A stretch of 64,000 bases of DNA, taken from Xanthomarina gelatinilytica (GTDB taxonomy: Bacteria > Bacteroidota > Bacteroidia > Flavobacteriales > Flavobacteriaceae). The notes below the pieces were generated by a model. It saw only the letters and a list, made by a program, of their open reading frames with translations. It had not been told where the DNA came from and did not search any database. The translations under genes and the position numbers were made by a program. The stretch is taken from positions 186,001 through 250,000 of the forward strand of contig NZ_ANLA01000004.1 of NCBI RefSeq assembly GCF_000348685.1, written 5' to 3'. This document shows, piece after piece, positions 1 to 64,000 of this stretch (its first letter is position 1; each line of letters begins with the position of its first letter).

Positions 1-1
1 A

Positions 2-1657
2 GATTTACAATCGGATAAGGTGGTCTTTAGAATGGCAAGGTCGTCTCCAGGGCGTTATGCCATTCATGAATTTGCCAAAAACGTTTACAATGTAAAAGTA
101 ACCGACAGCCAAGGAAAGGTCTTGGAAACCACACGCCCAAATCCGTATGTTTGGAATGTCTCGGGACACGATGGTACCATTCGTGTAAGGTATACCTTGT
201 TTGCAAATCATGGCGATGGCACCTATGCACAAGTAGATGAAACACATGCGCACTTAAACATGCCTGCTACTTTTATGTATGTGCCTGAGTTGTCGGAAAA
301 CGAAATGCAAGTGACTTTTAAGGTTCGGGAAGATTTAAACTGGAAGGTTGCTACACAATTAAAACATTTGGAAGGCACTACCTACCATGCAAAAAACTTG
401 CAGTATTTTATGGATAGCCCTACAGAAATTGCCAACTATAGCTTGCGTTCTTTTCAAGTAGAAGACCAAACCATTACATTGGTACTTCATGACGATGCAG
501 CCTCAGAAGCAGACATCAACACGTATTTTAATTACATAAAAAAGGTAGTTCTACAACAAAAAGCTGTTTTTGGTGAGTTGCCAACTTACGATTATGGCGA
601 ATATACTTTTTTAGCTTGTTATATGCCTAATGCCAATGGAGATGGTATGGAACATAGAAATTCCACTTATGTAGTGAGCACACGTAGTTTGGCAAATGGA
701 GGCATAGACCAAAATATTGGAACCGTTTCGCATGAGTTCTTTCACTGTTGGAATGTGGAACGTATTCGTCCTAAAACCTTGGAACCATTTAATTTTGAAG
801 AAGCCAACATGAGTGGTGAACTTTGGTTTGCAGAAGGTTTTACAAGCTATTACGACGATTTAACCTTATGTCGGGCAGGAGTTATCTCGCAAGCTAAATA
901 CATTACTGGTTTAACAGGTACTTTTAATTATGTATGGGATTCTCCTGGTCGCAATTATTTCAATCCAATTGAAATGAGCTATCAAGCGCCTTTTGTGGAT
1001 GCAGCCAAATCGGTTGATGAAACCAATAGGGAAAATACTTTTATTTCTTATTATTCTTATGGAAGTATGTTGGGCCTGGCTTTGGATTTGTCCTTAAGGG
1101 AAAAAAACCTAAACCTGGACGATTATATGAAGCTGGTTTGGCAAACCTATGGTAAAACCCAAACCTACTATACTATAGACAACCTAAACCAGACTTTAAA
1201 TGAGTATGCAGGAAAAGACTTTGGGAACAGGTTTTTTAACAATTATATTTACAACTCTGAGATGCCAGATTTTAAAAAGCTTTTCAAAACGGTTGGTGTT
1301 TTACTAAGCCAAGACACCACAAAAGTAGCTTTTGGTGCCTTTGTAAGACATGGCAAAATAATGAGCAATCCCAAAAATAACTCTACTGCTTATAAGGCTG
1401 GGCTTCAAAAAGGAGATAAACTTTTAAAGATTGGCAACACAGAGCTAACTGATGACACAAACCTAAAAGACTTACTAAATACCTATAAAGTGAATGATAA
1501 AGTTGAGGTGGTTTTTGATCGTTTTGGAAAAACCAAAACCACCAAGTTAACGCTTTTGGCCGATACCTCTTATACCATTTCTTTAGTGGAGGCAGATAAA
1601 AAACCATTGGATAAAAAACTAAAAGCCAATAGAGAAAACTGGTTGGGCAAGAAATAG
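2..1657 (+). CDS. M61 family metallopeptidase with C-terminal PDZ domain, 5' end outside window
   Basis: The reading frame is open from base 2, so the gene starts upstream and the GTG at base 20 is only the first internal start-like codon. The visible part opens inside the N-terminal beta domain of M61 (glycyl aminopeptidase-like) enzymes with the typical PGRYAIHEFAKNVY stretch. The zinc site is clear: HEFFH at about bases 731-745 and the third ligand Glu in WFAEGFTSYY at bases 833-835. A PDZ domain fills the last 80 or so residues (KAGLQKGDKLLKI, about bases 1390-1430). Family members are exported or periplasmic aminopeptidases. The signal peptide would lie in the missing part. Confidence in the family is high; the substrate is unknown. 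Confidence 0.93.
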   Translation, partial: DLQSDKVVFRMARSSPGRYAIHEFAKNVYNVKVTDSQGKVLETTRPNPYVWNVSGHDGTIRVRYTLFANHGDGTYAQVDETHAHLNMPATFMYVPELSENEMQVTFKVREDLNWKVATQLKHLEGTTYHAKNLQYFMDSPTEIANYSLRSFQVEDQTITLVLHDDAASEADINTYFNYIKKVVLQQKAVFGELPTYDYGEYTFLACYMPNANGDGMEHRNSTYVVSTRSLANGGIDQNIGTVSHEFFHCWNVERIRPKTLEPFNFEEANMSGELWFAEGFTSYYDDLTLCRAGVISQAKYITGLTGTFNYVWDSPGRNYFNPIEMSYQAPFVDAAKSVDETNRENTFISYYSYGSMLGLALDLSLREKNLNLDDYMKLVWQTYGKTQTYYTIDNLNQTLNEYAGKDFGNRFFNNYIYNSEMPDFKKLFKTVGVLLSQDTTKVAFGAFVRHGKIMSNPKNNSTAYKAGLQKGDKLLKIGNTELTDDTNLKDLLNTYKVNDKVEVVFDRFGKTKTTKLTLLADTSYTISLVEADKKPLDKKLKANRENWLGKK

Positions 1658-1670
1658 GAAGATTAATAAA

Positions 1671-1706
1671 AAATGCCTTAAAACTATAATTGGTTCTAAG
1701 GCATTT
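1671..1706. terminator. Hairpin between convergent genes
   Basis: Ten-base arms AAATGCCTTA (1671-1680) and TAAGGCATTT (1697-1706) are perfectly complementary around a 16-base loop. It sits between the stop of the M61 gene and the stop of the convergent barrel gene and could end both transcripts. The T run is short (TTTTTA) on the minus strand and absent on the plus strand, so the strength is uncertain. Confidence 0.55.
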
Positions 1707-1735
1707 AAAATCTCTTTTACATTTAGGTTTTGCTT

Positions 1736-2233
1736 TTAATTCAAATTAAAAACAGCACCAACATTAAAGGTAAACTGATTGTTTAATTTTTCAGCATAGG
1801 TTAAGTCGTCGTTATTGTATTTTGCAATAGGGAAAGCTGCTTCCGTAAACAGTCCGAAACCTTTGGAGAAGAAATATCTTGCTCCTAGGTGACCACCAAA
1901 ATTCTTTAAACTAAAATGGATACCAGGATATAAATCAAAATTTTCATCAATGTTTAAAACGCTTCCAATGTTGGCATTAAAACGTGCTTTTACATCAAAG
2001 CGATCCTCAAAACCAGCATCAGTAACACTTGCAACCCCTAAGGCGTACGAAGATACCACACCTATGGAAAAATTCTCGCCCAAGCCATAATCGTAACTCA
2101 TATAAAGTCCGGTTGCATGTTCTTGAAAACTAGCTCCAATTTGCATTTTTTGATCTCCAGATCCAGTAAAAGCTTGTCCGTTTACTAAATATGCTGAGAA
2201 CAGACAGGCTATCATCATTATTTTTTTCATCAT
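1736..2233 (-). CDS. Putative outer-membrane beta-barrel protein
   Basis: About 165 residues from the ATG at 2233: a signal peptide (MMKKIMMIACLFSAYLVNGQ) followed by alternating hydrophobic and polar strands rich in Gly and aromatics, ending NQFTFNVGAVFNLN with a terminal aromatic-rich strand as in small porin-like barrels. The frame is open further upstream to an ATG at 2320, but that start would lie inside the neighbour's terminator and upstream of a TAnnTTTG promoter box at 2265-2272. The MM at 2233/2230, right before the signal peptide, is therefore preferred. DUF6646-type Flavobacteria proteins look similar, but I cannot assign a family with certainty. No function known. Confidence 0.7.
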   Translation of the reverse strand: MMKKIMMIACLFSAYLVNGQAFTGSGDQKMQIGASFQEHATGLYMSYDYGLGENFSIGVVSSYALGVASVTDAGFEDRFDVKARFNANIGSVLNIDENFDLYPGIHFSLKNFGGHLGARYFFSKGFGLFTEAAFPIAKYNNDDLTYAEKLNNQFTFNVGAVFNLN

Positions 2234-2264
2234 TCGTGTTTTATTGTTTTTATTATTGAAGCAG

Positions 2265-2272
2265 CAAATATA
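2265..2272 (-). promoter_or_regulatory. -7 promoter box (TATATTTG) of the barrel gene
   Basis: Read on the minus strand the sequence is TATATTTG, an exact match to the Bacteroidota -7 consensus TAnnTTTG. A start of transcription near 2258 would give a leader of about 25 bases to the ATG at 2233. No TTG was found at the -33 position. Confidence 0.5.
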
Positions 2273-2320
2273 AGTCTTAAGTTTTAAATACATTTCTTTG
2301 ATCTGTTTTTTAATTCGCAT

Positions 2321-2351
2321 AAAAAAACGCCAACTTCTTAAAGCTGACGTT
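2321..2351 (-). terminator. Terminator of the BON-LysM gene
   Basis: Arms AACGTCAGCTT (minus strand, 2351-2341) and AAGTTGGCGTT (2336-2326) pair over 11 positions with two G-U pairs around the tetraloop TAAG and are followed by a run of seven T on the minus strand. It lies 22 bases after the stop at 2374. Confidence 0.75.
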
Positions 2352-2373
2352 TTTACTATTGTATCATAAAATT

Positions 2374-2871
2374 TTAATCCAAAGCAGGAATACGCAATAC
2401 TTGTCCAGGATATATTAAATCTGGGTTTTTAAGCATGGGCTTGTTAGCTTCAAAAATAACAGGATATTTCATGGCATTTCCATAATATTTTTTAGCTATT
2501 TTTCCTAAGGTATCACCACTCACCACAGTATGAAACTGCGCTTCTGGTTCTGGGTTTTCAACCGTCATCTGGTCGTCTACAGTAGCTATTCCATTAGAAT
2601 TCCCAACTACCAAAACCACTTTTTCTTTGGTCGCTTGGTCGTAAGCTGCTCCAGTAATGGTAGCTTTGTCGTCCAAAATATGAATGTTTAGGTTTTTAAC
2701 TTCCAATTGTAAATCATTAACGGTTTCCATGAGGTTATTGGCTGCTGCCTTTTCTGAGTTCAGTTTGGCTTCGGCTGCATCTGCTGCTTTATCTGCAGCT
2801 TCTTCGGCACGTGTTTTTCCTATTCCAAAAACTTTGGCTCCTGCATCTTTAATAAATGAAAATAATCCCAT
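2374..2871 (-). CDS. kbp: BON and LysM domain protein, Kbp/YgaU-like
   Basis: 165 residues. The N-terminus MGLFSFIKDAG matches the start of E. coli Kbp (YgaU, potassium-binding protein). It is followed by an Ala/Glu-rich helical stretch, a BON domain (about residues 50-105, with ITGAAYDQATKEKVVLVVGNSNGI) and a C-terminal LysM domain (about 112-163, from VVSGDTLGKIAKKYYGNAMKYP and ending PGQVLRIPALD). There is no signal peptide, as in E. coli Kbp, which is cytoplasmic and binds K+. The extra 15-20 residues between the N-terminal motif and BON are a low-complexity Ala-rich insert. Family assignment is strong; K+ binding is inferred from the homologue. Confidence 0.85.
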   Translation of the reverse strand: MGLFSFIKDAGAKVFGIGKTRAEEAADKAADAAEAKLNSEKAAANNLMETVNDLQLEVKNLNIHILDDKATITGAAYDQATKEKVVLVVGNSNGIATVDDQMTVENPEPEAQFHTVVSGDTLGKIAKKYYGNAMKYPVIFEANKPMLKNPDLIYPGQVLRIPALD

Positions 2872-2960
2872 AATCTGTTGTGTTTTAAGTGTTTTTAAAT
2901 ATTTATATAAAGTTCAATAATTTCTTTTAAAAATCCTATTATTTTGATGGCAAACCCAAT

Positions 2961-3003
2961 AAAAAAAGAAACTGTTTGAGGTTTTTAGGCTCTAAACAGT
3001 TTC
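2961..3003 (-). terminator. Terminator of the lipoprotein gene
   Basis: Ten-base perfect arms GAAACTGTTT (2968-2977) and AAACAGTTTC (2994-3003), followed on the minus strand by a run of seven T (2967-2961). It is 34 bases past the stop of the gene at 3038. Confidence 0.8.
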
Positions 3004-3037
3004 TTTACCAACTAACTTAACTAACCAAATCTTATAT

Positions 3038-3973
3038 TTATACTCTAGTGTTTTCTCTAGGGTTTTCTTTTCTTTCGTTTTTAAACTTACGCATTTTAGG
3101 ACTTTCTGTTTTCTTACCTTCTGCTGTTTTCATATACTGGATATAGCCTCTTCCTGCAAACTCGTAAGTAGTTCCGGAAGCAGTGTGAAACAATCTAATT
3201 AATGCATCGTTTTCAACACTTAGCTCAAAAAATTCGCTTCCATAGTAATCATAATTTAGGCTTAAGGTTTTTAAATACATGTTTCCAGAGACATTGTTCA
3301 CTCCATATACTCCTGTATAATCCCAATAAATATTATCTGGATTGCCAACACCTACATCTTGGGAGCTTCTAAATTCTGAGTCGTTGCCTCCTGCCAAAAA
3401 TTGCAGGTAATTCTCGTTGTCAAACTCGTTGATATCTCCTGTTGGACTTGTATATACTTTTTCCCAGGCTTCATACTCCTGCAAGAAGTAATGGATGTTA
3501 TCGTAAAACACATAATCATAATCGAATGTTGCACGTTGATAGCCTCTTAAAAAATATGAGGTATCGTTGTATGGATTATACAATTCTATGGTGTTGGCGT
3601 TTATTTGGTAGACATCGAAGGTTTCGTATCCATCAATAACATGGTATACATCCAGGATGTTATTATAAGCATCGTAATTGCCTACTGGAATTCCAAAACC
3701 GTTTCCTTGACTGCCAAAACCCACCAAATTGTTATTGGCATATAATGTTCCGTTTCTAAAGGATACCGTAAAAGCTATTTGCAGAAAAGGCGTTTGACCA
3801 TACCCAATGGTTTGGTTAATATCTACATACCACAACTCGTAAGAACCCAATAACTGATTTAAGGATATGGAAGGTGGTGGATTGTAATTGTTTATATAAT
3901 CATCATCTGTGTAACAGGATGTGAATAAGCTTGCTATTATGGCAAATCCTAAAAGTAGTTTTAACGTTTTCAT
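3038..3973 (-). CDS. Predicted lipoprotein of unknown function
   Basis: 311 residues. A lipoprotein signal ends at a lipobox-like SLFTSC (Cys at about residue 20), followed by an acidic YTDDDYINNYN linker typical of Bacteroidota lipoproteins. The body is rich in Tyr, Asn, Asp and Phe, with motifs such as GSYELWYVDINQT and YFLRGYQRATFDYDYVFYD that suggest a beta-rich, lipocalin-like fold, but I recognise no named domain. The last 35 residues are strongly basic and charged (KKTESPKMRKFKNERKENPR), an unusual tail for a lipoprotein. It is transcribed alone, with its own terminator downstream. Confidence 0.75.
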   Translation of the reverse strand: MKTLKLLLGFAIIASLFTSCYTDDDYINNYNPPPSISLNQLLGSYELWYVDINQTIGYGQTPFLQIAFTVSFRNGTLYANNNLVGFGSQGNGFGIPVGNYDAYNNILDVYHVIDGYETFDVYQINANTIELYNPYNDTSYFLRGYQRATFDYDYVFYDNIHYFLQEYEAWEKVYTSPTGDINEFDNENYLQFLAGGNDSEFRSSQDVGVGNPDNIYWDYTGVYGVNNVSGNMYLKTLSLNYDYYGSEFFELSVENDALIRLFHTASGTTYEFAGRGYIQYMKTAEGKKTESPKMRKFKNERKENPRENTRV

Positions 3974-4072
3974 AAGCCTTCATTTTTTAGTTCTGTTGTC
4001 AAACAGTTCAAAACACGTGCCAAAAATTTTTAGGCTTTCATTTTAAACCCTTCAAAAGAGGTAATTTTTATG

Positions 4073-4080
4073 TATTTTTG
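4073..4080 (+). promoter_or_regulatory. -7 promoter box (TATTTTTG) of gpsA
   Basis: Exact match to TAnnTTTG, 24 bases before the chosen gpsA start at 4105. An in-frame start at 4078 would lie within this box, which argues for 4105. Confidence 0.5.
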
Positions 4081-4104
4081 ATTCTTGTAAATTTGAGAAC
4101 AAAT

Positions 4105-5106
4105 ATGGAAAAGCCATTAAAATATGCCGTTTTTGGTTCAGGGAGTTGGGCAACAGCCATAGTAAAAATGTTGTGCGAAAATTTAGATGAAGTAGGTTGG
4201 TATATGCGCAGCGTGTACACCAAGGAGCACTTAATCAAGGAGCAACACAACCCAAGTTATCTAAGTTCGGTAGAATTTAAAATAGAGCAGTTAAAGTTAA
4301 GCAACGATATTAACGAAATGGCAGCTTATGCCGATGTGTTGATTTTTGTTATTCCCTCTGCTTTTATGTATTCTGAATTGGAAAAACTAACGGTTAATGT
4401 GTCTGAAAAAACCATAGTTTCTGCCGTAAAAGGAATTATTCCAGAGTCTGGCTTGTTGGTAGGTGAGCATTTTCATGATATTTACAACGTTCCTTTAAAA
4501 AATATAGCTGTTATTGCTGGGCCTTGTCATGCCGAAGAAGTAGCCTTGGAGCGTTTATCTTATTTAACCATTTCTTGTGCAGATGCTAAAAAAGCACAGG
4601 AAATTGCCGATAAACTATCCAGTAATTACATTAAAACAAAAATTAGCGACGATGTTATTGGTACCGAATATGCTGTGATGCTTAAAAACATTTATGCCAT
4701 TGCAGCAGGAATAGCCCATGGCTTGGGTTATGGCGATAATTTCCAGAGTGTTTTAATGAGCAATGCCATTAGGGAAATGAAACGCTTTATAAAGAAAACC
4801 CACAAAATGAAGCGTAATATTAACAACTCGGCTTATCTAGGTGATTTGTTGGTAACAGGTTACTCTGTGTTTTCCCGAAACCGTATGTTTGGGAACATGA
4901 TCGGGAAAGGCTATACCGTAAAATCTGCACAAATGGAAATGAGCATGGTTGCCGAAGGTTATTATGCCACCAAAAGTGCTTATTTAATAAACGAAAAGAG
5001 CAAAAAGAAAACCCGTTTGCCCATTATCAAAGCTGTATATGCCATATTATATGAAGGCAAAGACCCAAAAATAACATTTAGGAAGTTGGCTGATAAGTTG
5101 GATTAA
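4105..5106 (+). CDS. gpsA: NAD(P)H-dependent glycerol-3-phosphate dehydrogenase
   Basis: 333 residues from ATG 4105. It reduces dihydroxyacetone phosphate to sn-glycerol-3-phosphate, the backbone for phospholipid synthesis, in the cytoplasm. The N-terminal Rossmann loop is GSGSWATAIVKM (about residues 11-22). AVKGI and IAGPCHAEEVA match the conserved central motifs, and the catalytic Lys lies in the EYAVMLKNIYAIAAGIAHGLGYGDN helix. C-terminal GDLLVTGYS and a basic loop complete the fold. Length is normal for the family. The gene is flanked by minus-strand genes and is a single-gene unit. Confidence 0.95.
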   Translation: MEKPLKYAVFGSGSWATAIVKMLCENLDEVGWYMRSVYTKEHLIKEQHNPSYLSSVEFKIEQLKLSNDINEMAAYADVLIFVIPSAFMYSELEKLTVNVSEKTIVSAVKGIIPESGLLVGEHFHDIYNVPLKNIAVIAGPCHAEEVALERLSYLTISCADAKKAQEIADKLSSNYIKTKISDDVIGTEYAVMLKNIYAIAAGIAHGLGYGDNFQSVLMSNAIREMKRFIKKTHKMKRNINNSAYLGDLLVTGYSVFSRNRMFGNMIGKGYTVKSAQMEMSMVAEGYYATKSAYLINEKSKKKTRLPIIKAVYAILYEGKDPKITFRKLADKLD

Positions 5107-5132
5107 CTCCAAGCTACTTTTCCAGGAATATG

Positions 5133-5528
5133 TTACTTTACCAAAACCCCTTTCACATCCATTAAAGGAATAGGTTGTAAGGCTTTTAAATTAATGGTGT
5201 TTTTTCTGAACAGAAAGGTTTTATCGTACATAGTGTTCCCTTCAAAAAAAGATACTTTAAAGGTATTGTTTAAAGCAAACAGTTCTTCCTGCATCAATTC
5301 TATCTTGGCATAGTTTTTAGCAGGAAGCCGTTCTAATTTTTTTCTAAAGGTGGATGTTATTTTACCCTCGTTATAACCACTGGTAACTATAAGCACCATC
5401 TCTAAATCAACATCTTTATTGTTTATAATATAGGCATTCCAGTCTTGGCTGTTGTAAATTTCGTTATACTCGTTTACAACAGCTATATAAACGTTTTCTA
5501 CTTTTGGAATAAAAATGTCTTTTTTCAT
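5133..5528 (-). CDS. Conserved Flavobacteriaceae protein of unknown function
   Basis: 131 residues, soluble, no signal peptide. It begins MKKDIFIPKVENVYIAVV and has alternating strands with VTSGYNEGKITSTFRKKLERL and MYDKTFLFRKNTI in the middle, ending with PIPLMDVKGVLVK. I recall similar small proteins in Flavobacteriaceae that are often labelled phenylalanyl-tRNA synthetase subunit alpha, which is certainly wrong for this protein: it has no class II synthetase motif and the real pheS is at 12483. The start lies 6 bases after the stop of the TetR gene, so it is probably the last gene of the efflux operon. Role unknown. Confidence 0.75.
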   Translation of the reverse strand: MKKDIFIPKVENVYIAVVNEYNEIYNSQDWNAYIINNKDVDLEMVLIVTSGYNEGKITSTFRKKLERLPAKNYAKIELMQEELFALNNTFKVSFFEGNTMYDKTFLFRKNTINLKALQPIPLMDVKGVLVK

Positions 5529-5534
5529 AGGTCA

Positions 5535-6125
5535 TTATTTAAAATACGGATTGTTATAGCCTTTCTTTGCTATGCCTCGCAAACTATAAACTATAAAGTG
5601 GTTTAACAACTCTTTGTTGGAATGTACATCAAAAAGATTATTGCTTTTGAAGGCGATTTCTTCAAAGCGTTTAAAATATAAATCGCAAAATAGGTCTAGA
5701 TTGACTTCGTCTAAAAGCAGACCGTTTTTTTTAGCAATTTCCAAAAGGTTATAAACCCTAACTTTTACAAAAGTATCGCGAAAGTCATCAAATACCTCAT
5801 TGGATGCAGGATAATATTTTTTCAAACCAAAAACAAAAGAGGGTTTGAAATATTTTAAACGGTCAAAAGCACTTTCATACATTAAAATAATGCTGCTAAT
5901 AGGGTCTTTTTGATCTTGTAACAATTGCTCTAAAGTTTGGTTGTAATCATCAATTAAATATTGAATACAAGTAGTTACCAAATCTTCTTTGCTCAAAAAA
6001 TGTTTGTAAAGTGTTTTTTTAGAAATACCTAACAAAGCAGCAAGCTCATCCATAGTAAACCGCTTGCTACCAAATTGAGTGAACTTTTTGGCTGCAAACG
6101 CAATTATTTGTTCTTTGCCAATCAT
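5535..6125 (-). CDS. TetR/AcrR family transcriptional regulator
   Basis: 196 residues. A TetR-type helix-turn-helix occupies about residues 5-50 (AAKKFTQFGSKRFTMDELAALLGISKKTLYKHFLSKEDLV), with the conserved YKHF recognition-helix end. The rest is an all-helical ligand-binding domain with no close family signature. It is transcribed in the same direction as, and 27 bases after, the outer-membrane channel gene. By analogy with other TetR proteins next to RND pumps it probably represses the pump genes, but no second operator was identified. Confidence 0.9.
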   Translation of the reverse strand: MIGKEQIIAFAAKKFTQFGSKRFTMDELAALLGISKKTLYKHFLSKEDLVTTCIQYLIDDYNQTLEQLLQDQKDPISSIILMYESAFDRLKYFKPSFVFGLKKYYPASNEVFDDFRDTFVKVRVYNLLEIAKKNGLLLDEVNLDLFCDLYFKRFEEIAFKSNNLFDVHSNKELLNHFIVYSLRGIAKKGYNNPYFK

Positions 6126-6152
6126 AAAACAAACTTAACTAACACTATCCTT

Positions 6153-7571
6153 TTATTTCCAGCCTCCACCAAGGGCTTTGTATAAATTAACCACCGAAAG
6201 CAATTGTTCCAGCTTGGTGTCTATCATGTTCAATTCGGCTGCCAATTCACTTTGTCTTACGGTCAATAAATCCAAATAAGTTGCGTATCCATTATTTAAC
6301 AAAGCTTCAGAGTTGGTTTCTGCACGTCTTAAAGCTTCCACTTCTTCTTTTCTGTATTCAAATTTGGTGGTTTCGGCATCGTAAGCATAAAGTGCTTCCG
6401 ACACTTCTTTTCCTGCTTCCAACAAGGTTTTCTTAAAATTTAACAAAGCTTGTTCCTGTTGAGCTTGAGATACTTCGTATTGGGTTCTTATTTTTCTTTG
6501 GTTGAAAATAGGCTGTGTTAAACCGCCAACCAAATTAGCAAATAAAGAATTGGTATTGAACCAGTTTTGAAACTCCAAACTTTGAAATCCTCCAGAAGCA
6601 CTTAACGTTAATGAGGGATAGAAATTGGTCAATGCCACATTGGTAAGTTCAAACGACTCGATAAAGTCGAATTCTGCAGCCATGACATCTGGTCTGTTTC
6701 TCAACAACAAATAAGGAACTCCCAGTTTCATTTCTGTTGTAATTTCCTGATGGTCCAAAACACCTCTTTCATAATGCTGAGGTTGTTTTGCCAATAAAAT
6801 GCTTAAGGTATTTTCTGTTTTAAAAATTTCCCTTTCAATATCCACTTGTAAGGCTCTGGCATTATTGTATTGCGCAATATTTTGATCTACTGCCACTTGG
6901 GTTTCCTGACCTGCATCCTTTAAAGCTTTGATGGTTTCAACACTATTGGCTCTTGTTTCTACGGTTTGTTGGGTGATTTTCAATTGGGCATCCAAAGCCA
7001 ATAAACGGTAATAGGTGGTAGCTATGCTTTCTATCAATTTGGTTTTAACGGCTTGGTGTGCTGCCACACTTTGTAAATATCCAGCTTGAAAAGCTCGTTT
7101 ATTGCTTCTTATTTTTCCCCAAATATCAGCTTCCCAAGATAGGTTGGCTACCATTTCGTATTGTTCCAAAGAGCCATTGAAAAAACTTCCAAATTGACTG
7201 TTTTTAGACAATTCTTGATGCGTTGCCGTAGCTCCAGCGCTTAGAGTTGGCAGATAACCTGCTTTTCCTTGTTTCATATAGGCTTCTCCAGCAATAATTT
7301 GCTGTAATGCCATTCTAATATCAATGTTGTTCTGTAAACCTTCTTCAATATATTGTACCAAATAAGGATCTGTGAACACCTCTTTCCAAGACACATCAGC
7401 CATGGACAAACTGTCTGTTGGTAAATTATCCGTTCTATAAAGATTTTCGGTTTCTTCTTCTAAATCCGGTCTTTCGTAATTTTTGGAAACCATACAACCT
7501 TGCAATGTAAACAAAGCAAATACAAGAATACTTCCTCTTAAAAATAAACGTTTATTTAAAAATGCTTTCAT
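6153..7571 (-). CDS. Outer-membrane efflux channel, TolC/OprM (NodT) type lipoprotein
   Basis: 472 residues. The lipoprotein signal ends at LQGC (Cys about residue 26), then MVSKNYERPDL, the usual start of OprM/NodT-type channels. Two TolC-like repeats follow: long coiled-coil helices (for example AGEAYMKQGKAGYLPTLSAGATATHQ and the second-half LTNFYPSLTLSASGGFQSL strands) and the late motif EVSEALYAYDAE. It forms the trimeric outer-membrane duct for the RND pump encoded 7 bases upstream in the same operon. Confidence 0.95.
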   Translation of the reverse strand: MKAFLNKRLFLRGSILVFALFTLQGCMVSKNYERPDLEEETENLYRTDNLPTDSLSMADVSWKEVFTDPYLVQYIEEGLQNNIDIRMALQQIIAGEAYMKQGKAGYLPTLSAGATATHQELSKNSQFGSFFNGSLEQYEMVANLSWEADIWGKIRSNKRAFQAGYLQSVAAHQAVKTKLIESIATTYYRLLALDAQLKITQQTVETRANSVETIKALKDAGQETQVAVDQNIAQYNNARALQVDIEREIFKTENTLSILLAKQPQHYERGVLDHQEITTEMKLGVPYLLLRNRPDVMAAEFDFIESFELTNVALTNFYPSLTLSASGGFQSLEFQNWFNTNSLFANLVGGLTQPIFNQRKIRTQYEVSQAQQEQALLNFKKTLLEAGKEVSEALYAYDAETTKFEYRKEEVEALRRAETNSEALLNNGYATYLDLLTVRQSELAAELNMIDTKLEQLLSVVNLYKALGGGWK

Positions 7572-7578
7572 ACTTTTT

Positions 7579-10500
7579 TTATTCTTGATTTTGTTGATTA
7601 ACCGCTTCTGGAACTCCTGTTATTTTTTCCTGTAACCATTGGAACACAACAAACAATACAGGAATGACAAATACACCAATTATGGTTCCTACCAATAAAC
7701 CTCCTACTGCGCCTGTACCAATGGAATTGTTTCCTGCTGCTCCAACCCCTTTAGCCAACACTAAAGGCGTTAATCCTAAAATAAAGGCAAAAGATGTCAT
7801 TAAAATAGGACGCAAACGCACTTTGGCTCCATCTATGGCTGCATCTACCAGCGACAAGCCATGATGTCGTCTTTGTACGGCAAATTCCACGATTAAAATG
7901 GCGTTTTTAGCCAAAAGACCTATAAGCATGATCAAGGCTATCTGGAAGTAAATGTTGTTTTCCAAACCTGTAATAAAGGTTGTTAAATATGCTCCAGCAA
8001 CACCAATAGGTAAAGAGAAAATAATGGACAAAGGCAATAAATAACTTTCGTATTGTGCAGACAATAAGAAATACACAAACAGGATACTGATCATAAAAAT
8101 GATGGTTGATTGTCCTGCAGACGCTATTTCTTCCCTGGTAATACCAGAATAAGCTACTTGATAACCTTCTGGCAAATTGGTTTCTGCCAACTTATTAATG
8201 GTGTTTATGGCATCTCCAGAACTATAACCTGGAGTCGCTGCACCATTTACCGTTACGGCATTAAACAAGTTGAACCTGTTAACGGTTTGTGGTCCATACA
8301 CACGATTAAATGAAACATATTGTGAAATAGGAGTCATTTCCCCACTAGGCGTTTTAATCATCATGCTATTTAAACTAGCAATATCTGTTCGGTCTTCGGG
8401 TAAGGACTGAATAAATACACGGAATTGTTTTCCAAAACGGCTGAAATCTGCCACATAATTCCCTCCTATATATCCTTGTAATGTCGAAAGAATAGCACTG
8501 GTTGAAACTCCAACTTCTTTGGCCCTTTCCACATTGATATTTAATTCCAGTTGTGGGAAATTGGTACTGAACGAATTGGAAGCATATGCTATTTCCGGCT
8601 GTTGGTTCAGCAGACCCACAAAATCGGTTGCTGTAGCGTCCAGTTCCGTCAAAGGTCTTGCATTTCTATCCAACAAGCGCATTTCAAACCCATCTGCACT
8701 ACCAAAACCAGGCACACTAGGAGGTGTAAAAAAGATGATTTTTGCATCAGGAATCATGGCTGCTTTTTGAAACAATTGACCAATGATGCCATTTACAGAT
8801 TCGGCTTCGGTTTCCCTATCGTCCCAAGGTTCCAATATAATAAAGCCCATGGCATTTGAACTCCCTTCTCCCGAGAAGAAGTTTCTACCACTAATAAACG
8901 AAGCTCCTTGAATCCCTTCAATGTCTTTAATCATTTCATAGAGGTTTTCGTTCACTTGAAACGAACGGTCTTGTGATGCTCCAGGAGGTAATTCGGCATT
9001 CATAAAAATAACACCTCTATCTTCTGAAGGCACAAATCCTGTTGGTATGATTTTACTGGAATAAATAATTCCGAAGACACTAAGTCCCAAAATAATTAAG
9101 GTAACCCATTTATGTTTCAACAAAAAGCCTAAAGACTTAGTGTACTTGGCTGTTGTAGCATTAAAAGCAGTATTGAATGCTGCGTAAAAACGCTGTAACA
9201 GCGATTTCTTTTTGTGCTCATGCTCGTTATGAGGTTTTAGAAAAATGGCACACAAAGCAGGCGTTAAGGTTAAGGCATTTAAGGCCGAAATAAGAATGGC
9301 TATCATTAAAGTGACTCCAAACTGTTCGTAAAACACACCTGAAGGTCCACTGATAAAAGTAATTGGCACAAATACGGCCACCATAACCAAGGTAATGGAT
9401 ACAATGGCTCCACTAATCTCGCTCATGGCAGAAATAGAGGCTTTTTTGGCATCTTTAAACCCTCCTTCCAATTTAGCATGAACGGCCTCTACAACCACAA
9501 TGGCATCATCCACCACTATACCAATGGCGAGAATTAATGCAAATAAAGTTAACAGGTTGATGGAGTACCCAAGAATATTCAAGAAAAAGAAGGTTCCAAT
9601 GATGGATACAGGCACTGCAATAGCAGGAATAAGAGTGGATTTAAAATCCTGTAAAAACACAAAAACCACTATAAAAACCAACAGGAAGGCTTCCAAAAGT
9701 GTGTGCAATACCTTTTCTATGGAAGCTGTTAAAAACTTATTGGTGTCATAATTTACCAGATAATCCACACCTTCTGGGAAGTCTTTTTTAAGTTCGTCTA
9801 GCTTGTTATATATGTTTTCAATAATTTCTTGTGCATTGGAACCAGGAGTTTGAAAAACCCCAAAGTTTACGGCAGGATTCCCTTTGGTTCTGGAAATGGA
9901 GGAATACGAAAAAGCATCCAATTCTACCTTTGCTACATCTTTAACACGTAAAAACTGGCCATCTCCTAAAGCTTTTATTACTATGTTTTCGTAATCTTTT
10001 GCTTCTTTATAACGGCCTTTGTATTTTATAACATATTCAAAAGCTTCACCACTGTTTTGTCCCAAAGAACCTGCTGCAGCTTCCAAACTTTGTTCGTTAA
10101 TGGCTAAGGTAACATCTCTTGGCTCTATTTTATAAGCAGCCATTTTATCTGGATCCAACCAAATACGCATGGAATAATCTTTAGCTCCAAATACATTAAC
10201 CGCACCAACTCCATTGATACGTTGTATCTCTGGCTTGATGTTAATGTTTAAGTAGTTTTGTATAAATGTATCGTCGTATTCTGGGTTGGTAGAATAAACT
10301 GCTGCATAAAGTAAGGCGGAGTTTTGTTGTTTTTGTGTCACAACACCTGCACGAATAACTTCAGATGGCAACAAGGAGTTTGCTCTGGCTACCCTGTTTT
10401 GAACGTTTACTGCTGCAATATCCGGATCGTAACCTTGCTCAAAAAACACTTGAATGGAAGCACTTCCAGAGTTACTTGCCGTGGAAGTAATATAGGTCAT

Positions 10501-10722
10501 CCCCTCCACACCATTTATTTGCTCTTCAATAGGAACAATCACACTCTCCAAAATGGTTTCAGCATTGGCTCCTGGATAAGATGCGTTAACCTGAACGGTT
10601 GGTGGTGCAATATCAGGGTATTGCGTTACTGGTAACTGCGTGAGACCCAAAATACCCAAAATAACTATGATAATGGATATAACTGTAGAGAGTACAGGTC
10701 TTTCAATAAATTTTTGTAACAT
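7579..10722 (-). CDS. RND multidrug efflux pump, HAE1 (AcrB/MexB) family
   Basis: 1047 residues, the standard AcrB length. The N-terminal segment MLQKFIERPVLSTVISIIIVILGILGL is the first membrane helix. Family motifs seen include QLPVTQYPDIAPPTVQVNA, the TM4 segment LFALILAIGIVVDDAIVVVE with the paired Asp residues of proton relay, GFVPSEDRGVIF, and the late GLLAKNAILIVEFA helix. Two large periplasmic loops lie between TM1-2 and TM7-8. It exports hydrophobic or amphiphilic compounds by proton antiport. It lies 8 bases after the adaptor gene and 7 bases before the channel gene, so a full tripartite system is encoded. Substrates cannot be read from sequence. Confidence 0.97.
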   Translation of the reverse strand: MLQKFIERPVLSTVISIIIVILGILGLTQLPVTQYPDIAPPTVQVNASYPGANAETILESVIVPIEEQINGVEGMTYITSTASNSGSASIQVFFEQGYDPDIAAVNVQNRVARANSLLPSEVIRAGVVTQKQQNSALLYAAVYSTNPEYDDTFIQNYLNINIKPEIQRINGVGAVNVFGAKDYSMRIWLDPDKMAAYKIEPRDVTLAINEQSLEAAAGSLGQNSGEAFEYVIKYKGRYKEAKDYENIVIKALGDGQFLRVKDVAKVELDAFSYSSISRTKGNPAVNFGVFQTPGSNAQEIIENIYNKLDELKKDFPEGVDYLVNYDTNKFLTASIEKVLHTLLEAFLLVFIVVFVFLQDFKSTLIPAIAVPVSIIGTFFFLNILGYSINLLTLFALILAIGIVVDDAIVVVEAVHAKLEGGFKDAKKASISAMSEISGAIVSITLVMVAVFVPITFISGPSGVFYEQFGVTLMIAILISALNALTLTPALCAIFLKPHNEHEHKKKSLLQRFYAAFNTAFNATTAKYTKSLGFLLKHKWVTLIILGLSVFGIIYSSKIIPTGFVPSEDRGVIFMNAELPPGASQDRSFQVNENLYEMIKDIEGIQGASFISGRNFFSGEGSSNAMGFIILEPWDDRETEAESVNGIIGQLFQKAAMIPDAKIIFFTPPSVPGFGSADGFEMRLLDRNARPLTELDATATDFVGLLNQQPEIAYASNSFSTNFPQLELNINVERAKEVGVSTSAILSTLQGYIGGNYVADFSRFGKQFRVFIQSLPEDRTDIASLNSMMIKTPSGEMTPISQYVSFNRVYGPQTVNRFNLFNAVTVNGAATPGYSSGDAINTINKLAETNLPEGYQVAYSGITREEIASAGQSTIIFMISILFVYFLLSAQYESYLLPLSIIFSLPIGVAGAYLTTFITGLENNIYFQIALIMLIGLLAKNAILIVEFAVQRRHHGLSLVDAAIDGAKVRLRPILMTSFAFILGLTPLVLAKGVGAAGNNSIGTGAVGGLLVGTIIGVFVIPVLFVVFQWLQEKITGVPEAVNQQNQE

Positions 10723-10730
10723 AGTCTGGT

Positions 10731-11849
10731 TTATTTAAAAACGGTCTCGAAAGAATTAATAATACTATCCAAAGGTTTTTCTATAGGTTTTATTTTGGTG
10801 CCTGGACTCACTTTATTAAGTCCTTTTGCCAAAATGGTCTCTCCAACTTCAATGCCCTTATCAACAATGTATATTTTATTGGCATCTTTTAAAATTGAAA
10901 TTGGTCTGTCTGCCAACGAATCCCCAACAACTTCATACACATAACTTTTACCTTGTCTTTCAAAGGTGGATTCTGCTGGAATAACCATTACGTTTTCAAA
11001 GGTTCTGGGAATTAAGATGGTTCCACTGCTTCCATTTCTTAATAAACCTGTTGCATTATTGAATTTTGCCCTAAAGGTTATGGTTCCTGTTTGGGTATTG
11101 ATGTCTCCTGTTATGGTTTCAATCTTTCCGGTTTCATCATACAATTTCCCATTGGCAAGACGCAATTTAACTTCTGGAAATTTTTCCAACTTTTCCCTAG
11201 CCGTTTCCCCTTTAGCCTCTTCCATAAACGTAATAAATTCCTTTTCGTTCATTGAAAAATAAGCATATACTTCATCTATTGAAGACACATTGGTTAAAGG
11301 CATTGGATCCTGAGCACTTACCAAAGCACCTTTTCTATAATTAATGGATCCAACCACTCCATCTACGGGACTTTTTACATTGGCATAGTCTATATTTGCA
11401 ACAATACTGTTATAGGAGCTTTTTGCTTGAGCCAGTTTTGCATTGGCTGTTTCCAATTGTACGTTGCTAATTATGTTCTTTTCCACCAAAGGTTTAAGTT
11501 TGTCAACCTCTACCTGAGCCGCATTTACATTAGCTTTTGCAGCATTGGCATCCTGACTTAGGGATTGGGTTTCCAACCTAAAAAGGGATTGTCCCTGTTT
11601 AACAACCTCGCCTTCTTTTACAAGCACTTCTTTAATGTAACCTGAAATTTTTGGTCTTACTTGACTGTTAACTTTCCCTTCAATACTTGCAGGAAAATCT
11701 TGATGTGTGGTAACATCTTGCTTTACAACTTTTACTACAGGAAAAGGTAAAACTGGAGCTGCTTTTTGTTCTGTTTCTTTATTTCCACAGTTGGATAAGG
11801 TTAAAACCATGGTGCAAGCAACTAACATGTTGAATGTGTGTTTTTTCAT
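10731..11849 (-). CDS. RND efflux periplasmic adaptor (membrane fusion protein)
   Basis: 372 residues. The lipoprotein signal ends at TLSNC (Cys about residue 21). The HlyD/AcrA architecture is complete: N-terminal barrel-sandwich half (SGYIKEVLVKEGEVVKQGQSLFRLE), helical hairpin (about residues 95-150), second lipoyl half (YANVKSPVDGVVGSINYRKGALVSA) and beta-barrel with TFRAKFNNATGLLRNGSSGTILIPR. It joins the pump to the channel. Its ATG overlaps the stop of the GbsR gene by four bases (ATGA), indicating translational coupling. Confidence 0.95.
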   Translation of the reverse strand: MKKHTFNMLVACTMVLTLSNCGNKETEQKAAPVLPFPVVKVVKQDVTTHQDFPASIEGKVNSQVRPKISGYIKEVLVKEGEVVKQGQSLFRLETQSLSQDANAAKANVNAAQVEVDKLKPLVEKNIISNVQLETANAKLAQAKSSYNSIVANIDYANVKSPVDGVVGSINYRKGALVSAQDPMPLTNVSSIDEVYAYFSMNEKEFITFMEEAKGETAREKLEKFPEVKLRLANGKLYDETGKIETITGDINTQTGTITFRAKFNNATGLLRNGSSGTILIPRTFENVMVIPAESTFERQGKSYVYEVVGDSLADRPISILKDANKIYIVDKGIEVGETILAKGLNKVSPGTKIKPIEKPLDSIINSFETVFK

Positions 11850-12361
11850 ATTGAAGGTTTGGATTGAAGATTCATAACTGCCACTTTCTCTTTTAACAGA
11901 GACATAGAAGCAATGGCTAAATTTAAAAAGTTTATATAGTTATCGTGATAGGTTACATCAAATTTTAAATCGCTTGTGGTGGTTTCCAAGCTGTTGACTT
12001 CCAATTTGTAATTGGTTACTTCTTCATGCAATTCTTTTTCAGATTCCCATTGAGCAATCATTCTATCAATACTTTTCAATAAGGTATCGGAATTTATGAT
12101 GAAGAATTTTTTTCTGTTGCCTATTTTGGTGAAATAGGTTATTTTATTTAAATCCTGTAAATGATTTAAATGGGTTGAAATGGTGCTTTTGCTTGCGCAT
12201 AAATCTGACACCAAGTCTTCAAAAGTAACACCTGCTTTCCCAGTAAGGATTACGTAAGCCAAGATTCTTGAAGCTACAGGAGCCAGTTGTTCGGTGTGTT
12301 CAAAATGAACACCCAATTTCTCGACCAATTGGTATTTTTTATTTTTTAAATCGCTTTTCAT
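11846..12361 (-). CDS. GbsR/MarR family transcriptional regulator of the efflux operon
   Basis: 171 residues from the ATG at 12361 (MKSDLKNKKYQLVEKLGVHFE). A winged helix-turn-helix spans about residues 30-90, with the GbsR-like segment VTFEDLVSDLCASKSTISTHLNHLQDLNKITYFTKIGNRKKFF. A C-terminal helix probably mediates dimerisation. An upstream in-frame ATG at 12379 is rejected because it lies inside the -7 promoter box at 12377-12384. It is the first gene of the operon, and a perfect inverted repeat sits directly upstream of its promoter, so autorepression together with control of the pump is likely. Confidence 0.9.
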   Translation of the reverse strand: MKSDLKNKKYQLVEKLGVHFEHTEQLAPVASRILAYVILTGKAGVTFEDLVSDLCASKSTISTHLNHLQDLNKITYFTKIGNRKKFFIINSDTLLKSIDRMIAQWESEKELHEEVTNYKLEVNSLETTTSDLKFDVTYHDNYINFLNLAIASMSLLKEKVAVMNLQSKPSI

Positions 12362-12376
12362 AATCGGAATAATTTG

Positions 12377-12384
12377 CAAAATTA
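12377..12384 (-). promoter_or_regulatory. -7 promoter box (TAATTTTG) of the efflux operon
   Basis: On the minus strand the sequence is TAATTTTG, an exact TAnnTTTG match. Transcription would begin near 12370, only about nine bases before the GbsR start codon, giving an almost leaderless message. The palindromic operator lies 4 bases upstream of the box. Confidence 0.6.
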
Positions 12385-12388
12385 AATC

Positions 12389-12412
12389 TTAGTTCGGTTC
12401 AAACCGAACTAA
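12389..12412. promoter_or_regulatory. Palindromic operator, probable GbsR/MarR-family binding site
   Basis: Two perfectly complementary 11-base arms, TTAGTTCGGTT (12389-12399) and AACCGAACTAA (12402-12412), flank the dinucleotide CA. The site occupies the -11 to -40 region of the operon promoter, so a bound dimer would block RNA polymerase. Spacing and symmetry fit a winged-helix dimer; which regulator binds (GbsR-type or the TetR protein at the operon's other end) is inferred, with the adjacent gbsR-like gene favoured. Confidence 0.75.
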
Positions 12413-12433
12413 ACGAAGTTAAAAAATTGTTAA

Positions 12434-12461
12434 ATAAAAAAAGCCGATGGTTTATCGGCTT
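12434..12461 (-). terminator. Terminator of pheS
   Basis: Perfect 8-base arms AAGCCGAT (12441-12448) and ATCGGCTT (12454-12461) with a 5-base loop, followed on the minus strand by a run of T (12440-12434). It lies 21 bases after the pheS stop. Confidence 0.85.
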
Positions 12462-12482
12462 CTATCTTTTATTGAATTGCGC

Positions 12483-13502
12483 TTACAGAGCAGATTTAAA
12501 CTGCTCTAAAAAGCGAACATCATTTTCGCTTAATAAACGTATATCTCCTATTTGGTGTAGTAGCATAGCAATACGGTCTATTCCCATACCAAATGCAAAC
12601 CCTGAATATTCTTTAGAATCTATACCACAGTTTTCTAATACATTTGGATCTACCATACCGCAACCCATAATTTCTAACCAACCTGTTCCTTTGGTTATTT
12701 TATGATCTATTTCTGTCTCCAAGCCCCAATATACATCTACTTCTGCACTTGGCTCCGTAAACGGAAAATAAGAAGGGCGTAAACGTATTTTACTTTTTCC
12801 AAACATTTCAGTAGTGAAATATTGAAGCGTTTGCTTAAGGTCAGCAAAACTAACATCTTTATCAATATACAAGCCTTCTACTTGATGAAAAAAGCAGTGC
12901 GAACGCGCAGATATAGCTTCGTTTCTGTAAACACGACCTGGTGAAATAGTTCGAATTGGTGGTTTATTGTTTTCCATATAACGCACTTGTACCGAACTGG
13001 TATGCGTACGCAATAAAATATCTGGATTGGTTTGAATAAAAAACGTGTCCTGCATGTCTCTTGCTGGATGGTATTCCGGCAAATTTAATGCTGTAAAATT
13101 ATGCCAATCATCTTCAATTTCAGGGCCTTCACTGACATTAAACCCTATACGGGAAAAAATATCGATTATTTGATTTTTTACTATAGATATTGGATGACGC
13201 GCACCAATTTCAATAGGTTCTCCAGGACGTGACAAATCACCATAAACACCTTTATCTTCTTCTTTGCTTTCCAGTTCTTCTTTAAGGGAAGCAACTTTGT
13301 CCTCGGCTGTTTTTTTAAGGGTATTTATAACCTGACCAAATTCTTTTTTCTGATCGTTGGCTACATTTTTAAACTCCTTAAAGTAATCGTTAAGAAGTCC
13401 TTTTTTTCCTAAATATTTAATTCTGAAAGCCTCAACTTCTTCTTTCGATTTTGCTTGGAAAGCTTCAGCTTCAGCAATTAACTCTTTGATCTTATCTATC
13501 AT
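12483..13502 (-). CDS. pheS: Phenylalanine-tRNA ligase alpha subunit
   Basis: 339 residues. It charges tRNA-Phe as part of an alpha2-beta2 enzyme; pheT is not in this window. An N-terminal coiled-coil tRNA-binding arm (about residues 1-85) precedes the class II catalytic core: motif 1 region (HPISIVKNQIIDIFSRIGFNVSEGPEIE), motif 2 (GRVYRNEAISARSHCFFHQVEGLYID) and motif 3 (FAFGMGIDRIAMLLHQIGDIR). Length and order are those of bacterial PheS. It has its own -7 box at 13523-13530 and its own terminator. Confidence 0.97.
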   Translation of the reverse strand: MIDKIKELIAEAEAFQAKSKEEVEAFRIKYLGKKGLLNDYFKEFKNVANDQKKEFGQVINTLKKTAEDKVASLKEELESKEEDKGVYGDLSRPGEPIEIGARHPISIVKNQIIDIFSRIGFNVSEGPEIEDDWHNFTALNLPEYHPARDMQDTFFIQTNPDILLRTHTSSVQVRYMENNKPPIRTISPGRVYRNEAISARSHCFFHQVEGLYIDKDVSFADLKQTLQYFTTEMFGKSKIRLRPSYFPFTEPSAEVDVYWGLETEIDHKITKGTGWLEIMGCGMVDPNVLENCGIDSKEYSGFAFGMGIDRIAMLLHQIGDIRLLSENDVRFLEQFKSAL

Positions 13503-13522
13503 GATATTTTTGAAAATGAGTG

Positions 13523-13530
13523 CAAATTTA
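13523..13530 (-). promoter_or_regulatory. -7 promoter box (TAAATTTG) of pheS
   Basis: Exact match to TAnnTTTG on the minus strand. The expected start near 13516 leaves a leader of about 14 bases before the ATG at 13502. Confidence 0.55.
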
Positions 13531-13577
13531 GTGAATTATGATGAAACTTGTCTTTGAAGCGTGTATAAAACCGCTAA

Positions 13578-13934
13578 TTATTCAATGTATTTACTTTCCA
13601 TAAAGTAGCTTACAATGGCTTCTTTCATTAAAACACTTTGTTCTCCAGCTTTTAATGGAGGCAACTGTTCTTTTATGATATAATGAGGCCATCCATCTTC
13701 ATCAAAATAATCAAATTCATAGTAACCATAAGGCTCCAGAAGCCTGCAGATGGCTATGTGCATAAGGTCCAATTTGTGATCTTTTTTGAATTTTTTATCA
13801 AATTGTCCCAGTTCCTGAACACCAATTAAGTAGATTATGGCGTCTAAATCCAAGGTGTCTCCATCTGCAAATTGCTTGGATAGCTTGTCGACTATAAGTT
13901 CCCAACGTTGTTTTAATTGTTCGTCTCTAGACAT
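13578..13934 (-). CDS. Conserved hypothetical protein, small and acidic
   Basis: 118 residues from the ATG at 13934 (MSRDEQLKQRWELIVDKLSKQF). It is soluble, with no signal or membrane segment. Recognisable stretches are LDLDAIIYLIGVQELGQ, a Lys-rich FDKKFKKDHKLDLMHIAICRLLEPYGYY and an acidic-aromatic YEFDYFDEDGWPHY. I believe it belongs to a Flavobacteriaceae-wide family of unknown function but know no name for it. An upstream in-frame ATG at 13949 exists; 13934 is chosen because the sequence after it looks like a natural soluble N-terminus. It is divergent to cvpA. Confidence 0.7.
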   Translation of the reverse strand: MSRDEQLKQRWELIVDKLSKQFADGDTLDLDAIIYLIGVQELGQFDKKFKKDHKLDLMHIAICRLLEPYGYYEFDYFDEDGWPHYIIKEQLPPLKAGEQSVLMKEAIVSYFMESKYIE

Positions 13935-14021
13935 ATTTATTTCCCACAAAAGTGGGTACTCTGTTTTTTAGTTTTTTATAAAAATGCAAAGTTAAGTTAT
14001 ATTTACAGAAATATTACTATT

Positions 14022-14546
14022 ATGAGTGTTATTGATATTGTTTTATTGGGTTTTCTGCTTCTGGGTTTGATACGTGGTTTTTTAAAAGGGTTTTTTGTTG
14101 AAATTGCGTCTTTGGTTGCCTTAATTGCTGGAATTTATGGAGCCATCCATTTTAGTTATTATGTTGCAGAAATGCTCATGGAAAAAGTAGATTGGGATGA
14201 AGTAACCATTAATGCCGTGGCTTTTGCCATTACCTTTATAATTATAGTTTTAGCCATAGCTTTTGCAGGAAAAGCCTTGACTAAATTGGCAGATTTTGCT
14301 GCTTTGGGCATCTTGAACAAACTTTTGGGCGCTTTGTTTGGTGGACTGAAAATGGTACTTATTTTAAGTGTGCTCTTAAATGTTTTTGATAAATTGAACA
14401 CGACCATGAGCTTTTGGGACGAAGCTCAAACAGAACAAACTGTGCTATACAAGCCTGTAAAATCTGTAGTGCCATTGCTATTTCCATTTATAATAAAATA
14501 TGAAGAAACAGACCTTTTAAATATAGAGCCGAAAGAAGGCGTTTAA
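14022..14546 (+). CDS. CvpA family membrane protein
   Basis: 174 residues from ATG 14022. Four predicted membrane helices: about residues 2-20 (SVIDIVLLGFLLLGLIRGF), 27-48, 62-84 and 100-120. The N-terminal IDIVLLGFLLLGLIRGFLKGFF is the hallmark of the CvpA/colicin V production family, inner-membrane proteins of uncertain mechanism linked in other bacteria to colicin V secretion and envelope stress. The frame is open upstream to 13917, but those 35 residues overlap the divergent gene's start and are not family-like. Confidence 0.88.
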   Translation: MSVIDIVLLGFLLLGLIRGFLKGFFVEIASLVALIAGIYGAIHFSYYVAEMLMEKVDWDEVTINAVAFAITFIIIVLAIAFAGKALTKLADFAALGILNKLLGALFGGLKMVLILSVLLNVFDKLNTTMSFWDEAQTEQTVLYKPVKSVVPLLFPFIIKYEETDLLNIEPKEGV

Positions 14547-14560
14547 AAGAATTTAGAATT

Positions 14561-14589
14561 AAAAAAGCCACTTTAAAAGTGGCTTTTTT
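14561..14589. terminator. Bidirectional terminator between cvpA and carbonic anhydrase genes
   Basis: Arms AAAAAAGCCACTTT (14561-14574) and AAAGTGGCTTTTTT (14576-14589) are perfectly complementary, with T runs at the 3' side on both strands. It is 15 bases after the cvpA stop and 7 bases past the carbonic anhydrase stop. Confidence 0.85.
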
Positions 14590-14595
14590 AATGGT

Positions 14596-15222
14596 TTAAT
14601 CTAAGTGGTAAATTTCCATAATGTCTTTTAGGTATTTTTCAAAATCGATTTTTAAATCAATCAATTTTCCTGTGTGCACATCAAACACCCAACCATGAAC
14701 TTTTAAACCTCTTTTTCTTATGGCTTTTTGAACAGCAGCTGTTTTAATTAAATTCACACACTGTTCTTTTACATTTAGTTCTACCAGTTTATCGTAACGC
14801 TCATCTTCGTTTTCAATGGCATTTAACTCGTTTCTATGGAGCCTGTATACATCACGAATGTTACGTAGCCAAGGGTTTAAAATTCCCAAATCGGCAGATT
14901 GCATGGCTGCTTTAACACCACCACAAGCATAATGACCACATACAATAACATGTTTCACTTTTAGGTGGTCCACAGCATAATTGATTACAGACATGACATT
15001 AAGATCTATGCTTATTACCATGTTTGCAATGTTTCTGTGTACAAAAACCTCTCCAGGAGTTGCTCCCATAAGTTCTTCGGCAGTTACACGACTATCAGCG
15101 CAGCCAATATATAGCAATTCAGGGTTTTGTCCTTTTCCTAAAGCTTCAAAATAGTCTTTATCGGCTTGTAATTTATCTTGTATCCAAGATTTATTGTTTT
15201 CAAAAACTTTGTCTAAATTCAT
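14596..15222 (-). CDS. can: Beta-class carbonic anhydrase
   Basis: 208 residues. It interconverts CO2 and bicarbonate in the cytoplasm. The zinc ligands are visible: Cys41 in YIGCADSR, His97 and Cys100 in VCGHYACGG; Asp43 and Arg45 form the catalytic dyad. The motif GEVFVHRNIANMV is also typical. It begins 4 bases after the stop of the SulP transporter, so the two are co-transcribed; pairing suggests that bicarbonate is the transported ion. Confidence 0.96.
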   Translation of the reverse strand: MNLDKVFENNKSWIQDKLQADKDYFEALGKGQNPELLYIGCADSRVTAEELMGATPGEVFVHRNIANMVISIDLNVMSVINYAVDHLKVKHVIVCGHYACGGVKAAMQSADLGILNPWLRNIRDVYRLHRNELNAIENEDERYDKLVELNVKEQCVNLIKTAAVQKAIRKRGLKVHGWVFDVHTGKLIDLKIDFEKYLKDIMEIYHLD

Positions 15223-15226
15223 AATA

Positions 15227-17098
15227 TTAATATTTATCTTTTACATTATTTTTTATCCAAGTGGTACAGTCCTTAAAAGTAAGAAATATATGGTCTGGAT
15301 GTATTAAGTCTGGAATAATATCTATACGTTCCATTAAATATCTAGGTTGTTTTAACAAACCCACAAAAAGAACGGTAATATTGTTTTTATTTAGTTCCTG
15401 CAGCACATCTTCCATGGCGTACAGTCCAGATTGATCCATATACTGCATTCTTCCTAAACGTATTACCACAGTTGAGGCAGTTTTGGGAATTTGTGCAGCA
15501 AGGCTTTGAAAATCGCTGGTAGACCCAAAAAATAAAGGCCCTTTTAAGTGCTTTATAAAAACCTCTTCCTTCAATTTCTCTGGAAAATTGGCTTCGTCTG
15601 CCCAAGCTTTTTCTTCTTTTAAGGTCTTAACATCTGATCTTTGTGCTGTTAAATCGCCTATTTTCTTCATAAATAAAAGCGAGGCAATAACCAATCCTAT
15701 TCCTACAGCATATACCAAGTTCCAAAAGGTTGATAACAGTAGTACTATGACCATAATCAAAACTTCAGAACTCAATTTTAATGGCCCTATTTTAATATCT
15801 TTAGGTAAACTTGGGATGGCTTTCAAGCCTTTATAATCCATGACACCTATACCTACCGTGATTAAAATTCCAGCTAAAACAGCTGCTGGAATACTGGAAG
15901 CCAGACCAGGCAGACCTGGTATCAATAAAATACTTAACAGTAACAAACCAGCAATCATACCAGATAATTTTGTTTTTCCGCCAGAATTAATGTTCACAAC
16001 GGTCCTAATAGTTGCTCCTGCTCCAGGAATTCCACCAAAAATGGCTCCAATACTGTTACCTATACCTTGTCCTATCAATTCTTTATTTGGCTTGTGCTTT
16101 GTTTTGGTCATATTATCTGCCACCACACTAGTAAGCAAGGAATCAATAGCTCCCAAAAGAGCCAAGGTCAATGCTGTAAAGATATATGGTGTTATCATGC
16201 CAAAACTAAAATTGGTAATGATACTTAAATTTGGAACAGGCAATCCACTTGGAATTTCTTCAATAGGTCTATAATTTAAACCAAAAGCCATGGCAATGCC
16301 AGACATTACCACAAGTGCCACCAAGGTGCTAGGAATAGCTGTTGTAATGCGTTTAAAGCCATAGATAATAATGATGGTCCCTAAAGCCAATAAAACTTCC
16401 AGCCAATTGATATTCTGTATCGCTTTGGGCAAAACTTTAATAGCCCCTACAACACCGGAAGCCTCTTTGGCAGCTAATGTCTTGGACTCTTTTAAAATAT
16501 CTTCTTGACTTATATTCTTGGCCCTATCAATGGTTTCCTTAAAATCCTCCAAAACCAAGATCCCTTCACCTGCTTCTTCTTTTAAAATGTTTTGTAGGAT
16601 AATCTCTTCGGCTTGAGGCTTAAATTGTTCCACAAAAACTTCATCGTCTTTGGGATAGTATCCTAAAGCTGGTAGTATTTGAGTGACAAGGATAATGACA
16701 CCAATGGCTGTCATAAAACCAGAAACTACAGGATAAGGAATGTATTTAATGTATTTACCAAAGCCTAAGAAACCCAATCCTATTTGAAACAAACCAGCCA
16801 ATAAAAATACGGTTAAAATAGCTGGCAATGCTTTGGTTACATCGCCATCATTAACAGCAAGTATTCCTGCTATTACCACCATACTTACGGCAGTCATTGG
16901 AGCCGTTGGACCAGAAATTTGTGTGTTGGTACCACCAAAAAGAGCTGCAAAAAAGCTTATAAAGATGGCTCCATATAGTCCTGCACTTGGGCCTAACCCA
17001 GACGAGACACCAAAGGCCAATGCTAGAGGAAGGGCTACAATACCAGCCGTTATACCTCCAAAGGCATCCCCTTTGAAATTTGAAAATAATTTTTTCAT
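15227..17098 (-). CDS. SulP family anion transporter with STAS domain, possible bicarbonate carrier
   Basis: 623 residues from the ATG at 17098 (MKKLFSNFKGDAFGGITAGIVALPLALAFGVSSG, the standard SulP opening). The membrane part has about 10-12 helices, with TNTQISGPTAPMTAVSMVVIAG and GIPGAGATIRTVVNINSGGKTKLSGM motifs. It is unusual in carrying a long hydrophilic, charged loop of about 70 residues (QFKPQAEEIILQNILKEEAGEGILVLEDF onward) near residue 155. The C-terminus is a STAS domain (about 510-610, VVIRLGRMQYMDQSGLYAMEDVL). Linkage with carbonic anhydrase suggests bicarbonate, but sulfate or another anion is possible. An earlier ATG at 17143 is rejected as not family-like. Confidence 0.92.
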   Translation of the reverse strand: MKKLFSNFKGDAFGGITAGIVALPLALAFGVSSGLGPSAGLYGAIFISFFAALFGGTNTQISGPTAPMTAVSMVVIAGILAVNDGDVTKALPAILTVFLLAGLFQIGLGFLGFGKYIKYIPYPVVSGFMTAIGVIILVTQILPALGYYPKDDEVFVEQFKPQAEEIILQNILKEEAGEGILVLEDFKETIDRAKNISQEDILKESKTLAAKEASGVVGAIKVLPKAIQNINWLEVLLALGTIIIIYGFKRITTAIPSTLVALVVMSGIAMAFGLNYRPIEEIPSGLPVPNLSIITNFSFGMITPYIFTALTLALLGAIDSLLTSVVADNMTKTKHKPNKELIGQGIGNSIGAIFGGIPGAGATIRTVVNINSGGKTKLSGMIAGLLLLSILLIPGLPGLASSIPAAVLAGILITVGIGVMDYKGLKAIPSLPKDIKIGPLKLSSEVLIMVIVLLLSTFWNLVYAVGIGLVIASLLFMKKIGDLTAQRSDVKTLKEEKAWADEANFPEKLKEEVFIKHLKGPLFFGSTSDFQSLAAQIPKTASTVVIRLGRMQYMDQSGLYAMEDVLQELNKNNITVLFVGLLKQPRYLMERIDIIPDLIHPDHIFLTFKDCTTWIKNNVKDKY

Positions 17099-17253
17099 GT
17101 ACAGATGTATTTTGTTTATGTTGATACCCTTAATGTGTATCAAACACTAATTATAATTGCACCTCTTGACTTGGGTACAATACTAACTTTAAAAAAATTG
17201 TGAATGTTTGGTTTGAAGAGTTTGTTTTCAAACCATGCAATAAGGATTTATTG

Positions 17254-17553
17254 CTAAATAATACAATCTGGTGGTGGAGAATGTGTTTCCAGTGAAAGCT
17301 GGGAATAGTGATTTAAATAAAAATCGAATTGTTTCTTTTTTTGAAGTTCCAAAACAAGCAATTCTGAATTGTCATAATTAGGAAAAGCTATTTGCTTATG
17401 CTTGATTTCGTAGTTGTTGTTATTTTCTTCTTCGTTGATACCATAAAACATGGATATATCAAACGATTTGTCCATAACAGTAATCACTAAAGGAGCTGCT
17501 ATAAACATGGTGAAAATAATGATAAAGCAAAGTGAAATAGTAGTTTTCTTCAT
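17254..17553 (-). CDS. Small single-pass membrane or exported protein, unknown function
   Basis: 99 residues. One hydrophobic segment at about residues 5-27 (ISLCFIIIFTMFIAAPLVITVMD) could be an uncleaved anchor. The rest is an Asn/Glu-rich hydrophilic part (EENNNNYEIKHKQIAFPNYDNSE) ending LETHSPPPDCII with a single late Cys. I do not recognise it. A TAnnTTTG box at 17577-17584 lies 24 bases upstream, so it probably has its own promoter although it follows batE on the same strand. Confidence 0.6.
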   Translation of the reverse strand: MKKTTISLCFIIIFTMFIAAPLVITVMDKSFDISMFYGINEEENNNNYEIKHKQIAFPNYDNSELLVLELQKKKQFDFYLNHYSQLSLETHSPPPDCII

Positions 17554-17576
17554 CCAATTTTTTTAAAAATCAAAAA

Positions 17577-17584
17577 CAAAGATA
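17577..17584 (-). promoter_or_regulatory. -7 promoter box (TATCTTTG) of the 99-residue membrane protein
   Basis: Exact TAnnTTTG match on the minus strand, with a predicted start near 17570 and a leader of about 17 bases to the ATG at 17553. Confidence 0.5.
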
Positions 17585-17617
17585 CAATTCCATTTTTTTA
17601 TTTTAGTTAAATAAACT

Positions 17618-18367
17618 TTAAAGTGCTTTTATATCCTGGTTTAGGATCCAACCTGTTTTCCCATCGGAAAGTTTGATTTTTTTCCAGTTGTTTACAGTGT
17701 CCAAAATTTGAACCTTGGTTCCTTCATGTAAAATAAAAGCTTCTGTGCTGCGTAAATTAGGCTCGCTTTTTACTTGACTTTCTTGCGCAAAAATAATGGC
17801 TGGTTGGTCTTTTTTATCCAAATTGAATTTATGAAAAGCAAATATCAAGGCTAAGCAAGTGAAACCTAAACTTAACATACTGCTTACAAAAGCGAGTCGC
17901 TTTTTAGTAGTGGAATAAGCAAAATAATAGGTTAGGAACAGAACTACAAAGATAGAAATAAAAGCTATTGCAAGTTTGGCCCAAGTATTAAAACCAAAGG
18001 TATTGGTTACTTTTTTAATGTAATTTGAAAGCCCAACCTCTGGAACAGAATCTATGGCATCAATGGTCATATTTCTTGCAAAAGCTGCATTGTTTTTTAT
18101 CTCTTTATCGTTTGGCGCCAATTGTAAGGCTTTTTCGTAATAATAAATACTAGGAGCAATATGGTTTAGTTTATAATGTGCATTTGCCAAATTAAAATAC
18201 AGTTCTGCCGAATGTTCTCCATTTTCAAGAATATTTTCGTATTTAAGAATGGCTTGCTCATAATTTCCATCGTTATATAAGGCATTTCCCTGTTCAAACA
18301 AAGAGATGTTTTGAGCCGATGTAATAAAGCTCAAAAAAAACACAAGTATGTAAACTAACTTCTTCAT
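17618..18367 (-). CDS. batE: BatE: TPR and SH3-like domain protein
   Basis: 249 residues. Signal peptide, then about three tetratricopeptide repeats (residues 22-95: ALYNDGNYEQAILKYENIL, AELYFNLANAHYKLNHIAPSIYYYEKAL), two membrane helices (about 128-150 and 158-178) and a C-terminal bacterial SH3 domain (about 190-249: LHEGTKVQILDTVNNWKKIKLSDGKTGWIL). This is the BatE layout in Bacteroidota aerotolerance operons. Its ATG overlaps the batD stop by four bases. Confidence 0.9.
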   Translation of the reverse strand: MKKLVYILVFFLSFITSAQNISLFEQGNALYNDGNYEQAILKYENILENGEHSAELYFNLANAHYKLNHIAPSIYYYEKALQLAPNDKEIKNNAAFARNMTIDAIDSVPEVGLSNYIKKVTNTFGFNTWAKLAIAFISIFVVLFLTYYFAYSTTKKRLAFVSSMLSLGFTCLALIFAFHKFNLDKKDQPAIIFAQESQVKSEPNLRSTEAFILHEGTKVQILDTVNNWKKIKLSDGKTGWILNQDIKAL

Positions 18368-20139
18368 TTAATTTGTTTGTCTATTGCAGAAATGGTTTTT
18401 GCTGCTTTATCGTAATCTTGTTGCATTTCCACATGAGTGATTGGTGTGTACCTAGCCAATTCGCAATTTTTTAATATAGCTATAAAACTAGTTACAAATT
18501 GACTGTCCACTTGTTTGGTTAGCAATAAATCTTGAATTTTTTCTTTGGTAAATTCACTGGTTTCAATATGCAGTTTGGCTTTTAAATAATTATGTAATGC
18601 TTTTTCCAAGGCCACATAAAAAGCTTCTTTATTGCCTAATGCTTTTTTAGCTTCACCTAAATAGCGTTTGGCCAGTTTATCGGCTTTTCTAATTTTATTT
18701 CCAGTAATATCTGCATCGCGTTCCTGTTTCTTTTTTCTAATAACTATGGCCAAAGGAATGGCTAAAAGTGGCAGCAGTAACCCTGTCCAGAAACCTGTAG
18801 ACTTAAAAAAGTTGTTTGGTGTTATGCTTGTTAACTCTGTGCTTGTTTTAATAAAAGCAAATTGCTGGTTGTTTACCACAACAGGTTGTTTTCCATTATT
18901 TGCTGAAGCAATATTGTTGTCTGAAGCTGTAGTGTTTGTTGGACCATCTAGTACATTAATAACAATTTCGCCAGAAGAAATACGTTTATAGGATTCTGTT
19001 TTTACATCAAAATACGAAAAGCTAATACTAGGAATTGGGTATTTTCCTTTATATTGAGGTACAATGGTGTAACTATCTGATATGCTTCCTTGCATACCAT
19101 TTAAATTGGTCACCACATTTTCTGAATGTTCTGGTTCGTAAACTTCCAAGGAACTTGGCAATGATAATTTAGGGAGTTCGAATAGTTTTAAATTTCCATT
19201 TCCTTTAACTTCTACACGAGCTTGCAAAGATTCTGAAGCGTTTAGCTCAGATTTGGATGTAATGACATTGAATTCAAAATCTCCAACAGCTCCTGTAAAA
19301 TCGGTTGGCTTTCCTTCTACAGGTAACGGTTTTACTTGAATTGTCCTACTGCCAGCTGAGATGGTTTTATGCACTTGTGTCATCAATCTACCTCCAAAAA
19401 TATCCCTTCTGTTTGTTGGTATTTCTATAGTTACATCCAAACTTAAAGGTTCTATTTCAAGTTTTCCGGTTTTTTGAGGGTATAACACAGTTTTACGCAA
19501 TACCACATATCTATAATCTTCGCCTTTATAAGTGCCATTTAAAACTTTAAGGTTTTTTATATCAATATTCTGGCTCCAAAAATCGTTATATCTTGGGTTG
19601 TCTATTTCACGCCAATTGCTCACTCCTGTGTCTGGAGACACATAAAGTTTGTAAACCACGGTTATGGCTTCATTTAAATAAGGGTTTCCGTTGGATACCT
19701 CAGCCACCAAATGTATGTTATTGGAAGCAATGGTTTCTGGGTTATTGTCGTCGTTAGGTCTGTCAACAGCAGCAGTAACCACAATGGTTTGAGGGGTTGT
19801 TTTATATATTTCACCATCAATTTCTATGGTTGCCTGTTTAATGGTGAAAGAGCCTCGTTGTTTTGGTGATAAAAAATAACTGTATGTTTTTTTATAAGAC
19901 CGTTTTCCATTCATCCAGGACGTGCTCACTGCCTGGTTGGGTCCTCCAACAATATTAAATCCCACAAAATCTGGCGGATTGAAATTATCGCCATCTTTGT
20001 TCATCTCAAAATCTACACGCAACCTTTCGTTAATACCAAGTTTTTTCTTGCTTACTTTAGCTTCAAAAGTTACTTGAGCAGTAGCAATACTTGTACTTAA
20101 TACAATGAGCAATAATGATATGTGTTTTATTATTTTCAT
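18364..20139 (-). CDS. batD: BatD: large periplasmic protein with C-terminal membrane anchor
   Basis: 591 residues. Signal peptide (residues 1-22), several immunoglobulin-like beta domains starting VTFEAKVSKKKLGINERLRVDFEMN, a BatD-family WMNGKRSYKKTYSYFLSPKQRGSFTI stretch, one membrane helix at about 445-465 (GFWTGLLLPLLAIPLAIVIRKKK) and a cytoplasmic helical tail. In Bacteroides the Bat proteins form complexes and were linked to oxygen tolerance; in other bacteria the system affects envelope integrity. It is coupled to batE by an ATGA overlap. Confidence 0.92.
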   Translation of the reverse strand: MKIIKHISLLLIVLSTSIATAQVTFEAKVSKKKLGINERLRVDFEMNKDGDNFNPPDFVGFNIVGGPNQAVSTSWMNGKRSYKKTYSYFLSPKQRGSFTIKQATIEIDGEIYKTTPQTIVVTAAVDRPNDDNNPETIASNNIHLVAEVSNGNPYLNEAITVVYKLYVSPDTGVSNWREIDNPRYNDFWSQNIDIKNLKVLNGTYKGEDYRYVVLRKTVLYPQKTGKLEIEPLSLDVTIEIPTNRRDIFGGRLMTQVHKTISAGSRTIQVKPLPVEGKPTDFTGAVGDFEFNVITSKSELNASESLQARVEVKGNGNLKLFELPKLSLPSSLEVYEPEHSENVVTNLNGMQGSISDSYTIVPQYKGKYPIPSISFSYFDVKTESYKRISSGEIVINVLDGPTNTTASDNNIASANNGKQPVVVNNQQFAFIKTSTELTSITPNNFFKSTGFWTGLLLPLLAIPLAIVIRKKKQERDADITGNKIRKADKLAKRYLGEAKKALGNKEAFYVALEKALHNYLKAKLHIETSEFTKEKIQDLLLTKQVDSQFVTSFIAILKNCELARYTPITHVEMQQDYDKAAKTISAIDKQIK

Positions 20140-20197
20140 AGGTTCATTGTCCTTTGGACGTCTTTCCCAAGAGGAAAGAGAAATCTTTATAAATTGT

Positions 20198-21073
20198 TTA
20201 CCAATCTTTTTCTGTTTGAACTTTTACCCCTTTTTGCTTCTCAGCATTTATTTTTTCCTGTACTTTTTGTTCTTGATTGTTCATGGCTTCCAACAAGTTT
20301 TTTACTTGTTGAGGTGATAATTGTCCTGGCTGAGGTTGAGGTGGTTGTTGGTCCTTTTTCTGATCGTCTCCCTTACCTTGATCCTTTTTATCTTCTTTAG
20401 GTTTGCCTTGATCGTCTTTTTGGTCGTCGCCATCTTTTTTGTCTTGATCACCTTGGTCTTGGTTATCGTCTTTATTTTCGCCTTCGTCTTGTTTGTCTTG
20501 ATCGTCTTTTTGCTCGTCCTGGTTTTGATCTTGATTTTGGTCCTGATTCTGATCTTGGTTTTGATCTTTGTTTTGGTCGTCTTTATTATCGTCTTGCTGT
20601 TCGTCTTTTTGGTCTTCGGCACATTTCTTTGCTAAAGCCAGATTGTAACGTGTTTCATTGTCTGAAGGGTTGTTTCTAAGGGCATTTTTGTAGGCATCCA
20701 CTGCTTCCTGACACTTGTTTTCTTTCATTAATATGTTGCCAATATTATGAAAAGCTTTGTGTTTTTCTTCTTTTGAAGTAGCGTTTTTTGTTGCTTGTTG
20801 CAAACGGTATAAAGCTTCGTTATAGCTTCCTTCTTGATAATAGGAAGTCCCTAGATTATAAGCTCCAGCAACCGAAGTTGCTTGCTGTGAAAGTGCCTTA
20901 CGATAAGCCATTTCTGCTGAAACAAAATCGTTGTTTATCGCTTTTTCGTTTCCTTCGTACACAAAGTTATTGGCTTTTTTCAAGGCCATCAACTCTTGTT
21001 TCTCTTGGTCTTTTTCTTGAGAAAATCCAGAAATACTAATTAGTGCAAATATGTAAAATAGTAGCTTTTTCAT
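20198..21073 (-). CDS. batC: BatC: TPR protein with long Asp/Gln/Lys-rich tract
   Basis: 291 residues. A signal peptide (LLFYIFALISISGFSQ) and three TPR units (residues 28-150: AEMAYRKALSQQATSVAGAYNLGTSYYQEGSYNEALYRL; CQEAVDAYKNALRNNPSDNETRYNLALAKK) are followed by about 100 residues of almost pure D, Q, K, N, G and E (about bases 20326-20620), including a tandem run of Gln-Asp-Gln-Asn units. The C-terminal QLSPQQVKNLLEAMNNQEQKVQEKI is the conserved BatC end. The low-complexity tract creates long spurious ORFs on both strands. Confidence 0.9.
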   Translation of the reverse strand: MKKLLFYIFALISISGFSQEKDQEKQELMALKKANNFVYEGNEKAINNDFVSAEMAYRKALSQQATSVAGAYNLGTSYYQEGSYNEALYRLQQATKNATSKEEKHKAFHNIGNILMKENKCQEAVDAYKNALRNNPSDNETRYNLALAKKCAEDQKDEQQDDNKDDQNKDQNQDQNQDQNQDQNQDEQKDDQDKQDEGENKDDNQDQGDQDKKDGDDQKDDQGKPKEDKKDQGKGDDQKKDQQPPQPQPGQLSPQQVKNLLEAMNNQEQKVQEKINAEKQKGVKVQTEKDW

Positions 21074-21201
21074 TCTTATTCTTATCGTCTTTCATTTTGC
21101 TTTTTTGCAACCTCTAATATATAAAACTGTTGTATTGCTGATAGTTAAAGCTTTTATAAAATTTCAATTTGGTTAAGCTTGCAGGACATTGAAGCTTGAG
21201 A

Positions 21202-22239
21202 CTATAAGTTTTCGTTAAACAGGTTCAATTTTTTTAACCAAGCTGTTTTTCTGTCCAATAAAAAAATGTCCAAAAACAAAAAAGCTATGGCAAAGGCCAA
21301 GAACCATTGAAATTGATCTTTAAAATCGGCAAACTGTTTGGCTTCAAATTCCTTCTTGTCCATTTTATTTAATATATCCCTTATGTTTTCTACCACTTCG
21401 TTGGTGTTCTTGCCATTTAAATAAGCGCCATTGGCTTCGTTGGCAATGGTTTTAAGGGTTTCTTCGTCTAGACGAGTGATAACGGTTTCGCCATTGGAAT
21501 CTTTTTTGTAGTTTAAAACAATGCCATTTCGTTTGATGGGAATGGGACCTCCTTTGGCGTCTCCAACACCTATGGTAAAAATCCTGATGCCTTCTTCGCT
21601 AGCTTCTTCCGCTACTTTTGCTGCATCTTCACTATGGTCTTCTCCATCTGAAATAATTATTAAAACCCGATTGGTTTGCTCATCGTCGTCGTAATAGGTT
21701 TTGGCCAATTCAATGGCTTCATTAATGGCTGTTCCTTGAGAAGACAGCATGTCTGTATTCATGTTTTGCAGGAACATTTTTGCTGAAGCATAATCTGTAG
21801 TGATTGGTAATTGAGGAAAGGCTTTTCCTGCGTAGGCAATAATTCCCACACGATCGCTAGCTAGGTTATTGATAATTTGTGTTACCAGTTGTTTGGCTTT
21901 TTCCAATCTGTTTGGTGCTATATCTTCTGCCAACATACTTTTGGAAACATCCACTGCAAAAACAATATCCACTCCTTCGCGTTTAACCGTTTCCAGCTTG
22001 GTACCTATTTTTGGGTTTACCAAAGCAATGGACAAAGACGCTATGGCCAAGCAAATAACCGTAAGTTTTAAAATACTTTTAAACAGCGATTGGTTTGGGC
22101 TTAATCTCTTTAATAGTTTTTTATTGGCAAACTTTTTTTGAGCATGGCGTTTCCATATTTGAAGCACCAAAAAGAATAGGATTATTACTGGAATAACCGC
22201 TAATACCCAAAACCATATTTTTTCTTCTAATTGATACAT
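21202..22239 (-). CDS. batB: BatB: von Willebrand factor type A membrane protein
   Basis: 345 residues. Two N-terminal membrane helices (about 10-27 and 57-77), a VWA domain (about 88-285) and a C-terminal helix (about 308-328). The MIDAS metal site is intact: DVSKS (in VFAVDVSKSMLAEDIAPNRLEKAK), later a Thr loop and IISDGEDHSED. It is a paralogue of batA directly upstream and probably arose by duplication. The 128-base gap to batC, with no clear promoter, is the longest inside the bat block. Confidence 0.93.
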   Translation of the reverse strand: MYQLEEKIWFWVLAVIPVIILFFLVLQIWKRHAQKKFANKKLLKRLSPNQSLFKSILKLTVICLAIASLSIALVNPKIGTKLETVKREGVDIVFAVDVSKSMLAEDIAPNRLEKAKQLVTQIINNLASDRVGIIAYAGKAFPQLPITTDYASAKMFLQNMNTDMLSSQGTAINEAIELAKTYYDDDEQTNRVLIIISDGEDHSEDAAKVAEEASEEGIRIFTIGVGDAKGGPIPIKRNGIVLNYKKDSNGETVITRLDEETLKTIANEANGAYLNGKNTNEVVENIRDILNKMDKKEFEAKQFADFKDQFQWFLAFAIAFLFLDIFLLDRKTAWLKKLNLFNENL

Positions 22240-22270
22240 TTTCTATTGTTAAGTGTTCGAAGTTTTAAGT

Positions 22271-23275
22271 TTACACAAAACTCCTAAATATTGTAAATCT
22301 CAATAATAACTCCAAAAGCAATAACATGCCTGCCAAAAGCACCAATGGTCTGTATTTTTCTTCGTAGTTATAGTATTTAAATTCTTCAATCTCTGTTTTT
22401 TCCAACTTGTTTATTTCGTCGTAAATTTCGGCAAGCTTCTCATTGTCTGTTGCTCTAAAATATTTACCTCCTGTTACTTTGGCTATCTCTTTAAGCAGTT
22501 CTTCATCAATTTCAACTTGTGCACGACCATATTGAAAATTCCCATTAGGCAAAATAGCCATTGGCGTTAAAGCCATTCCATTTGTACCCAAACCAATGGT
22601 GTAGGTTTTAATACCATATTCCACAGCCAATTCGCTAGCTATTTTTGGATCTATAAAACCGGAGTTGTTAACGCCATCTGTTAATAGGATAATTATTTTG
22701 CTTTTGGCCTTGCTATCTTTCAAACGGTTTACCGAAGTTGCCAGACCCATGCCAATTGCTGTTCCTCCTTCAATAATGGTATTGTATTTTATGCTTTCCA
22801 GAGAGCGCAATACTATGGCTTTGTCGCTGGTAATTGGTGTTTTTGTATAGCTTTCACCTGCATATTCAACCAAACCAATTCTATCGTTTGGTCTTTCTTT
22901 TATAAACTCGGCAGCCACTTCTTTTAATGCTTCCAGCCTGTTTGGCCTTAAGTCCTTGGCCAACATACTTGCCGAAACGTCTATGGCCATGACAATATCT
23001 ATCCCTCGAGTGGTTTTGGTTTTTGTTGAGACATCTACCGTTCTTGGTCTTGCCAAAGCTGTAATCAATAACGCCAACACCAATAATCTTAATACAAAAA
23101 GGACATGTTTTAATTTGGGTAAAAAGGAATTTCCTGTTTTAAAACCTTTTAAGCTGGATATTTTAAGTTCGGCTGTTTGTTTATTGAACTTAAAAACATA
23201 CCATAAAATGGCTATTGGAAGCAATAAAAACAACCAGAAAAACTCTTTATTTAAAAATTCAATCCCTTCAAACAT
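22271..23275 (-). CDS. batA: BatA: von Willebrand factor type A membrane protein
   Basis: 334 residues. N-terminal membrane helices, then a VWA domain with intact MIDAS (DVSAS in IVMAIDVSASMLAKDLRPNRLEALK; ILLTDGVNNSG) and a C-terminal helix (PLVLLAGMLLLLELLLRFTIF). Its ATG overlaps the stop of the BatD-like gene by one base (TAATG), so translation is coupled. VWA proteins of this kind are thought to assemble with MoxR ATPase as a chaperone-like unit at the inner membrane. Confidence 0.93.
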   Translation of the reverse strand: MFEGIEFLNKEFFWLFLLLPIAILWYVFKFNKQTAELKISSLKGFKTGNSFLPKLKHVLFVLRLLVLALLITALARPRTVDVSTKTKTTRGIDIVMAIDVSASMLAKDLRPNRLEALKEVAAEFIKERPNDRIGLVEYAGESYTKTPITSDKAIVLRSLESIKYNTIIEGGTAIGMGLATSVNRLKDSKAKSKIIILLTDGVNNSGFIDPKIASELAVEYGIKTYTIGLGTNGMALTPMAILPNGNFQYGRAQVEIDEELLKEIAKVTGGKYFRATDNEKLAEIYDEINKLEKTEIEEFKYYNYEEKYRPLVLLAGMLLLLELLLRFTIFRSFV

Positions 23276-24963
23276 TATTGTGTTGCTTTTTTAAGTTCTA
23301 TGGAGTTTATAATTCGTTCTGAAATTTGTTCGGCATACCTATCAGCATCTGCCCAAGTGATTAAAATTTGCTGCAAAACATCTTTATTGTCTGAAACAAA
23401 TTGAAGTAGCACATAATGTCCATCCTTGAAATCGTTTGAGTTTAATTCAGGGATTTTTAAGGTTCCAAAGGTTTTAAGGCCTTCGGCGCCATTGGGAGTG
23501 ACAAATTTTTCCTGTTTTACAAAAATATCTGTAACGCCTTGTTTTTCTAAATCGTTAATACTTTTGGCAGCTACTTGGGTTAAATCCACTTCTTTCTTCT
23601 CTGGATCTTGACCTTGATTTTGAAAGGTAGTGGTGCTCAGGTTTATATATAAGTCCTCTTGCAAAGTACCATACTTAAAACTAGTAATGTTAAGTTTTGC
23701 TTTAATATCCTGAGGTGTTGGAGGATTGTCCCTTTTTAAAACTTCTGGTGTAGATATATCAATTGGTGGCACGCCATATTCGCTTCTAACCCATTGTCCT
23801 TCCAACAGTTCTTTAGTATCATGACCCAAAAGCGTATCGGTAACATACCCAAATCCATATTTTATTCCAAACCCTACATATACTGCAACAAGCAGCATTA
23901 CAGCAGCCAAACTGGTAAACACTATCTTTCTTTGTTTCTTTTTTCTTGCTTGTGCCTCTTTGTATTGTTGGTCCAGTAATTTTTCTTCTTCAGTTGGTTC
24001 TGGAAGCACTTCTTTTACATGATCTATTTCCAAGTCTATGGTGTTTCGGTCCAGTTTTGCCAATTCTATATCTGGAGCAGATTTAGCGAATTTTACCAAA
24101 TCGGCACGCTTGAAAATGCTTTCTAGGTTTTTAAGGGTTTCTTTACTTAAATCTATTTGGTTGCCTTCTTTAAGTAAATTCAACCTGGAAATAAGTTCAT
24201 CTGTTGTGCTTTCCAAAGCTCTATCGTAAACCTTTTCGTCTATATATCTTCTAATGGCAAGGGTTAATTCTGAATAGTATTCCTTTAATTCCGAATTTTC
24301 CAAATAACCACTTTCGTCCAATTTTTTTAAGGCCAATTTAGCTCTTTCATAAGGTGGCAACAAAGCTATCTCCTCTGCTTCGGTCAATGGTTTTTTTCGC
24401 CATATAAACCAATATAACAAAGCAGCCACAACAGCTACAAATACAAGGATAATAAGCAAGGTCTTCCACCAATCGCTTGCACTTTTGTCAACGTCCATTA
24501 AAGGTTTAATTTCGTACAAACCTTGTTTGGTGGTATCTACCTCAATGGTGTTTACAACTACTTTAAGGGAATCTGTAAAATAGGATTTGTTTCCTATAAG
24601 GATTTTTTGCTTTGGAATGGTGTAAGTACCAGAATCGAATTGGGTTAAACCATATTTTTTTATGAGAATCCATTTGGCGTCCTTTTTGGTGGTATCCACT
24701 TTGTAAGACTCTATAACTTCCAAAGGCATGAAGGTTTGTCCTTCAGGAAAAACCACCAAATTTGTTGAGTCTGTTTCCACTTCCACCTTAAAGGTAATTT
24801 GCTCACCTATTTTAATGGATGTGGAATCTATGGATGAGGAAATTTCCTGTGAAAAAGTTAGGGATGAAAACAAAACAAAAAACATGGAAAATAGACTCCA
24901 CGACTTAATTAGGCTGGAACTGAAATATGTTTTAACTTTGGTATGATTAATCTTATATTTCAT
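23275..24963 (-). CDS. BatD-like two-anchor membrane protein of the bat operon
   Basis: 562 residues from the ATG at 24963 (MKYKINHTKVK); a further upstream ATG at 24993 is possible but leaves a less typical N-terminus. A signal or anchor segment (residues 20-38) precedes a beta domain like the first BatD module (SIDSTSIKIGEQITFKVEVETD). A membrane helix (KTLLIILVFVAVVAALLYWFIW), a cytoplasmic helical part (ELKEYYSELTLAIRRYIDEKVYDRALEST) and a second helix (SLAAVMLLVAVYVGFGI) follow. The last 190 residues are soluble and not recognised. It sits where many bat operons carry a DUF4381-type gene. Confidence 0.8.
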   Translation of the reverse strand: MKYKINHTKVKTYFSSSLIKSWSLFSMFFVLFSSLTFSQEISSSIDSTSIKIGEQITFKVEVETDSTNLVVFPEGQTFMPLEVIESYKVDTTKKDAKWILIKKYGLTQFDSGTYTIPKQKILIGNKSYFTDSLKVVVNTIEVDTTKQGLYEIKPLMDVDKSASDWWKTLLIILVFVAVVAALLYWFIWRKKPLTEAEEIALLPPYERAKLALKKLDESGYLENSELKEYYSELTLAIRRYIDEKVYDRALESTTDELISRLNLLKEGNQIDLSKETLKNLESIFKRADLVKFAKSAPDIELAKLDRNTIDLEIDHVKEVLPEPTEEEKLLDQQYKEAQARKKKQRKIVFTSLAAVMLLVAVYVGFGIKYGFGYVTDTLLGHDTKELLEGQWVRSEYGVPPIDISTPEVLKRDNPPTPQDIKAKLNITSFKYGTLQEDLYINLSTTTFQNQGQDPEKKEVDLTQVAAKSINDLEKQGVTDIFVKQEKFVTPNGAEGLKTFGTLKIPELNSNDFKDGHYVLLQFVSDNKDVLQQILITWADADRYAEQISERIINSIELKKATQ

Positions 24964-25033
24964 TTTATTTTTTATCTTGTTTAGCACGTTCACTGCACTT
25001 AGTGTGTCATGCCATACCTGACATTTTTTTTAA

Positions 25034-25900
25034 CTAATTTCTTCTTTTAAAATATCCCAATAACTTTTTTACGTAGCTTTCGTCCACACGACAATCTAAA
25101 GAACCTGCTCCAGATTTAGCAAAACTGTCTTTGAAATAGGCCACTTTATCATTGTAAAATTTACTGTAATTTCTTCTTACGGTTTTTGATGCCGTGTTCA
25201 CCAACATATACTCTCCTGTTTCGGCATCTTGCATTTGTACCATACCTAAATTTGGTATGGATTCTTCACTTTTATCATAGATTCTAATACCTGTAACATC
25301 GTGCTTTCCAGAGGTTATTTTTAAGGTTTGTTTATAATCGTCTGCTATAAAATCGCTTAAAAGAAACACTATGGCCTTTTTCTTCATTACATTGGACAAA
25401 AACTTTAAGGCTTCGGTAATATTGGTTTGTTTGCTTTTAGGGTGAAACTCTATAAGTTCCCGAATGATACGAAGTACATGTGAACGTCCTTTTTTAGGTG
25501 GAATGTATAATTCGATAGTATCTGAAAAGAGTATCAATCCAATCTTGTCGTTGTTTTGAGTGGCTGAAAACGCCAAGGTTGCAGCAATTTCAGTAACAAC
25601 TTCATTTTTAAATTGTTCTTCGGTACCAAACAACTCGGAGCCTGAAACATCCACCATAAGCATCATGGTCAATTCGCGCTCTTCCTCAAAGACTTTTATA
25701 TGGGGTTCGTTGTAACGTGCTGTTACGTTCCAGTCGATGTTTCTTACGTCGTCTCCATATTGATACTGCCTAACTTCAGAAAAAGTCATTCCACGACCTT
25801 TGAAGGTGGAATGGTATTCCCCTCCAAAAATATGATCAGACAAACGACGTGTCTTGATCTCGATTTTTCGTACTTTTTTTAGTAGTTCTTTAGTATCCAT
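25034..25900 (-). CDS. DUF58 domain protein of the MoxR-Bat operon
   Basis: 288 residues, soluble. It contains the DUF58 signature GDDVRNIDWNVTARYNEPHIKVFEEERELTMMLMVDVSGS (about residues 48-90), and the segment that follows has a VWA-like fold with DVSGS as a MIDAS-like motif. DUF58 proteins nearly always lie next to moxR and are thought to be the partner of the MoxR ATPase. The gene lies 75 bases after moxR on the same strand. Confidence 0.92.
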   Translation of the reverse strand: MDTKELLKKVRKIEIKTRRLSDHIFGGEYHSTFKGRGMTFSEVRQYQYGDDVRNIDWNVTARYNEPHIKVFEEERELTMMLMVDVSGSELFGTEEQFKNEVVTEIAATLAFSATQNNDKIGLILFSDTIELYIPPKKGRSHVLRIIRELIEFHPKSKQTNITEALKFLSNVMKKKAIVFLLSDFIADDYKQTLKITSGKHDVTGIRIYDKSEESIPNLGMVQMQDAETGEYMLVNTASKTVRRNYSKFYNDKVAYFKDSFAKSGAGSLDCRVDESYVKKLLGYFKRRN

Positions 25901-25975
25901 GATTTAGATTCAAGATTAAATATTTAAAATTCAAAGTTGCAAAACCCTGAATTTAGAATTTGAAACTTTGAACTA

Positions 25976-26980
25976 TTAAGGTACTTCTATCTCGTTTACA
26001 ATTTTGTTGATAATATCCACAGAAGTGATGTTTTCTGCTTCGGCTTCGTAGGTTATCCCTATTCTATGACGCAATACATCGTACACAACAGCTCTAACAT
26101 CTTCAGGGATTACGTAACCGCGTCTTTTAATAAATGCGTAACATTTTGCTGCTGTTGCCAGATTGATACTTCCACGTGGAGATGCTCCAAAAGAAATCAA
26201 TGGTTTTAAATCGGCAAGTTTGTATTTTTCTGGATAACGTGTTGCAAACACAATGTCCAAGATATATTTTTCTATTTTCTCGTCCATGTACACATCACGA
26301 ACAGCTTTTTGGGCGTTTAAAATTTGCTGCACGGAAATCACCGGATTTACTTTTTCGAAAGCGCCTTTTAAATTGGCTCTAATAATTAACTGTTCTTCGT
26401 CCATCTTTGGATAGTCTATAACTGTTTTTAGCATAAAACGATCCACTTGAGCTTCTGGTAACGGATAGGTTCCTTCTTGCTCTACAGGGTTTTGGGTTGC
26501 CATTACCAAAAATGGCTTGTCCAACACAAAGGTTTCGTCTCCAATGGTTACCTGTTTTTCCTGCATGGCTTCCAGTAAAGCCGATTGTACTTTTGCTGGT
26601 GCCCTGTTAATCTCATCGGCCAACACAAAATTTGCGAAAATGGGTCCTTTTTTAATAGAGAAATCATTTTGCTTCATGTTATAAATCAATGTCCCAACCA
26701 CATCTGCAGGTAATAAATCTGGGGTAAACTGAATTCTGCTAAAGCTACCATCCACAGCTTGTGCAAGCGTGTTGATAGCGAGTGTTTTTGCAAGTCCTGG
26801 AACACCTTCCAACAAAATATGTCCTTGACCAAGCAAACCAATAAGCAACCTTTCTACCATGTGCTTCTGACCCACAATAACTTTGTTCATTTCCAAAATA
26901 AGTAAATCAACAAAAGCGCTTTCCTTTTCAATCTTCTCGTTAATTGTCTTAATATCAATTGTACTTGTATCTTCCATCAT
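25976..26980 (-). CDS. MoxR family AAA+ ATPase
   Basis: 334 residues. AAA_3 core: Walker A region with the MoxR form GVPGLAKT (residues 59-66), Walker B with VLADEINRAPAKVQSALLEAMQE, sensor 1 MATQNPVEQEGTYPLPEAQVDRFMLK and a C-terminal lid domain (SFGASPRGSINLATAAKCYAFIKRRGYVIPEDVRAV). It is a cytoplasmic chaperone-like ATPase acting with VWA and DUF58 proteins. First gene of an eight-gene minus-strand operon; a promoter with both boxes lies at 27002-27032. The second Met at 26977 is an equally possible start. Confidence 0.95.
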   Translation of the reverse strand: MMEDTSTIDIKTINEKIEKESAFVDLLILEMNKVIVGQKHMVERLLIGLLGQGHILLEGVPGLAKTLAINTLAQAVDGSFSRIQFTPDLLPADVVGTLIYNMKQNDFSIKKGPIFANFVLADEINRAPAKVQSALLEAMQEKQVTIGDETFVLDKPFLVMATQNPVEQEGTYPLPEAQVDRFMLKTVIDYPKMDEEQLIIRANLKGAFEKVNPVISVQQILNAQKAVRDVYMDEKIEKYILDIVFATRYPEKYKLADLKPLISFGASPRGSINLATAAKCYAFIKRRGYVIPEDVRAVVYDVLRHRIGITYEAEAENITSVDIINKIVNEIEVP

Positions 26981-27001
26981 TTTTTTAACTTTTTATAGGC
27001 T

Positions 27002-27032
27002 CGAATATAGCATCCTTAATTGAGCCATGCAA
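27002..27032 (-). promoter_or_regulatory. Promoter of the moxR-bat operon
   Basis: On the minus strand TTG (27032-27030), a 20-base spacer and TATATTCG (27009-27002), one base off the -7 consensus TAnnTTTG. Expected start near 26996, about 16 bases before the moxR ATG. Confidence 0.55.
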
Positions 27033-27077
27033 ATTGTTAAAATTTTCGCTGTCTTGCTGTTAATAATTGGTTAAAAA

Positions 27078-27110
27078 TTAAAGAGCAGCACTAATAGTGC
27101 TGCTCTTTAA
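27078..27110. terminator. Long perfect hairpin after the DUF4382 gene
   Basis: Sixteen-base perfectly complementary arms (27078-27093 and 27095-27110, core AAGAGCAGCACTA) around a single base. It lies 25 bases after the stop at 27135; minus-strand downstream sequence is TTTTTAACC. It separates the DUF4382 gene from the moxR promoter. Confidence 0.7.
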
Positions 27111-27134
27111 CATATATTTTAATAAAACTTTTAG

Positions 27135-28204
27135 TTACTCCAAAGTAATATCTCCTAAATCTACAGTTGTATCTTGAACAACTTCAACATCCATAAACTC
27201 TGTACTGGATAAGCCAGAAACTGGATCTGGAGTAATTATTACTGTATAAACACCTACTGGAATATTTTCTAAAAGAAACACACCAGTATTCACATCGCTT
27301 TCGGCTGTAATTATGTTTCCTTCCACATCAACAGAAGCTGTAGCAGTAACACCAGTATTTAAAATAGTACCTGTAATTGCTCCAACTTCAGGCAATAGTT
27401 CTAATTCAACCAGACCCATATCTGTAATTTGACCATTTACAACAGTTATATTATCCACGGTTACTATTGCATATCCAGAATTTGGATCAGGAGTAAAAGT
27501 TACCTCATATGTGCCTTCTGGAATACCACCAAGTAAAAAATTACCATTGGCATCAGCATAAGTAGAAACAACTTCTCCGTTTATATCAACAGATGCCATA
27601 ACTTGAAAATTTGATGGATTTACCATGCCCTGAATGCTTCCTGAGGTATATTGAGTACTTGCCCTAATTACTGGTTTTAAGTTTATATTTCCAGAATTAC
27701 CAGCTACTACAATAGACTCATCAACATTAAAATCTAATAGAATATCATAAGTAAAACCTGGTGATAATTGCTCATTAATGTTAATTTTTAGTCCAGATTG
27801 TTGCGCACTTGGGGTATTTAATGGAAAAGTTTCACCATCAATAACTATGGTGTTATCTTCTCCTAAAACCAATCTTATTTGATTTAAGGTGCCAGAAGGG
27901 ACTTCATAACCATCTGCAAGCAACACACTCACTCCACCTGTTAACTCCAACAAGTCATAAACACCTGTGTTAATGGCTTCTAGACTTACCCATCCGCTTT
28001 CATCATCGCTAGCATCATTAACCTTTACCATAACATCAACAATATCAACAAATACATGGTCGTAATCTCCTGGTTCATCCACTAATTTACGGATAAATAG
28101 GATGTTCCTTCTATTGTATTATTATCGTCGTTGTCACTACAATTAAATAATGTAATTGCCAATACGGATAAAATAAAAATTTTAAATTGCTTTAATGTTT
28201 TCAT
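27135..28204 (-). pseudogene. DUF4382 lipoprotein gene with a one-base frameshift
   Basis: The natural start is the ATG at 28204: it encodes a lipoprotein signal (MKTLKQFKIFILSVLAITLFNC, then SDNDDNNTIEGTSYLSVN) but stops at TAG 28084-28082 after 40 residues. The main frame, open from about 28088 to 27135, continues without a gap in sense as KLVDEPGDYDHVFVDIVDVMVKVND, the DUF4382 opening. One missing A in the AAA at 28086-28088 explains the break. Downstream are DUF4382 (to about base 27650) and two carboxypeptidase-regulatory-like repeats, each about 70 residues (NGNFLLGGIPEGTYEVTFTPDPNSG; TGVFLLENIPVGVYTVIITPDPVSG). It could be a real mutation or a sequencing error. Confidence 0.85.
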
Positions 28205-28490
28205 AAATAAGTTTTTTATTAGGTTCATTTAATATACGATTATGTCTGTAGAATTAGATTATTCTTTAAAACCAAACGCTTGTTATCGTGATTAAACAAT
28301 CCTTACTTTTAATTAATAATTATTATTAAAAACTTGTTAAACAGCATTTTAACTGTTTTGTTTTTAAAATCACTAAAATTTTGTTAAATCTTTTAATTGC
28401 TTAAAAATAACCCGTCCACCAAATATTTTATTCTATCAATAAGATATTATTTAATCACGAATTGATATTTTTATGGTATAATTAAAAATC
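28205..28490. other. AT-rich divergent intergenic region
   Basis: This 286-base stretch lies between the divergent DUF4382 and SDR genes. It is very AT-rich with many T and A runs. I found no exact TAnnTTTG box, hairpin terminator or small ORF in it that I would defend. Confidence 0.5.
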
Positions 28491-29243
28491 ATGAGAAAAA
28501 TTGCCTTAATAACAGGAGCCACCAGTGGTATTGGTCGTGCAACAGCTTATGAATTTGCCAAACATGGCATACATCTTATTTTGTGTGGAAGACGACAAGA
28601 ACGTTTGGAATCCATACAAGCAGCTTTAAAAAAACAGACCGAAGTACATATTTTAAATTTTGATGTTAGGAACAAAGAAGAAACACTAAAAGCCATTGCA
28701 TCCTTGCCTGAAGCCTTTAAAAACATTGACGTTTTGGTTAACAATGCCGGAAATGCCCATGGGCTGGACGCCATTCAAGCAGGCAATCTGGAGGATTGGG
28801 ATGCCATGATGGACATAAATGTAAAAGGGTTACTGTATGTTAGCAAAGCTGTGATTCCACAAATGACAGAACGAAAGACCGGACATATTATCAATATTGG
28901 TTCTTCGGCAGGAAAAGAGGTATATCCGAAAGGAAACGTGTATTGTGCCAGCAAACATGCTGTGTTGGCCATTACCGAAGGTATGCGAATAGATTTAAAC
29001 GATTTTGGGATTAAGGTAAGCGCCATAAACCCAGGATTGGTGGAAACAGAATTTTCCAAGGTTCGTTTTAAAGGAAATGCCATTGCAGACAATGTATATA
29101 AAGGCTATAAAGCCTTGCAACCCGAAGATGTTGCCGAAATCATATATTTTACCATAAGCAGACCTGCCCATGTTAATATTGCCGATTTGTTGGTGTTCCC
29201 AACGGCCCAAGCTTCGTCAACAATTGTAAAGAAAGAGTTATAA
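28491..29243 (+). CDS. Short-chain dehydrogenase/reductase (YdfG-like)
   Basis: 250 residues. Classical SDR: cofactor loop TGATSGIG (residues 8-15), a basic residue pattern after beta-2 (CGRRQERL) pointing to NADP(H), structural NNAG (about 84-87), and the catalytic triad Ser138, Tyr151 and Lys155 (YCASK). The sequence resembles NADP-dependent 3-hydroxy acid / serine dehydrogenases of the YdfG group. Substrate cannot be decided. The next gene starts 24-30 bases downstream in the same direction and may be co-transcribed. Confidence 0.93.
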   Translation: MRKIALITGATSGIGRATAYEFAKHGIHLILCGRRQERLESIQAALKKQTEVHILNFDVRNKEETLKAIASLPEAFKNIDVLVNNAGNAHGLDAIQAGNLEDWDAMMDINVKGLLYVSKAVIPQMTERKTGHIINIGSSAGKEVYPKGNVYCASKHAVLAITEGMRIDLNDFGIKVSAINPGLVETEFSKVRFKGNAIADNVYKGYKALQPEDVAEIIYFTISRPAHVNIADLLVFPTAQASSTIVKKEL

Positions 29244-29273
29244 ATAAAAATGCCACTTTCGTGGTAAATGAAC

Positions 29274-30407
29274 ATGATCAACAAACGCTTACTTATTAAA
29301 AACCTATTGGCTCATAATGATGAGAATAGCTTTTACGATAAAAAGCGCATGATTGATATTAGCCAAAAAGAAGGAAAGGCTAAATTTTTAAAGCATGTCT
29401 GTGCCCTTTCAAATAGCAATCCAAAAAACAATTCTTACATAGTTATTGGTGTTGAAGATGAGGACAACCAAATAGTAGGTGTCGATTTTTTTGATGACAG
29501 CAAAATTCAAAACCTTATCAATGCCTATTTAACAAATCCTCCTATCGTTCAATATGAAAACATTCCGTTTCCTCATTTACCAGACGATAAAGTGGTTGGT
29601 TTAGTGACCATAAGGTCCATAGATAAAATTACTTCCTTAAGGAAAAATATCTGGAAGTATTATGCTGGTTCTGTTTTTTTTAGGGATGGCAGCATGAGCG
29701 TGCCCAAAGTCTTTGATATAGAAATTAAGGATGTAAACTCTGGTATTGTAACTGCCATTGAAAATCATTCTCAAAACAACATTGAACATACCCTTGATGG
29801 TGTTTTCGATTTTTTAAAAAGCAGACAAGATTACAACCCGAAATACAAAGTATTTAAAGAATATTTTGTGTTATGCTGGTCTGGACAAAAAAAACAGGTA
29901 AAAGACGAAACCTTTTACTCCCGAGTTGATATTAAACTTATAAACGAACAAGTGCGTTTGTTTTACTCTACCTTGGATGAAGTTTCCATTTCTTATGATG
30001 AAGATAGCTTTAAAATAATTGAATATGTTAATTTAGGGCTACAAAACTCCTATAAATATTACCCTTTGGAGGAAACGGTTATTCAATTTTCTGATAACGT
30101 TAGTTATAACATTGAAACCACTTTACTTTTTGAAGCACCTCAATACGATAAGAAAGTGCTGCATCATATTTACAATGCCAATAATGCCATATTGGATAAA
30201 TTAAAAAAAGGGATGTCTTTAAATAAAAACGAAGTCCAAGATTTAAAAAACCTTCCTGCCACCTACTTGATTTGTTATTTGAACTTGTTTCACGAAGCCA
30301 TAGACAAACTTCATGAAGCGAAGCCTTTTTTAAAATCTTTTAACGAAGAAACCTACCTGCTTTACAAAGAAGCCGTTAGGATATTAAGAAAAGTAAAATA
30401 CAGCTAA
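29274..30407 (+). CDS. AlbA_2 (Schlafen-like) domain protein of unknown function
   Basis: 377 residues from the ATG at 29274 (MINKRLLIKNLLAHNDENSFYDKKRMIDISQKEGK); an ATG two codons earlier at 29268 is possible. Residues 15-150 resemble the AlbA_2/divergent AAA-4 fold: a lead-in like FYDKKRMIDISQKEGKAKFLKHVCALSNSNPKNNSYIVIGVEDE, which fits the E-K...ALANT-x-GG-x-iviGV-e-D pattern, though the usual Gly-Gly is replaced by Pro-Lys. The C-terminal 200 residues are not recognised. No membrane segment. Such domains occur in nucleic-acid-binding or regulatory proteins, and the role here is open. Confidence 0.75.
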   Translation: MINKRLLIKNLLAHNDENSFYDKKRMIDISQKEGKAKFLKHVCALSNSNPKNNSYIVIGVEDEDNQIVGVDFFDDSKIQNLINAYLTNPPIVQYENIPFPHLPDDKVVGLVTIRSIDKITSLRKNIWKYYAGSVFFRDGSMSVPKVFDIEIKDVNSGIVTAIENHSQNNIEHTLDGVFDFLKSRQDYNPKYKVFKEYFVLCWSGQKKQVKDETFYSRVDIKLINEQVRLFYSTLDEVSISYDEDSFKIIEYVNLGLQNSYKYYPLEETVIQFSDNVSYNIETTLLFEAPQYDKKVLHHIYNANNAILDKLKKGMSLNKNEVQDLKNLPATYLICYLNLFHEAIDKLHEAKPFLKSFNEETYLLYKEAVRILRKVKYS

Positions 30408-30525
30408 AGTTAAGTATGGCAAAATTACAACCAATTATACAATAGTTCTTACCAACTATAAAATAGTTAGCACTCTAGAGATGGTTTTTTAATATTTTTG
30501 AATGCTATTAATCAATTACCATATC

Positions 30526-30571
30526 AACCTTGTTTAAACAGTTTCATACTGCTTTAATCAAGGTTTTTTTT
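30526..30571 (+). terminator. Extended hairpin and T run after the AlbA_2-like gene
   Basis: Outer arms AACCTTG (30526-30532) and CAAGGTT (30559-30565), with inner partial pairing (TTTAA and AGT against ACT and TTTAA), followed on the plus strand by eight T. It lies about 120 bases past the stop at 30407 and abuts the stop of the convergent DUF1501 gene. Confidence 0.7.
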
Positions 30572-31760
30572 ATATAAAATCCAGTTGCTTATAATTCTTG
30601 AACAATACTGCTTCATGGTTTACATCCAACCATTTATTTAAAACAGTTGCATAAATAGTCCTAAAGTCTATTTCAAATTTAAGATCACCATTGTCGTCCA
30701 AATCGCTTAAACTTGCTAGATTGTTATAGATTCCTGGTTTTTTTAAATTTCCTCCAATAACAAACAGCGCATTGGCAGAACCATGATCTGTTCCATGACC
30801 AGAATTTTGTTTGACACGTCTCCCAAATTCAGAAAAAGTTAAAATCAAAGTGTCATTAAAGGTGTCTTTAGATTGCAGGTCTTTTACAAAAGCATGGATG
30901 CCTTCAGCATATGTTTTTAAAAGTTTTTTATGTGTGTTTTCTTGATGCACATGTGTATCAAAACCGTTTAAAGACCCATAATATACTCTTGTTTTTAATC
31001 CTGAATTAATAAACTGCGCTGTGGTTTTTAACTGCTTGGAAAAAGAATTATTAGGATAGTTTACAGAAGTAGAAACCGTTTTACTGGTTTCGTAAATGTA
31101 CTTGGCAGAAGACTCTGCATCTATCATGGTTTTGTATAAATACCCTAAATTATGTTCGCTTAAATGCGCTTCTTCTTGATAGCTTGCAATATTCTTTAAA
31201 TAAGGATCCTGTGTAATTTTGTAAAATGTATGGGCATTTTGTACTGCCAAACCATTTTGGGTTTCTCCTTTTAGGGCCAAAGACAAACTATGGTCTAACT
31301 CCAAAGCTGTATAAGGTGCTGTAGCAAATTGGTCTACATATCTGCCTATCCAACCACTTTGCAAGTACTGATTGGAACTACTGGCTGTTTGCCAAATATC
31401 TGTTGCCCTAAAATGGGACCTGTTGGGGTTTGGGTAACCTACATTGTTAATAATGGACACAAAACCTTTGTCATAGAGTTTTTTAAGAGGCAATAGGCTT
31501 TTATGCATGCCCAAATCGGTATCCAAAGCCATGACGTCTTCTTTCTTTAAGGCAAGCGTTGGTCTAGCCCTATAATACTCATCATTTCTAAAAGGAACAA
31601 TGGTGTTCAAGCCATCATTACCTCCAGAAAGCTGTAGAATAACCAAACGTTTATAGCCTGTTTCTGCAGTAATATAACTACTGAAGGCTTTAACAAAGCT
31701 TGGCACAAAAAACAAGCTACTTGCCAAAGAGGAATGCTTTATAAATTTTCTTCTATCCAT
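30570..31760 (-). CDS. DUF1501 family protein with Tat-like signal
   Basis: 396 residues from the ATG at 31760. It opens MDRRKFIKHSSLASSLFFVPSFVKAF: an RRKF twin-arginine motif before a hydrophobic stretch, as in other DUF1501 proteins. The body shows the sulfatase/alkaline-phosphatase-like DUF1501 pattern (LVILQLSGGNDGLNTIVPF; YPNPNRSHFRATDIWQTA; LNGFDTHVHQENTH; ILTFSEFGRRVKQNSGHGTDHGSANALFVIGG). Exported to the periplasm; function unknown. Its partner DUF1800 ends 3 bases upstream, so the two are translated as a pair. An ATG at 31805 would overlap DUF1800 and is rejected. Confidence 0.93.
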   Translation of the reverse strand: MDRRKFIKHSSLASSLFFVPSFVKAFSSYITAETGYKRLVILQLSGGNDGLNTIVPFRNDEYYRARPTLALKKEDVMALDTDLGMHKSLLPLKKLYDKGFVSIINNVGYPNPNRSHFRATDIWQTASSSNQYLQSGWIGRYVDQFATAPYTALELDHSLSLALKGETQNGLAVQNAHTFYKITQDPYLKNIASYQEEAHLSEHNLGYLYKTMIDAESSAKYIYETSKTVSTSVNYPNNSFSKQLKTTAQFINSGLKTRVYYGSLNGFDTHVHQENTHKKLLKTYAEGIHAFVKDLQSKDTFNDTLILTFSEFGRRVKQNSGHGTDHGSANALFVIGGNLKKPGIYNNLASLSDLDDNGDLKFEIDFRTIYATVLNKWLDVNHEAVLFKNYKQLDFI

Positions 31761-31762
31761 AA

Positions 31763-33136
31763 TTAACACATTTGATATTCTGGCAAAGACATTAGTTGTA
31801 AGCAATAATCTTGCTTATTATTGATTCTTAAAGTTTCCAAATAATTTAACGTGCCCTTATTTATAGGACATTGCAACAGGTATTGTGCCAAATCCTTAGT
31901 TGAAACCTGTTGATAGTTGGAATTAAAAACACGCCAATTTGAAGTGGTTTTAAAAAAGTTATTTGCTACCTTTTCTTTGGTGTATGTTTGAAAAGAATCG
32001 TAAAACTCACCTTTTTTGTTATTGGCAATTGTTGCTTTGGAGAGCAACATGGATGGTAGTTTCAATCGCAGCATCAAGGTATTGCTGTCTATCCAACTTT
32101 TCCCTCCTTTCCAACCTGCCACATTTGGAGGGAAAAATAATATTTGACCTAACATTCTTTCTACTGCAACCAGCTGTTTGGTATCCTTAAAAGATAAGGG
32201 AATGGTATTGGAAATTCCAGCAATCAACTCGATAGGGGATTTTATTTTATTGCCAATATGCTTTGGATTGTAAAACCAATCCTGAGCGAACATATACCTC
32301 AATACCGTTTCAATATTGTAGTCTGGATAGAATACTTGGGTCATTTCCTTAAGGTGTTCCTTATTTAAGGCATCATTAACAAAATACCGATACAGTTTTT
32401 TACAAATAAATTCTGCACAGGCCTCTTGTTCTAAAATAATATCTATGATGTCGTCTCCTTCATAGCGTCCTGCCTTTCCAAAAACATACTTAAATTGGGT
32501 GTTGTGATGGTTTTCGTTAAATACAAAATGGCCTTCAAAATCGTGATTATAACCTGTAAAAGCTTTGGCTGCTTCTTTAATATCCTCTTCAGTATAGTTC
32601 CCAACACCAAGAGTGAATAGTTCCATTAATTCCCTAGCAAAATTCTCGTTGGGTTTGTCATTTCTATTTTGTTTTAAATCTAAATATTCAATCATTGCAG
32701 GTTCCCTGGATATGGCTTTTACCAACTCTTTAAAACTGCCCAAAGCATGTTCACGGATGGTATTATGAAATTTTTGGACATACAGGATCATTCCATTCTG
32801 ACATGCAAAATGGTTGCTCCAGAACAAAGTCATTTTTTCTTGTAAAACACTATGGGAGTTTAAGACTCTTTCAACCCATGCATGGTTTAATTCCTTAATC
32901 TTATTCCTGCTTTTTTCAATGTATTCCCTTTGTATTTTATCTGTTTTTTTAAATTGTTCTTGGGTAAGCGTGTCAAATTCATGGGTGTCAATCTTTAAAG
33001 GAAGAGTGTTTTGCGACTCATAAAACAACATATCTATAATATCTTCCCTACTTTTTGTTGAAAGAAATTCCAGCTCCTTTGGGTTAATACCAAATCCTGC
33101 CCTCCAATATAAATGTTTCATTTCCTTCTGTTCCAT
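31763..33136 (-). CDS. DUF1800 family protein
   Basis: 457 residues. Typical DUF1800 features: MKHLYWRAGFGINPKELEFL near the start, ERVLNSHSVLQEKMTLFWSNHFA, NENFARELMELFTLGVGNYTEEDIKEAAKAFTGY and NVAGWKGGKSWIDSNTLMLRL near the end. No signal peptide is obvious at the present start. DUF1800/DUF1501 pairs are widespread in Bacteroidota and Planctomycetes and are of unknown function. It follows a terminator hairpin after the FG-GAP gene and is paired with DUF1501. Confidence 0.93.
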   Translation of the reverse strand: MEQKEMKHLYWRAGFGINPKELEFLSTKSREDIIDMLFYESQNTLPLKIDTHEFDTLTQEQFKKTDKIQREYIEKSRNKIKELNHAWVERVLNSHSVLQEKMTLFWSNHFACQNGMILYVQKFHNTIREHALGSFKELVKAISREPAMIEYLDLKQNRNDKPNENFARELMELFTLGVGNYTEEDIKEAAKAFTGYNHDFEGHFVFNENHHNTQFKYVFGKAGRYEGDDIIDIILEQEACAEFICKKLYRYFVNDALNKEHLKEMTQVFYPDYNIETVLRYMFAQDWFYNPKHIGNKIKSPIELIAGISNTIPLSFKDTKQLVAVERMLGQILFFPPNVAGWKGGKSWIDSNTLMLRLKLPSMLLSKATIANNKKGEFYDSFQTYTKEKVANNFFKTTSNWRVFNSNYQQVSTKDLAQYLLQCPINKGTLNYLETLRINNKQDYCLQLMSLPEYQMC

Positions 33137-33202
33137 AAGTGGCTGTTCAAAAAATATTCACCCTTTAAAATATATACGCAAAAACCTTTCCAAATAGTTT
33201 AT

Positions 33203-33231
33203 AAAAAAAAAGCCACTATAAAAGTGGCTTT
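33203..33231 (-). terminator. Terminator of the FG-GAP/T9SS gene
   Basis: Arms AAAGCCACT (33209-33217) and AGTGGCTTT (33223-33231), perfectly complementary, 5-base loop, then eight T on the minus strand (33210-33203). It lies 19 bases past the stop of the gene at 33250 and 66 bases before the DUF1800 start. Confidence 0.85.
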
Positions 33232-33249
33232 CCTTCTGTGGGTTAATAT

Positions 33250-35685
33250 TTATTTTTTTATGAATTTTCTATTGATACTTTTGCCTTTTTCTTCCAATCT
33301 TAACACATAAAACCCACTTTGAAGCATGGAAACATCCAGCGTGTTGTTAAACAATTTAGAACTGAAAATTTTCTTTCCATTCACATCAAAAACAGTAGCC
33401 ACTTTGTTTGAAATATCTACTGAAGATGTAAAGTTTAAAACATGCTGGGTTGGATTAGGATACATTACTAAATCTGAAAGTGTTTCGTCCTGAATGCTTA
33501 AAGACTGGCCTTCAACAATGGTATGTAATGTGTTGATGGAAGGGTTGAGAATATTATCGACCACACCTGATGGCCAATAAATTACCATGTTGTTGATAAC
33601 TGTATCTGTACCTAGCCCAAAGTGTACGTTTAGGGAACTCATAAACTCAAAACCTTCTCCACTTCTTACATCTCTAATTTGTGTGCCAGAATCTGTGTGG
33701 ATTTCTATTCTTGCCCCAATACCATTGTAATTACTTTGTACGCCTTGGGTACGAATCATGATGTAATTATTTCCATTGCCTCCATTGTTTTTATATATGT
33801 TGCCATTAAAAACATCCAAAAAGCCATCGCCATCCACATCTCCAATGGCTCCACTTGGTGGCATATCGGTTGTGACCACTGTAAACGAATTATCGCCATT
33901 GTTAAGAAGTATTCTGCCATTGGATAAAATATCCACATAACCATCGTTGTTAAAATCGCCAGGAGCATTTTCAATACCAAAAGGAGCACTGCCCACATTT
34001 GCTGTTGCAGTAGCATCTGTAAAAGTACCATCTCCATTATTGATCATGTATTTATGGGACCCATCTGATGCTGAACTTGCGCCAACATACACATCCATAT
34101 CGCCATCGTTATCAAAATCTGCCCAAGCAGAAGACCATGTTTGCACAGGATCGGCAAGGTTTGCAGCTGTTGCTACATTTACAAACACACCATTTCCGTC
34201 GTTTCTCCAAAGTTCGTTTATTTTATGAGTCACGTTACCACCACGACATTTGGCAATAAACATATCCACATCTCTATCGTTGTCATAATCAATCCAAACC
34301 GTTCCATAATTCCCACCATTTGGGTGCACTCCCAAACCATTAGGAACCGCTGTAGAAGGACCTTGATAAAAAGTTAATCCTCCACTGCCATTATTAATAA
34401 AATACACATTTGGTTGCACATCATGACACACAAAAGCGTCAAGATTTCCGTCGTTATTGATATCTACAAAGTTGGAGCGTTGTGAAAACACATACGAACT
34501 GGTATTGAAGGTTTGGGAATAAGCCGTTCCATCGGTATTTGCAGAAACAAAAGAAACGCCATTTCCTGCTGCATACAACAAGTCGTTATACCCATTTCCA
34601 TCGATATCGCCTGCTGCAATACTCCAGGTAGGTCCATAGTTTGTTGGTGCAGAAAAATTAGACAAGGTAAAACCTCCAGCAATTTGATAATTGATATTTA
34701 AGTTTGAAGATGAGGCCGCAATCAAATCGTCCATGCTATCGTTGTTCATATCCACTACTGCATAGCTAGTGCCATTCATGGTAATGGAATTATCCCTAAT
34801 AAAAACAAAATCGCCAGGATTTGGTGGTGCTTCATTGGTTGTAAAACTTATGGACACCCATTCACTATAACCGTCGGACAAACAATTTGCCCTAACATAA
34901 GCTTTATAAGCCGTATTGGGTGTTAAACTTGATACGTTATAAGGATTGTTTAAACTGGTTGCAGTTCCAGAGGTTGGAGGATTTGTTCCTGCCAGTTGCA
35001 CAGCAACTTGCCAAGCTGTTTCTGTATCTCCAGGTAACCAACTAATATCTGCTGAATTATGGGTGATATTGGTTACATTTAAATTGGAAACTCCTATACA
35101 AGCTGGAGGAAGAACTGAAGTGATTGTAGGGGAAGAAAAACACATGCCCCAACCATAAGAACCATTGTCATTGTAATGGATTCGATATCGAAATCCTGCT
35201 AATTGCGTACTTGTAAAAGTTGCGATATTTAATTCAATACTTTCAAAATCACTAAAAGTTCCAGAGCAAAAATTCACATTTGGAGCATTAGGGGTATCAG
35301 TACCATATGGTGATCCCCAGTTTACCCATTCACTCGCATCAGCATCCCAATATTGTAAGGTAATGGTTTCTGATTGATATACATTTAACACGTAGGTGGA
35401 ATAAACCCTTAAAACAGTTTCTCCAGCATTATAAGCGTTTGTTAAATTTATTGTTGGTGATTGTACAGCCACATTGTTAACAGAGCTGCTCCCACCTTGA
35501 TCGTCATCAAAAGAAAAGGTTGATGAATTTGTTGTAGGGTTCCCTGTAAAGATTAAAGGATCTGAATCGAAAGAGCCTGCCAATGTCCAACTGGAATTGG
35601 GCCAGTTTGCAGGTTGATTCAATACTTGCGCTATGGTGTAATAACTACAACATAGCAAAGAAAATAATAGAATAATTTTTTTCAT
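33250..35685 (-). CDS. T9SS-exported FG-GAP (VCBS) repeat protein with ASPIC/UnbV domain
   Basis: 811 residues. Signal peptide (residues 1-19); an N-terminal beta-sandwich domain (about 25-190); one fibronectin type III domain (about 195-285, VSNLNVTNITHNSADISWLPGD); a seven-bladed-propeller-like series of FG-GAP/VCBS repeats with Ca-binding D-x-D-x-D loops (for example DINNDGNLDAFV, DFDNDGDMDVYV, DFNNDGYVDIL, DVDGDGFLDVF; about 300-625); an ASPIC/UnbV domain (about 635-715, NGIGARIEIHTDSGTQIRDVRSGEGF); and a type A T9SS sorting domain (about 740-811, MYPNPTQHVLNF...GFYVLRLEEKGK). It is secreted or cell-surface. It begins 12 bases after the cytochrome-like gene. Confidence 0.93.
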   Translation of the reverse strand: MKKIILLFSLLCCSYYTIAQVLNQPANWPNSSWTLAGSFDSDPLIFTGNPTTNSSTFSFDDDQGGSSSVNNVAVQSPTINLTNAYNAGETVLRVYSTYVLNVYQSETITLQYWDADASEWVNWGSPYGTDTPNAPNVNFCSGTFSDFESIELNIATFTSTQLAGFRYRIHYNDNGSYGWGMCFSSPTITSVLPPACIGVSNLNVTNITHNSADISWLPGDTETAWQVAVQLAGTNPPTSGTATSLNNPYNVSSLTPNTAYKAYVRANCLSDGYSEWVSISFTTNEAPPNPGDFVFIRDNSITMNGTSYAVVDMNNDSMDDLIAASSSNLNINYQIAGGFTLSNFSAPTNYGPTWSIAAGDIDGNGYNDLLYAAGNGVSFVSANTDGTAYSQTFNTSSYVFSQRSNFVDINNDGNLDAFVCHDVQPNVYFINNGSGGLTFYQGPSTAVPNGLGVHPNGGNYGTVWIDYDNDRDVDMFIAKCRGGNVTHKINELWRNDGNGVFVNVATAANLADPVQTWSSAWADFDNDGDMDVYVGASSASDGSHKYMINNGDGTFTDATATANVGSAPFGIENAPGDFNNDGYVDILSNGRILLNNGDNSFTVVTTDMPPSGAIGDVDGDGFLDVFNGNIYKNNGGNGNNYIMIRTQGVQSNYNGIGARIEIHTDSGTQIRDVRSGEGFEFMSSLNVHFGLGTDTVINNMVIYWPSGVVDNILNPSINTLHTIVEGQSLSIQDETLSDLVMYPNPTQHVLNFTSSVDISNKVATVFDVNGKKIFSSKLFNNTLDVSMLQSGFYVLRLEEKGKSINRKFIKK

Positions 35686-35697
35686 GTTCTTGGGTGT

Positions 35698-36807
35698 TTA
35701 ATTGCATTGTATGGTTAAAGAGTTTATCCATTGTTGTATTAACTGGACTCCTTCTTGGTGTTTGAGTGTTCTTCCCAAAAGTGGCATTCTGGTTGATTCC
35801 TCAACAGAATTCATTCTGTAATATAAAACAGATCTATCAAAAGATCCTGGGTTTACAATGTGTGTTAACCCTGCTCCAACTATCTCTGTATCCGGTTCTA
35901 CACAAATCCCCAAATTCTCAGGAATGGAGGTAGATTCAAAATCAAACCTAACAGGTCTGTAAGCACAATGTGCTTCTTCTGAGTGGCAATGAGCACAATT
36001 AATGTCTAAATAAGACCTGGCTCTTAGTTCTAAAGATTGCGTGGTATCGTCCCAACTTGGCAAGGATTCTATGGTATCTGGATATGACGCGTCCAAATAA
36101 CCCATTTCTGCCCATTTTTGTAATTGATTTTTGGTTTCGTCTCCGTAATTAAAGAGTTTATTGATGTTTCTTGGTTTAGGACCAATAGGAATGGAAACAT
36201 CACCTGTTTTATGACAGGTATGACATTCGGCTTCTGAAGGCACTCTAAAATTAACACTTTTAGTTTCACTATTTTCATCCCATTGCACAAAAACATCCCT
36301 TCCGTTTAAATCGAATATTGCATCGTCTTGTTCTTCGTTCCATATATATTCAGCAAAAATCCAGCCTTCAGCCTTTTTAATCATTAAACGGGTTTCTATT
36401 ATTTTGGTATTGTAATCCGGAAGCACATTTTCATAATAAAAATTCTTTATTAAAACCGTTCCTATTGGAAAATTAAAAATGTCACCATCACTTACATAAC
36501 TTGCGCTAACATTATCTGGCATCCAAAGAAATCTTTTTTTGTGTGCATAATCTGAAAAAAGAGGGGAAGTCAATTCGTATGGCACAACACCATAAACTGG
36601 GTTTAAGTTTTTTTGGTCGCCCTCAAAAAAGTTATATTCTGAAAGGGTTTGATAAGGCACATCATCTATGTTAAAATTAACAGGAGATGTAGGCTCTGGT
36701 TCAGGGTTTTGGGTTGGGTTTGGGACATAATCATCGTCTGATGCGCAAGAAAAAAATCCCAAGCAAATAAGCAATACCGTTAAAACAGAAGCGTAATTTT
36801 TAATCAT
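35698..36807 (-). CDS. Diheme c-type cytochrome-like lipoprotein (TIGR03806 family)
   Basis: 369 residues. Lipoprotein signal ending at FFSC (Cys about residue 21), acidic linker, then LSEYNFFEGDQKNLNPVYGVVPYELTSPLFSDYAHKKRFLWMP, the marked TIGR03806 / SO2930-type pattern. Two CxxCH heme motifs, CHTCH and CAHCH, are present. Later motifs include SFDRSVLYYRM. It is probably anchored to an outer or inner membrane leaflet and transfers electrons to or from a periplasmic partner; the partner is not known. Co-transcribed with the T9SS FG-GAP gene. Confidence 0.88.
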   Translation of the reverse strand: MIKNYASVLTVLLICLGFFSCASDDDYVPNPTQNPEPEPTSPVNFNIDDVPYQTLSEYNFFEGDQKNLNPVYGVVPYELTSPLFSDYAHKKRFLWMPDNVSASYVSDGDIFNFPIGTVLIKNFYYENVLPDYNTKIIETRLMIKKAEGWIFAEYIWNEEQDDAIFDLNGRDVFVQWDENSETKSVNFRVPSEAECHTCHKTGDVSIPIGPKPRNINKLFNYGDETKNQLQKWAEMGYLDASYPDTIESLPSWDDTTQSLELRARSYLDINCAHCHSEEAHCAYRPVRFDFESTSIPENLGICVEPDTEIVGAGLTHIVNPGSFDRSVLYYRMNSVEESTRMPLLGRTLKHQEGVQLIQQWINSLTIQCN

Positions 36808-36868
36808 TTATCAATAAAATAGCGCGAAATATAAATAAAATACAATTATTTAGCAATAAAGATACTAT

Positions 36869-36902
36869 AAGTCTATAGAAAATGATAAAAAAATATAGAC
36901 TT
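36869..36902 (-). terminator. Possible terminator after asd
   Basis: Nine-base perfect arms AAGTCTATA (36869-36877) and TATAGACTT (36894-36902) around a 16-base loop rich in A/T, about 40 bases past the asd stop. The T run lies inside the loop and not after it, so termination is uncertain. Confidence 0.3.
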
Positions 36903-36940
36903 AATGTTTAAAATTTCTCTCAAGAACAAGGTCTTGGCTG

Positions 36941-37930
36941 TTAAACCAATTGGTGTTTTACTAAATATTCGGCTATTTGGATGGTGTTAGTAGCAGCACC
37001 TTTTCTAAGGTTATCGCTAACTATCCATAAATTTAAAGTGTTGGGCTGTGATTCGTCCCTTCTTATTCGACCTACAAACACATCGTCTTTTCCATGTGCA
37101 TATATGGGCATTGGGTACATGTTGACATCTGTATTGTCTTGTACAACCACACCTGGAGTGTTGTCTAATATCTGACGAACATCTGTCAAATCAAAATCGG
37201 TTTCAAAAGCTACATTTACAGCTTCACTGTGTCCGCCAGATGTTGGAATACGCACAGCAGTTGCTGTTACGGAAATGGATTTATCGTCAAGAATTTTTTG
37301 CGTTTCCCTTACAAGTTTCATTTCCTCTTTAGTATAGCCATTCTCTTCAAACACATCGCAATGAGGCAACGCATTTTTGTGAATAGGATATGGGTAGGCC
37401 ATTTCCCCTTTTATACCTGCAAGTTCGTTTTCCAGTTGTTTAATGGCTTTCACTCCTGTTCCTGAAATGGATTGATAGGTGGAAACCACAATACGCTTTA
37501 TTTTGTATTTTTTATGTAAGGGAGCCAAAGCCATAACCATTTGTATGGTAGAACAATTTGGGTTAGCTATTATTTTATCTGATTTTGTAAGCGACTTGGC
37601 ATTAATTTCTGGAACAATCAATTTCTTGTTCAAATCCATACGCCAAGCAGACGAATTGTCTATAACCGTAGTCCCTATTTCGGCAAATTTTGGTGCCCAT
37701 TCCAAAGAGGTTTCACCTCCTGCAGAAAACAGGGCAATATCTGGTTTCATGGAAACAGCTGTTGCCAAAGAAACCACTTGATAATCTTTATCTTTAAAAG
37801 AAATTATTTTACCTACAGATTTTTCTGAAGCTACTGGAATTAATTCGGTTACCGGAAAATGCCTTTCCTTTAGCACCTTTAACATAACTTCCCCTACCAT
37901 GCCTGTGACACCAACAACTGCTACTTTCAT
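36941..37930 (-). CDS. asd: Aspartate-semialdehyde dehydrogenase
   Basis: 329 residues. It makes aspartate semialdehyde from aspartyl phosphate for lysine, methionine, threonine and diaminopimelate synthesis. Seen: N-terminal GVTGMVGEVMLKVL nucleotide loop, catalytic Cys in NPNCSTIQMVMAL (about residue 129), AYPYPIHKNALPHCD and the His motif PTSGGHSEAVN. Length is standard. A TAnnTTTG box at 37951-37958 lies about 20 bases upstream. Confidence 0.97.
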   Translation of the reverse strand: MKVAVVGVTGMVGEVMLKVLKERHFPVTELIPVASEKSVGKIISFKDKDYQVVSLATAVSMKPDIALFSAGGETSLEWAPKFAEIGTTVIDNSSAWRMDLNKKLIVPEINAKSLTKSDKIIANPNCSTIQMVMALAPLHKKYKIKRIVVSTYQSISGTGVKAIKQLENELAGIKGEMAYPYPIHKNALPHCDVFEENGYTKEEMKLVRETQKILDDKSISVTATAVRIPTSGGHSEAVNVAFETDFDLTDVRQILDNTPGVVVQDNTDVNMYPMPIYAHGKDDVFVGRIRRDESQPNTLNLWIVSDNLRKGAATNTIQIAEYLVKHQLV

Positions 37931-37950
37931 TTTATGACCTTTTTATGAGG

Positions 37951-37958
37951 CAAATTTA
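37951..37958 (-). promoter_or_regulatory. -7 promoter box (TAAATTTG) of asd
   Basis: Exact TAnnTTTG match on the minus strand, predicted start near 37944 and a leader of about 14 bases to the ATG at 37930. Confidence 0.5.
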
Positions 37959-37993
37959 TAAATTAAATTAGCTTATGGCTCTAAAAAAAGCAT

Positions 37994-38026
37994 AAAAAAA
38001 CAGCTTCTTGTAAGGAAGCTGTTTTT
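37994..38026 (-). terminator. Terminator of mscL
   Basis: Twelve-base arms AAAAACAGCTTC (37996-38007) and GAAGCTGTTTTT (38015-38026), 7-base loop, T run on the minus strand. It lies 20 bases after the mscL stop. Confidence 0.85.
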
Positions 38027-38045
38027 AAAAATGATTCTATTAAAA

Positions 38046-38450
38046 TTATTGTTTTTTCAACAAATCCCGAATCTGCAAAAGCAGTTCGTTGTCTGATGGT
38101 CCTGAAGGCGCTTCAGGAGCAGGCTCTTCTTTTTTCTTCATTCTGTTAACGGCTTTTACAACCATAAACATCACGAAAGCCACAATGATAAAATCAATAA
38201 CATTTGTTAAAAACGTTCCATATTCCAAATAAACTTCTCCTATCATTTCTCCTGCATCGTTTAATGTGCCATCTTGTAATTTATATCTTAAATCTTTAAA
38301 ATCTGAATTGAATATCAAACCAATCAATGGAGACACAACACCTCCCGTAAATGAAGCAACTACCTTATTGAAAGCGGCTCCCATGACAAAACCTACTGCA
38401 ATGTCAACCAAATTGCCTTTCATGGCAAATTCTTTAAATTCTTTTAACAT
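38046..38450 (-). CDS. mscL: Large-conductance mechanosensitive channel MscL
   Basis: 134 residues, the normal length. Opens MLKEFKEFAMKGNLVDIAVGFVMGAAFNKVVASFTGGVVSPLIGLI, the MscL N-terminal helix plus pore-lining TM1 with the small-residue gate. TM2 is VTNVIDFIIVAFVMFMVVKAVNRMKKK; a C-terminal helix (DNELLLQIRDLLKK) forms the cytoplasmic bundle. It releases solutes when membrane tension rises at hypo-osmotic shock. Confidence 0.96.
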   Translation of the reverse strand: MLKEFKEFAMKGNLVDIAVGFVMGAAFNKVVASFTGGVVSPLIGLIFNSDFKDLRYKLQDGTLNDAGEMIGEVYLEYGTFLTNVIDFIIVAFVMFMVVKAVNRMKKKEEPAPEAPSGPSDNELLLQIRDLLKKQ

Positions 38451-38512
38451 AATTAGTGTTTTTAATAGTTAGTGTAAGTGACTAAAGTAAATAAAAAAAT
38501 CTAAAATTGAAA

Positions 38513-39619
38513 TTATTTAATTAGCAATCGTTTGATACGTTGTGAAATAGCCGTTAGTATTTCATAAGAAATGGTATTAGCCCGTTCTGCAAATTCTGAG
38601 GCATTTGGTTTTTTTCCAAACACGATCACCTCATCTCCTTCCTGACAGTCAATATCTGTCACATTTACCATAATCATGTCCATACAAACGTTTCCAACAA
38701 TATAAGCTGGTTTTCCATGAATGGTTACAAAGCCCTTGCCGTTTCCATATTGCCGCCCTATTCCATCGGCATGACCTATGGGTATGGTTGCTGTTTTAAT
38801 AAGGGAATCACTCTTAAAGGCTCTATTATAGCCTACCGTTTCCCCTTTTTCTATGGTATGGATTTGAGAGATAACCGATTTTAAAGTGGCTATAGGCGTA
38901 AAATGTTTATTTTCTATTTCAGAATTTCCAAACCCATACAAACCAATCCCACTTCGAACCATATCTAAATGAGCTTCTGGATAATTCAATATACCTGAGG
39001 TATTGCAAAGATGACGCATGGGTTTATAACCAACAGTTTCTATGAATTTTTTTGAAATGGATTGAAACGCTTTTATTTGATTTAAGGTAAACTCTTTCTC
39101 GTTTAAATCTTCACTCGCAGCCAAATGTGAGAATATTGATTTTACTTTTACAGATGAGGAAACTTTTAATTTATTGTAAATGGCTTCAATATCTACTTCA
39201 TCAAAACCCAACCTATTAAGTCCTGTATTAAATTTTATGTGTATGGGATAATTTTGCTGTTTTTCTTCCAAAGCAGTTTCCAAAAAGCTGTTAAGGCTTG
39301 TAAAATTGTACAAACTTGGCTCGAGGCATCTCGCTATTAGTATTTTGTAATTTACGGGTTGAGGATGCAATACAAGAATGGGTTTGGTAATTCCAGCATC
39401 TCTTAAGGCCACACCTTCACTGGTGTAAGCTACTGCAAAATAATCCACTTGTAAGTCTTGTAAATAATTGGCTATTTCCGTTGCTTCACTTCCGTACGCA
39501 TAAGCTTTTACAACAGCCAAAAACTTTGTGTCTTTGGAAATTTTCGATTTAAGGTATTGAAAATTATGCTTAAGCGCATTCAAATCTATTTCTAGAACCG
39601 TTTCTTGTGTTTTTGGCAT
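38513..39619 (-). CDS. alr: Alanine racemase
   Basis: 368 residues from the ATG at 39619, which lies one base after the tdk stop; an ATG at 39628 that overlaps tdk is a second option. PLP lysine in FLAVVKAYAYGSEA (a variant of the usual VKANAYG), catalytic Tyr region in SVISQIHTIEKGETVGYNRAF and the C-terminal VCMDMIMVNVTDI segment. It supplies D-alanine for peptidoglycan. Co-transcribed with tdk. Confidence 0.95.
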   Translation of the reverse strand: MPKTQETVLEIDLNALKHNFQYLKSKISKDTKFLAVVKAYAYGSEATEIANYLQDLQVDYFAVAYTSEGVALRDAGITKPILVLHPQPVNYKILIARCLEPSLYNFTSLNSFLETALEEKQQNYPIHIKFNTGLNRLGFDEVDIEAIYNKLKVSSSVKVKSIFSHLAASEDLNEKEFTLNQIKAFQSISKKFIETVGYKPMRHLCNTSGILNYPEAHLDMVRSGIGLYGFGNSEIENKHFTPIATLKSVISQIHTIEKGETVGYNRAFKSDSLIKTATIPIGHADGIGRQYGNGKGFVTIHGKPAYIVGNVCMDMIMVNVTDIDCQEGDEVIVFGKKPNASEFAERANTISYEILTAISQRIKRLLIK

Positions 39620-39620
39620 G

Positions 39621-40259
39621 CTATTCATCAGGTTTTGGGGAAATTTCTTCAGCATCATGCACCTTCATGTTTCTTACTTTGTCACGCATCATGGCTTTAT
39701 AATAAGCAGCACGACTTAATGGCTCGTACTCATCAACCTCACCTAACATCACCAAATTATCGTTTTTGGATTTTCTAAAACTATATTGGGCCAAGTTTCC
39801 GGTTCTTGTACAAATGGCATGTACCTTTGTAACATATTCGGCCGTTGCCATAAGATTTGGCATGGGCCCAAACGGATTGCCTTTAAAATCCATATCCAAT
39901 CCAGCAACAATTACACGAACGCCTTTATTGGCCAAATCGTTACAAACACGTACAATCTCGTCATCAAAAAACTGAGCCTCATCAATACCAACCACATCAC
40001 AACCATCGGCCAGAATAGGAATATTGGCAGCAGCAGGAACTGGTGTGGAACGAATTTCGTTGGCATCGTGAGATACAACCATATCTTCGTCGTAACGCAC
40101 ATCTATGGCTGGTTTAAAAATCTCCACTTTTTGCCTGGCAAACTGTGCACGTTTCAGTCTGCGAATCAATTCTTCGGTCTTTCCAGAGAACATGGAACCA
40201 CAGATCACTTCTATCCAACCAAATTGTTCTTTATGATTTACTGTATTTTCGAGAAACAT
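39621..40259 (-). CDS. tdk: Thymidine kinase (type II)
   Basis: 212 residues. P-loop [10 protein letters not shown] (residues 21-30), DEAQFF Mg-binding segment and the lasso region. Phosphorylates thymidine in the salvage pathway. The structural-zinc cysteines of most type II enzymes (two CxxC-like pairs) are not all present: the lasso reads [19 protein letters not shown] and the second pair is replaced by [11 protein letters not shown] think this is a lineage feature shared with other Flavobacteria enzymes, so activity is still expected. Confidence 0.94.
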
Positions 40260-40362
40260 TTTGTAATTTTAACACTAAAACAAAGCGATATTTCGTTTTG
40301 TATAAAGGTGGCGTAAATTTATTAAAAATCAAAAGCATAAAATAGATTAAATTTTAAAAGTT

Positions 40363-41103
40363 ATGAAGAAGAAACTTGAAGCCGAATTAATGAGCATAGC
40401 CCATAGAATTCTTAAGTTAAAAGGCAAGGACGACATAGATAAAATGCACAAAGAGGTTGCTGCTCTTTATGAAAAATTAACCGTTTTAAAGTTTGCCAAA
40501 GAAAATTTTGAAAAAGACCTGCCAACCATAGGTAGCGATTCTTCGTTTTTTGGAATGTTGGATGTGGCTTTTAACAATAAAGTGAGTGATAACATAGAGA
40601 TTGAAGACAAAACCTATGTCAATCTAGACGAGAGCGAGCATGATGATATTATGGAACCTGCCATTGAAAAAATAAAAGACATGGTTGCGCAAATGCCTCA
40701 AGAGGCACAACATATAGATGCTATTTTTGAAAAAGCCGTTCCCAAAAAACAATATCATAAAAATGATCTTGAAGAAATAACAGCCGGTTTTAACGAAATG
40801 CCGGAATTTGAACCTGTAACAAACGGAAACAATAAAGATCTTGCAAAAAAATCTTTAAATGACAAGCTTAAAAGTGGTGGTTTGCACATAGGCTTAAACG
40901 ACAAATTGGCCTTTATAAAACACTTGTTTAATGGAGAAGCTGCCGATTACGATAGGGTTCTTTCCCAACTTAACACCACAACATCCTTTAAAGAAGCCGA
41001 AAACCTCATCCAAAACGTAGTAAAACCAGACTATAACAACTGGAAAGACAAAGAGGAGTTTGAAACACGTTTTATGGAAATTCTTGAAAGCAAGTTTAAT
41101 TAG
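40363..41103 (+). CDS. Conserved Bacteroidota protein of unknown function
   Basis: 246 residues, soluble and highly charged. The N-terminal 50 residues form helices with coiled-coil character (AELMSIAHRILKLKGKDDIDKMHKEVAALYEKL). A flexible acidic middle precedes a C-terminal segment, GLNDKLAFIKHLFNGEAADYDRVLSQLNTTTSFKEAENLIQNVV, that I recognise as recurring in unnamed Bacteroidota proteins. No catalytic motif. The gene is 24 bases from rsmI (12 bases to an earlier ATG of rsmI) and probably shares its transcript. Confidence 0.8.
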   Translation: MKKKLEAELMSIAHRILKLKGKDDIDKMHKEVAALYEKLTVLKFAKENFEKDLPTIGSDSSFFGMLDVAFNNKVSDNIEIEDKTYVNLDESEHDDIMEPAIEKIKDMVAQMPQEAQHIDAIFEKAVPKKQYHKNDLEEITAGFNEMPEFEPVTNGNNKDLAKKSLNDKLKSGGLHIGLNDKLAFIKHLFNGEAADYDRVLSQLNTTTSFKEAENLIQNVVKPDYNNWKDKEEFETRFMEILESKFN

Positions 41104-41127
41104 ACTCCCATTTAATTGGGACTTATT

Positions 41128-41799
41128 ATGAGCAAACTCTATATTGTACCTACTCCTATTGGAAATTTAAAAGACATGACTTTTAGAGCCATTGAGGTTT
41201 TAAAAAAAGTGGATTTAATCCTAGCTGAAGACACACGTACTTCTGGGAAATTATTAAAACATTTTGATATTGCCACACCTTCGCAATCGCATCACATGCA
41301 CAACGAGCACAAAACAGTTGATGGGCTTATCCAGAAATTAAAAAGTGGTATGCGTATGGCTTTAATTAGTGATGCTGGAACACCTGCCATTTCAGATCCA
41401 GGGTTTTTGCTCACCAGAGCCTGTATTGAAAACAATATAGAGGTGGATTGCCTTCCTGGTGCTACTGCTTTTGTACCTGCTTTGGTGAATTCTGGCTTTC
41501 CAAACGATAAATTTGTATTTGAAGGTTTCTTGCCAGTAAAAAAAGGCAGGCAAACCAGATTGTTACTTTTAGCAGAAGAAACCCGAACCATTATTTTTTA
41601 TGAAAGTCCACATAAACTCATTAAAACACTCACTCACTTTTGTGAATATTTTGGTGAAGACAGACCTGTTTCCGTCTCTCGCGAACTCACCAAACTTTAT
41701 GAAGAAACCATAAGGGGAACAGCTAAAGAAGTGCTTGAACATTATAGCAACAAACCGCCAAAAGGTGAGATTGTGATAATTGTTGGAGGAAAACCTTGA
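41128..41799 (+). CDS. rsmI: 16S rRNA (cytidine(1402)-2'-O)-methyltransferase
   Basis: 223 residues from ATG 41128 (MSKLYIVPTPIGNLKDMTFRA). Tetrapyrrole methylase fold: LAEDTRTSGKLLKHF, ALISDAGTPAISDPGFLL, the Pro-Gly-Ala loop CLPGATAFVPALVNSGFP and REL near the end. It methylates C1402 of 16S rRNA using S-adenosylmethionine. Shorter than E. coli RsmI because it lacks the C-terminal extension, as usual in Bacteroidota. Confidence 0.94.
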   Translation: MSKLYIVPTPIGNLKDMTFRAIEVLKKVDLILAEDTRTSGKLLKHFDIATPSQSHHMHNEHKTVDGLIQKLKSGMRMALISDAGTPAISDPGFLLTRACIENNIEVDCLPGATAFVPALVNSGFPNDKFVFEGFLPVKKGRQTRLLLLAEETRTIIFYESPHKLIKTLTHFCEYFGEDRPVSVSRELTKLYEETIRGTAKEVLEHYSNKPPKGEIVIIVGGKP

Positions 41800-41831
41800 A
41801 AGGGTAATTAATTATTACCTTCCTGATAAAA

Positions 41832-42407
41832 GTGAAGAATCTGTTAAAAGATATCAGACAATGTACCATTTGCGAAGCCCATTTGCCTCTTGGCCCAAGA
41901 CCTATTGTGTCTGCCCACAAAGATTCTAAAATAGTTATAATTGGTCAAGCTCCAGGATTAAAAGTTCATACAAATGGAATTCCTTGGGACGATCCAAGTG
42001 GAAAACAATTAAGAAAATGGCTTGATGTAACTGACGAGTTGTTTTACGACGAAACTAAAATTGCCTTAGTTCCTATGGGGTTTTGTTATCCTGGAAAAGG
42101 AAAGTCTGGCGATTTACCACCAAGACCAGAATGTGCGCCACAATGGCATCAAAAATTATTGGACCAAATGCCTAATTTGCAATTGGTTATTCTTATTGGT
42201 ATGTACTCCCAAAAATATTATTTAAAAGAGAAAGCCAAGCGAACCTTAACCGAAACAGTTGCCGAATACAAAACCTATTTACCAAACTATTTCCCTTTAC
42301 CACATCCAAGTCCCAGAAACCGGTTTTGGCTAACCAAAAATCCTTGGTTTGAGAAGGAGGTTATTCCTGAGTTGCAGGAAAAAGTCAGTCAGATATTGGA
42401 ACAATAA
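41832..42407 (+). CDS. Uracil-DNA glycosylase superfamily protein
   Basis: 191 residues with a GTG start. Residues 1-20 (KDIRQCTICEAHLPLGPRP) carry a Cys pair; the core has IVIIGQAPGLKVHTNGIPWDDPSGKQLRKWL, like the GEAPG motif 1 region of family 4/5 enzymes, and a late HPSPRNRFWLTKNPW corresponding to motif 3 (HPSPLN-like). Full four-Cys iron-sulfur ligation is not seen. It might remove damaged bases or have a divergent role. Starts 32 bases after rsmI. Confidence 0.85.
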   Translation: MKNLLKDIRQCTICEAHLPLGPRPIVSAHKDSKIVIIGQAPGLKVHTNGIPWDDPSGKQLRKWLDVTDELFYDETKIALVPMGFCYPGKGKSGDLPPRPECAPQWHQKLLDQMPNLQLVILIGMYSQKYYLKEKAKRTLTETVAEYKTYLPNYFPLPHPSPRNRFWLTKNPWFEKEVIPELQEKVSQILEQ

Positions 42408-42523
42408 TGTTTCAGAGTAAGGTAGTTCATACCATTTTTAAAACAAACGGTAACAAATTATAAACAAAAACGGCTATTCAAGTCTAAGATACCTACTATC
42501 TGAGATTAAACACTGGAAACCTC

Positions 42524-43114
42524 TTATGCATGTTTCCCTGTTTCCCAACCATGTTTTCCCAAATATTTATTGCCACTTTCCACAGCACCTTCTTCAATAG
42601 AAGTTCCCATGGAATCGTTCCAACGGTTCAGATAGCCAAAGAGGGAAATAACGCCTAACATTTCAACAATTTCACCTTCATTCCAATGTTCATATAACCG
42701 AGATTTAATGGTTTCATCAACAGCATTTGGCACTTGACTTGCAGCCAAGCTAAAGTCTAAAGCTGCACGTTCGGCTTCGCTAAAAGCTGGATGCGTTCGG
42801 TATTCCCAAATATTGTCCAATTGTTCCTGTTCTGCACCATAACGCTCTGCTGCTCGAATCGCGTGAGCCTGACAATACCTGCAACCTGTTGCATTGCTGG
42901 AAACCCAAGCTATCATACGTTTTAAAGCCGAAGTAACTCTGCCTTCATTTGCCATAACGGCTTTATTCAAATTAATAAAAGCTTTAGAAATAGCTGGTCT
43001 TCGCTGCATGGTTAAAACCGAATTGGGACAAAACCCAAGCGTTTCATTAAAGAATTCTGCCAATTCCTTGGTTTCCAAATCGTGTTCTGCTGATAATGGT
43101 GTTACTAATGGCAT
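42524..43114 (-). CDS. Carboxymuconolactone decarboxylase (AhpD-like) protein
   Basis: 196 residues. AhpD-like fold with the motif SSNATGCRYCQAHAIRAAERYGA: a CxxC pair (Cys-Arg-Tyr-Cys) followed by His three residues later, the peroxidase/reductase active site of AhpD-type proteins. It belongs to the peroxidase-related (uncharacterised) branch. A redox role is inferred; the real substrate is unknown. Divergent to the OsmC gene. Confidence 0.9.
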   Translation of the reverse strand: MPLVTPLSAEHDLETKELAEFFNETLGFCPNSVLTMQRRPAISKAFINLNKAVMANEGRVTSALKRMIAWVSSNATGCRYCQAHAIRAAERYGAEQEQLDNIWEYRTHPAFSEAERAALDFSLAASQVPNAVDETIKSRLYEHWNEGEIVEMLGVISLFGYLNRWNDSMGTSIEEGAVESGNKYLGKHGWETGKHA

Positions 43115-43267
43115 AGTCTAAATTTTATTGGTATTTTTGATTAAATATAGTGTCTAAAGTTATAAGTGCCTAAAATACAAAAAGCGATTTTGGTTTTTTT
43201 ATCATTTTTAACTGGATGCACCTTAGTGTTACCGCACTTCAAAAATTCATAACTTAAATCTGTAACT

Positions 43268-43699
43268 ATGATAAATAAAGTAACAACCCATTGGAAAGGC
43301 AACATGCAATTTGAATCGGATAATCCAAACGGTAAAACAGTATTAATGGACACAAGTCCAGAACATGGAGGGCATAATTCCGGTTTAAGTCCAAAAGCCA
43401 TGATGCTTTCAGCTCTTGCAGGTTGCTCTGGTTTGGATGTGGTATCCATTTTAGACAAAATGAAAGTAACAATTTCCGATTTTAGAATGGATACCTATGG
43501 CGAATTAACCGAAGAACACCCAAAATATTATCACACAGTTTCAGTGGAATACCATTTTTATGGCGAGAAACTGGATGAAAACAAAATTAAAAAAGCAGTG
43601 GATTTATCCATTGAAAAATATTGTGGTGTCATGGACATGTTCCGCAAGTTTGCAACGGTAAAAACTTCCATTCATTTTCATAATTCTTTGACTGTTTAA
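43268..43699 (+). CDS. OsmC family protein
   Basis: 143 residues. OsmC fold with the two reactive Cys positions: SALAGCSGLDVVSIL and KYCGVM. Opens MINKVTTHWKGNMQFES, as in YhfA-type OsmC proteins. Members reduce organic hydroperoxides with thiol partners. The neighbourhood with an AhpD-like gene makes a peroxide-related role plausible. Transcribed alone. Confidence 0.9.
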   Translation: MINKVTTHWKGNMQFESDNPNGKTVLMDTSPEHGGHNSGLSPKAMMLSALAGCSGLDVVSILDKMKVTISDFRMDTYGELTEEHPKYYHTVSVEYHFYGEKLDENKIKKAVDLSIEKYCGVMDMFRKFATVKTSIHFHNSLTV

Positions 43700-43788
43700 A
43701 GAGTCCTAGAGCACTTAAAGTTTTTTAATCCTCGAAACAATTTATAACTTTAATACACTTTAAATACTTATAAACTTGAAACTTTCCC

Positions 43789-45480
43789 ATGCGTTGGACA
43801 TTAAAACCAAAACCCGAAGCTGAAAAGTTAGCTGCTTTACAAAAAGCATTGCAGGTAGATGAAGTTGTTGCCACACTTTTATTACAACGTGGCATTGAAA
43901 CTTATGATGATGCTAAAACATTTTTTAGACCAAGTTTAGAGCATTTGCACGATCCCTTTTTAATGAAAGACATGGATAAAGCAGTTTTACGTGTGGAACA
44001 AGCTTTGGCAAACCATGAAAACATTCTTGTTTTTGGCGATTATGATGTAGACGGAACTTCTTCGGTAGCCTTAATGTCAACCTACCTTAAAACACGTACA
44101 GAACAAGTTGCCACGTATATTCCTGATAGATACGATGAAGGTTATGGTGTGTCCATAAAAGGTATTGATTTTGCAGACGATAACGATTTTTCTTTAATTA
44201 TCGCTTTGGATTGTGGTGTCAAAGCCATCGACAAAGTGGCTTATGCCAAAAAAAAAGGGATTGACTTTATAATTTGCGACCATCATAGACCAGGAAAAGA
44301 CCTTCCAGATGCCATTGCTGTGTTAGATCCAAAACGTGACGATTGTAACTATCCGTTTAAGGAGCTTTGTGGTTGTGGTGTTGGTTTTAAACTCATCCAA
44401 GCTTTGGCTCTAAATGAAGGAAAACCTATTGAAGCTTTAACCGAATATTTGGATTTGGTTGCCACAGCCATAGGAGCAGATATTGTACCAATTATAGGAG
44501 AAAACAGAGTGTTGGCTTATTTTGGTTTGCAAGTAATCAACACCAATCCTAGACCAGGAATTAAAGCCATTATCAATCAAGTAAAAAAAGAAGAACTAAC
44601 CATTACAGATGTGGTTTTTATAATCGCTCCCAGAATCAATGCAGCTGGACGCATGAAACATGGTAATTATGCTGTGGCATTGTTAAGCGAAACCAATTTT
44701 GATTTAGCTGAAACTTATGCAGAAGAAATAGAAGCTTTCAATACAGACAGACGGGAAGCAGACCAACGCATTACAGATGAAGCACTTCTACAAATTGAAA
44801 AAAACCAAGAACACGAAGGGTTTACAACCGTTGTATATCATGAAACTTGGCACAAAGGCGTTATTGGCATTGTAGCTTCCAGACTAATAGAAACCTACTA
44901 CAGACCAACCTTGGTGTTTACAAAAAGTGGTGATAAATTAGCGGCTTCTGCACGTTCGGTTTCTGGGTTCGATGTCTATAATGCATTAGAGGCTTGTAGT
45001 GAACATATTGAGCAGTTTGGAGGTCATAAATATGCAGCTGGATTAACACTTAAGGAAGAAAATTACGAAGCTTTTAAACAAGCTTTTGAAGATGAAGTCT
45101 CGCGAACTATTGATAAACACTTGCTAGTTCCAGAAGTTAAAGTGGATTTAAAAATAGAATTACACCAAGTAACAAATAAATTAATGCGCATTATGCACCA
45201 ATTTGCTCCTTTTGGCCCAGGAAACATGACGCCAATTTTTATGACTGAAAACCTAAAGGATACAGGTTATGGCAAATGTGTTGGCGAAGATGAAAAACAC
45301 TTACGTATGACTGTAACACAAACAGGAAATGAAAAGTTTGTCTGTATTGGTTTTAATCTTGGTGACAAACTTAACCTGATTAAGCATCAAAAAACCTTTA
45401 AAGCAGTTTATTCCATTGAGGAAAACCATTGGCAAGGCAACAGATCACTACAATTAAAATTAAGGGATATTAGAGAATAA
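43789..45480 (+). CDS. recJ: Single-stranded-DNA-specific exonuclease RecJ
   Basis: 563 residues. DHH phosphoesterase: ILVFGDYDVDGTSSVALM (motif I), CDHHRPGKDLPDA (the DHH motif), IAPRINAAGRMKHG and the DHHA1 part with ASARSVSGFDVYNALEA and EQFGGHKYAAG. A C-terminal OB-like domain follows (residues about 450-563). It degrades single-stranded DNA 5' to 3' in recombination and mismatch repair. Confidence 0.96.
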   Translation: MRWTLKPKPEAEKLAALQKALQVDEVVATLLLQRGIETYDDAKTFFRPSLEHLHDPFLMKDMDKAVLRVEQALANHENILVFGDYDVDGTSSVALMSTYLKTRTEQVATYIPDRYDEGYGVSIKGIDFADDNDFSLIIALDCGVKAIDKVAYAKKKGIDFIICDHHRPGKDLPDAIAVLDPKRDDCNYPFKELCGCGVGFKLIQALALNEGKPIEALTEYLDLVATAIGADIVPIIGENRVLAYFGLQVINTNPRPGIKAIINQVKKEELTITDVVFIIAPRINAAGRMKHGNYAVALLSETNFDLAETYAEEIEAFNTDRREADQRITDEALLQIEKNQEHEGFTTVVYHETWHKGVIGIVASRLIETYYRPTLVFTKSGDKLAASARSVSGFDVYNALEACSEHIEQFGGHKYAAGLTLKEENYEAFKQAFEDEVSRTIDKHLLVPEVKVDLKIELHQVTNKLMRIMHQFAPFGPGNMTPIFMTENLKDTGYGKCVGEDEKHLRMTVTQTGNEKFVCIGFNLGDKLNLIKHQKTFKAVYSIEENHWQGNRSLQLKLRDIRE

Positions 45481-45486
45481 TATTTC

Positions 45487-45494
45487 TATATTCG
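45487..45494 (+). promoter_or_regulatory. -7-like promoter box (TATATTCG) of the MFS gene
   Basis: One base off the consensus TAnnTTTG, and the same variant as in the moxR promoter. It overlaps the recJ-MFS gap and would start transcription near 45501, six bases before the ATG at 45507. Confidence 0.35.
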
Positions 45495-45506
45495 CAGGAA
45501 ATTTAT

Positions 45507-46775
45507 ATGTCGAAAAAAGATCCTTACGCAGCTTTACGAATTAAAGAATTCAACATTTTTTTATTGTTGCGATTTGCTTTGGTATTCGCTTGGTCTATGC
45601 AGTTTATTGTTATAGAATGGCAAGTGTATAGTTTAACCAAAGACCCATTGTCCCTTGGGATTATTGGACTTATGGAAATTATTCCAGCCTTGTCCATGGC
45701 TTTGTTTGCTGGACATATTGTGGACCAAAAAGAAAAACGGAATTTATTAGCGCTCTGTATTGCTTTGTTTTCCTTAATAAGCTTAGGCTTGTTTTTATTG
45801 ACTTGGCCTAAAATTGTACAGGATTGGTCTACAAATACCATTTTGTATTGCATTTATGCTTTGGTGTTTTTTGGAGGTTTTTTACGCTCCTTTTTTGGGC
45901 CAACTATATTTTCTTTAATTGCGTTAATTGTACCTAAGAAAATTTACCCAAATGCAGCTACTTGGAGCAGTTCTACTTGGCAAATGGCTTCAGTTTTAGG
46001 ACCAGCAACTGCTGGTGTTTTAATAAGTGCCATTGGTGTGCATTGGTCTTTGTGCTTTGTATTTGGTTTGGTCATGTTTTCCTTACTAGTTTTAACTCAA
46101 ATTAAAAAGAAACCTATTTTAAACCCAAAAATTGGCGAACCTGTTATGCAGAGTTTAAAAGAAGGGGTTAAGTTTGTGTTTAAAACCAAGGCTATTTTAG
46201 GAGCCATTACCTTGGATATGGTGGCTGTTCTCTTTGGAGGTGCAGTGGCTTTACTCCCTATTTTTGCCCAAGATATTTTAAAAGTTGGCAGTGAAGGTTT
46301 TGGTGTGTTACGTGCTGCTCCTGCTGTAGGTGCTTTTTTAACCATGTTGGCAACGGCATATTTGCCAATTAGCAAAAATGCAGGCATGAAGTTACTTGGA
46401 GCCATTTTTGGATTTGGCGTTTGTATTATTGTGTTTGGATTATCGTCTGTTTTTTGGATTTCGGTGGTGGCATTATTTTTTAGTGGTGTTACAGATGGTG
46501 TTTCCATGGTTATTAGACAAACCATTTTACAGATTAAAACACCAGATCATATGAGAGGTCGTGTGTCTTCGGTAAACTCTATGTTTGTTGGGTCTTCCAA
46601 CGAGCTTGGTGCTTTTGAAAGTGGTGTAACGGCCAAACTTATGGGAACTGTTACTGCTGTGGTTTTTGGTGGAACCATGACACTACTTACAGTTATTACT
46701 ACGGGAATAGTGTCTCCTTCGTTTAGAAAATTAGATTTGAGAAAGGATATTGAGGAACACGAAAAGGATGATTGA
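45507..46775 (+). CDS. Major facilitator superfamily transporter
   Basis: 422 residues with about 12 membrane helices. Motifs: an early Glu/Trp-rich FVIEWQVYSLTKDPLSLGIIGLMEIIPAL (helix 1-2 loop), GHIVDQKEKRNLLALC (the motif A GxxxDrxgrR-like loop) and a late IRQTILQIKTPDHMRGRVSS. It resembles enterobactin exporter / EntS-like MFS proteins, but the substrate is unknown. Its stop lies 2 bases from the stop of the convergent lpxH-like gene, with no terminator between them. Confidence 0.92.
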   Translation: MSKKDPYAALRIKEFNIFLLLRFALVFAWSMQFIVIEWQVYSLTKDPLSLGIIGLMEIIPALSMALFAGHIVDQKEKRNLLALCIALFSLISLGLFLLTWPKIVQDWSTNTILYCIYALVFFGGFLRSFFGPTIFSLIALIVPKKIYPNAATWSSSTWQMASVLGPATAGVLISAIGVHWSLCFVFGLVMFSLLVLTQIKKKPILNPKIGEPVMQSLKEGVKFVFKTKAILGAITLDMVAVLFGGAVALLPIFAQDILKVGSEGFGVLRAAPAVGAFLTMLATAYLPISKNAGMKLLGAIFGFGVCIIVFGLSSVFWISVVALFFSGVTDGVSMVIRQTILQIKTPDHMRGRVSSVNSMFVGSSNELGAFESGVTAKLMGTVTAVVFGGTMTLLTVITTGIVSPSFRKLDLRKDIEEHEKDD

Positions 46776-46777
46776 TC

Positions 46778-47530
46778 TTAATACTCCTTCAACTCCAAAG
46801 TTTCCCCATCAAAAACACCATAAGTATAATAACTTATCCAATCGCCAAGATTGATGTATTTAGAGGTTTCGTTTAAAGCTATGTTTAAAGGCAAATGCCT
46901 GTGTCCAAACACATAATAATCCCTGTGTTTTTCTTCTTGTTTTTTCTTGCAGTATTGTACCAACCACTCGTTTTCTTCGCCTAAAAACTTGGCGTCTTCA
47001 TCACCTGAAATCAGTTTGTTTTTTACAGACATGTATTGAGCCAACTTCACGCCTAAATCTGGGTGCAACCAACGGAATAACCACTTGCTAAACGGATTGG
47101 TAAACACTTTTTTCATGCGCTTGTAGCCTTTGTCTCCAGGACCTAAACCATCTCCATGGCCAATAAAAAAAATCTTATTGTTAAATGTAAATTCTTTGGG
47201 CTGGTGATACACAGGAATATTGAGTTCTGCTTCAAAATAGCCATTCATCCAAAGATCATGGTTGCCAACAAAATAATAAATAGGAATTCCCGAATCGCTT
47301 ATCTCTGCAAGTTTTCCAAGGGTTCTGGTAAATCCTTTTGGGACAACGGTTTTGTATTCAAACCAAAAATCGAACAAATCGCCCATTAAAAAAATAGCAG
47401 CAGCATCTTGTTTTATATCGTCCAACCAAGCTACAAATTTCCTTTCCCGAGGACGAGATAGCTCTTGTGTTGGAGCTCCTAGATGGTTATCTGAAGCGAA
47501 ATAGATTTTTTTTCCTTTGGGAATTTGCAT
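46778..47530 (-). CDS. lpxH: UDP-2,3-diacylglucosamine diphosphatase, LpxH-like
   Basis: 250 residues. Calcineurin-like metallophosphoesterase signature: SDNHLG (D..H), MGDLFDFWFEYK (GD..D), VGNHDLWM (GNHD), IGHGDGLGPGDKGYKRMKKVF and GHRHLP. The ligands D, H, N, H and H are all present. It removes UMP from UDP-2,3-diacylglucosamine in lipid A synthesis. Other members of this branch exist, so the exact role is inferred. Confidence 0.88.
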   Translation of the reverse strand: MQIPKGKKIYFASDNHLGAPTQELSRPRERKFVAWLDDIKQDAAAIFLMGDLFDFWFEYKTVVPKGFTRTLGKLAEISDSGIPIYYFVGNHDLWMNGYFEAELNIPVYHQPKEFTFNNKIFFIGHGDGLGPGDKGYKRMKKVFTNPFSKWLFRWLHPDLGVKLAQYMSVKNKLISGDEDAKFLGEENEWLVQYCKKKQEEKHRDYYVFGHRHLPLNIALNETSKYINLGDWISYYTYGVFDGETLELKEY

Positions 47531-47601
47531 AAAGTAAATATATAAAAATTAGCCGCGAATTCACGAATGACAATTTGTAAGCTCGTTTCACTGATTATTG
47601 A

Positions 47602-47615
47602 AACTAAATTTAGTT
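47602..47615. repeat. Perfect 14-base palindrome overlapping queD stop
   Basis: AACTAAATTTAGTT at the queD stop codon (47610-47612) is its own reverse complement. Its function, if any, is unknown; a role as a weak half of an operator or a terminator piece is speculative. Confidence 0.3.
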
Positions 47616-48062
47616 GTCACTCGCATACCATTCAGCAAAGCTGGTTTCTGTTTCTTGAAGTTTCAAGGAATGCAATACAATATGACTTGGTAATTGACTT
47701 TTAATTTTTTCAGCAAAATCAATTACCATCATTTCACTGGTTGGTTGGTAATCTACCAAAAGCACATTGTGACCTCTATGTTCCAGCTCTTTTGCCAACT
47801 CCACATGAGGTGTGTTTTTGTTAAAAACCGTTGCGTGGTCAAAGACATCTACAATTTCGTTTTTTACTATTTTTTTTAGGTCTCCAAAATCAATCACCAT
47901 CCCATACTTTACATGATTGGTATCTGAAATTGGATGACCAATAACCGTTACAGAGAGTTTGTAACTATGTCCATGCACATTTTTACATTTCCCATCGTAA
48001 CCATACAAGGCATGGCCAGTTTCAAAAGTAAACTGTTTTGTAATTCTAATTTTGCTGCTCAT
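47610..48062 (-). CDS. queD: 6-carboxytetrahydropterin synthase (QueD family)
   Basis: 150 residues from ATG 48062 (MSSKIRITKQFTFETGHALYGYDGKC). Zinc His in ETGHALYG and HGHSYKLSVTV; catalytic Cys in KCKNVHGH; VKYGMVIDFGDLKKIV; and the closing ETETSFAEWY. It converts dihydroneopterin triphosphate to 6-carboxytetrahydropterin for queuosine. An ATG at 48107 is rejected because a TAnnTTTG box at 48082-48089 lies downstream of it. Confidence 0.92.
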   Translation of the reverse strand: MSSKIRITKQFTFETGHALYGYDGKCKNVHGHSYKLSVTVIGHPISDTNHVKYGMVIDFGDLKKIVKNEIVDVFDHATVFNKNTPHVELAKELEHRGHNVLLVDYQPTSEMMVIDFAEKIKSQLPSHIVLHSLKLQETETSFAEWYASDN

Positions 48063-48081
48063 TGGGCTTAAATTTTCAATG

Positions 48082-48089
48082 CAAAGATA
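48082..48089 (-). promoter_or_regulatory. -7 promoter box (TATCTTTG) of queD
   Basis: Exact TAnnTTTG match on the minus strand; predicted start near 48075 and a leader of about 13 bases to the chosen ATG at 48062. Confidence 0.5.
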
Positions 48090-48120
48090 ATCGTTTTGTG
48101 AAACCAATCTGTTTTTAGAC

Positions 48121-48128
48121 TACATTTG
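48121..48128 (+). promoter_or_regulatory. -7 promoter box (TACATTTG) of the 2OG-Fe(II) oxygenase
   Basis: Exact TAnnTTTG match. A TTG lies 22 bases upstream at about 48096-48098, within the usual spacing range. Expected start near 48135, about 21 bases before the ATG at 48156. Confidence 0.55.
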
Positions 48129-48155
48129 CGCGCTTTATAAAAACGAAGTAACCCT

Positions 48156-48797
48156 ATGAATCAGCTTTTTGAAGAAATTGCTTTTGCCGAAAACCCTCAA
48201 TACGAACGTATTATAGAAGATCTTTTGGCTCAGCAATATAGTATTGTTGAAGATTTTTTTACTGCTGAAGATGTCTCCATTTTAAGGCAGTCTTTAGTTG
48301 AAAAACATGAAGAAGATGCCTTTAAAAAAGCAGCTATTGGTAATCGTGTGAACGAAATTATTGTTAAATCCATTCGTGGAGATGTAATTTTATGGATGGA
48401 TGAGCTACAAGCCAATGAAGCAGAGATGTTATTTTTCAATAAGATCAATAATTTAGTGAATTACCTAAATAAGACCTGTTTCCTAGGCATTTTGCACAAA
48501 GAATTTCATTATGCATTGTATCCAGAAGGTACTTATTATAAGAGACATTTAGATACGTTTCAAAACGACGACAGAAGAAAATTATCGTTTGTCTGTTATT
48601 TAAACGAAGAAGGTTGGTTGCCAGAAAATGGTGGCGAACTCGTTTTATATTTAGACGAAAACGGGAAAGAAACCGAAAAAGTTATCTATCCGTTTCCTGG
48701 ACGCGTGGTTATTTTTGAAAGCCAAATTATAGAACACGAAGTAAAACCTGTAAATAAAGAGCGCATGAGCATTACAGGTTGGTTAAAAACCCGATAG
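48156..48797 (+). CDS. 2OG-Fe(II) oxygenase superfamily protein
   Basis: 213 residues. The iron-binding facial triad is visible: KRHLDTF (H and D in the HxD motif, after FHYALYPEGTYY) and IEHEV with the second His, followed by RMSITGWLKTR with the 2-oxoglutarate-binding Arg. The PKHD/prolyl-hydroxylase-like core of about 110 residues is at the C-terminus. The substrate is unknown; protein or small-molecule hydroxylation is possible. Confidence 0.9.
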   Translation: MNQLFEEIAFAENPQYERIIEDLLAQQYSIVEDFFTAEDVSILRQSLVEKHEEDAFKKAAIGNRVNEIIVKSIRGDVILWMDELQANEAEMLFFNKINNLVNYLNKTCFLGILHKEFHYALYPEGTYYKRHLDTFQNDDRRKLSFVCYLNEEGWLPENGGELVLYLDENGKETEKVIYPFPGRVVIFESQIIEHEVKPVNKERMSITGWLKTR

Positions 48798-48798
48798 G

Positions 48799-48897
48799 TT
48801 ACCGGTTCTTTCTTCGGTTATACACATAAATAATTATGAGTATGATTGCCAATACCAGAAACAATCCGTTTCCGCTTAAAAAATTTAAAAATTCCAT
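48799..48897 (-). CDS. 32-residue single-pass membrane peptide
   Basis: ATG at 48897, TAA at 48801-48799. The product begins MEFLNFLSGNGLFLVLAIIL and ends IYVYNRRKNR: one hydrophobic helix (about residues 11-25) with a positively charged C-terminal end, fitting a peptide with an extracellular N-terminus. It starts 8 bases after the stop of the 59-codon ORF and both follow the MATE gene in the same direction. I know no family for it. Confidence 0.55.
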   Translation of the reverse strand: MEFLNFLSGNGLFLVLAIILIIIYVYNRRKNR

Positions 48898-48905
48898 AAT
48901 ATTAA

Positions 48906-49085
48906 TTATTCGTCGTTATTTGCTCTGTTTTTGTTGTATCTATAAATAGCATAAGCAATGATAACCAGTGTTATAAAAGGTAGCAAACTTCCTATAAAAA
49001 CACCTATTTCATAAGAGCTGTCTGGTGCTTCTTTTATTTTTTCGTTGATATCAATTTCCTGAAGTAAGCTAATGATAGAAAACAT
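48906..49085 (-). CDS. 59-residue single-pass membrane protein
   Basis: ATG at 49085, TAA at 48908-48906. Amphipathic N-terminal part (MFSIISLLQEIDINEKIKE), then a hydrophobic helix at about residues 28-47 (GVFIGSLLPFITLVIIAYAI) and a basic, Asn-rich tail (YRYNKNRANNDE). It starts 20 bases after the stop of the MATE gene. A constant hydrophobic core and charged ends suggest a real small membrane protein; function unknown. Confidence 0.6.
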   Translation of the reverse strand: MFSIISLLQEIDINEKIKEAPDSSYEIGVFIGSLLPFITLVIIAYAIYRYNKNRANNDE

Positions 49086-49105
49086 CTTTAATTTTTTTGC
49101 TAAAG

Positions 49106-50440
49106 TTAATGCTTTTGTGAAAGTGGTAAAAACTCTTTTCTAAATTTAATTATCAATGGAAAACCTCTAGCCATGATCCAGCAAGTAAATGCTATAAAAA
49201 TGGCATAGAGTTTTAAATCTAAAGAATCCAACCAAAACAAAATAGGAACAAATACAAAAAAGGTTGAAAACAACAAGAGATTTCGTAAGTCTTTCATTTT
49301 ACCAAGCCCTTTAAACATCCCATCAAAAATAAAAGCAATGGCACAAAAGGGCTGCATGGCAAGTACCATCCAAAATATGTTGTAAAATTCTTTTAAAACT
49401 TCTGGTTCTTTAGTAAAAACGGTTCCTATAAAATAATAAAACAAGCTTCCCAAGAGAGCCAAAAACACACCTAAATAAACCCCATACCTAATCAACTTGT
49501 TGCTTAATGTTATTAATTTACCATACTCTTTTCCTCCTAAAAGTTTTCCGGACAAAATATTTCCAGCACTGGCATAGCCATCAATAATAAAAGCACCAAG
49601 AAACCATAAATTTATGGCAATGGTATAAGCAGCAATATATTGTTTGCCATAACTGGTTGAAAATGCACTGGCAAAATAAAGCGTGACGTTTAAGGCTAAC
49701 GTTCTTACAAACAAATTAAGTATCATAACCGTAAAACGTTTTATTTCCTTATTAAATGGCAACATCAGTTTTAAAGAAATGGGCGTTTTTTTAAGTAAGT
49801 AATAGGCAGACAAAGCTGCCATTAGCACTTGTGCAACAAAGCTTGCATAAGCTGCTCCTTGTATGTGCATGGCAGGAACATACCCTTTGATTCCATATAC
49901 CAAAACCACATCCAGCACTATGTTTGATGCTGCCCCAACTATAGCAATTATCATAGGATAATAGGTGTTTTGCAACCCTCTAAAAGTCCCAAATACTGCA
50001 ATGGTAAACAAGGTAAATGGAAAACCAAACACTCTAATTTGATAATACGCAACACTATAATCCAAAATAAGATTTGAAGCATTATAAAGTTTGAAAATTT
50101 GCTCCGCAAATGGATAGCTTACCAATATGATTAATATACTAATGGACGTGATAATAAAAATAGCCTGAGCTGGTAAGTTTTTAACCTTATCCAGATTATT
50201 TGCACCAACGTATTGTGACACTATGGATGAAATAGCACTTCTGGTTTGTCCAAAAACCCAAATAAGCATGGATATGAACGCTCCAACAATTCCAACTGCT
50301 GCTAAAGATTCTGTGGCATTGATATCCACATTTCCAACAATAGCTGTATCGGTTAACGATAAAATAGGTTCAGACACTCCAGCTATCAAAGCTGGAATGG
50401 CTAGTTTGTTTATGTGCTTAAAGCTAATGTTAGTGCTCAC
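49106..50440 (-). CDS. MATE family efflux transporter
   Basis: 444 residues, about 12 membrane helices in two homologous halves. MATE signs: LAIPALIAGVSEPILSLTDTAIVGNVDINATESLAAVGIVG, the second half of which is the canonical VDTAfVGh-like stretch, and YVGANNLDKVKNLPAQA. It is related to the DinF branch of Na+ or H+ drug antiporters. The ATG overlaps the GNAT stop by four bases, so they are coupled. Confidence 0.94.
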   Translation of the reverse strand: MSTNISFKHINKLAIPALIAGVSEPILSLTDTAIVGNVDINATESLAAVGIVGAFISMLIWVFGQTRSAISSIVSQYVGANNLDKVKNLPAQAIFIITSISILIILVSYPFAEQIFKLYNASNLILDYSVAYYQIRVFGFPFTLFTIAVFGTFRGLQNTYYPMIIAIVGAASNIVLDVVLVYGIKGYVPAMHIQGAAYASFVAQVLMAALSAYYLLKKTPISLKLMLPFNKEIKRFTVMILNLFVRTLALNVTLYFASAFSTSYGKQYIAAYTIAINLWFLGAFIIDGYASAGNILSGKLLGGKEYGKLITLSNKLIRYGVYLGVFLALLGSLFYYFIGTVFTKEPEVLKEFYNIFWMVLAMQPFCAIAFIFDGMFKGLGKMKDLRNLLLFSTFFVFVPILFWLDSLDLKLYAIFIAFTCWIMARGFPLIIKFRKEFLPLSQKH

Positions 50441-50937
50441 AGTATAAGTTCGTAACAGTGAAAAGGATGTTCACTTTGATTTGGGAAATAAATATCTTCC
50501 AACTGTTTGTAATTGCGAAGTTCGTAAAATTTTTGATTTCGTTTGTTTTGAGAAAAGGTATCCAATCTTATGGAATTTGCCTGGTTTTGTCTGGCTAAAG
50601 TTTCGGCAAAATCCATAAGTTTCTTTGCATACCCTTTACCTTGATGCTCTGGGTGAACTGCCAACCTGTGAATGTATATGTTATTCTTATTGGGTGTTAG
50701 CCAAGTTACAGGAAGGTATTCTTTATCCATATAAGTTGAAACAACCACACAACCTATAATTTTAGACGGGTTTTCAATAACATACAATTCGTTTCTTGAA
50801 ACGTCGTTTTTAAAAGTAGAAAAATCTGGATAGTGCGCATTCCATTGAAAAATGCCTTGACCTACCATAAAAGCAGCACATGCCTTCGTTATTTTTAAAA
50901 TGTCATCAATATCTTTATAAGTAGCTTTCCGAATCAT
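50437..50937 (-). CDS. GNAT family N-acetyltransferase
   Basis: 166 residues. Acetyl-CoA loop Q/R-x-x-G-x-G/A in VHPEHQGKGYAKKLMDFAETLARQNQANSIRLDT (about residues 88-125), preceded by IYIHRLAV (motif D-A). It opens MIRKATYKDIDDILKITKACAAFM. Acceptor molecule unknown. The gene leads the MATE gene and the two short ORFs in one likely operon. Confidence 0.93.
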   Translation of the reverse strand: MIRKATYKDIDDILKITKACAAFMVGQGIFQWNAHYPDFSTFKNDVSRNELYVIENPSKIIGCVVVSTYMDKEYLPVTWLTPNKNNIYIHRLAVHPEHQGKGYAKKLMDFAETLARQNQANSIRLDTFSQNKRNQKFYELRNYKQLEDIYFPNQSEHPFHCYELIL

Positions 50938-50947
50938 TTTTAATGTT

Positions 50948-50955
50948 TACTTTTG
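50948..50955 (+). promoter_or_regulatory. -7 promoter box (TACTTTTG) of the universal stress gene
   Basis: Exact TAnnTTTG match. Expected start near 50962, about 32 bases before the ATG at 50994. Confidence 0.5.
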
Positions 50956-50993
50956 CATAAGTTTTGTGTAAATTTAGTTTTTAATTCTTGATT

Positions 50994-51791
50994 ATGAAGA
51001 ATATATTAGTTCCTGTTGGTTCGTCTAAAAATGCTGTAAGCCATTTACAATATGCTGTAGATTTTGCCAAGGCTTTTGGTGCAAAATTACACGTTGTTCA
51101 AATTTACAATATATATACTAAGGCAGGAACCATGATTAAAGTGGATCATATTCTAGAACGTGAGAGTTTGGAGTTTTTAAAATCTCATGTTGCCAAGGTA
51201 GATACCAAAGGAGTGGATGTGCATATTAAGACATTTAAAGGAAAACTGGTAGACACTATAGAATTGGTATGTAAATCCTTGGATATTGATTTAATATTGA
51301 TAGAACCTAGAACAAATTCTGTAAGAGAAGAAGTCTATTTGGGTAAAACCTCTGGAAAAATCATTAAGCAAACCAATATTCCTGCCTTAATAGTTCCTGA
51401 AGGTTATACATACAAACCTATTATCTATATTTTAATGGCCTTGAAATCTGCCATTATAAAAAAAGAAAACGCTTTAAATCCTTTAATGGATATTAAAAAT
51501 CAATTTAAGTCTATTGTTAATTTATTATTGGTCAAGACACCTTATCACAATGAAGGTGATTTTGATATTGATGAGAAATTATCGGCCATTATTACTAACA
51601 CCACTTATACAGAAAATGCCACCACTTTTCAGGGTGTTTTAGAGCATTACAAAGATAACGATCCAGACTTGTTGTGTGTTGTTAGACGCAAACGTGGGTT
51701 TTTCACCAAACTCTGGGAAAAGAACACCATTTTGAAAAAAGATTTTCAAAGTACAACATTACCAGTTTTGGTTTTAAGTGGATTGAAATAA
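50994..51791 (+). CDS. Universal stress protein, tandem-domain
   Basis: 265 residues from ATG 50994 (MKNILVPVGSSKNAVSHLQYAVDFAKAFGAKLHVVQIY). The first Usp domain is standard (residues 1-135, with DIDLILIEPRTNS and TSGKIIKQTNIPALIVPEGY), the end carrying the Gly/Thr loop for nucleotide binding. The second half (residues 136-265) shows weaker Usp-like order, so it is a degenerate second domain. A cytoplasmic stress response protein. The TTG at 50988 is not the start. Confidence 0.88.
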   Translation: MKNILVPVGSSKNAVSHLQYAVDFAKAFGAKLHVVQIYNIYTKAGTMIKVDHILERESLEFLKSHVAKVDTKGVDVHIKTFKGKLVDTIELVCKSLDIDLILIEPRTNSVREEVYLGKTSGKIIKQTNIPALIVPEGYTYKPIIYILMALKSAIIKKENALNPLMDIKNQFKSIVNLLLVKTPYHNEGDFDIDEKLSAIITNTTYTENATTFQGVLEHYKDNDPDLLCVVRRKRGFFTKLWEKNTILKKDFQSTTLPVLVLSGLK

Positions 51792-51793
51792 AT

Positions 51794-51825
51794 TTGTTTA
51801 ATTTAACCAAAGTAATGTATCTTTG
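51794..51825 (+). promoter_or_regulatory. Promoter of the tRNA-Ala gene
   Basis: TTG at 51794-51796, a 21-base spacer and TATCTTTG at 51818-51825, an exact Bacteroidota match on both elements. The expected start near 51832 leaves about 29 bases of 5' leader before the tRNA. Confidence 0.6.
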
Positions 51826-51860
51826 TCTGCTGTTGGAAGAAGGTGGCGAAAAAATAATTT

Positions 51861-51934
51861 GGGGGATTAGCTCAGTTGGCTAGAGCGCTACGCTGGCAGC
51901 GTAGAGGTCATCGGTTCGAATCCGATATTCTCCA
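51861..51934 (+). tRNA. tRNA-Ala(GGC)
   Basis: Seventy-four bases fold as a complete cloverleaf: acceptor GGGGGAT/ATTCTCC, D-arm GCTC/GAGC, anticodon stem CTACG/CGTAG with loop CTGGCAG (anticodon GGC), and T-arm ATCGG/CCGAT with loop TTCGAAT. The G3-U70 pair, the identity element of alanine tRNA, is present. Discriminator A; the CCA end is not encoded (the next bases are CAG). The gene stands alone with its own promoter. Confidence 0.97.
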
Positions 51935-51937
51935 CAG

Positions 51938-51973
51938 ATAAAAAGTCTTTATTTAAAACATAAAGACTTTTTT
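51938..51973. terminator. Terminator after tRNA-Ala
   Basis: Arms AAAAGTCTTTAT (51941-51952) and ATAAAGACTTTT (51960-51971), 7-base loop, followed by a T run on the plus strand; an A run on the other side makes it usable for the convergent hydrolase gene too. Confidence 0.8.
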
Positions 51974-52812
51974 TATTTTATAAAATCGATACTTTTTTCA
52001 ACAACTAAGTTTAATTCTTTAGGTAGATTTTCGTTCTCCCAAGGATGTTTAGAGCCAAAGACATGATTACCGTTTTCTATGGAAATCAATTTACTTTTGG
52101 GATTCCAGGCATGCAACATGTTAGCTTCATTGAAAGGAATGGATGTGTCTGAATCTCCATGTACAATAAGATGTGGGATTTTTAACCTTTTAGTGGCCAA
52201 TTCAATGTTTAAACGGGTTTCATTGGCCTTGAAATCTTTATAAAACTGATATTTATGAGGCATTTGCTGCTTGGTTCTTCCGTTTAACACATATTTTACA
52301 CCTTCTTTTTTCCATGTCTCTAAATCGCCAATAGTAGCAGTTCTCTTGGCAAAATCGCAAACACTTGCCCAAGTTATTAATTTTGTGATCCTTGTATCTT
52401 CTGAAGCAAAAATGGTTGCAATTCCGCCACCTCGGGAATGTCCAATTAATGTCACATAGTTGGTATTGATTTCCGTTTTAAATGGGTTTTCATTAGATAG
52501 CAAGTAATTTAATACATCTTTCAAATCTTGGAGTTCCTTGGAGTAATTGTTTTCTGAGAATGCTTCTAAATCCGGGAAATCCATTGGGTTTTCTATAGTT
52601 CCTCCATTATGTGAAAAATTAAATTTTACAAAAAAGTAATTTTTGTTTTTGAAAGCTTCTGCCACTACATCCCAACTTCCCCAATCTTTAAACCCTTTAT
52701 AGCCATGACAAAATACAACCAAGGGTTTTAGTGTTTTAGATGGGTTAAAAAAAGCATCCCAAAGGATTGGTTTTTGCTTTTTCCGATTTAATATGAGATT
52801 TTTGGTAATCAT
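51973..52812 (-). CDS. Alpha/beta hydrolase
   Basis: 279 residues. Alpha/beta-hydrolase signs: LVVFCHGYKGFKDWGSWDVVA (oxyanion region), nucleophile elbow GHSRGGG (Ser about residue 128), acid LIVHGDSDTSIP and final His in ENGNHVFGSKHP. Dienelactone hydrolase / acylaminoacyl-peptidase-like group; substrate unknown. It overlaps the AddB-like gene's stop by four bases, a coupling seen also in other genes of this window. Confidence 0.9.
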   Translation of the reverse strand: MITKNLILNRKKQKPILWDAFFNPSKTLKPLVVFCHGYKGFKDWGSWDVVAEAFKNKNYFFVKFNFSHNGGTIENPMDFPDLEAFSENNYSKELQDLKDVLNYLLSNENPFKTEINTNYVTLIGHSRGGGIATIFASEDTRITKLITWASVCDFAKRTATIGDLETWKKEGVKYVLNGRTKQQMPHKYQFYKDFKANETRLNIELATKRLKIPHLIVHGDSDTSIPFNEANMLHAWNPKSKLISIENGNHVFGSKHPWENENLPKELNLVVEKSIDFIK

Positions 52813-55568
52813 TCTATTTCCTTTTCAACAAAATCCATTTCAAGATTACAAATTTCAAGAATGAGCTTTTTTAATTCCGTTTCAAAAAATTGGAGAGTGT
52901 CGTTATAAATAAGCGTGTTTTTATTCCTGTCGTAAGTACTTTCTTTTTTTGCAAATTTTAAAAATCCTGAACTTAAGTTTTTAAACGAAATAACACCTGC
53001 TTCCAGAGGCAGATTGACTTTACGGTCTTTAAACATGGCATATGCATAACATAACACTTGAAAGGATTTACTGTATTTTGCATAGTCGGTTGTTAAATCT
53101 TCCCAATCAATTACCTCAACCTGATTTTGAAGGACTTTTCCTGTTTTATAGTCAATAATTCTGGTAATGCCATTATATTGGTCTACCCTATCTACTTTAC
53201 CTGTTAAGTATACAGGAAAATCCAATTCCTTAAGGTCTATTAAAACCTTGTTTTCACTTTCTATGGCAACAATATTTATTTTATTGCCATTTTGCAATTC
53301 TTCAATCTCTAGGTTTAAAAAATTATTTATATAACGTTTGGCAATTTCATATACAATCAGGTTTTTACCTTTGGTGATGTCTCCTTGTTTATAAAACGCT
53401 TTAAAATGATTGGTAACTGTTGTGTCCACCAAGGTTTTCATGTGTTTTACATGGTCAACAGTAAGTTGTTTTCCTTCCAGAGGCTTATAAAAATCTTCTA
53501 AGGTATTATGTATCACATTGCCTAGAGTATTTGCTGCAATGGTTTCTTCAACCTCATCATATTCTCCAATTTTCAAAACTTTTTGATTGTAAAAATCTAT
53601 TGGATTTCTTATATAATTGGTTAAAGATGAAGGTGAAAACCCTTTGTTGGCAATATCCTTTAAGCGTTCCAGTACGTTTGGCGTTTTGTAAATATGATGT
53701 AATGTAGGTTTTGACAAACTAACATCTGGAAGCACCAATTTATGTGTAATGGTATGGATGCCCTCCAATTCCAATTGTGTTATAAGCCTGCTCTTTTCTC
53801 CACCATTTAAAACATCTGCTTCGGTATTATATAGTATGTGTACTTGTTTTGCGCGTTGTATCAATCTGTAAAAATGATAGGAATAAACAGCATCCTTTTC
53901 TTTATAAGTTGGTAAATTGTATTGCAATTTCACATCAAAAGGAATAAAGGAGTTGTTGCTTTTCCCAGAAGGTAAAACACCTTCGTTAACAGAAGAAATG
54001 ATAACCGTTTCAAAATCTAAAACCCGAGATTCCAACATACCCATAACCTGTAAGCCCTGTAAGGGTTCTCCTTTAAAATCTAGTGTTTCACTACTTAATA
54101 AATTTTTATATACCTCAAAAAGGGTTTGCACGTTTTTTAAATGTGGATAAGTGGCATGCAGTCTGCTTAGTTCATTAAACAACTCATTGAACCTATATAA
54201 ATATTCCAGATGTAGTAGATTGTCATATTTTTTATTATCGAGATTGTTTTTAATTAGGAATATGAGTTTTTTGGTTTGTTTTAAGGCTTTATTGGCTTCG
54301 TTATCCCAGGTTCCAAATAAAACCTCTATAATTTCGGTAAAAGGTTCTGAGAGTTCTTTTAATTGCGCTGTGTTTAAGTAAACCAAGTTGTTTTGTTGAA
54401 TGGTATTGACTATTTCTGTAATCTTGGTTTTAGGGTTTATTTCAAATAAGGGACTGATATTTTGATGGGATAAAATGGCAATGATATCTTTGTAATAGTA
54501 ATTAGAATTGGAGTCCTTGTGCAAATAGAACAATCTTTCGAACAAAGTAGCCAATGGAACAGAACTTAAGGGCAGACCCATGGTTATGTTTAGGGCATTG
54601 ACCGTTGAAGGCAAGGAATTCAAAACAGGAAGCAGTAACCCTTCATCTCCCAATACAATGGCCGTTTTGTCTAAATTTCCCCGATTAGAAATCAGGGTGT
54701 TTAAAATAGAACCAATTTGTTTGGCTTGACCCACATTTTTTGGTACGCCATAAACGGAAATCTCTTTTTCCTGAGTATAATTATTGGAAACCCAATTAAA
54801 GGGATTTGCTTTAAAATAGGACCAGTTTTGCTTATATTGTTTCACAAACAAACCAGCATCGTGTAAGGGATTGTTTAAATAGCTTGTTTCAATATCCCAA
54901 TATATTTCAGCCAATTCGTTTTGAAGCAGTTCTTGAATAATGGTTTCTTCAGCTTTATTTAAAGCATTAAAGCCTAAAAAAACAAGTTTTTTATCTGTAT
55001 TGGTTTGAATATAGCTTTCAATATTGTTAACAGCTTCCCTATAAATCAATCCTTGATATCCAATCCCTTTATGGATAAGGGTCTCTGTAAAATGATTGTA
55101 GTACTCCAATAACTTGTTCCAAAAGGCAAGATACTTTTTTATGAAATCTGATTTATTTTCTTGTTGGGACCAGTGATTGATATCCTGTATGGCACTCAAG
55201 TAATTAAGTATGTCTTCTTGAGGTATCAAATAACGATCTATTTCGTTAAAGTCCTGAATAATTACTTGGGCCCATTTTGAAAAAGACTCAAACGAATCCT
55301 GTTCCGATGGTTTAGTGAGTTCTTTATAAACGGTATAAAACTCAAAAAGCAATTCCACATTAGAGATGGGTTTTAACTGAGATAAATTGCTTGTAAACTC
55401 TTCTATGCTTAGTATTTCTGGAGAAAAAACCGTTTGTTGGTACACATGTGGTATATTGTTTTTCAGGAAAACGCCCGCTCTTTTACTTGGTAAAACAAAG
55501 GTAAGATTAGCAATGATTTCTTTATTTGCTTTAAGTGTTTGGAGTACTTCATGAATAAATGTTGTCAT
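52809..55568 (-). CDS. AddB-like PD-(D/E)XK nuclease with inactivated helicase domain
   Basis: 919 residues. The N-terminus has a degenerate Walker-A-like FVLPSKRAGVFLKNNI (no GKT), a UvrD-like scaffold (about 1-600) and ends in a PD-(D/E)XK nuclease with the typical motif ITRIIDYKTGK (about residue 835) and the QxxxY-type QVLCYAYAM. This is the layout of AddB, the partner of AddA in double-strand break repair. Iron-sulfur Cys of the full AddB were not found in the short reading. Its probable partner lies at 58337. Confidence 0.88.
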   Translation of the reverse strand: MTTFIHEVLQTLKANKEIIANLTFVLPSKRAGVFLKNNIPHVYQQTVFSPEILSIEEFTSNLSQLKPISNVELLFEFYTVYKELTKPSEQDSFESFSKWAQVIIQDFNEIDRYLIPQEDILNYLSAIQDINHWSQQENKSDFIKKYLAFWNKLLEYYNHFTETLIHKGIGYQGLIYREAVNNIESYIQTNTDKKLVFLGFNALNKAEETIIQELLQNELAEIYWDIETSYLNNPLHDAGLFVKQYKQNWSYFKANPFNWVSNNYTQEKEISVYGVPKNVGQAKQIGSILNTLISNRGNLDKTAIVLGDEGLLLPVLNSLPSTVNALNITMGLPLSSVPLATLFERLFYLHKDSNSNYYYKDIIAILSHQNISPLFEINPKTKITEIVNTIQQNNLVYLNTAQLKELSEPFTEIIEVLFGTWDNEANKALKQTKKLIFLIKNNLDNKKYDNLLHLEYLYRFNELFNELSRLHATYPHLKNVQTLFEVYKNLLSSETLDFKGEPLQGLQVMGMLESRVLDFETVIISSVNEGVLPSGKSNNSFIPFDVKLQYNLPTYKEKDAVYSYHFYRLIQRAKQVHILYNTEADVLNGGEKSRLITQLELEGIHTITHKLVLPDVSLSKPTLHHIYKTPNVLERLKDIANKGFSPSSLTNYIRNPIDFYNQKVLKIGEYDEVEETIAANTLGNVIHNTLEDFYKPLEGKQLTVDHVKHMKTLVDTTVTNHFKAFYKQGDITKGKNLIVYEIAKRYINNFLNLEIEELQNGNKINIVAIESENKVLIDLKELDFPVYLTGKVDRVDQYNGITRIIDYKTGKVLQNQVEVIDWEDLTTDYAKYSKSFQVLCYAYAMFKDRKVNLPLEAGVISFKNLSSGFLKFAKKESTYDRNKNTLIYNDTLQFFETELKKLILEICNLEMDFVEKEIE

Positions 55569-55580
55569 AGTATAAAAATA

Positions 55581-55610
55581 AAAAACGCTCCGAAAAATCG
55601 GAGCGTTTTT
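55581..55610 (-). terminator. Terminator of the OmpA gene
   Basis: Perfect 13-base arms AAAAACGCTCCGA (55581-55593) and TCGGAGCGTTTTT (55598-55610) around the tetraloop AAAA, 26 bases past the ompA stop. It also lies only 12 bases upstream of the AddB start, which may cut AddB off from read-through. Confidence 0.85.
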
Positions 55611-55635
55611 AAAACTATTTTATGTTATAATCAGC

Positions 55636-56994
55636 TTATTTTACTAAGTTAATTTCAACTCTTCTGTTGTTTGCTCTACCAGCTCTAGTTTTGTTAGAAT
55701 CAATTGGTCTAGATTCTCCATAACCTTCGTGAGTAAGTCTATTAGAAGCAACACCATTAGAAATTAAGTAATTCATTACAGAACTAGCTCTTTCTTTAGA
55801 TAACTTCATGTTTAATGCTTCGCTACCTACGCTGTCTGTATGACCTTCAATATTGAACTTAGCATTTGGATACTCTTTTAAGATTCCAATAATGTTTTGT
55901 AACACTTCAGCTGATTGCTCTTTAATTGAAGATTTACCAGTGTCGAATAAGATAGTTTTAGCATAGGCATTTAATGATTTCTGTACTGCCTCAGTTACCT
56001 CTGGACAACCTTGGTTAGCAACTGTTCCAACTTTGTCTGGACATAAATCATCTTTATCAGCAACACCATCTCCATCTCTATCTGGCCAAGGACATCCATT
56101 GTTTGCAGCAGGACCAGCTTCGTTTGGACATTTATCATCTTTATCAGCAATTCCATCACCATCAGCATCAGGACAACCGTTTAATTCTTTAGGACCAGCA
56201 ACTGTAGGGCAGTTATCTTTGTTATCAGGAATTCCGTCGCCATCAGTATCAGGACATCCATTGAATTCAGCTAAACCAGCTTCATTTGGACATTCGTCTT
56301 TGCTATCTTCAATACCATCTCCATCAGTATCAGGACAACCGTTAAATTCAGCTAAACCAGCTACTTCTGGACAAGCATCATCTTTGTCGTAGATACCATC
56401 TCCATCTGTGTCTTTTCCTCCAAATTTAAATGTTAAACCTGCATAGTGTTGAAAGTGTGTAGCTAAATAATCTTCGAACGCATGTTTGTATGTACTTTGT
56501 AAAGTAAATCCAATATTTTCAGTAAACCATAAGTTAAGACCAAGTGCACCATTAAGGGTTCCTGCTCCAATTTCGTCTACCCAAGTGTAACCACCACCTA
56601 CTCCTAGGTAAGGCTCAACTACTTTAGAATTAATTAATTTTGCGAAACTATATTTAACAGTTCCATCTACTCCGTAATAAGACATATCACTTACATCAGC
56701 ATCGCCCCAACTTTCAATTTTGTTGATAGACCCAGTAACTCCAAAAGAGAAACCATTGCTAAAATACTTTGAAACTGTAAGACTTGATAATGAAGGTAAG
56801 ATATTCCAGTGATCACGAGCATTAAAATACTCATCGAAATAATCACCAAGTGGAGCATCTTCTCCTGTTGGATAGAAATCAACGGCGTTTACTCCTAGAC
56901 TGATAGCCCATGGATTGTTTTCATCTTGTGCATTAATGTTGCTAAAACTTAACATAAGCAACATTGCGAACAATAATCTGCTAAGATTTTTCAT
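55636..56994 (-). CDS. OmpA family protein with thrombospondin type 3 repeats
   Basis: 452 residues from ATG 56994 ([22 protein letters not shown] signal). An N-terminal 8-strand barrel (about 25-195) is followed by five thrombospondin type 3 calcium-binding repeats (about bases 56002-56412, each D-x-D-G-D-G with C-P; 27-29 residues) and a C-terminal OmpA domain that binds peptidoglycan ([45 protein letters not shown]). It is a Flavobacteriaceae outer-membrane protein. The TTG at 57000 is not the start. It has two upstream -7 boxes. Confidence 0.95.
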
Positions 56995-57029
56995 ATTCAA
57001 AAATTTAATTTTTAAGTGTTAATTGTAAG

Positions 57030-57037
57030 CAAAAGTA
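57030..57037 (-). promoter_or_regulatory. First -7 box (TACTTTTG) upstream of ompA
   Basis: Exact TAnnTTTG match on the minus strand, 36 bases from the ompA ATG at 56994. Confidence 0.45.
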
Positions 57038-57062
57038 AGTTGTTAAATGTTATTAACAAAGA

Positions 57063-57070
57063 CAAATATA
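57063..57070 (-). promoter_or_regulatory. Second -7 box (TATATTTG) upstream of ompA
   Basis: Exact TAnnTTTG match on the minus strand, 33 bases further upstream than the first box. Two boxes suggest strong or dual control of this abundant outer-membrane protein. Confidence 0.45.
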
Positions 57071-57119
57071 GAAAAATATTGAATAATTTACCTAAAATCT
57101 GCTTGTTTGTATAAATTTT

Positions 57120-58313
57120 TTAAATTATTTCTAAAACTTTTCCAATTTTTATAAAGGCATTGATAGCCTTATCCAGATGCTCCCTTTCATGGGCTGCAGA
57201 TAATTGAACCCTTATTCTTGCTTTTTCCTTTGGAACAACTGGGAAAAAGAATCCAATAACGTAAACACCTTCTTTTAACAATAAATTTGCCATGGTTTGT
57301 GCTAGTTTGGCATCGTACAACATCACTGGTACAATGGCCGAATCCCCATCTATGATATCGAAACCGGCTTTTTTCATACCTGCTTTAAAGTACTTGGTGT
57401 TTTCTTCTAGTTTATCTCTTAAGGAAGTGTTGTTTTTTAACATATCGAACACCTTGATGGAAGCTCCTACTATTGCAGGTGCCAAGGAGTTTGAGAACAG
57501 GTAAGGTCTTGATCTTTGACGTAGTATTTCAATAATCTCCTTTTTGCCTGTAGTGTAACCTCCCATGGCTCCTCCCAGTGCTTTTCCAAGGGTTCCGGTA
57601 ATAATGTCTACTCTTCCCAACACATTTTTTTCTTCAATGGTACCTATTCCTGTTTTTCCTATAAAACCTGCAGCATGGCATTCGTCTACCATTACCAAAG
57701 CATCATATTTTTCTGCTAAATCGCATATTTTGTCCAATGGAGCCAATAGTCCGTCCATGGAGAAAACGCCATCTGTAACAATAATTTTAAATCGCGCACC
57801 ATTTTTAATGGCTTCCATTAACTGAGTTTCCAAATCGGCCATATCGTTGTTTTTATAACGATATCTGGCTGCTTTGCATAATCTTACACCATCTATAATG
57901 GAGGCATGATTTAAAGAGTCTGAAATAATGGCGTCTTCAGCGCCAAACAAGGGTTCAAAAACACCTCCATTGGCATCAAAAGCTGCTGCATATAAAATGG
58001 TGTCTTCTGTGTCATAAAAATCGGCAATTTTATGTTCCAATTCTTTGTGAATATCTTGTGTTCCACAAATAAAACGAACCGACGACATCCCAAAACCATG
58101 TGTATCCATAACATCTTTTGCTGCTTGAACCACCTCTGGATGAGACGATAGACCCAAATAATTATTGGCACAAAAGTTTAAAACTGTTTCGCCTGTGTTC
58201 AAGGTTATTTCCGCTCCTTGGGCAGAGGTTATAATGCGTTCGGTTTTAAATAATCCACTGTCCTTAATTTCCTGTATTTCGTTTTCTAAATGTTCTTTGA
58301 TTTTTCCGTACAT
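57120..58313 (-). CDS. kbl: Glycine C-acetyltransferase (2-amino-3-ketobutyrate CoA ligase)
   Basis: 397 residues, standard length. Alpha-oxoamine synthase fold: [14 protein letters not shown], the PLP Lys in [21 protein letters not shown] (about residue 245) and [31 protein letters not shown]. It cleaves 2-amino-3-ketobutyrate with CoA to glycine and acetyl-CoA in threonine breakdown. A threonine dehydrogenase partner is not in the window. The related 8-amino-7-oxononanoate synthase is a lesser alternative. Confidence 0.93.
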
Positions 58314-58336
58314 GTCTTGGTTGTTTTTTTACAAAT

Positions 58337-61300
58337 TTAAAATTCTTTTACTTCTATCCCATCATTAATGTAAACAAGTATTTTTTTAGACACTGTAAAA
58401 TTCATTTCCATCAATACATTTTTGTATGCTTCCAGCTGTAAAATGTGTTTCTTGTCTGGTGCGCCAGTTTTATAATCCAATATGGTTACTTGGTTTTGTT
58501 TGTTGATTATCAATCTGTCTGGACGATACTTGATTCCAGACTTGCCAATGATATCGCGTTCATTGTAAACTGTGTCTTCTGTTAAAAAATAAGGCTCCAA
58601 AATTTCATGTGCAACAATATTTAAAACAAGTTCTTTTAAAACTAAGGCTTGATCGGCTGTTATAACGTTGGCATTTATAAAGTCATGCATTACAAAATCA
58701 ACATCTGCTTTCGTTTTAATTTTAGACATGATATGGTGCAACAAATTCCCTTTCTCTATGGCTTCTTTTTGGGATGTGTCCCACAGATACCCTGAATTGG
58801 TAACGATTCTTATTTGATGCTCATGTTTGGGAGTTGATATAAACGCCGTTTGTTTTAAAGTCTGGTTGATTTCTTTCTTTTTTTCTGAAGTTTTTATTGG
58901 GTTTCCAAACTGATATATCCATTGATTTTCATCCCAAAGCTTGATATGGAGCAAATAATCAATAAAAAATCCGGAATATGTGTTCTGGTTAGCTTCGCCT
59001 TTGCTACCGATGTCTTTTTTTGAAATAACGTGCAACTGTTCCTTAGCTCTAGTTAAAGCCACGTAAAGCAGGTTAATATTGTCAAGTTCCAACTCTGAAC
59101 GATGGGTTTGATAAATTTCCTTTCCCGTATCGCCAAAATTTTCAAAATCTTTATTAAAATTCAGCAACGTGTATGGAAATCCACAAAAGCTTGCTTGATC
59201 AATAGGAAACCATTCTTTAGCTTCAATTTCTTTATAAATATCCAAATCTGCAAAAGGGAAGATAACCACTGGAAACTCCAAGCCTTTGGATTTATGTATG
59301 GTCATTATTTGCACAGCTTCTTGTCCTGAAGGCGACACGATGCTTAACGTATCTTTTTTCTTTTCGAAATGTTCTATAAAACCGGATAGGTCCGATAATT
59401 TCTTTTGAGAATATTCAAATACAAAATCCAAGAAATATTGCACATACGCATTTGACGTTTGCACCAGGTTAAATGATCTTACCAAGGTTTCAGCAAGTTC
59501 AAACAAAGACAGCTGCATCAACCCATTATGGTTTAATTTTATCTGAAACTCTTCCAGTTTGTTGATTAAATCTGCTAAATCCAGTTCAATAAAAGACTCA
59601 AAAAATGCATGTTTATCTTCAACCTTAAACCGTTCTGCCAAATAATACAAGACCCGGATTTTAATATCGTTGTTTTTTGGCTGTTCCATCAGTTTTAAAA
59701 AATCTACAATGAAGCTAACTTCTTCAGAATATTTCAACAACAAGGTTTCCGAAGAAATAAGAGGAACCTGATGTTCGTTTAAATAATCGGCAATTGCAAC
59801 ACCTTCTTTTTTCTTTCTAACCAAAATACAGATCTCACTGTAAGAAAAGCCATTATCCAAACATCTATTTATACATTCCAGGGTTTTTTCGGCATACAAT
59901 TGTTGGGCATCATCTTCTTTTTGAATGTTTAAAAACTCCAAACCAACAAATCCCTCTTGGGTTTTGGTTACTTCCTGATAGGATGCTTGGTACAATTTTT
60001 TATAATTTTCATTGCCAAACTTAGTGTTGGACAAATACTCAAAAAATCCATTGTTAAATTTTAAAATTTCCTGAAAACTTCTGAAGTTTTGTGGCAGATT
60101 TTCAACATCTTGAATAATCTGAAAAGGCTTTTCTGTTTTATTGAATAGGTCTATAAATTGCTCAGCTTTCCCTCCTCGCCATCTGTATATGGCTTGTTTG
60201 GCGTCTCCAACCAAAAGTACAGAGCCTATTTCGTTATTTAAGTTTTCTTGAGATAAACTGTTGTCCATTAAAGGTTTTAGGTTCTCCCATTGCAGCACAG
60301 AAGTATCTTGAAACTCATCAATAAAATAGTGTTTAAATCGCTCTCCCAAACGCTCATAGATAAATGGTGTAGGTTGGTTTTTTATCTCGTTGCTTATCAG
60401 CTCATTAAACTCTGAAATCAACACCTTGTTTTGTTCATTTTTTAAAGCATTTAATTCCTTGTTTATGGCATTTAAAACAGATAAAGGTGTGATATTTTTA
60501 TAAAAAGCCTTTAAAAATTTATAATGAAAAAAAGCTTTTTTGGTATCGTTGAAAACGGTTGCAATTTGAGGTTGTATGTTTTCTATTGTTGCTGCCACAT
60601 CTGCAGAAACCCTTTTTGGGTACAAGGTTCTGGTCTCAATCTCTTCTTGCCATTTGGAATCAAAACCAATAGTAAAATTTTTGCTTGCCAGTTTTTGAAA
60701 GTGCTTTGGTAAATAACTGCCTGAAAAATCATCAAACTGTAAGCCACACTCTTCTATATAAGTTAAGATTCCTTGTGCTTGGCCAACAAGTAAGGTTTCG
60801 GTAGCCAATATATCGTTTCGCAATTGGTTTTTTAGCGCTTTAAAATCTTCTAAAGATTTGTTTTTTAGTGTATTTATAAAAAACAAATCCTCCTCACTAA
60901 CCAAGAGTTTTGAAATTTTATTAAAATCGTAGGACACATCCCAGCTTTTGTCATCGTCTGCTTTTTCTATTGCAAAATCTATTAATATGTTGGTAAGTTC
61001 CTTTTCGGTTCCGGCTTTGGAAATCAATCTGTCCACAGCTTCATTTAACAGGGCTTCCTGATCCAGCTCGACTTCAAAGTTTAAAGGTAATTTTAAATCA
61101 TACGCAAAGGTTCTGATAATTCTGTGTGTAAAGCCGTCAATGGTAGAAATATCAAAAGCAGCATAATTGTAAACAATGGTATTTAACAAACGTTTGGATT
61201 TGTTGTGAATGGCTTGTGGAGACATATTCAACTCTTCACAGATCATTAAAAACATGTCGTTGGGATGCTCCAAAATGTTTTCAGAAGAAAAAACCCTTAA

Positions 61301-61486
61301 CGTATCAATAATACGCTCTTTCATTTCGCTGGCTGCCTTATTGGTGAAGGTGATGGCAAGAATGTTTTTAAACGTATCGTAAAAAGGGGATTTTAATATA
61401 ATTTTTAAATATGCTTTTACCAAAGTAAAAGTCTTTCCACTTCCTGCCGAAGCATTATAAACCAAAAAAGAGCTTTTTTTATCCAT
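58337..61486 (-). CDS. AddA-like UvrD/Rep helicase with C-terminal nuclease
   Basis: 1049 residues from ATG 61486 (MDKKSSFLVYNASAGSGKTFTLVKAYL, Walker A GSGKT). UvrD motifs: motif Ia ILAITFTNKAASEMKERI, motif II IDEFQDTSVLQW, motif III region LVGDAKQAIYRWRGG, motif V/VI VQIMTIHKSKGLEFPVVIFPFAD and LLYVALTRAKEQLHVI. The C-terminus has a PD-(D/E)XK nuclease (TILDYKTGAPDKKHILQLEAY). This is AddA-like and pairs with the AddB-like protein encoded at 52809. The upstream ATG at 61522 lies outside the conserved start. Confidence 0.93.
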   Translation of the reverse strand: MDKKSSFLVYNASAGSGKTFTLVKAYLKIILKSPFYDTFKNILAITFTNKAASEMKERIIDTLRVFSSENILEHPNDMFLMICEELNMSPQAIHNKSKRLLNTIVYNYAAFDISTIDGFTHRIIRTFAYDLKLPLNFEVELDQEALLNEAVDRLISKAGTEKELTNILIDFAIEKADDDKSWDVSYDFNKISKLLVSEEDLFFINTLKNKSLEDFKALKNQLRNDILATETLLVGQAQGILTYIEECGLQFDDFSGSYLPKHFQKLASKNFTIGFDSKWQEEIETRTLYPKRVSADVAATIENIQPQIATVFNDTKKAFFHYKFLKAFYKNITPLSVLNAINKELNALKNEQNKVLISEFNELISNEIKNQPTPFIYERLGERFKHYFIDEFQDTSVLQWENLKPLMDNSLSQENLNNEIGSVLLVGDAKQAIYRWRGGKAEQFIDLFNKTEKPFQIIQDVENLPQNFRSFQEILKFNNGFFEYLSNTKFGNENYKKLYQASYQEVTKTQEGFVGLEFLNIQKEDDAQQLYAEKTLECINRCLDNGFSYSEICILVRKKKEGVAIADYLNEHQVPLISSETLLLKYSEEVSFIVDFLKLMEQPKNNDIKIRVLYYLAERFKVEDKHAFFESFIELDLADLINKLEEFQIKLNHNGLMQLSLFELAETLVRSFNLVQTSNAYVQYFLDFVFEYSQKKLSDLSGFIEHFEKKKDTLSIVSPSGQEAVQIMTIHKSKGLEFPVVIFPFADLDIYKEIEAKEWFPIDQASFCGFPYTLLNFNKDFENFGDTGKEIYQTHRSELELDNINLLYVALTRAKEQLHVISKKDIGSKGEANQNTYSGFFIDYLLHIKLWDENQWIYQFGNPIKTSEKKKEINQTLKQTAFISTPKHEHQIRIVTNSGYLWDTSQKEAIEKGNLLHHIMSKIKTKADVDFVMHDFINANVITADQALVLKELVLNIVAHEILEPYFLTEDTVYNERDIIGKSGIKYRPDRLIINKQNQVTILDYKTGAPDKKHILQLEAYKNVLMEMNFTVSKKILVYINDGIEVKEF

Positions 61487-61567
61487 AAAGTAGAAAATTT
61501 TACACAAGATAAAAACTATCAATGATTTGATAGGTATTTATTATTTTTAATTGCTGCTATTTATACG

Positions 61568-61575
61568 TAAATTTG
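61568..61575 (+). promoter_or_regulatory. -7 promoter box (TAAATTTG) of sodA
   Basis: Exact TAnnTTTG match. Expected start near 61582, about 31 bases before the ATG at 61613. Confidence 0.55.
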
Positions 61576-61612
61576 AAAGAATTAAATATTAACAATTAAA
61601 AATTTAAATATT

Positions 61613-62221
61613 ATGGCTTTCGAATTACCGAAATTGAAATATGCTTATGATGCTTTAGAGCCTCATATAGATGCACGAACAATGGAAATACACCATACCA
61701 AACACCATCAAGGTTATACAAACAATTTAAACAACGCCATAGAAGGCACAGACTTAGAAGGAAAAACCATTGAAAACATCCTTATTAACCTGGACATGAA
61801 CAACAAAGCTGTTAGAAACAATGGTGGAGGTTTCTATAACCATTCCCTTTTCTGGGAAGTTATGAATCCTGAAGGTAAAGGATATTTGTCTGGAGATTTA
61901 AAAGATGCCATTATTGCCCAATATGGCAATGTAGATGCCTTTAAAGACGCTTTTAGCAAAGCTGCTGCAACCCAGTTTGGTTCTGGTTGGGCTTGGTTAT
62001 GCGTTCATAAAGGTGGAAAAGTGGAGATTTGCTCTACACCAAACCAAGACAATCCCCTAATGCCTGGAGTAGGTTGTGGTGGCACACCAATTTTAGGATT
62101 GGATGTTTGGGAACATGCTTATTATTTAAACTATCAAAATAGAAGACCAGATTATATCAATGCTTTCTTTAACGTTATTAACTGGAACGAGGTTGAAAGA
62201 CGTTATGCAGAAGCAAAATAA
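61613..62221 (+). CDS. sodA: Superoxide dismutase, Mn/Fe family
   Basis: 202 residues. Metal ligands His27 (MEIHHTKHH), His77 ([10 protein letters not shown]), Asp164 and His168 (LDVWEHAYY). The loop with Gln-Asp near TPNQDNP points to the Mn or cambialistic branch rather than the iron enzyme. It dismutates superoxide in the cytoplasm. The gene is followed by the repeated hairpin elements. Confidence 0.96.
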
Positions 62222-62280
62222 GTTTAGATGACTTAAAAAGAGACATTTGGTAGAATAAAATTCTATCTTTCAGTTTGTAA

Positions 62281-62302
62281 GATACCTGCCTTTGTAGGTA
62301 TC
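62281..62302 (+). repeat. Small hairpin upstream of twin element copy 1
   Basis: Seven-base arms GATACCT (62281-62287) and AGGTATC (62296-62302) around an 8-base loop. It lies 60 bases after the sodA stop and may protect the sodA transcript 3' end or aid termination together with the next hairpin. Confidence 0.4.
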
Positions 62303-62307
62303 AAATG

Positions 62308-62379
62308 AAAAAAGGTGAACGAGAGTTCACCTTTTTTGCCCCAAATCTACCATAAACTTAACCTACTTATGTTATGGTA
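62308..62379 (-). ncRNA. Twin element copy 1: candidate 72-base small RNA with terminator
   Basis: Read on the minus strand: a -7-like box TATATTTG (62390-62383), three bases, then TACCATAACATAAG (62379 onward) and a spacer ending GATTTGGGGC, then the hairpin GGTGAAC-TCTC-GTTCACC and a run of six T (ending 62308). A 5' stem TACCATAA/TTATGGTA can form around a 16-base loop. It matches copy 2 (62538-62611) at all but a few positions, with the promoter-like box in the same place. The plus-strand reading of the hairpin also works as the sodA terminator. Confidence 0.5.
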
Positions 62380-62463
62380 GGCCAAATATAGAATGGTCGT
62401 TACTCTTAAAAAAAATAAATAGATAAACGGCTTATAAATTAGGCTAAAAGAGGATATATTAAT

Positions 62464-62490
62464 TATTTAAGGGTAAAATCCCCTTAAATA
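62464..62490. repeat. Ten-base-stem hairpin between the twin elements
   Basis: Arms TATTTAAGGG (62464-62473) and CCCTTAAATA (62481-62490) are perfectly complementary around a 7-base loop. There is no T run directly behind it. Its place between the two twin elements is notable; role unknown. Confidence 0.45.
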
Positions 62491-62537
62491 TGAAGTTGAA
62501 GATATTTTTTTTGCCTTAAAACTGAAAAGAAGAAAAT

Positions 62538-62611
62538 AAAAAAAGGCGAACGAAAGTTCACCTTTTTTTGCCCCAAATCTACCATGAACTTAACCTACTT
62601 ATGTTATGGTA
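62538..62611 (-). ncRNA. Twin element copy 2: candidate 74-base small RNA with terminator
   Basis: Same structure as copy 1 with few changes: a -7-like box TACATTAG (62622-62615, one base off consensus) three bases before TACCATAACATAAG, then a GATTTGGGGC spacer, hairpin GGTGAAC-TTTC-GTTCGCC (one G-U pair) and a run of seven T. One base change in the 5' stem (CATGAAC on the plus strand against CATAAAC in copy 1) weakens it. Copies are 231 bases apart in direct orientation. Confidence 0.5.
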
Positions 62612-62737
62612 CATCTAATGTAGTTTTATTTTATTTAATGTTTTTAAATTTTTAGACGAAATGCATATTTATCAGTTAAAAGTATGTTTTTGATAGACAA
62701 ACCGTTTAAAATTAATGATTTAACCCTAGTCTTGAAA

Positions 62738-64000
62738 TTAATACGCACGTTCTTTATTCCCTTCATAGAAATTAATAAAAGCCCTATTAACCACACGATT
62801 ACCTCCTACGGTTGGATAGTTTCCTGTAAAATACCAATCCCCTAAATTTTTAGGACAAGCTTTGTGCAAATTTTCCACAGGTTGAAAAATGGTAACAACT
62901 TCTGCTTTTACAGTATCGTCTGAGATCAATTCTGCAATTTTATTGGATATGGCCTCATCTGAAAACTCAGAATATAAATCTTTTACAAAATTTCTAACGT
63001 CCTTGTCTTCTAAATGTACCTGTGCTTTACATTTTTCATAAACCTCTTGTACCAAATGGTATTTGTTGTTTTCTTCCAGCAACTCCAACATGGCCCTAAA
63101 AGCAATTAAATCTTCAAGTCTTGCCATGTCTATACCATAACAATCAGGATAACGAATTTGAGGTGCAGAAGAAACCACTATGATTTTTTTAGGATACAAT
63201 CTATCCATCATTTTTATGATACTCTTTTTAAGCGTGGTTCCCCTTACAATACTGTCGTCTATAATAACCAGGTTATCTGTTGGTTTAATAACACCATAGG
63301 TAACATCGTAAACGTGAGCCACCAAATCGTCACGACTACTGTCTTCCGTGATGAAGGTTCTTAATTTAACGTCTTTAATGGCTATTTTTTCAATTCGAGG
63401 TCTTTCGCTTAAAATATCTGTTACTTTTTCTGCAGACAAACCTCCATTGCCATTCAATATTGCTTGTGTTTTCTTTTTGTTTAAATGCTCTTCAACCGTT
63501 TCTATCATTCCAAAGAAAGAGGTTTCTGCTGTATTTGGAATATAAGAGAACACCGTGTTTTTAGTGTCGTTATCAATGGCTTCAAGAACTTTTGGCATTA
63601 ATAGTTTTCCCAATTTTTTACGTTCTTGATATATTTCAGCGTCACTTCCCCTTGAAAAATATATACGTTCAAAAGAACATGCTTTTCTCTCTAAAGGTTC
63701 AATGATTTTTTTAATGGACACATCACCAGATTTTTTGGTAATGATAGCATGACCTGGCTCCAGCTCCTTTACATCTTCAAAAGCCACATTGAAAACCGTT
63801 TGGATTACGGGACGTTCTGAAGCTACAACCACAACTTCGTCGTCTTTATAGTAATAAGTTGGCCTTATTCCTGCTGGATCCCTTAACACAAAGGAATCTC
63901 CATGACCTAAAAGTCCAGCCATGGCATAACCACCATCCCAGTTTTTAGAAGCACGCTTTAAAATTTTTGCCACATTCAATCGCTCGGCAATTAAAGGTGA
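62738..64000 (-). CDS. purF: Amidophosphoribosyltransferase, N-terminal part outside window
   Basis: The frame is open to the window edge (SPLIAERLNVAKIL...), so the N-terminal catalytic Cys is missing from view. About 420 residues are visible: the rest of the Ntn-hydrolase glutaminase domain (WDGGYAMAGLLGHGDSFVLRDPAGIRP) and the PRT domain with the PRPP loop VIIDDSIVRGTTLKKSI. It makes 5-phosphoribosylamine, the first step of purine synthesis. The C-terminal tail (about 100 residues after YEKCKAQVHLED) is longer than in E. coli PurF, which fits the long Bacteroidota form. Confidence 0.93.
   Translation of the reverse strand, partial: SPLIAERLNVAKILKRASKNWDGGYAMAGLLGHGDSFVLRDPAGIRPTYYYKDDEVVVVASERPVIQTVFNVAFEDVKELEPGHAIITKKSGDVSIKKIIEPLERKACSFERIYFSRGSDAEIYQERKKLGKLLMPKVLEAIDNDTKNTVFSYIPNTAETSFFGMIETVEEHLNKKKTQAILNGNGGLSAEKVTDILSERPRIEKIAIKDVKLRTFITEDSSRDDLVAHVYDVTYGVIKPTDNLVIIDDSIVRGTTLKKSIIKMMDRLYPKKIIVVSSAPQIRYPDCYGIDMARLEDLIAFRAMLELLEENNKYHLVQEVYEKCKAQVHLEDKDVRNFVKDLYSEFSDEAISNKIAELISDDTVKAEVVTIFQPVENLHKACPKNLGDWYFTGNYPTVGGNRVVNRAFINFYEGNKERAY

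What the first reader, a model, noticed from the sequence alone, without database searches (positions are those of the whole stretch)
62308..62611. Two nearly identical 72-74-base elements that look like tandem small-RNA genes
Seen: two direct repeats, 231 bases apart, identical except for a few changes (stem C/T, loop G/A, one A/G in the 5' stem and homopolymer lengths). Both keep a rho-independent hairpin and, on the minus strand, a TAnATTnG box three bases before the same TACC start. That is a coherent gene layout: promoter, 5' hairpin, G-rich single-stranded GATTTGGGGC, terminator. The conserved part beyond the terminator (about 40 bases) is not needed for termination, so selection on an RNA or a binding site is likely. 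It may be a stress-linked sRNA pair next to sodA, or a repeated terminator module. The strand assignment is inference.
Basis: partly seen in the sequence, partly recalled or inferred. Interest (0 to 1): 0.75.

Follow-up and report, generated by a model that had tools for sequence, protein, structure and literature searches.

The report
Twin small RNAs beside sodA
Two near-identical small-RNA genes beside sodA belong to an apparently undescribed RNA family that is widespread in the Flavobacteriaceae, and they probably switch off small-peptide and cell-envelope genes by pairing with their start codons.

Summary
Two 72-73-nt repeats lie on the minus strand, 231 bases apart, each with a promoter box and a terminator; no third copy was found in this genome. 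They belong to a family without an Rfam match: a covariance model finds it in 213 of 249 Flavobacteriaceae genomes, usually between sodA and purF (81 of 116 loci). In a sample of the class no convincing member lies outside the family.

Following its complement led to targets. In full-length relatives of a 42-aa peptide gene, antisense sites cover leader, start and first codons: longest exact match 10-27 nt in 43 loci, at most 12 in 408 other start regions; shorter relatives mostly lack long sites (4 of 21 above 12). Synonymous change is reduced in the paired codons. An sRNA type with one extra base goes with absence of the matching site (0 of 7, against 30 of 31). The loop's complement AACCUACUUAUG sits on start codons 24 of 74 times, against 4 of 54 for a permuted motif.

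Best reading: a multicopy repressor sRNA resembling Bacteroides FopS. Expression and repression are untested.

The parts
62308..62378 (-). sRNA copy A (about 71 nt), predicted start at A 62378
   Evidence: R1 hit 97.4 bits (this copy is in the model)
62539..62610 (-). sRNA copy B (about 72 nt), predicted start at A 62610
   Evidence: R1 hit 94.4 bits (this copy is in the model)
62383..62390 (-). promoter -7 box of copy A, TATATTTG
   Evidence: sequence; box at one offset in 231 of 284 exact-core copies
62615..62622 (-). promoter -7 box of copy B, TACATTAG
   Evidence: sequence
62420..62430 (-). recurrent upstream element of copy A, CCGTTTATCTA
   Evidence: sequence; motif chosen by eye, in 155 of 283 upstream regions
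62652..62665 (-). recurrent upstream element of copy B, TGCATTTCGTCTAA
   Evidence: sequence
62308..62337 (-). Rho-independent terminator hairpin of copy A
   Evidence: perfect 13-nt arms, fold
62538..62569 (-). Rho-independent terminator hairpin of copy B
   Evidence: 14-nt arms, 93% complementary, fold
62348..62379 (-). 5' hairpin of copy A with loop seed (complement AACCUACUUAUG)
   Evidence: fold; core conserved in the copies
62580..62611 (-). 5' hairpin of copy B with the same loop seed
   Evidence: fold
62338..62347 (-). single-stranded second seed GATTTGGGGC of copy A
   Evidence: fold; complement at the 42-aa ORF
62570..62579 (-). single-stranded second seed GATTTGGGGC of copy B
   Evidence: fold
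   Evidence: ORF, synteny
62738..64000 (-). purF-like gene (name recalled from its sequence, no family search run), upstream neighbour on the same strand, runs off the window
   Evidence: ORF, synteny

Best explanation
The two elements are tandem genes for one trans-acting base-pairing small RNA, each transcribed from the minus strand from its own TAnnTTTG-type promoter. The RNA offers two seeds: a hairpin loop CAUAAGUAGGUU, which pairs with AACCUACUUAUG so that a target's start codon is inside the duplex, and a single-stranded GGUARGAUUUGGGG, which pairs with CCCCAAAUCUACC in leaders. Pairing most likely blocks translation initiation. Candidate targets are a 42-aa peptide gene next to a CoA-transferase gene (scoB-like; name recalled), with up to four antisense sites, a second 22-40-aa hydrophobic peptide, and scattered lipoproteins and secreted proteins. 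Shown by sequence: the family, promoter and terminator conservation, complementarity, correlated change of sRNA and target, reduced synonymous change in paired codons. Inferred: transcription, repression rather than activation, and the physiological signal.
For: Two copies in the own genome; 213 of 249 Flavobacteriaceae genomes. Promoter box at one offset in 231 of 284 exact-core copies. 7 of 21 predicted pairs show compensated changes, all in the terminator. Within 1.5 kb of both sodA and purF in 81 of 116 loci. 42-aa ORF, strong profile hits: longest exact complement median 17 nt (10-27) in 43 loci; 408 other start regions median 7, maximum 12. Leaving out 9 loci first noticed through the complement, 23 of 34 exceed 12 (my count). 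Own-genome duplex -40.5 kcal/mol, 0 of 459 other start regions as strong (regions carrying both seed motifs had been left out of that background). In 22 aligned genes codons 14-42 have pN/pS 0.27 and the paired codons 1-13 have pS 0.20 against 0.715. sRNA type against target site: 30 of 31 and 0 of 7. 121 of 122 genomes with an ORF hit have the sRNA (lists compared; Fisher p 1e-10). Loop complement on start codons: 24 of 74, one permuted motif 4 of 54 (p 9e-4); with small ORFs outside larger ones 45 of 74 against 11 of 54 (p 5e-6). Second peptide: ACCTAC is a joint commonest hexamer next to the start, 21 of 30 loci (5 of the 30 had been picked by the motif).
Against: No transcript was seen. 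The 5' hairpin hardly varies, so covariation says nothing on it. Of 21 ORF places from weaker, mostly C-terminal profile hits, only 4 have a complement above 12 nt (median 9). Duplex energy does not single out the other own-genome candidates: 167, 61 and 40 of 459 background starts are at least as strong as the second peptide, the secreted protein and the membrane protein. The loop motif is not in raw excess: 74 hits against 70 for the reversed pattern (my sum), and with one mismatch 142 against 242 in six genomes (my sum); only its position on start codons is informative. That test used one permuted motif, crude ORF rules and related genomes. 18 genomes listed without the sRNA have 3 cognate and 9 control hits, the others 71 and 45 (p 0.03), but they average only 2.8 Mb. 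The type-2 sRNA goes with loss of the site, not with a compensating AAATCTTAYC (0 of 7). 92 of 213 sRNA-positive genomes have no ORF hit, so that gene cannot be the only target.
Confidence: 0.83

Rival explanations
1. The sRNA is the antitoxin of a type I toxin-antitoxin-like pair whose toxin is the 42-aa peptide (by my reading basic, with a hydrophobic C-terminus such as KSLxYLTKKIFML), other targets having been acquired later.
For: Antisense complementarity up to 27 nt and several sites; small conserved peptide; 121 of 122 ORF-bearing genomes have the sRNA.
Against: The genes are not adjacent (own genome C4:424085 against C4:248308); 92 sRNA-positive genomes lack an ORF hit; toxicity unknown; start-codon matches at ordinary genes.
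Confidence: 0.2
2. The 42-aa mRNA is mainly a sponge: its antisense sites titrate the sRNA and free the other targets.
For: Up to four sites, three of them spaced 39 nt in the own genome; similar upstream motif in both promoters.
Against: The peptide shows protein-level selection (pN/pS 0.27) and its start codon lies among the sites; many loci keep only one or two sites.
Confidence: 0.15
3. A repeated bidirectional terminator or DNA-binding module without an RNA function.
For: A hairpin flanked by an A-run and a T-run lies between convergent genes.
Against: Conserved 40-nt part beyond the terminator, promoter box at one offset, complementarity to mRNA starts, terminator drifting while the core does not.
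Confidence: 0.03
4. The sRNA activates rather than blocks translation of the peptide mRNAs.
For: Some 42-aa leaders can fold as AGATTT-CCCC-AAATCT near the start, which pairing could open (sequence; not folded).
Against: In the clearest sites the start codon itself is inside the duplex.
Confidence: 0.1

Closest known systems
FopS / GibS sRNAs of Bacteroides (Rfam RF04319 BTncRNA_FopS; PMC11697453, abstract and passages seen)
   Same: Multicopy, about 65-70 nt, canonical Bacteroidota promoter, Rho-independent terminator, pairing near start codons of susC-type genes; the string UUCAUGGUA-(gap)-AGAUUU is shared with the Rfam consensus.
   Different: 19.7 and 19.8 bits against a gathering score of 56. 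FopS has 14 paralogs in B. thetaiotaomicron with a single-stranded 5' stretch; here copies are few and mostly in tandem, with a predicted 5' hairpin, another seed and small-peptide targets.
Multicopy start-region-pairing sRNAs of other phyla: LhrC of Listeria (named in PMC11697453), Qrr, MicA/RybB (recalled)
   Same: Several similar copies or envelope targets; repression at translation start.
   Different: No sequence relation tested; other phyla; here a target carries antisense repeats reaching into its codons.
Type I toxin-antitoxin pairs such as IstR/TisB (recalled)
   Same: sRNA with extended antisense to a small-peptide mRNA.
   Different: Unlinked loci, further candidate targets, toxicity untested.
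Rfp sRNAs of Flavobacterium psychrophilum (PMC9723704, passages seen)
   Same: Flavobacterial sRNAs, some conserved beyond the species.
   Different: Whether one Rfp is this RNA could not be checked (supplements not available); the main text has no occurrence of sodA, superoxide or purF.

Membership tests
FopS (RF04319) | covariance-model score at or above the gathering score of 56 bits | tested here: not met
   19.7 bits on copy B, 19.8 bits on one type-2 copy
FopS (RF04319) | canonical Bacteroidota promoter directly upstream | tested here: met
   box at one offset in 231 of 284 exact-core copies; sequence level only
FopS (RF04319) | seed in a single-stranded 5' stretch | tested here: inconclusive
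   a weak 5' hairpin is predicted (z -1.7) and the shared string lies partly in its 3' arm
FopS (RF04319) | binding by RbpB | not testable with these tools
   needs a pull-down; an RbpB homologue was not searched for
trans-acting base-pairing sRNA | own promoter and Rho-independent terminator | tested here: met
   (sequence level)
trans-acting base-pairing sRNA | conserved complementarity to translation start regions at other loci | tested here: met
   weaker relatives of the 42-aa ORF mostly lack long sites
trans-acting base-pairing sRNA | transcript present and regulating the targets | not testable with these tools
   no expression data held
type I toxin-antitoxin | antisense RNA encoded at or next to the toxin gene | tested here: not met
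   own genome: C4:424085 against C4:248308
type I toxin-antitoxin | peptide toxic when over-expressed | not testable with these tools
   needs a growth assay
dispersed terminator or REP repeat | many copies across the genome | tested here: not met
   2 copies in G000

The most novel reading that the evidence does not exclude
A core envelope-control circuit of the Flavobacteriaceae: one multicopy sRNA and its small-peptide targets share an upstream regulator site (possibly LytTR-type, recalled), and the chief target gene carries antisense sites reaching into its coding sequence, so that RNA pairing and protein sequence evolve together; the peptides may be membrane-active, toxin-like effectors held off by the sRNA.
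Probability: 0.3. Interest if true: 0.9.

Novelty: new variant of a known kind. Interest (0 to 1): 0.77.

Why it matters
If true, this is a small RNA conserved through most sampled genera of a large bacterial family (174 of 202), without a gathering-level Rfam match and not found in six text searches of the held open-access library (the first was aimed at FopS), with candidate targets already readable from sequence. It would give Bacteroidota outside the gut a test system for sRNA control, and it points to two conserved small-peptide families without an accepted Pfam or NCBIfam assignment.

Tried and rejected
Rfam: no gathering hit in the window except a tRNA; the permissive hits (STnc40, sraA, STnc250) rest largely on the terminator, and STnc40 and sraA match both strands. 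FopS membership rejected on score. Spread outside the family: 5 of 296 class genomes, from other families, scored 31.6-35.7 bits. Four show a terminator and no core; the fifth (G365, L472) also has ACCATA...TCATGGTAA but neither the loop nor GATTTGGGG. A match on the wrong strand of a family locus already reaches 29.6 bits. Viral contigs: 0 matches. A pattern hit near hisS (L072; gene name recalled) was set aside as a likely terminator region. CCCAAATCTAYC with one mismatch in the own genome: 41 hits against 24 for the reversed control; of the 30 contexts read many are inside genes. Duplex energies do not rank the second peptide, secreted and membrane candidates. AACCTACTTATG gives no raw excess over the reversed pattern (142 against 242 with one mismatch in six genomes; 74 against 70 exact with a purine; my sums). 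DUF2633 for the second peptide is below Pfam's cut-off (19.5 of 25 bits).

Circularity and rows left out: the 284 copies and the rows of alignment A2 were picked with an exact core pattern, so their core conservation is by construction; evidence not picked that way is and, in part, 36. The 5 rows of the second-peptide profile were picked by the motif. One search includes 9 loci first noticed through the complement; one duplicate (L252) was dropped; the weaker ORF hits were not in it and are told. One search used 30 of the 34 hits. One search used the 38 genomes for which I had both sequences. G022 has a diverged sRNA loop (50.8 bits) and is missing's hits. The output was cut; most of the cut rows were shown again. 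The motif was chosen by eye and compared with base-composition shuffles only.

Full report
WHAT IS THERE. The two repeats are real: 62308-62379 and 62539-62611, start-to-start 231. Read on the minus strand each has a TAnATTnG box, three bases, then UACCAUAACAUAAGUAGGUUAAGUUYAUGGUAGAUUUGGGGC, a short A-run and a strong hairpin with a T-run. Using the -12 to -5 position of the box reported for Flavobacterium psychrophilum (PMC9723704, passages read), the transcript starts on the conserved A of ACCAUAA at 62378 and 62610. Folding gives z -5.0 and -4.5 against 200 shuffles, mainly from the terminator; without it z is -1.7. A DNA search of the own genome finds no third copy.

A FAMILY. A plain DNA search found it in 29 of 60 genomes, the own one included: 29 of 37 in the same family, 0 of 23 outside. 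A covariance model built from 34 copies finds it in 213 of 249 Flavobacteriaceae genomes (174 of 202 genera), up to 7 copies in one genome. In 296 genomes drawn from the class, 12 match: 7 in this family, the own genome among them, and 5 weak ones elsewhere that look like terminators, one with a partial 5' stem as well. The array lies within 1.5 kb of both sodA and purF in 81 of 116 loci, purF only in 17, sodA only in 10, neither in 8; some loci are cut short and some organisms appear twice. Around a nearly constant core, promoters and terminators drift: 7 of 21 pairs have compensated changes, all in the terminator. The best promoter box lies at one offset in 231 of 284 exact-core copies.

THE FIRST TARGET. 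The DNA search also returned short matches to the sRNA's complement at one other place in 9 genomes: the leader of a small ORF between a gene that I read as scoB and a convergent gene that I read as an ABC transporter (names recalled). In the own genome this is G000:C4:424085-424210, MNFASNLPKQPTNYESKLYTSLQNTGRFIKSMLYLTKKIFML, with antisense sites at 424018, 424057 and 424096. The third lies inside the codons. The protein profile gives a hit in 122 of 249 genomes at E 0.01 or better, many of them weak or C-terminal only; 121 of the 122 have the sRNA, and the exception, G076, is a 21-residue match at E 0.007. In 43 start regions of strong hits the longest exact complement to the sRNA is 10-27 nt (median 17), against a maximum of 12 in 408 other start regions. 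Without the 9 loci noticed through the complement, 23 of 34 exceed 12. Against this, 21 places from weaker hits give a median of 9 and only 4 above 12. In 22 aligned genes, codons 14-42 show pN/pS 0.27, so a peptide is being kept; the paired codons 1-13 show pS 0.20 against 0.715 further on (uncorrected pairwise proportions), as expected if the RNA sequence is selected too. The sRNA exists in two types, GGUAGAUUU and GGUAAGAUUU. In 38 genomes where I had both sRNA and target, the contiguous site AAATCTAYC (or TCTACCATR) is in 30 of 31 with type 1 and 0 of 7 with type 2. The genomes are related, so these are fewer independent events than the numbers suggest, and no compensating site was seen.

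THE START-CODON SEED. The hairpin loop CAUAAGUAGGUU is complementary to AACCUACUUAUG, which holds a start codon. With a following purine (which excludes copies of the sRNA gene with the usual next base) this motif occurs 74 times in 120 genomes, about as often as the same pattern reversed (70, my sum); a permuted motif occurs 54 times. All 128 contexts were classified by script (with four loci). 24 of 74 look like start codons of ORFs of 50 aa or more, against 4 of 54 (p 9e-4); another 21 and 7 begin small ORFs outside larger ones (45 of 74 against 11 of 54, p 5e-6); the 21 include some copies of the two peptide genes. In 18 genomes listed without the sRNA there are 3 cognate and 9 control hits, elsewhere 71 and 45 (p 0.03). 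By my reading 18 of the 24 begin with a signal or lipoprotein sequence; one of the rest is a LytTR response regulator, and one of the 18 has a CarboxypepD_reg-like domain. A recurrent small ORF is a 22-40-aa hydrophobic peptide, MKNFKRIVLLIALIFFASKVLF and the like, found by profile in 34 of 120 genomes; ACCTAC lies just before its start in 21 of 30 loci, a joint commonest hexamer (5 of the 30 were picked by motif). The own genome has its version at C4:556135-556200, with AACCTACTTATA directly before the start; a secreted protein at C4:177518 whose start codon is in the motif; and a membrane protein at C19:26216, whose likely GTG start lies just downstream of the motif. Their duplex energies are not exceptional.

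REGULATION OF THE RNA ITSELF. TTYRWCBRA, a motif chosen by eye, is in 155 of 283 sRNA upstream regions (shuffled mean 13.9), mostly in two position bins, and in 13 of 32 and 7 of 29 regions upstream of the two peptides (shuffled means 1.7 and 1.6). A shared regulator is plausible; a LytTR-type site is my recollection only.

MECHANISM AND LIMITS. The simplest account is a multicopy repressor sRNA that covers start codons, strongest on the 42-aa mRNA. Expression, sign of regulation and signal are inferred. Toxin-antitoxin and sponge readings stay open.

COMPARISON. FopS of Bacteroides is the nearest described kind: multicopy, similar length, pairing near a susC start codon (PMC11697453, abstract and passages). 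It fails as a family (19.7 and 19.8 of 56 bits), though UUCAUGGUA and AGAUUU are shared with its consensus; common descent is possible and not shown. Six text searches found no description; supplements could not be read.

Noticed in passing
L438-L467 (own genome L462, G000:C4:556135-556200): A conserved 22-40-aa hydrophobic peptide family (MKNFKRIVLLIALIFFASKVLF...), hits in 34 of 120 genomes, with ACCTAC just before the start codon in 21 of 30 loci.
   Followed up: partly
L328, site at about position 1500: A LytTR response regulator (Pfam LytTR 9.8e-19) whose own start codon carries the seed match AACCTACTTATG.
   Followed up: no
L030:1475-1554 and L433:3371-3450 (same genome, G022): A diverged sRNA copy that keeps the GGUAGAUUUGGGG end but has another loop (50.8 bits); its 42-aa target also lacks CCTACTTATG at the start.
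   Followed up: partly
L259, about position 1500 (G033): In a genome without a 42-aa ORF hit, the seed match is the start codon of a 22-aa basic peptide MRAFKRGLLYRLPSLKRFLFTK with a similar upstream box.
   Followed up: no
L041, L042, L045, L046: sRNA copies with neither sodA nor purF within the fetched stretch, in three genomes; in L045 and L046 the G-run and terminator differ.
   Followed up: no
window 51861-51934, + strand: A tRNA gene, the only Rfam gathering-level match in the window.
   Followed up: no
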